From: an uncultured Clostridia bacterium
GTDB lineage: Bacteria > Bacillota > Clostridia > Saccharofermentanales > Saccharofermentanaceae
Direction of reading: 5' to 3'
DNA: 11,065 bases
Assembly (NCBI GenBank): GCA_946545505.1
Contig: CAMNNN010000023.1
Location: forward strand, 1 to 11,065
The notes under the pieces were generated by a model, which saw only the letters and a program-made list of their open reading frames with translations, did no database searches and was not told the origin of the DNA. Position numbers and translations under genes: made by a program. Positions within the stretch are counted from its first letter, which is position 1, and each line of letters opens with the position of its first letter. Positions 1 to 11,065 of the stretch are shown piece after piece.

Positions 1-432
1 ATGGCTGTTATCTTCGCGAAGTCTCTGAACCTTACCGTAGGAACCTTCATGATGATATATAACCTTTGTCTGTATATCTTCTGCGGACTCGTGTTCCAGA
101 GCTGGACGGTTCCTTTGTATTCCATAATCACATATTACATAGCACTTAATACCATCGACTTCATAGCTGAAGGTCTCGACAGAAGCAAGTCGGTCATGAT
201 AATCACCGAGAAGGGTGAAGAAGTGTCCAAAGTTCTCATGAGAGAGTTCGGTTCCGGGACGACGATCATACCTGCCAAGGGAGGCTTCACTTCCAAGGAC
301 AGAACGGTCGTATATTTTGTCGTTAACAGGTTCCAGATAGCACGCATGAGACAGCTCGTTCACAAGGCAGATCCTCATGCATATTTGACTATCTCGGAAG
401 TGGCTGACATTTATAAGTTCGAACAAGGTTAA
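1..432 (+). CDS. YitT/DUF2179 family membrane protein, 3' part (5' end outside window)
   Basis: The 143 visible residues match the C-terminal half of YitT-family integral membrane proteins, whose usual length is roughly 280 residues. Two hydrophobic segments are visible (about residues 14-34 and 36-56), followed by a soluble domain (about 64-140) that fits DUF2179. In this part, VMIITEKGEEV begins the first strand, and a glycine-rich turn around 84-96 precedes a VVYFVVNR strand. The window begins on an ATG, but family alignment from memory places this Met inside a transmembrane segment, so the gene almost certainly starts upstream and the ATG is not the start. The function of YitT proteins is not firmly known; a membrane transport or sensing role is only a guess. 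A 152-nt gap and a new promoter separate it from the next gene. Confidence 0.82.
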   Translation: MAVIFAKSLNLTVGTFMMIYNLCLYIFCGLVFQSWTVPLYSIITYYIALNTIDFIAEGLDRSKSVMIITEKGEEVSKVLMREFGSGTTIIPAKGGFTSKDRTVVYFVVNRFQIARMRQLVHKADPHAYLTISEVADIYKFEQG

Positions 433-502
433 AATCGCAAGAAACCTCTTTTTTTAGCGAAGATTTTCGCCATTTTGCCAAAAGCCCTCTATACGCACGC
501 GA

Positions 503-511
503 TGTTATAAT
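503..511 (+). promoter_or_regulatory. Extended -10 promoter for the CarD-like gene
   Basis: TGTTATAAT carries a perfect TATAAT hexamer (506-511) preceded by the TGN extension. No good -35 is found at 16-18 bp. A TTGCCA at 475-480 is 25 bp away, too far to serve. Predicted transcription start is near 518, leaving a 5' UTR of about 67 nt. A small hairpin GGCTT-TTT-AAGCC (520-532) lies right at the predicted 5' end of the transcript. Confidence 0.6.
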
Positions 512-584
512 TTACTTGTGGCTTTTTAAGCCCGGTTCATCGTTTTTCATTGGTATTTTTTATTCATACAGAAAGAGGCAGTAT

Positions 585-1100
585 ATGAATTTTTCGAAGG
601 GAGAAACTGTAGTTTACGGGTGCAGCGGTGTCTGCGAGATCGACGATATCAAAGATGTACGTTTTTATCATGAGCGTCCCCAGAAATACTATATACTGAA
701 ACCTCTCTTCGTTAACCAGGCTCAGGTGGTATATGTTCCTTATAACAATGAGAAGCTGACTGCCAAGATCAAGCCCGTTATTTCCAAGAAAGAAGCTCTC
801 GATCTCATTCATCATATTGATGAGAATAATATAGAGTGGATCGAGGATAGGAATGCCCGTAAGGAGGCTTTTAACGGTCTTCTGACCAGTGGCGACAGAA
901 GAAATATCATCAATCTCATAAGCACGATTACTGAAAGAAGGAAGATGCTCGAGAACGAGGGTAAGAGCCTGAACCAGCAGGATGAGAAGATCCTCACTGA
1001 TGCTCAGAGGCGTATGGATGCGGAATTTGCTGTTGCCCTTGGTATGCAGCCTGACCAGATTCCCATGTTTATAGAGGAAGAGAAGACTAAGGTAAGCTGA
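585..1100 (+). CDS. CarD-like / TRCF RNA-polymerase-interaction-domain transcriptional regulator
   Basis: This encodes a 171-residue protein of the CarD_TRCF (CdnL/CarD) family. These proteins bind the RNA polymerase beta subunit through an N-terminal Tudor-like domain and affect open-complex formation. The N-terminus (MNFSKGETVVYGCSGVCEIDDI, residues 1-22, shown here in parts: FSKGETVVYG then GVCEI) is the family's typical opening. A KYYILKPLF strand (35-43) and VVYVPYNN (48-55) complete the beta domain. Residues about 67-165 are helical and charged, as in the family's C-terminal domain. The Met at 585 is chosen because AGAGG (574-578) lies 6 nt upstream and the family begins here. An in-frame ATG at 516 would add 23 residues with no family match and would start about at the predicted transcription start. 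The family is confident; target promoters cannot be inferred. No clear terminator separates it from the aro leader, other than the attenuator hairpin. Confidence 0.88.
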   Translation: MNFSKGETVVYGCSGVCEIDDIKDVRFYHERPQKYYILKPLFVNQAQVVYVPYNNEKLTAKIKPVISKKEALDLIHHIDENNIEWIEDRNARKEAFNGLLTSGDRRNIINLISTITERRKMLENEGKSLNQQDEKILTDAQRRMDAEFAVALGMQPDQIPMFIEEEKTKVS

Positions 1101-1112
1101 TTGTTTTCGTGC

Positions 1113-1142
1113 TTGACAATTCCTATAAGGTTGATGTTTAAT
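1113..1142 (+). promoter_or_regulatory. Promoter of the aromatic biosynthesis operon
   Basis: A perfect -35 TTGACA (1113-1118), an 18-bp spacer and a -10 TTTAAT (1137-1142, five of six matches) make a strong sigma-A-type promoter. The expected start is 7-8 nt beyond the -10. The bases 1146-1149 are CCCC and A1150 is the first purine, so transcription probably begins at the A of the leader ATG. A weaker overlapping alternative is TTGTTT (1101-1106), 17 bp, TATAAG (1124-1129), which would start near 1136. Confidence 0.78.
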
Positions 1143-1149
1143 TAACCCC

Positions 1150-1212
1150 ATGAACAGAAACTTTTACGCATTTGCATACAACTATTATTACTACTTTACG
1201 AACGTGAAGTAA
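1150..1212 (+). CDS. Tyr/Phe-rich leader peptide of the aro operon attenuator
   Basis: This short frame encodes MNRNFYAFAYNYYYYFTNVK and ends with TAA. Six of 20 codons are Tyr (TAC, TAC, then TAT TAT TAC TAC in a row) and three are Phe (TTT), so 45 percent of the peptide is aromatic. It lies between a strong promoter and a terminator, directly upstream of genes making Tyr and Phe precursors. That is the design of pheL/trpL-type leaders: scarcity of charged tRNA-Tyr or tRNA-Phe stalls the ribosome in the codon run and changes the folding of the downstream RNA. No Shine-Dalgarno sequence precedes the ATG, and the predicted transcription start coincides with it, so initiation may be leaderless. 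The peptide itself probably has no other function. Confidence 0.85.
   Translation: MNRNFYAFAYNYYYYFTNVK
1192..1211 (+). other. Possible pause hairpin at the end of the leader coding region
   Basis: Bases 1192-1199 can pair with 1204-1211 (eight pairs, one G-U) around a GAAC tetraloop. It covers the last leader codons and part of the stop codon. In classical attenuators a 5' hairpin pauses polymerase to synchronise it with the leading ribosome; this one could do that. A longer-range alternative, 1171-1178 (Phe-Ala-Tyr codons) with 1221-1228, is the better candidate for the protector 1:2 helix because it competes with the antiterminator. Both are inferred by eye. Confidence 0.4.
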
Positions 1213-1283
1213 GAGTGGTTTGTGCAAGCAGGAAGTTAATGGGATTAATTGATTAAGCTGATCAGGCGCCGCACGAATCACTC
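1213..1283 (+). promoter_or_regulatory. Antiterminator helix (regions 2 and 3) of the aro attenuator
   Basis: Region 2, GAGTGGTTTGTGC (1213-1225), starts at the base after the leader stop codon. It pairs without gaps with region 3, GCACGAATCACTC (1271-1283): 13 consecutive pairs, two of them G-U. Region 3 includes the upper left arm and the loop of the terminator (1266-1292), so the two structures exclude each other. A ribosome stalled on the Tyr run (1183-1194) leaves region 2 free and favours this helix. A ribosome that reaches the stop codon covers region 2 and frees region 3 for the terminator. Confidence 0.85.
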
Positions 1284-1297
1284 GGGCGGCGCTTTTT
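1264..1297 (+). terminator. Intrinsic terminator (attenuator) upstream of DAHP synthase
   Basis: GCGCCGC (1266-1272) pairs with GCGGCGC (1286-1292). After an A/G mismatch the stem continues with CGA (1274-1276) and TCG (1282-1284) around a five-base loop. U5 (1293-1297) follows immediately. The hairpin lies 53 bp before the first operon gene, so read-through is required for expression of the biosynthetic genes. It is the default OFF structure of the attenuator and may also terminate transcripts coming from the CarD-like gene. Confidence 0.9.
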
Positions 1298-1305
1298 ACG
1301 CCGCC
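1285..1305 (+). other. Third, mutually exclusive hairpin overlapping the terminator's right arm
   Basis: GGCGGCG (1285-1291) also pairs perfectly with CGCCGCC (1299-1305), seven G-C pairs with the U-tract (CTTTTTA) as loop. It can form only after polymerase has passed the terminator. A further GGCGCCG copy at 1317-1323 repeats the terminator's left-arm sequence. These could stabilise the read-through state or act on mRNA stability; this role is inference. Confidence 0.5.
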
Positions 1306-1349
1306 GAATGAATAAGGGCGCCGGACAAACATCTTAGGAGGATGAATAC

Positions 1350-2348
1350 ATGATAGCAGTACTTAAGGAAACAGCAACCGAACAACAGATCTCGAATCTC
1401 GTTAACTGGTTCGAATCACAGGGCCTGAAGGTCAACCGTTCAAAGGGTGATTTCGTTACGATCTTAGGCCTCATCGGAGACACGACAAAGATCGACATCG
1501 ACCTGTTAAGAGGTCTCGACATCATCGACAACGTAATGAGAATCTCCGAGCCCTTCAAGAAGGCAAACAGAAAGTTCCATCCCGAGGATACTGTTGTTGA
1601 TATCAGCGGCGTTAAGATCGGCGGCGGCAATTTCGCTGTTATGGCAGGTCCCTGTTCCGTTGAGAACGAGGAACAGATCATCGAGACCGCCAAGGCAGTT
1701 AAGGCTGCAGGCGCCACACTCTTAAGAGGCGGTGCATACAAGCCGAGAACTTCCCCTTACGACTTCCAGGGCCTTCATGAAGAAGGAATCAAGCTTCTGA
1801 TCAAGGCACGTGAGATTACAGGTCTTCCTATCGTATCCGAGATCATGAGCCCCGATCAGCTATCTGTCTTCGAGGATGTCGACTGTCTGCAGGTAGGTGC
1901 AAGAAACATGCAGAACTTCGACCTTCTCAAAGCCATCGGTAAGACCAAAAAGCCGGTTCTTCTTAAGCGCGGCCTCTCAGCTACCATTAAGGAATGGCTC
2001 ATGAGCGCAGAGTACATCATGTCTGAAGGCAACCCCAACGTAATCCTCTGCGAGAGAGGTATAAGAACATACGAGACATACACAAGAAATACTTTCGACG
2101 TAAGTGCCATCTCCGCTTTGAAGGAGCTCACACATCTTCCCGTAGTCGGTGACCCGTCACACGCTACCGGTAAGGTATCGCTCATCAAGCCTATGGCTAT
2201 GGCAGCTGTAGTATCCGGCGCAGACGGACTCGAGATCGAGGTCCACAACTGCCCTAAGAAGGCTCTGTCCGATGCAGCACAGCAGCTCACCCCCGAGCAG
2301 TTCGTCGGAGTAATGAAGGATATCGAGAAGGCAAGGAGCATACTCTGA
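1350..2348 (+). CDS. aroF: 3-deoxy-7-phosphoheptulonate (DAHP) synthase, type I-beta with N-terminal ferredoxin-like domain
   Basis: This enzyme condenses phosphoenolpyruvate and erythrose-4-phosphate to DAHP, the committed step of aromatic synthesis. It has 332 residues. An N-terminal domain (1 to about 70) resembles the ferredoxin-like regulatory domain of Thermotoga-type DAHP synthase, which mediates Tyr/Phe feedback inhibition in that enzyme. The TIM-barrel follows (about 80-332), with AGPCSVE (99-105), GGAYKPRTSPYDFQG (127-141), QVGARNMQNF (181-190), LLKRGLSAT (204-212), CERGIRTYE (234-242) and DPSHATG (268-274). The metal ligands of the family are present as Cys102, His271, Glu297 and Asp308. 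AGGAGG (1336-1341) lies 8 nt before the ATG. It is the first gene behind the attenuator. No chorismate mutase domain is fused here; that domain is four genes downstream. Symbols aroF, aroG and aroA are used variably for this type. Confidence 0.96.
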   Translation: MIAVLKETATEQQISNLVNWFESQGLKVNRSKGDFVTILGLIGDTTKIDIDLLRGLDIIDNVMRISEPFKKANRKFHPEDTVVDISGVKIGGGNFAVMAGPCSVENEEQIIETAKAVKAAGATLLRGGAYKPRTSPYDFQGLHEEGIKLLIKAREITGLPIVSEIMSPDQLSVFEDVDCLQVGARNMQNFDLLKAIGKTKKPVLLKRGLSATIKEWLMSAEYIMSEGNPNVILCERGIRTYETYTRNTFDVSAISALKELTHLPVVGDPSHATGKVSLIKPMAMAAVVSGADGLEIEVHNCPKKALSDAAQQLTPEQFVGVMKDIEKARSIL

Positions 2349-3193
2349 TGAAGATCAAGGTCGGTGTTGTAGGATTAGGACTTATAGGAGCATCTTTCTG
2401 CAAGGCATATAAGGCCAATGAACCTGAAGCAGTTGTCTACGGCTGGAACAGGACTAAGTCCACGACCGAGATGGCTAAGATGCAGGGCGTTATAGATGAT
2501 GAACTGACGGATGAGAATCTCGGTTCATGTGACCTTGTTATCCTCAGCTTGTACCCCGAAGCCTCCGCCAAGTGGATGGAAGAGCACAGGAGCAGTTTCA
2601 ATAAGAACGGAATCGTGACAGATGCCTGCGGAACGAAGAGATTCATCTGTGATAAGGCGTTTAAGATTGCCGAAGAAGAGGGATTCACTTTCGTAGGATG
2701 TCATCCCATGGCGGGCACCAAGTTCTCCGGAATGGCTTACTCAAGAGCGGACATGTATGAGGGCGCTCCCATGGTAGTCGTTCCTCCAAGATTCGATGAC
2801 ATTACATTGTTAGAGGAAGTAAAGAGACTGTTCAAGCCCTGCGGCTTCGGTTCGTTCCACATAGCACATGCAGACGAGCACGATCAGATGATCGCTTTTA
2901 CGTCCCAGATGCCGCACGTGGTTTCCAATGCATTTATCAAGAGCCCCAATTCCAGAAAGCATACGGGCTTTTCGGCGGGTTCCTATAAGGATATGACCCG
3001 CGTTGCATGGCTTAACCCCACAATGTGGACACAGCTCTTTCTCGAGAACAAGGACAACCTCATTTTCGAGATAGATAATCTTCAGAAGGAGCTTCAGAAG
3101 TACAAGGAAGCTCTGGAGAAGGATGATGCGGAAGAACTGACCAGGCTTCTTGATGAAGGAAGAAGGATCAAGGAAGAGGTTGACGGAGTATGA
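2348..3193 (+). CDS. tyrA: Prephenate (or arogenate) dehydrogenase
   Basis: This oxidatively decarboxylates prephenate to 4-hydroxyphenylpyruvate (or arogenate to tyrosine) with NAD(P)+. The 281-residue protein has an N-terminal Rossmann fold with GLGLIG (9-14). HPMAGTKFSG (119-128) carries the conserved active-site His119. ADEHDQMIAFTSQMPH (175-190) is the family signature that opens the helical dimerisation domain, and Arg218 in DMTRVA is in the position of the substrate-binding arginine. It is short compared with Bacillus TyrA because the C-terminal ACT domain is absent, so feedback inhibition by Tyr through that domain is not expected. The residues around 240-275 are a charged helical tail. 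ATG overlaps the DAHP synthase stop by 1 nt (TGATG), and AAGGAG (2333-2338) precedes it. Substrate and cofactor preference cannot be decided by eye. Confidence 0.94.
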   Translation: MKIKVGVVGLGLIGASFCKAYKANEPEAVVYGWNRTKSTTEMAKMQGVIDDELTDENLGSCDLVILSLYPEASAKWMEEHRSSFNKNGIVTDACGTKRFICDKAFKIAEEEGFTFVGCHPMAGTKFSGMAYSRADMYEGAPMVVVPPRFDDITLLEEVKRLFKPCGFGSFHIAHADEHDQMIAFTSQMPHVVSNAFIKSPNSRKHTGFSAGSYKDMTRVAWLNPTMWTQLFLENKDNLIFEIDNLQKELQKYKEALEKDDAEELTRLLDEGRRIKEEVDGV

Positions 3194-4272
3194 TCAGAAC
3201 CACTGTCAGCGCATCCAGGGAGTATGAGGTTATAACCGGTTCGGGATTGCTTTCCGAGTCAGGCAAGATCATAAGAGATGTTGCTCCCGATGCCATCAAG
3301 GCTCTTATCGTGACCGAGACGAATGTAGCTCCTTTATATCTCGATAAAGTAAAAGAAGCTGTACAGACTGAGGGTATCGAAGTCCATGAGTATATCTTCA
3401 ACGCCGGCGAGGAGTCGAAGAATATCAACTCCATCACAGGAATGTGGGGTGTTATGGCCAAGGCCGGCTTCACGAGGACTGATCTGGTCATCGCATTAGG
3501 CGGCGGTGTCACGGGTGACATGGCCGGGTTCGCGGCGGCATCGTTCCTAAGAGGCATTGATGTCGTACAGATCCCCACGTCACTTCTTGCCATGGTTGAT
3601 GCTGCGGTGGGAGGCAAGACGGGAATCGATCTGCCCGAGGGCAAGAACCAGGTCGGAGCCTTCTGGCAGCCCTCCGTCGTTATCGAGGACATGGACTGCC
3701 TGCTGACTCTTTCTGAAGAAAAGTTCACCGAAGGTATGGGAGAAGTCCTTAAGTACGCTTTTATCATGGACCTTCCCCTTTACGGGGTCCTCCTCGAAAA
3801 CGCCCCGCGCGGCTCCGCGATAAGAGAGGACGCGTGGCTCATGGAGAAGATAGTCGGTATGTGCGTTGCAGACAAGGCTGATGTCGTATCCGGCGATGAG
3901 CACGATAACGGCAGAAGACAGACACTGAACTTCGGTCACACTGTAGGTCACGTCATCGAGAGAGACAGCGGCTTCAGCAAGCTTCACGGTGTGTGCGTCG
4001 CGAAGGGCATGGGCATCATCATAAATGCGTGCGAGGCTGCCGGCACTCTGGCGGGTGAAGAGGCGAAGAAGATGAGAGATCTTATCACGGCATACGGTCT
4101 TCCGGTCGATGATGACATCACTCCCGAGGCTGCCGTTTCCGGTGCTATGAATGACAAGAAGAAAAGAGGAAATACACTCTCCATAATCGTCGTTAACAAG
4201 ATCGGCACTTCCGAGATAAGAAAGATGAGTCCCGAGGAGTTTAAGGCATTCCTCGAAGGAGCAAGAAGATAA
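3190..4272 (+). CDS. aroB: 3-dehydroquinate synthase
   Basis: This converts DAHP to 3-dehydroquinate, the second shikimate step, using NAD+ and a divalent metal. The 360-residue length is normal for the family. Motifs in order: GEESKN (73-78), GGGVTGD of the NAD site (104-110), IPTSLLAMVDAAVGGKTGID (128-147), GMGEVLKYA (182-190), and LNFGHTVGHVIE (246-257). Expected metal ligands are Glu185, His250 and His266; the 16-residue spacing of the two histidines matches the family. Start and stop overlap tyrA by 4 nt (ATGA), which implies translational coupling. Nothing is missing from the active site as far as can be seen. Confidence 0.97.
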   Translation: MIRTTVSASREYEVITGSGLLSESGKIIRDVAPDAIKALIVTETNVAPLYLDKVKEAVQTEGIEVHEYIFNAGEESKNINSITGMWGVMAKAGFTRTDLVIALGGGVTGDMAGFAAASFLRGIDVVQIPTSLLAMVDAAVGGKTGIDLPEGKNQVGAFWQPSVVIEDMDCLLTLSEEKFTEGMGEVLKYAFIMDLPLYGVLLENAPRGSAIREDAWLMEKIVGMCVADKADVVSGDEHDNGRRQTLNFGHTVGHVIERDSGFSKLHGVCVAKGMGIIINACEAAGTLAGEEAKKMRDLITAYGLPVDDDITPEAAVSGAMNDKKKRGNTLSIIVVNKIGTSEIRKMSPEEFKAFLEGARR

Positions 4273-4273
4273 G

Positions 4274-5398
4274 ATGATACTTCGATTAAGGAACCGCACT
4301 TTCGATTTTTCTGTTGATGCGCCGCCCAGCAAGTCGGTCTTTCACAGAGAGCTTATAGTGAGGTTCCTTAACGGTTATAAGGACGACCTTGAAGTAAGTC
4401 CTGAAGACAGCAAAGATATAGCGGCGACAAAGGACTGCCTGCGGGCGTTGCGCGACGGCAATTTTATTCTCAACTGTAATGAATCAGGTTCGACTTTAAG
4501 ATTCATGATACCTGTAGCGGCAGCTTACCTTAAGTCGAAGGGCATTAGCTCTGATGTAACTTTCAAGACGGCCGGCAGACTTTATGACAGACCTCTTGAT
4601 GACCTCGTGAACTGCCTTAAGGAACACGGGATCACTTTGGTGAGGGATGATGAGTCGAGAACCATAAGCCTCGAAGGCGGACTTACGGAAGGCGTGTTTA
4701 CTATCGACGGAAGTGTATCGTCCCAGTACGTATCCGGAATCATGATGGCACTCACCGTGTTGCCGGATTCTTCGATAAATGTTGTCGGCACACCTTCATC
4801 TGTTCACTACATTGAATTGACGCAGTCTGTTATAGATAAATATAAGAACGCGCGCCATGAAGAGTTTCGTGTCGAGGGCGACTGGTCGGGAGGAGCTTTT
4901 CTTCTGTGCCTTAAGGAGCTGATCGACGGCGATATTAAAGTCGGTAACCTTGACCCGGATTCTGTTCAGGGAGATAAGGCAATAACAGATTATCTTGAAG
5001 CATGCGGCGCTGACGAGCTTTCATGGGACTGCAAGGACATTCCCGACATCGTACCGTATATGGCTGTGGTTGCCGCATTCAGGAACAAAAAGACAGTATT
5101 CGGCAACATCGGCAGACTCCGTATCAAGGAGTCCGACCGTATAGCTGCTATAAGAGAGCAGCTTGATACGGCAGGAATAAGGACAGAAGAGACCGATGAG
5201 ACTCTTACTGTTTACGGAAGAAGCGAGACATTTGATAATGATATGATTACACTTAAGTCGTACAACGATCACCGCATGGTCATGTCGGCGATGCTCATCG
5301 CGGCAGCACTGCGGACAGATCTTGATATCGACACTGATGCACCCCTGGACAAGTCATTCCCGGGATTAAGACACATAATAAGAGAGGAGTTCTCTTAA
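4274..5398 (+). CDS. aroA: 3-phosphoshikimate 1-carboxyvinyltransferase (EPSP synthase), compact form
   Basis: This transfers the enolpyruvyl group of PEP to shikimate-3-phosphate. At 374 residues it is clearly shorter than the usual 420-430, mainly because the loops near residues 60-72 and in the second half are trimmed. The key motifs remain: PPSKSVFHR (17-25, shikimate-phosphate and PEP contacts), NESGSTLRF (69-77, replacing the usual NAGTAMRPL), GRLYDRPLDDL (101-111), SSQY (149-152), DWSGGAFLL (203-211), DIPDIVPYMAV (255-265, with the catalytic-base region Asp258), RIKESDR (283-289), NDHRMVM (331-337) and KSFPGL (360-365). It starts 1 nt after the aroB stop, with AAGGAG at 4256-4261. It is functional by motif content. 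Glyphosate sensitivity class cannot be assigned safely. Confidence 0.95.
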   Translation: MILRLRNRTFDFSVDAPPSKSVFHRELIVRFLNGYKDDLEVSPEDSKDIAATKDCLRALRDGNFILNCNESGSTLRFMIPVAAAYLKSKGISSDVTFKTAGRLYDRPLDDLVNCLKEHGITLVRDDESRTISLEGGLTEGVFTIDGSVSSQYVSGIMMALTVLPDSSINVVGTPSSVHYIELTQSVIDKYKNARHEEFRVEGDWSGGAFLLCLKELIDGDIKVGNLDPDSVQGDKAITDYLEACGADELSWDCKDIPDIVPYMAVVAAFRNKKTVFGNIGRLRIKESDRIAAIREQLDTAGIRTEETDETLTVYGRSETFDNDMITLKSYNDHRMVMSAMLIAAALRTDLDIDTDAPLDKSFPGLRHIIREEFS

Positions 5399-5399
5399 C

Positions 5400-6494
5400 A
5401 TGAGCATGGACAGCACATTCAGAGGCGACAGCCTGGAGCTTACGATCTACGGTCAGTCTCACAGCCCCACGATCGGCGTTTACATCAAGGGCCTTCCCGA
5501 AGGTGTTGCTCCCGACCCTGAATTCACTGCGGCACTTATGGCAAGAAGGGCTCCCGGCAATAACGCGTGGTCCACTCCCCGCAAGGAAAAGGATGAGGTT
5601 CTTTTCGAGAGTGCGGAGGAAGGCACGCTTCACGGTTATATCGTGAACACGAACACGAAGCCCAAGGACTATGCTTCCATTATGAATAAGCCGAGGCCCG
5701 GCCATGCGGATTATACGGGCAGGATAAAGTATAAGGATGAGGCTGCCAGAAGCGGCGGCGGTATATTCTCCGGAAGAATGACGGCGCCTTTATGCATTGC
5801 AGGTTCCATCGCTCTGAATGAGCTTAAGAAGAAGGGAGTCGTCATTCACGCGCACCTTAAGGCGTGCGGCGGAGTTGCTGATGATTCCTATTATGATCAT
5901 GATGTAAATGATATTTCTTTTAAAGAAGCACTTGCAGCCTGCGGGAAGAAGGATTTCCCTGCGGTTTCCGATGAAGCCGGGGAGAAGATGAAGGCCGCGA
6001 TCGAGGAAGCCCGCATGGACTGCGATTCTGTAGGTGCCGTGGTGGAGTGTGTTGTTTACGGTCTGCCCGCCGGACTCGGAGGTCCTATCTTCGACGGACT
6101 CGAGGGAAAGATCGCGAGGCTCGTATATTCTATCCCGGCGGTTAAGGGAGTTGAGTTCGGCGCAGGTTTCGATGTGGCCGGCATGAGAGGATCGGAGAAT
6201 AACGACCCGTTCGTGATGGCGGGAGATAAGGTCACGCTTAAGACGAATAAATGCGGAGGAATACTCGGAGGCATCAGTGTCGGAGGAGATGTTCCGCTTG
6301 TGTTTGACTGTGCCTTTAAGCCTACGCCGTCGATCGGCAAGACTCAGGAGACGGTCGATCTTACTGCTAAGACAAATACAGTCATTAATATCGAGGGAAG
6401 ACACGATCCCTGTGTCGCACCGCGCGCCGTTCCCGTAGTGGAGGCTGCCGCTGCTCTCGCGATCTATGACGAGATCCTTAAGGAGAGAGCATGA
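5400..6494 (+). CDS. aroC: Chorismate synthase, divergent clostridial-type
   Basis: This makes chorismate from EPSP with reduced FMN as cofactor, the last common step. It has 364 residues, a normal length. RPGHADYTG (99-107, with the conserved His102), GGILGGISVGG (286-296), TPSIGKTQ (309-316) and RHDPCVAPRAVPVVEA (334-349) are conserved. Other signatures deviate: the first is GQSHSPTIG (18-26), where GESHG is usual, although the catalytic His21 is kept; RRAPG (49-53) replaces RRRPG; and GGGIFSGRMTA (119-129) replaces GGRxSARETA. These look like a divergent subfamily rather than decay. It starts 1 nt after the aroA stop; the first of two close Met codons (5400, 5406) is chosen because GAGGAG lies about 10 nt upstream. 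Confidence 0.95.
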   Translation: MSMDSTFRGDSLELTIYGQSHSPTIGVYIKGLPEGVAPDPEFTAALMARRAPGNNAWSTPRKEKDEVLFESAEEGTLHGYIVNTNTKPKDYASIMNKPRPGHADYTGRIKYKDEAARSGGGIFSGRMTAPLCIAGSIALNELKKKGVVIHAHLKACGGVADDSYYDHDVNDISFKEALAACGKKDFPAVSDEAGEKMKAAIEEARMDCDSVGAVVECVVYGLPAGLGGPIFDGLEGKIARLVYSIPAVKGVEFGAGFDVAGMRGSENNDPFVMAGDKVTLKTNKCGGILGGISVGGDVPLVFDCAFKPTPSIGKTQETVDLTAKTNTVINIEGRHDPCVAPRAVPVVEAAAALAIYDEILKERA

Positions 6495-8026
6495 AGACTC
6501 TTGAAGAATTAAGAAGGCAGATCGATGCTGCCGATAAGGATATACTCGATGCGTTCGACAGAAGACTTGCTGCCGTTAAGTGCATAGGTGAAGTCAAGAA
6601 GATCGAGGGTAAACCCGTCTATGATGAGCAGCGCGAGAAAGAGAAGATCGAACGTCTGAAGAAGATGGCGGGATTCGAATCAAAGCCTTATATAGAGAGA
6701 CTATATACACAGATAATGGGTATAGCAAAGGACCTCGAGTACAGACCTATGTTCGGTGTGCTCGGCAAGTCTTTGCCCCATACGTATTCTCCCGAGATCC
6801 ACAGCATGATCACAACGGACTATGCCTACACGGTTATCGAGAGAGAAGAGGATGAGCTGCTCACATTATGGGAGCAGGGCAGAAGCGGCATCTACGGCGG
6901 CTTCAATGTAACTATCCCTTATAAGAAAAATGCGTTCGCCATGTGCGATGAACTGACACCCTGCGCGAGGGAATCCGGCGCGGTCAACACCGTGGTGTTC
7001 CGGAAGGACGGAACGAGCCTCGGAGCCAACACCGATGTTTACGGATTCAAATATATGCTTAAGTCTTCGGGAATCGATCCTGAGGGCAAGACTGTTCTGG
7101 TGCTCGGAACGGGCGGTGCGTCTGCCGCGGTCAATACCGCATTGAAGGAACTTAAGGCGGGCGACATCAGATTCGTAAGCAGAAATGGGGAGATCAACTA
7201 CGGTAATGTCTATGATGTTTGTGCGGATGCGCAGATAATCGTTAACTGCACTCCCGTCGGTATGTACCCGGAGATAATGAAGTCTCCTGTCGATGTCACG
7301 AAGTTCGGGCATCTCGAAGCCGTGGCGGATCTTATCTATAATCCTTCATGCACGAGACTTCTTTATGAAGCCGGAAAGTGCGGGCTTAAGTGCGCAGGCG
7401 GGTTGAAGATGCTGGTCGCTCAGGCGTTCAAGGCTTCGGCTTTCTTCAGGGGTGCCGCCGATGATGAAGCGGCCGAGGCAGCTGTCGATCCTGACGATAT
7501 CGCACACGTAACGGAAGTTCTTGAGAACAAGATGAAGAATATCACCATTATAGGAATGCCCGGATCCGGTAAGTCGGATCTGGCACGCGAACTGTCGGTG
7601 CACCTTAACCGCGAAGTCGTAGATCTCGATGACGGGTTTACGGAAGCTTACGGGAAGACGCCCGCTCAGGTTATAAGCGAAGAGGGGGAAGAGGCTTTTC
7701 GTAAGATGGAAAGTGAAGTCGCTGCCGGGCAGCTTGCCAGAAGCGGCATCATCATTTCCTGCGGAGGCGGCATCGTGGTGAAGGAGGAGAATTACTTCCT
7801 TCTGAAATGCAACTCGACCGTAATCTATAACAAGCGTCCACTCGATGTGCTGTGCGGTGAAGGAAGGCCGTTGACTGCGCAGAACGGAGTGGAGGCGCTT
7901 TATGAGCAGCGCAAGAATGCTTATGAGTCGCTCGCGGATATGGTGATAAGCGTGGATAAGAAAGACACCCGAGAGGAATATCTTAAGGAAGCAGTGAGGA
8001 TCTACGATGAAAATACTTGTACTTAA
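6491..8026 (+). CDS. Trifunctional fusion: chorismate mutase (AroQ class) - shikimate dehydrogenase - shikimate kinase
   Basis: One 511-residue frame holds three enzymes. Residues 1 to about 84 are an all-helical AroQ-class chorismate mutase (LEELRRQIDAADKDIL opening, RRLAAV at 24-29, then VYDEQREKEKI at 43-53). Residues about 86-320 are AroE: GVLGKSLPHTYSPEIHS (89-105), GFNVTIPYK with catalytic Lys145 (137-145), GAVNTV, GANTDVYGF with Asp182, the NADPH loop GTGGAS (206-211), NCTPVGMYP (252-260) and GGLKMLVAQA (303-312). Residues about 350-505 are AroK: the P-loop GMPGSGKS (355-362), DLDD (378-381), FRKMESE (403-409), GGG (425-427), GRPL (458-461) and YEQRKNAY (471-478). All three active sites look intact. 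It catalyses two consecutive steps (dehydroshikimate to shikimate to shikimate-3-phosphate) plus chorismate to prephenate. It overlaps aroC by 4 nt, with AAGGAG 5 nt before the start. Confidence 0.95.
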   Translation: MKTLEELRRQIDAADKDILDAFDRRLAAVKCIGEVKKIEGKPVYDEQREKEKIERLKKMAGFESKPYIERLYTQIMGIAKDLEYRPMFGVLGKSLPHTYSPEIHSMITTDYAYTVIEREEDELLTLWEQGRSGIYGGFNVTIPYKKNAFAMCDELTPCARESGAVNTVVFRKDGTSLGANTDVYGFKYMLKSSGIDPEGKTVLVLGTGGASAAVNTALKELKAGDIRFVSRNGEINYGNVYDVCADAQIIVNCTPVGMYPEIMKSPVDVTKFGHLEAVADLIYNPSCTRLLYEAGKCGLKCAGGLKMLVAQAFKASAFFRGAADDEAAEAAVDPDDIAHVTEVLENKMKNITIIGMPGSGKSDLARELSVHLNREVVDLDDGFTEAYGKTPAQVISEEGEEAFRKMESEVAAGQLARSGIIISCGGGIVVKEENYFLLKCNSTVIYNKRPLDVLCGEGRPLTAQNGVEALYEQRKNAYESLADMVISVDKKDTREEYLKEAVRIYDENTCT

Positions 8027-8435
8027 CGGACCTAACCTGAATATGCTCGGGATACGTGAGCCCGACATATACGGAAAGAGAACATACGCGGACCTTATCA
8101 GCATGATACGGGAGCACTGCGATTCCAAGGGCATAGAGGTAAGCTTCAAGCAAAGTAATCACGAGGGTGACCTGGTGGACTACATTCAGCAGGCGTACTT
8201 CGAGAGGTACGACGGCATCGTTATCAATCCCGGTGCCTATACGCATACATCGGTGGCGATCCTTGATGCACTCAAGGCTGTTGCCATTCCTTTTGTTGAG
8301 GTTCATATAAGTGATATCGATGAGCGCGAAGGGTTCCGCCAGATATCGTACATATCAAACATAGCCGAGACGACTATTAAAGGACACGGATTCGAAGGTT
8401 ATATTGAAGCGGTTGATTTCCTTTCCTCGCTGTAA
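8007..8435 (+). CDS. aroQ: 3-dehydroquinate dehydratase, type II
   Basis: This dehydrates 3-dehydroquinate to 3-dehydroshikimate. It is the small dodecamer-forming type II enzyme, 142 residues, as usual for the family. Visible signatures: LNGPNLNMLG (6-15), REPDIYG with catalytic Tyr22 (17-23), INPGAYTHTS with Asn74 (73-82), VEVHISDI with catalytic His100 (97-104), and REGFRQISYIS with Arg111 (107-117). The start lies 20 nt inside the preceding fusion gene, preceded by GAGGA (7996-8000) at 6 nt. The overlap is longer than others in the operon but the frame is clear. It is the last gene of the aro operon; no terminator hairpin follows it before the next gene. The symbol aroQ here means dehydroquinase, not the AroQ-fold chorismate mutase. 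Confidence 0.97.
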   Translation: MKILVLNGPNLNMLGIREPDIYGKRTYADLISMIREHCDSKGIEVSFKQSNHEGDLVDYIQQAYFERYDGIVINPGAYTHTSVAILDALKAVAIPFVEVHISDIDEREGFRQISYISNIAETTIKGHGFEGYIEAVDFLSSL

Positions 8436-8444
8436 TGGTATAAA
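8436..8444 (+). promoter_or_regulatory. Possible extended -10 promoter for the SseB-like gene
   Basis: TGGTATAAA fits an extended -10 element directly after the aroQ stop codon. The best -35, TTGATT (8413-8418), is 20 bp away, which is too long for strong activity. Transcription would start near 8451, just before the ribosome binding site GGAGGG (8454-8459). The gene could equally be expressed by read-through from the aro operon. Confidence 0.4.
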
Positions 8445-8467
8445 ATACGCGTCGGAGGGAATGAATA

Positions 8468-9796
8468 ATGTCCGATATAGATAAGAATATATTTGACCTC
8501 GAAGGTGATGATCTTGATGCGGCTTTGATGGCTGCCATCGAGGAGACCGACGAAGAGGAACGTGAGGCACGCGAACTTAAGGCCAAAGAGAATCAGGAAC
8601 GTGCGGAGCAGGCCCGGGTAACGGCCGTTGAGCAGGAGCAGAAGAAGGCTAAGATTGAAGAACTGCGTAAGTCTCTGCCCAATGAAGGAAGAAGATATTT
8701 CCTGATGGCGGAAGAATCCGAGTGTGATGAACAGAAGAACGAAGCTTCTGTTACCGGAATAGTCTACGGAACCTGTAAGAAGGACGACAGCGTATTTCTC
8801 TACAGAAACGACGGAAGAGCTCTGGGATCCAAGGTCATCAGTGTGGAAAAGTATAACGGACAGGTCTTCGAGCCTGCGGATGAAGTATCGCAGGGCAAGG
8901 CTAGGATCACTATCTCCGTCGACTATAAGAAGTCAGGTCTTACCAAGGAGAACGCAGTTCCCAAGTTCGCAGTGGTTACAAGCGTAAGACCTCCCGTGAA
9001 GGGTGCTGACGGCAAAACTGCAATCGAGAATCCTTCGCTGTCCGGACTCATGTTCAGATATCCCGAGTACAAGACAGACAAGGAATACCTTAACCACCTG
9101 ACGACCAATATCGTCAACGGTCAGTTCCTTATCCCTGCCATGCCCGGGGGCAACGAGGTTCAGGCCGACGGTAAAAAGAAGATACAGCTTATCATGTTTA
9201 CGAAGAAGGAAACTCCGGACAAGAGGATACTCCCCCTGTTTACGGATCTTCAGGCTCTGTATCTGTGGAGAAAGGTGTTCCAGAGCGAGCAGAAGCCTTC
9301 TATTGTTGTAATGAATTTCGTCGAGGCTGCCAAGTTTATTGAGAAGGACGGCTTCGATATCGCCATCAATCCTTCGGGACCGGTATCGGTGGGTCTCCCC
9401 GCGAAGGCAGCAACTCAGCTTGCCTCATTGGCAAGAAAGCTTGCAGGCGATGCCAAGTTAAAGAAAGAGACAATCAATGACGGCTCCAAGGTTACAGTAG
9501 GTCAGCCTCATCCCGGACCCGAGACCGAAGACGTTAGAAAGGCACTTGTCGATTACTGCAGAAGCAATCCCGTCATTAAGATGGCAGGTCTCCTGTTCAT
9601 GATCAGAGACAACAAGATGAGCTATCTTATCATCGTCGATATCCCCAAGGGTAACGAGAAGGCTGTCTATGCCGGAATCCTCGCAGCATTGAAGCCCCAT
9701 CTTAAGTCGATCAAGAATGTAGACTTCTCACTGTACTCGGAGGCTCCCTTCGCGAAGGATTATTTCGCTAAGATCCCGGCAGACTACAAGATCTGA
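8468..9796 (+). CDS. SseB-domain protein with N-terminal coiled coil
   Basis: This is a 442-residue soluble protein without signal peptide or membrane segment. Residues about 25-70 are a highly charged Glu/Lys/Arg coiled coil. Residues about 93-155 form a beta-rich segment (TGIVYGTCKKDDSVFLYRND, then a valine-rich strand) that resembles a translation-factor domain-II-like barrel. Residues about 205-320 match the SseB N-terminal domain (FLIPAMP, PLFTDLQALYLW, INPSGPVSVGLPA). Residues about 345-440 match the SseB C-terminal domain (ALVDYCRSNPVIKMAGLLF, YLIIVDI, FAKDYFAKIPADY). SseB was named for enhanced serine sensitivity in E. coli; its molecular role is not established, and many Firmicute homologues sit in unrelated contexts. 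GGAGGG (8454-8459) is 8 nt before the ATG. It sits 32 nt after the aro operon and is followed by its own terminator. Domain assignment is fairly sure, function unknown. Confidence 0.82.
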   Translation: MSDIDKNIFDLEGDDLDAALMAAIEETDEEEREARELKAKENQERAEQARVTAVEQEQKKAKIEELRKSLPNEGRRYFLMAEESECDEQKNEASVTGIVYGTCKKDDSVFLYRNDGRALGSKVISVEKYNGQVFEPADEVSQGKARITISVDYKKSGLTKENAVPKFAVVTSVRPPVKGADGKTAIENPSLSGLMFRYPEYKTDKEYLNHLTTNIVNGQFLIPAMPGGNEVQADGKKKIQLIMFTKKETPDKRILPLFTDLQALYLWRKVFQSEQKPSIVVMNFVEAAKFIEKDGFDIAINPSGPVSVGLPAKAATQLASLARKLAGDAKLKKETINDGSKVTVGQPHPGPETEDVRKALVDYCRSNPVIKMAGLLFMIRDNKMSYLIIVDIPKGNEKAVYAGILAALKPHLKSIKNVDFSLYSEAPFAKDYFAKIPADYKI

Positions 9797-9821
9797 TTCC
9801 CAAGATGTATATCCAAGCTTA

Positions 9822-9849
9822 AAGAAGACCGCGTAATTGCGGTCTTTTT
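9822..9849 (+). terminator. Intrinsic terminator after the SseB-like gene
   Basis: AAGACCGC (9825-9832) pairs with GCGGTCTT (9839-9846) around the loop GTAATT, and a T5 run ends at 9849. It lies 26 nt after the stop codon and ends the aro/SseB transcription region. The first NrdR-like box begins at the last base of the T-run. Confidence 0.9.
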
Positions 9850-9928
9850 CACTATATTTAGTGGGTGTTTTCAAAATGTAACACAATATATAGTGGTTTG
9901 CTATTGACCTTGCCACAACATATAGGTA
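9849..9928 (+). promoter_or_regulatory. Three tandem NrdR-box-like operators, 32-bp period
   Basis: Three 16-bp near-palindromes start at 9849 (TCACTATATTTAGTGG), 9881 (ACACAATATATAGTGG) and 9913 (CCACAACATATAGGTA). They resemble the NrdR consensus, roughly ACACTATATATAGTGT; the third is the weakest. NrdR is the ATP/dATP-responsive zinc-finger/ATP-cone repressor of ribonucleotide reductase genes and normally binds two boxes about three helical turns apart. Here each interval is exactly 32 bp. Box 2 lies just upstream of the nrdD -35, and box 3 covers the spacer and first bases of the -10, which suits repression. Confidence 0.8.
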
Positions 9929-9932
9929 GAAT
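9904..9932 (+). promoter_or_regulatory. nrdD promoter P1
   Basis: TTGACC (9904-9909), a 17-bp spacer and TAGAAT (9927-9932) form a good sigma-A-type promoter. The expected start is near 9939, giving a 5' UTR of about 130 nt. It is embedded in the NrdR-like boxes. Confidence 0.75.
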
Positions 9933-9968
9933 GAACAAGCAAACAGGGAAGAATCAAAAATCCGTTAG

Positions 9969-9986
9969 AAATGTAATATTACATTT
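9969..9986 (+). repeat. Perfect 18-bp palindrome in the nrdD upstream region
   Basis: AAATGTAATATTACATTT is a perfect inverted repeat. It shares the TGTAA/TTACA half-sites with the second palindrome at 10009-10025, so both may be operators for one regulator. It lies 12 bp upstream of the possible P2 -35 and about 30 bp downstream of the P1 start. The regulator is not recognised. Confidence 0.6.
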
Positions 9987-9997
9987 GGTAAAAAGGG

Positions 9998-10026
9998 TTA
10001 ACAAGCTTTTGTAACATTGTTACAAT
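9998..10026 (+). promoter_or_regulatory. Possible second nrdD promoter P2
   Basis: TTAACA (9998-10003), a 17-bp spacer and TACAAT (10021-10026) each match five of six consensus bases. The start would be near 10033, leaving a 38-nt UTR. The second TGTAA/TTACA palindrome covers the spacer and the -10. Confidence 0.5.
10009..10025 (+). repeat. Second TGTAA/TTACA inverted repeat over P2
   Basis: TTGTAAC-ATT-GTTACAA is a perfect 7-bp inverted repeat with a 3-bp centre. A partly overlapping dyad CATTGT-T-ACAATG (10015-10027) is also present. In RNA from P1 it would form a weak hairpin without a U-tract, so it is more likely a DNA operator than a terminator. It does not match the clostridial Rex, CcpA or GlnR/TnrA consensus. 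Confidence 0.55.
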
Positions 10027-10070
10027 GTACCAACTGATTCAAACAACACTTAAAGGGCAAGGTGCACAAA

Positions 10071-11065
10071 ATGAAGATCATCAAGCGTAACAAGCAGGAA
10101 GTAGAATTCGACATCTCCAAGATCATCAACGCTATTACTAAGGCGAATGAGGCTGCCAAGGAGCCGGATCGTATGACTCCCAAGCAGATCACACGTATCG
10201 CTGAGCGTGTTACGAATGAGTGTGAGAACATGAACCGTGCTCTCTCGGTTGAGGAAATCCAGGACCTTGTAGAGAAGCAGATCATGGCTCACGGCGCATA
10301 TGAGGTTGCAAAGCTCTATGTAACCTACCGCTATACCAGAAGCCTTATCCGTCAGTCCAATACAACTGACGCATCCATCCTAACCCTTATCGAGTGCAAC
10401 AACGAGGAGCTTAAGCAGGAGAACTCCAATAAGAACCCTACGGTCAACAGCGTACAGCGTGACTATATGGCAGGTGAGGTAAGCAAGGATATTACTCAGA
10501 GACTCCTCCTGCCCCAGGATATCGTAGAGGCTCATCAGCAGGGCCTTATCCACTTCCACGACAGCGACTACTTCGCACAGCATATGCACAACTGCGATCT
10601 CGTTAACCTCGAGGATATGCTTCAGAACGGAACTGTTATCTCAGGTACAATGATCGAGAAGCCTCACAGCTTCTCCACAGCTTGTAATATCGCTACACAG
10701 ATCATTGCCCAGGTTGCTTCCAACCAGTACGGCGGTCAGTCGATCTCCCTTACACATCTCGCTCCCTTCGTACAGATCTCCAGAGAGAAGATCACTAAGA
10801 AGGTAGAGGCTGAGTTCGAGGCTCTCGGCATCACACCCGACGAGGACAAGAAGAAGGCTATAGTAGAGCAAAGACTCCACGAGGAGATCGAGAGAGGCGT
10901 ACAGACGATTCAGTATCAGGTTGTAACGCTCCTCACAACTAACGGTCAGGCTCCGTTTGTAACCGTATTCATGTATCTGAACGAGGCAAAGGATCCTCAG
11001 CTTAAGGCTGACCTTGCCATGATCATAGAGGAAGTTCTCAAGCAGAGAATCCAGGGCGTTAAGAA
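10071..11065 (+). CDS. nrdD: Anaerobic (class III) ribonucleoside-triphosphate reductase, 5' part (3' end outside window)
   Basis: NrdD reduces ribonucleoside triphosphates to deoxy forms under anaerobic conditions, using a glycyl radical installed by NrdG. The visible 331 residues stay open to the window end. Residues 1 to about 92 are an ATP-cone, the allosteric dATP/ATP-sensing domain (IIKRNKQEVEFDISKI opening, VEKQIMAHGAYEVAKLY near 67-83). The catalytic barrel begins after about 100: DYMAGEVSKDI (131-141), GLIHFHDSDYF (158-168), HMHNCDLVNL (171-180, Cys175 in the position expected for a catalytic cysteine), FSTACNIATQIIAQVASNQYGG (201-222, within the family's signature) and TTNGQAPFVTV (289-299). 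The radical-site cysteine and C-terminal glycyl loop lie beyond the window. AAGG (10059-10062) precedes the ATG by 8 nt. Control by NrdR and possibly a second regulator is indicated upstream. Confidence 0.96.
   Translation, partial: MKIIKRNKQEVEFDISKIINAITKANEAAKEPDRMTPKQITRIAERVTNECENMNRALSVEEIQDLVEKQIMAHGAYEVAKLYVTYRYTRSLIRQSNTTDASILTLIECNNEELKQENSNKNPTVNSVQRDYMAGEVSKDITQRLLLPQDIVEAHQQGLIHFHDSDYFAQHMHNCDLVNLEDMLQNGTVISGTMIEKPHSFSTACNIATQIIAQVASNQYGGQSISLTHLAPFVQISREKITKKVEAEFEALGITPDEDKKKAIVEQRLHEEIERGVQTIQYQVVTLLTTNGQAPFVTVFMYLNEAKDPQLKADLAMIIEEVLKQRIQGVK

Follow-up and report, generated by a model that had tools for sequence, protein, structure and literature searches.

In the window, by which we mean the whole analysed stretch of 11,065 nucleotides from an uncultured Clostridia bacterium, a short leader rich in tyrosine and phenylalanine codons precedes aroF, and we consider, with a probability of roughly 0.9, that it belongs to a classical ribosome-mediated transcription attenuator. 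This reading, which agrees with that of the initial annotation, is the most likely one because the leader is conserved, two competing helices follow it, a fold model responds to the position of the ribosome, and the identity of the codons follows the product of the operon. By Pfam, the downstream genes constitute a shikimate/tyrosine operon, aroF-tyrA-aroB-aroA-aroC-(CM/aroE/aroK)-aroQ, and the leader open reading frame (ORF) is located between a gene for a CarD-like domain protein and aroF (Table 1).

Table 1. Positions of the leader elements, predicted signals and genes in the window.
Feature	Position	Strand	Basis or remark
CarD/TRCF-RID domain protein gene	564-1100	same strand	just 5' of the leader region
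Predicted -35, TTGACA	1113..1118	+	exact consensus; distance from its end to the leader ATG is 30-31 nt in the six loci of the own subclade
Predicted -10, TTTAAT, 18 nt spacer	1137..1142	+	ends 7 nt before the leader ATG; no Shine-Dalgarno
Leader ORF MNRNFYAFAYNYYYYFTNVK, 63 nt, 20 codons, 9/20 aromatic	1150..1212	+	read from the sequence; recurs in relatives
Possible region 1 (protector), pairs with 1221-1228	1171..1178	+	fold only; covariation not above shuffles
Candidate sensor codons Tyr-Tyr-Tyr-Tyr-Phe	1183..1197	+	terminator probability of 0.00-0.05 in the fold model when the A site of the ribosome lies on these codons
Region 2 GAGTGGTTTGTGC, 5' strand of the antiterminator, directly after the stop codon	1213..1225	+	pairing and swap tests
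Region 3 GCACGAATCACTC, antiterminator 3' strand, shared in part with the stem and loop of the terminator	1271..1283	+	pairing and swap tests
Intrinsic terminator (3:4) with U5	1265..1297	+	covariation, fold
Shine-Dalgarno AGGAGG of aroF	1336..1341	+	outside the terminator
aroF, DAHP synthase with ferredoxin-like N-domain	1350..2348	+	PF00793, PF18152
tyrA, prephenate dehydrogenase	2348..3193	+	PF02153, PF20463
aroB, 3-dehydroquinate synthase	3190..4272	+	PF01761, PF24621
aroA, EPSP synthase	4274..5398	+	PF00275
aroC, chorismate synthase	5400..6494	+	PF01264
Fused chorismate mutase / shikimate dehydrogenase (substrate domain) / shikimate kinase, one protein	6491..8026	+	PF01817, PF08501, PF01202
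aroQ, type II dehydroquinase	8007..8435	+	PF01220

The leader ORF, the identity of its codons and the two competing helices are shown by comparison of sequences. The initial annotation had described a frame with nine aromatic residues out of 20, including four Tyr codons in a row, followed by a region 2 that starts directly after the stop and makes 13 pairs with region 3, and by a terminator with U5; frame, helix and terminator were all confirmed base for base. Tyr codons 12-15 occupy 1183-1194, the Phe codon 1195-1197, and the stop codon 1210-1212. Two of the pairs between regions 2 and 3, which match at 13/13 positions, are G-U. The terminator stem is formed by 1265-1272 and 1286-1293, with U5 at 1293-1297, and the RNA from 1150 to 1305 folds with a z of -3.67. 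It was also seen by eye that just beyond the terminator there is a GCCGCC (1300-1305) complementary to GGCGGC (1285-1290); such pairing could hold region 4 after read-through.

Covariation was examined in an alignment of 57 same-genus and near sequences. The 3:4 terminator was paired in 96.2% of cells, with 67 two-sided cells (21.5 in shuffles) and 7 two-sided pairs (4.5 in shuffles); it covaried on four of the five measures, and better than every slid control. The compensatory changes by which the initial annotation proposed to judge the two helices are therefore present in 3:4, with covariation above shuffles. In the 2:3 antiterminator they were borne out in part: the covariation score, the paired share (79.2% of cells versus 71.5% in shuffles) and the two-sided cells (60 versus 28.5) were higher than in any shuffle, C-G/U-A and G-C/U-G/U-A being among the exchanges, whereas the measures seldom inflated by kinship did not rise above shuffles, namely two-sided pairs (5 versus 5.1) and further pair types (14 versus 16.0). 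A control slid by +3 had 7 two-sided pairs, more than the 5 of the true register. Since these stricter counts are not above shuffles, the alignment alone backs 2:3 only moderately. It is to be noted that the 13 pairs do not represent a fixed helix, as the inner 11 are kept among relatives, holding in 88.7% of cells, and the two outermost are mostly lost, holding in 26.5%.

Stronger support for 2:3 than that of the alignment comes from a strand-swap test, in which the native 2:3 duplexes of 62 loci with distinct region 3 were compared with duplexes containing swapped-in strands. The native duplex was better than the mean of the swapped-in region 2s in 60/62 loci and of the swapped-in region 3s in 59/62, although only 28 of the 62 ranked among the top 5% when set against swapped-in region 2s (median fraction 0.08). 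Outside the genus, the sequences of regions 2 and 3 change, and yet the native strands keep this better fit. The protector helix, which had been suggested as a further possibility, can form 8 pairs and does form in the untranslated fold of the window sequence (mean pair probability 0.83), but its covariation showed no excess over shuffles, and it was not supported as a conserved element. The RNAalifold consensus of the 57 sequences contained the terminator only. Overall, a terminator was found in 142 distinct leader loci, 10 further leader loci being duplicates or lacking a terminator.

The effect of ribosome position on the terminator was modelled by folding, at equilibrium, only the RNA that lies beyond the ribosome, which was taken to cover 13 nt beginning with the first base in the A site. 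In the window, a ribosome at the start codon gave a predicted terminator probability of 0.96. The value was 0.00-0.01 for a ribosome on Tyr12-15 (0.00-0.05 over Tyr12-Phe16) and 0.93-0.97 for positions between Asn18 and the stop, with 0.97 at the stop itself; in the absence of a ribosome, the terminator stood at 0.99 and the 1:2 helix at 0.83, with 2:3 near zero. When the leader and spacer were shuffled and the terminator was kept, 0/400 shuffles reproduced the switch of the window. In 141 loci in which an aromatic stall was compared with the stop, the terminator probability was higher at the stop in 108 and showed no rise in 33 (medians 0.92 and 0.94), the shift being greater than 0.3 in 29 and a full switch in 13. 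Equilibrium switching was thus rejected as a general proof, since most relatives do not show it. With folding in the course of transcription, 2:3 would be expected to have the advantage, as it can be completed before region 4 is made.

In the mechanism that we infer, with its stalling, its coupling of transcription to translation, its transcription start and its signal in the form of charged tRNA, transcription would begin on the leader ATG or close beside it, with the ribosome trailing the polymerase. A shortage of charged tRNA-Tyr or tRNA-Phe would make the ribosome stall on Tyr12-Phe16, leaving region 2 free to pair with the emerging region 3, such that the terminator would be blocked and the operon read. 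When both charged tRNAs are plentiful, the ribosome would reach the stop codon and cover region 2; region 3 would then pair with region 4, and transcription would end at about 1297.

The location of the transcription start, around 1149-1150, is predicted by promoter consensus and would coincide with the leader ATG, i.e., the leader ORF would be leaderless. The arrangement TTGACA-17/18-TTTAAT, ending 7 nt before the ATG and with no Shine-Dalgarno, was found in the window (L001) and five sister loci of its subclade (L082, L083, L084, L085, L088). In the other loci of the genus the -10 hexamer is mostly 24-37 nt upstream of the ATG, with a Shine-Dalgarno-like sequence except in L130 and L122; in L130 the hexamer is at 9 nt, perhaps leaderless too, and L136 has no such hexamer. 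Outside the genus, the leaderless layout, with TTGAC and a TAnnnT hexamer, was present in 6/58 loci, as against 5/5800 shuffles. Distant aroF leaders with a -10-like hexamer 6-7 nt before the ATG and no Shine-Dalgarno were those of L017, L026, L033, L038, L043 and L055. A consensus promoter and terminator scan of the window listed neither the promoter nor the terminator of the leader, the former because TTTAAT fails the rule of the scan that position 2 be A, and the latter probably because of its loop; the same scan listed no separate aroF promoter between 1297 and 1350.

The leader is conserved in the genus and recurs in the class. AroF was found in 58/59 genomes of the genus and, with all 58 upstream regions scanned, an aromatic leader was found in 56, a count that includes related and partly near-identical sequences. 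As for the two exceptions, the contig of L093 ends 91 nt upstream of aroF, and the leader of L105 is disrupted, an internal deletion having shifted its Tyr run into another frame, with the rest of the leader region kept. Scanning of named genomes supplied 80 more loci, some of which come from genomes already counted. For a test against chance, aromatic-rich ORFs were sought within 260 nt upstream of aroF after removal of identical upstreams. Where AroF was at least 68% identical, at least 7 aromatics in 10 codons were found in 59/60 distinct loci (1/1200 shuffles); in the more distant loci, at least 6 in 10 were found in 56/73 (16/1460 shuffles, or about 1%; 0/73 on the reverse strand). The conserved aromatic codon runs anticipated before aroF in relatives were thus indeed found, far above shuffles; a leader is also carried by the cultured Aminicella lysinilytica DSM 28287 (L011). 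The peptides themselves vary widely in sequence and length, the recurrent trait being the density of aromatic codons, and pairwise comparison of 39 leaders of 20 codons gave 971 Tyr/Phe interchanges. Only these interchanges were used, as differences by codon position in the aromatic run are void as evidence at position 1, because Phe and Tyr codons share it.

The class sample comprised 80 of the listed aroF places, taken without those of the own genus and those that were partial, near a contig end or lower-ranking, and a few of them repeat named loci. At least 6 aromatics were found in 31/80 of these upstreams and in 19/38 other families, and at least 7 in 16/38 families; the shuffle rate of about 1% belongs to the named-locus set and not to this sample. 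Two of the 31 class leaders (L192, L201) had no convincing 2:3 helix. A T-box over the Rfam cut-off preceded aroF in 5/80 class loci, all of which lacked a leader. In some families (L165, L168, L179, L181) the leader before aroF runs to about 40 codons and contains two or more aromatic clusters, in part with Trp.

Distribution of the leader may follow the AroF lineage. The initial annotation had proposed a covariance model search in related Clostridia; such a model, built from the alignment, found one copy each in 47/48 genomes of the genus (18 of the 47 under handles outside the model build, where overlap with the model loci L004 and L006-L008 is possible), but had no match in 30 same-family genomes of other genera, and 21 aroF loci of such genera had no leader. 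Both leader and AroF are absent from genome G013. In G195, AroF was likewise not found, but the leader MSKSFFYNSYFFYSYFGSEV is present, directly before tyrA-aroB-aroA-aroC (L328, G195:C56), these genes having been named by eye from their resemblance to the proteins of the window. AroF proteins of the other same-family genera are 48-58% identical over their length to that of the window, and the four nearest from other families among the aroF places listed, all with leaders (L139-L142), are 66-69% identical. Tree distances to the AroF of the window were 0.71-1.08 for nine chosen leader-bearing proteins of other lineages and 1.43-2.12 for ten of the same family. On a FastTree phylogeny of 160 AroF sequences, in which L093 (short contig) and L105 (disrupted leader) are counted among the rows without leader, leader presence changed 13 times versus 34.3 in shuffles, which indicates clustering and not one origin. 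From these sequence comparisons, the pattern is consistent with the operon and its leader having been transferred as a unit, or having undergone paralogy with loss. A T-box was seen just downstream of aroF in a different genus of the same family (L310, L311, L313, L314, L316, L318, L319).

The codon content of the leaders was compared between operons of different product. Genes of the pheA family were present at 29 loci from 26/30 same-genus genomes, and 22 loci were kept that had a stretch of about chorismate-mutase length before the PDT domain and the gene start in view. Each of the 22 had a Phe-rich leader, with codon totals of Phe 134, Tyr 1 and Trp 14; the best 12-codon stretches of the 56 aroF leaders added up to Phe 170, Tyr 326 and Trp 0. 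At least 7 aromatics in 12 codons occurred in 16/22 pheA leaders (4/660 shuffles) and at least 6 in 21/22 (26/660); a terminator followed 21/22, and a 2:3-like duplex between the post-stop stretch and the terminator arm was below -8 kcal/mol in 16/22. The other seven loci, with no leader in view, were second copies (L219, L221), fragments or short (L226, L241, L247), or had none found (L242, L243). In the own genome, the pheA leader (L223, G000:C15) is Phe-rich and Tyr-poor and ends in MNRKSFTNFDFFFGFGFFTRFK; there was no terminator in the stretch examined there, and the gene start may be misplaced. T-box matches, taken at E up to 0.001 and many of them below the Rfam cut-off, occurred in 20/20 same-genus genomes searched, where they adjoined trpE in 19/21 loci, pheA in 0/19, aroF in 0/19, and ilvB in 10/20 loci entered. 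A Trp leader at trpE was not seen in any locus in which the gene start was found. Since Phe leaders are found at pheA, Tyr/Phe leaders at aroF, and T-boxes at trpE, the amino acid that would be sensed tracks the product of the operon.

These results also bear on other ways in which such a leader might be explained. The peptide could itself arrest the ribosome, with free Tyr or Phe and not uncharged tRNA as the signal, TnaC being an example of such nascent-peptide arrest; ribosome position would then act on the same RNA helices, and in many leaders of the genus the aromatic run is indeed preceded by an Ala-Tyr or Ala-Phe step. However, what recurs is the aromatic codon density in otherwise highly variable peptides, with Tyr and Phe interchanging, and the pheA leaders are made of Phe, on account of which we regard peptide arrest as quite improbable. 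We give even less credence to a metabolite- or protein-binding leader, be it a riboswitch, a divergent T-box or a TRAP-like element, in which the ORF is a passenger. This would suit the same genomic position, and T-box matches do occur in all same-genus genomes searched, but Rfam 15 returned no family at cut-off in the window (including T-box RF00230 and the amino acid leader families), and the six weak matches at 1050-1400, with E up to 10, contained no riboswitch, T-box or amino acid leader; a T-box or other Rfam RNA was accordingly rejected as the identity of the leader. The terminator-only consensus and the recurrence of the aromatic ORF far beyond chance also argue against a binding leader. 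The slightest chance is left for a gene of a small functional protein followed by an ordinary terminator, aroF being unregulated, as the ORF is indeed conserved, but the peptide is not conserved beyond its aromatic content, and the match between region 2 and region 3 is better than that obtained with swapped strands.

The kind of attenuator is known and no Rfam family matched, and the leader is therefore probably a new RNA family; the suggestion in the initial annotation of an undescribed family holds as far as Rfam 15 goes. More tentatively, and with somewhat more doubt than confidence, we propose a class-wide, unnamed RNA family, through which Clostridia would give the Tyr/Phe side to ribosome stalling and Trp to T-boxes in the same cell, the leader following one AroF/operon lineage across families, persisting on loss of aroF, and being repeatedly leaderless; with a start on the leader ATG, sensing might begin with the first nucleotide made. 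The newest elements would be the class-wide spread, the division of labour with T-boxes, and the predicted leaderless leader ORF. Amino-acid leader peptides would thereby extend far into Clostridia, where regulation has mostly been read in terms of T-boxes. For many uncultured bacteria, mainly of rumen and gut, a regulator of aromatic amino acid synthesis is thus proposed. Two sensors of charged tRNA within single genomes, the leader peptide (Tyr, Phe) and the T-box (Trp), would offer a natural comparison, and the pheA/aroF pair a ready test of codon specificity.

Ribosome-mediated attenuators of the pheL/trpL type are known from Proteobacteria. To that mechanism, as given in the accessible part of PMC2659441, the system of the window is alike in its sensor codons, a region 2 that adjoins the stop codon, an intrinsic terminator and the competition of 2:3 with 3:4, but differs in its phylum, its mixed Tyr/Phe codons, the inclusion of a whole shikimate-Tyr operon, a 1:2 helix without covariation support, and a predicted leaderless start in its own subclade. 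The uORFC-13-1 motif is, in the portion of PMC8632094 available, a uORF with Phe codon(s) and an adjacent terminator upstream of Acholeplasma aroF, with 24 examples; it shares these traits and the gene, and is set apart, by its description, through its restriction to Acholeplasma and environmental sequences. A five-genome survey that included Clostridium novyi contains two candidate Phe/Tyr uORFs near shikimate genes (PMC6429828, Fig. 6 legend), which resemble the present leader in being uORFs with Phe and Tyr at shikimate genes, and which, to judge by that description, may be related to its family. Beyond the papers named here, no literature on aromatic leader peptides in Clostridia was found in a search that mostly did not cover subscription papers, figures and supplements, and the accessible parts of PMC11109978, PMC1262725 and PMC2494555 contained no such case.

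The view in the initial annotation that such an attenuator is unusual in Firmicutes was only partly right, since His attenuators, the aroF uORF and the two Phe/Tyr uORFs were already in print. His leaders were described in Bacilli, with none earlier shown outside Proteobacteria and Actinobacteria according to the available text of PMC2965389, and His attenuators in Bacillales, Eubacteriales and Erysipelotrichales in that of PMC9413887; they are likewise ribosome attenuators in Firmicutes, but with His codons, and at his, hisS and hisZ genes. Finally, the trpL of Sinorhizobium meliloti, as far as the accessible portion of PMC7298713 describes it, is alike in that its RNA starts at the leader ATG, and differs in sensing Trp and in belonging to Alphaproteobacteria.
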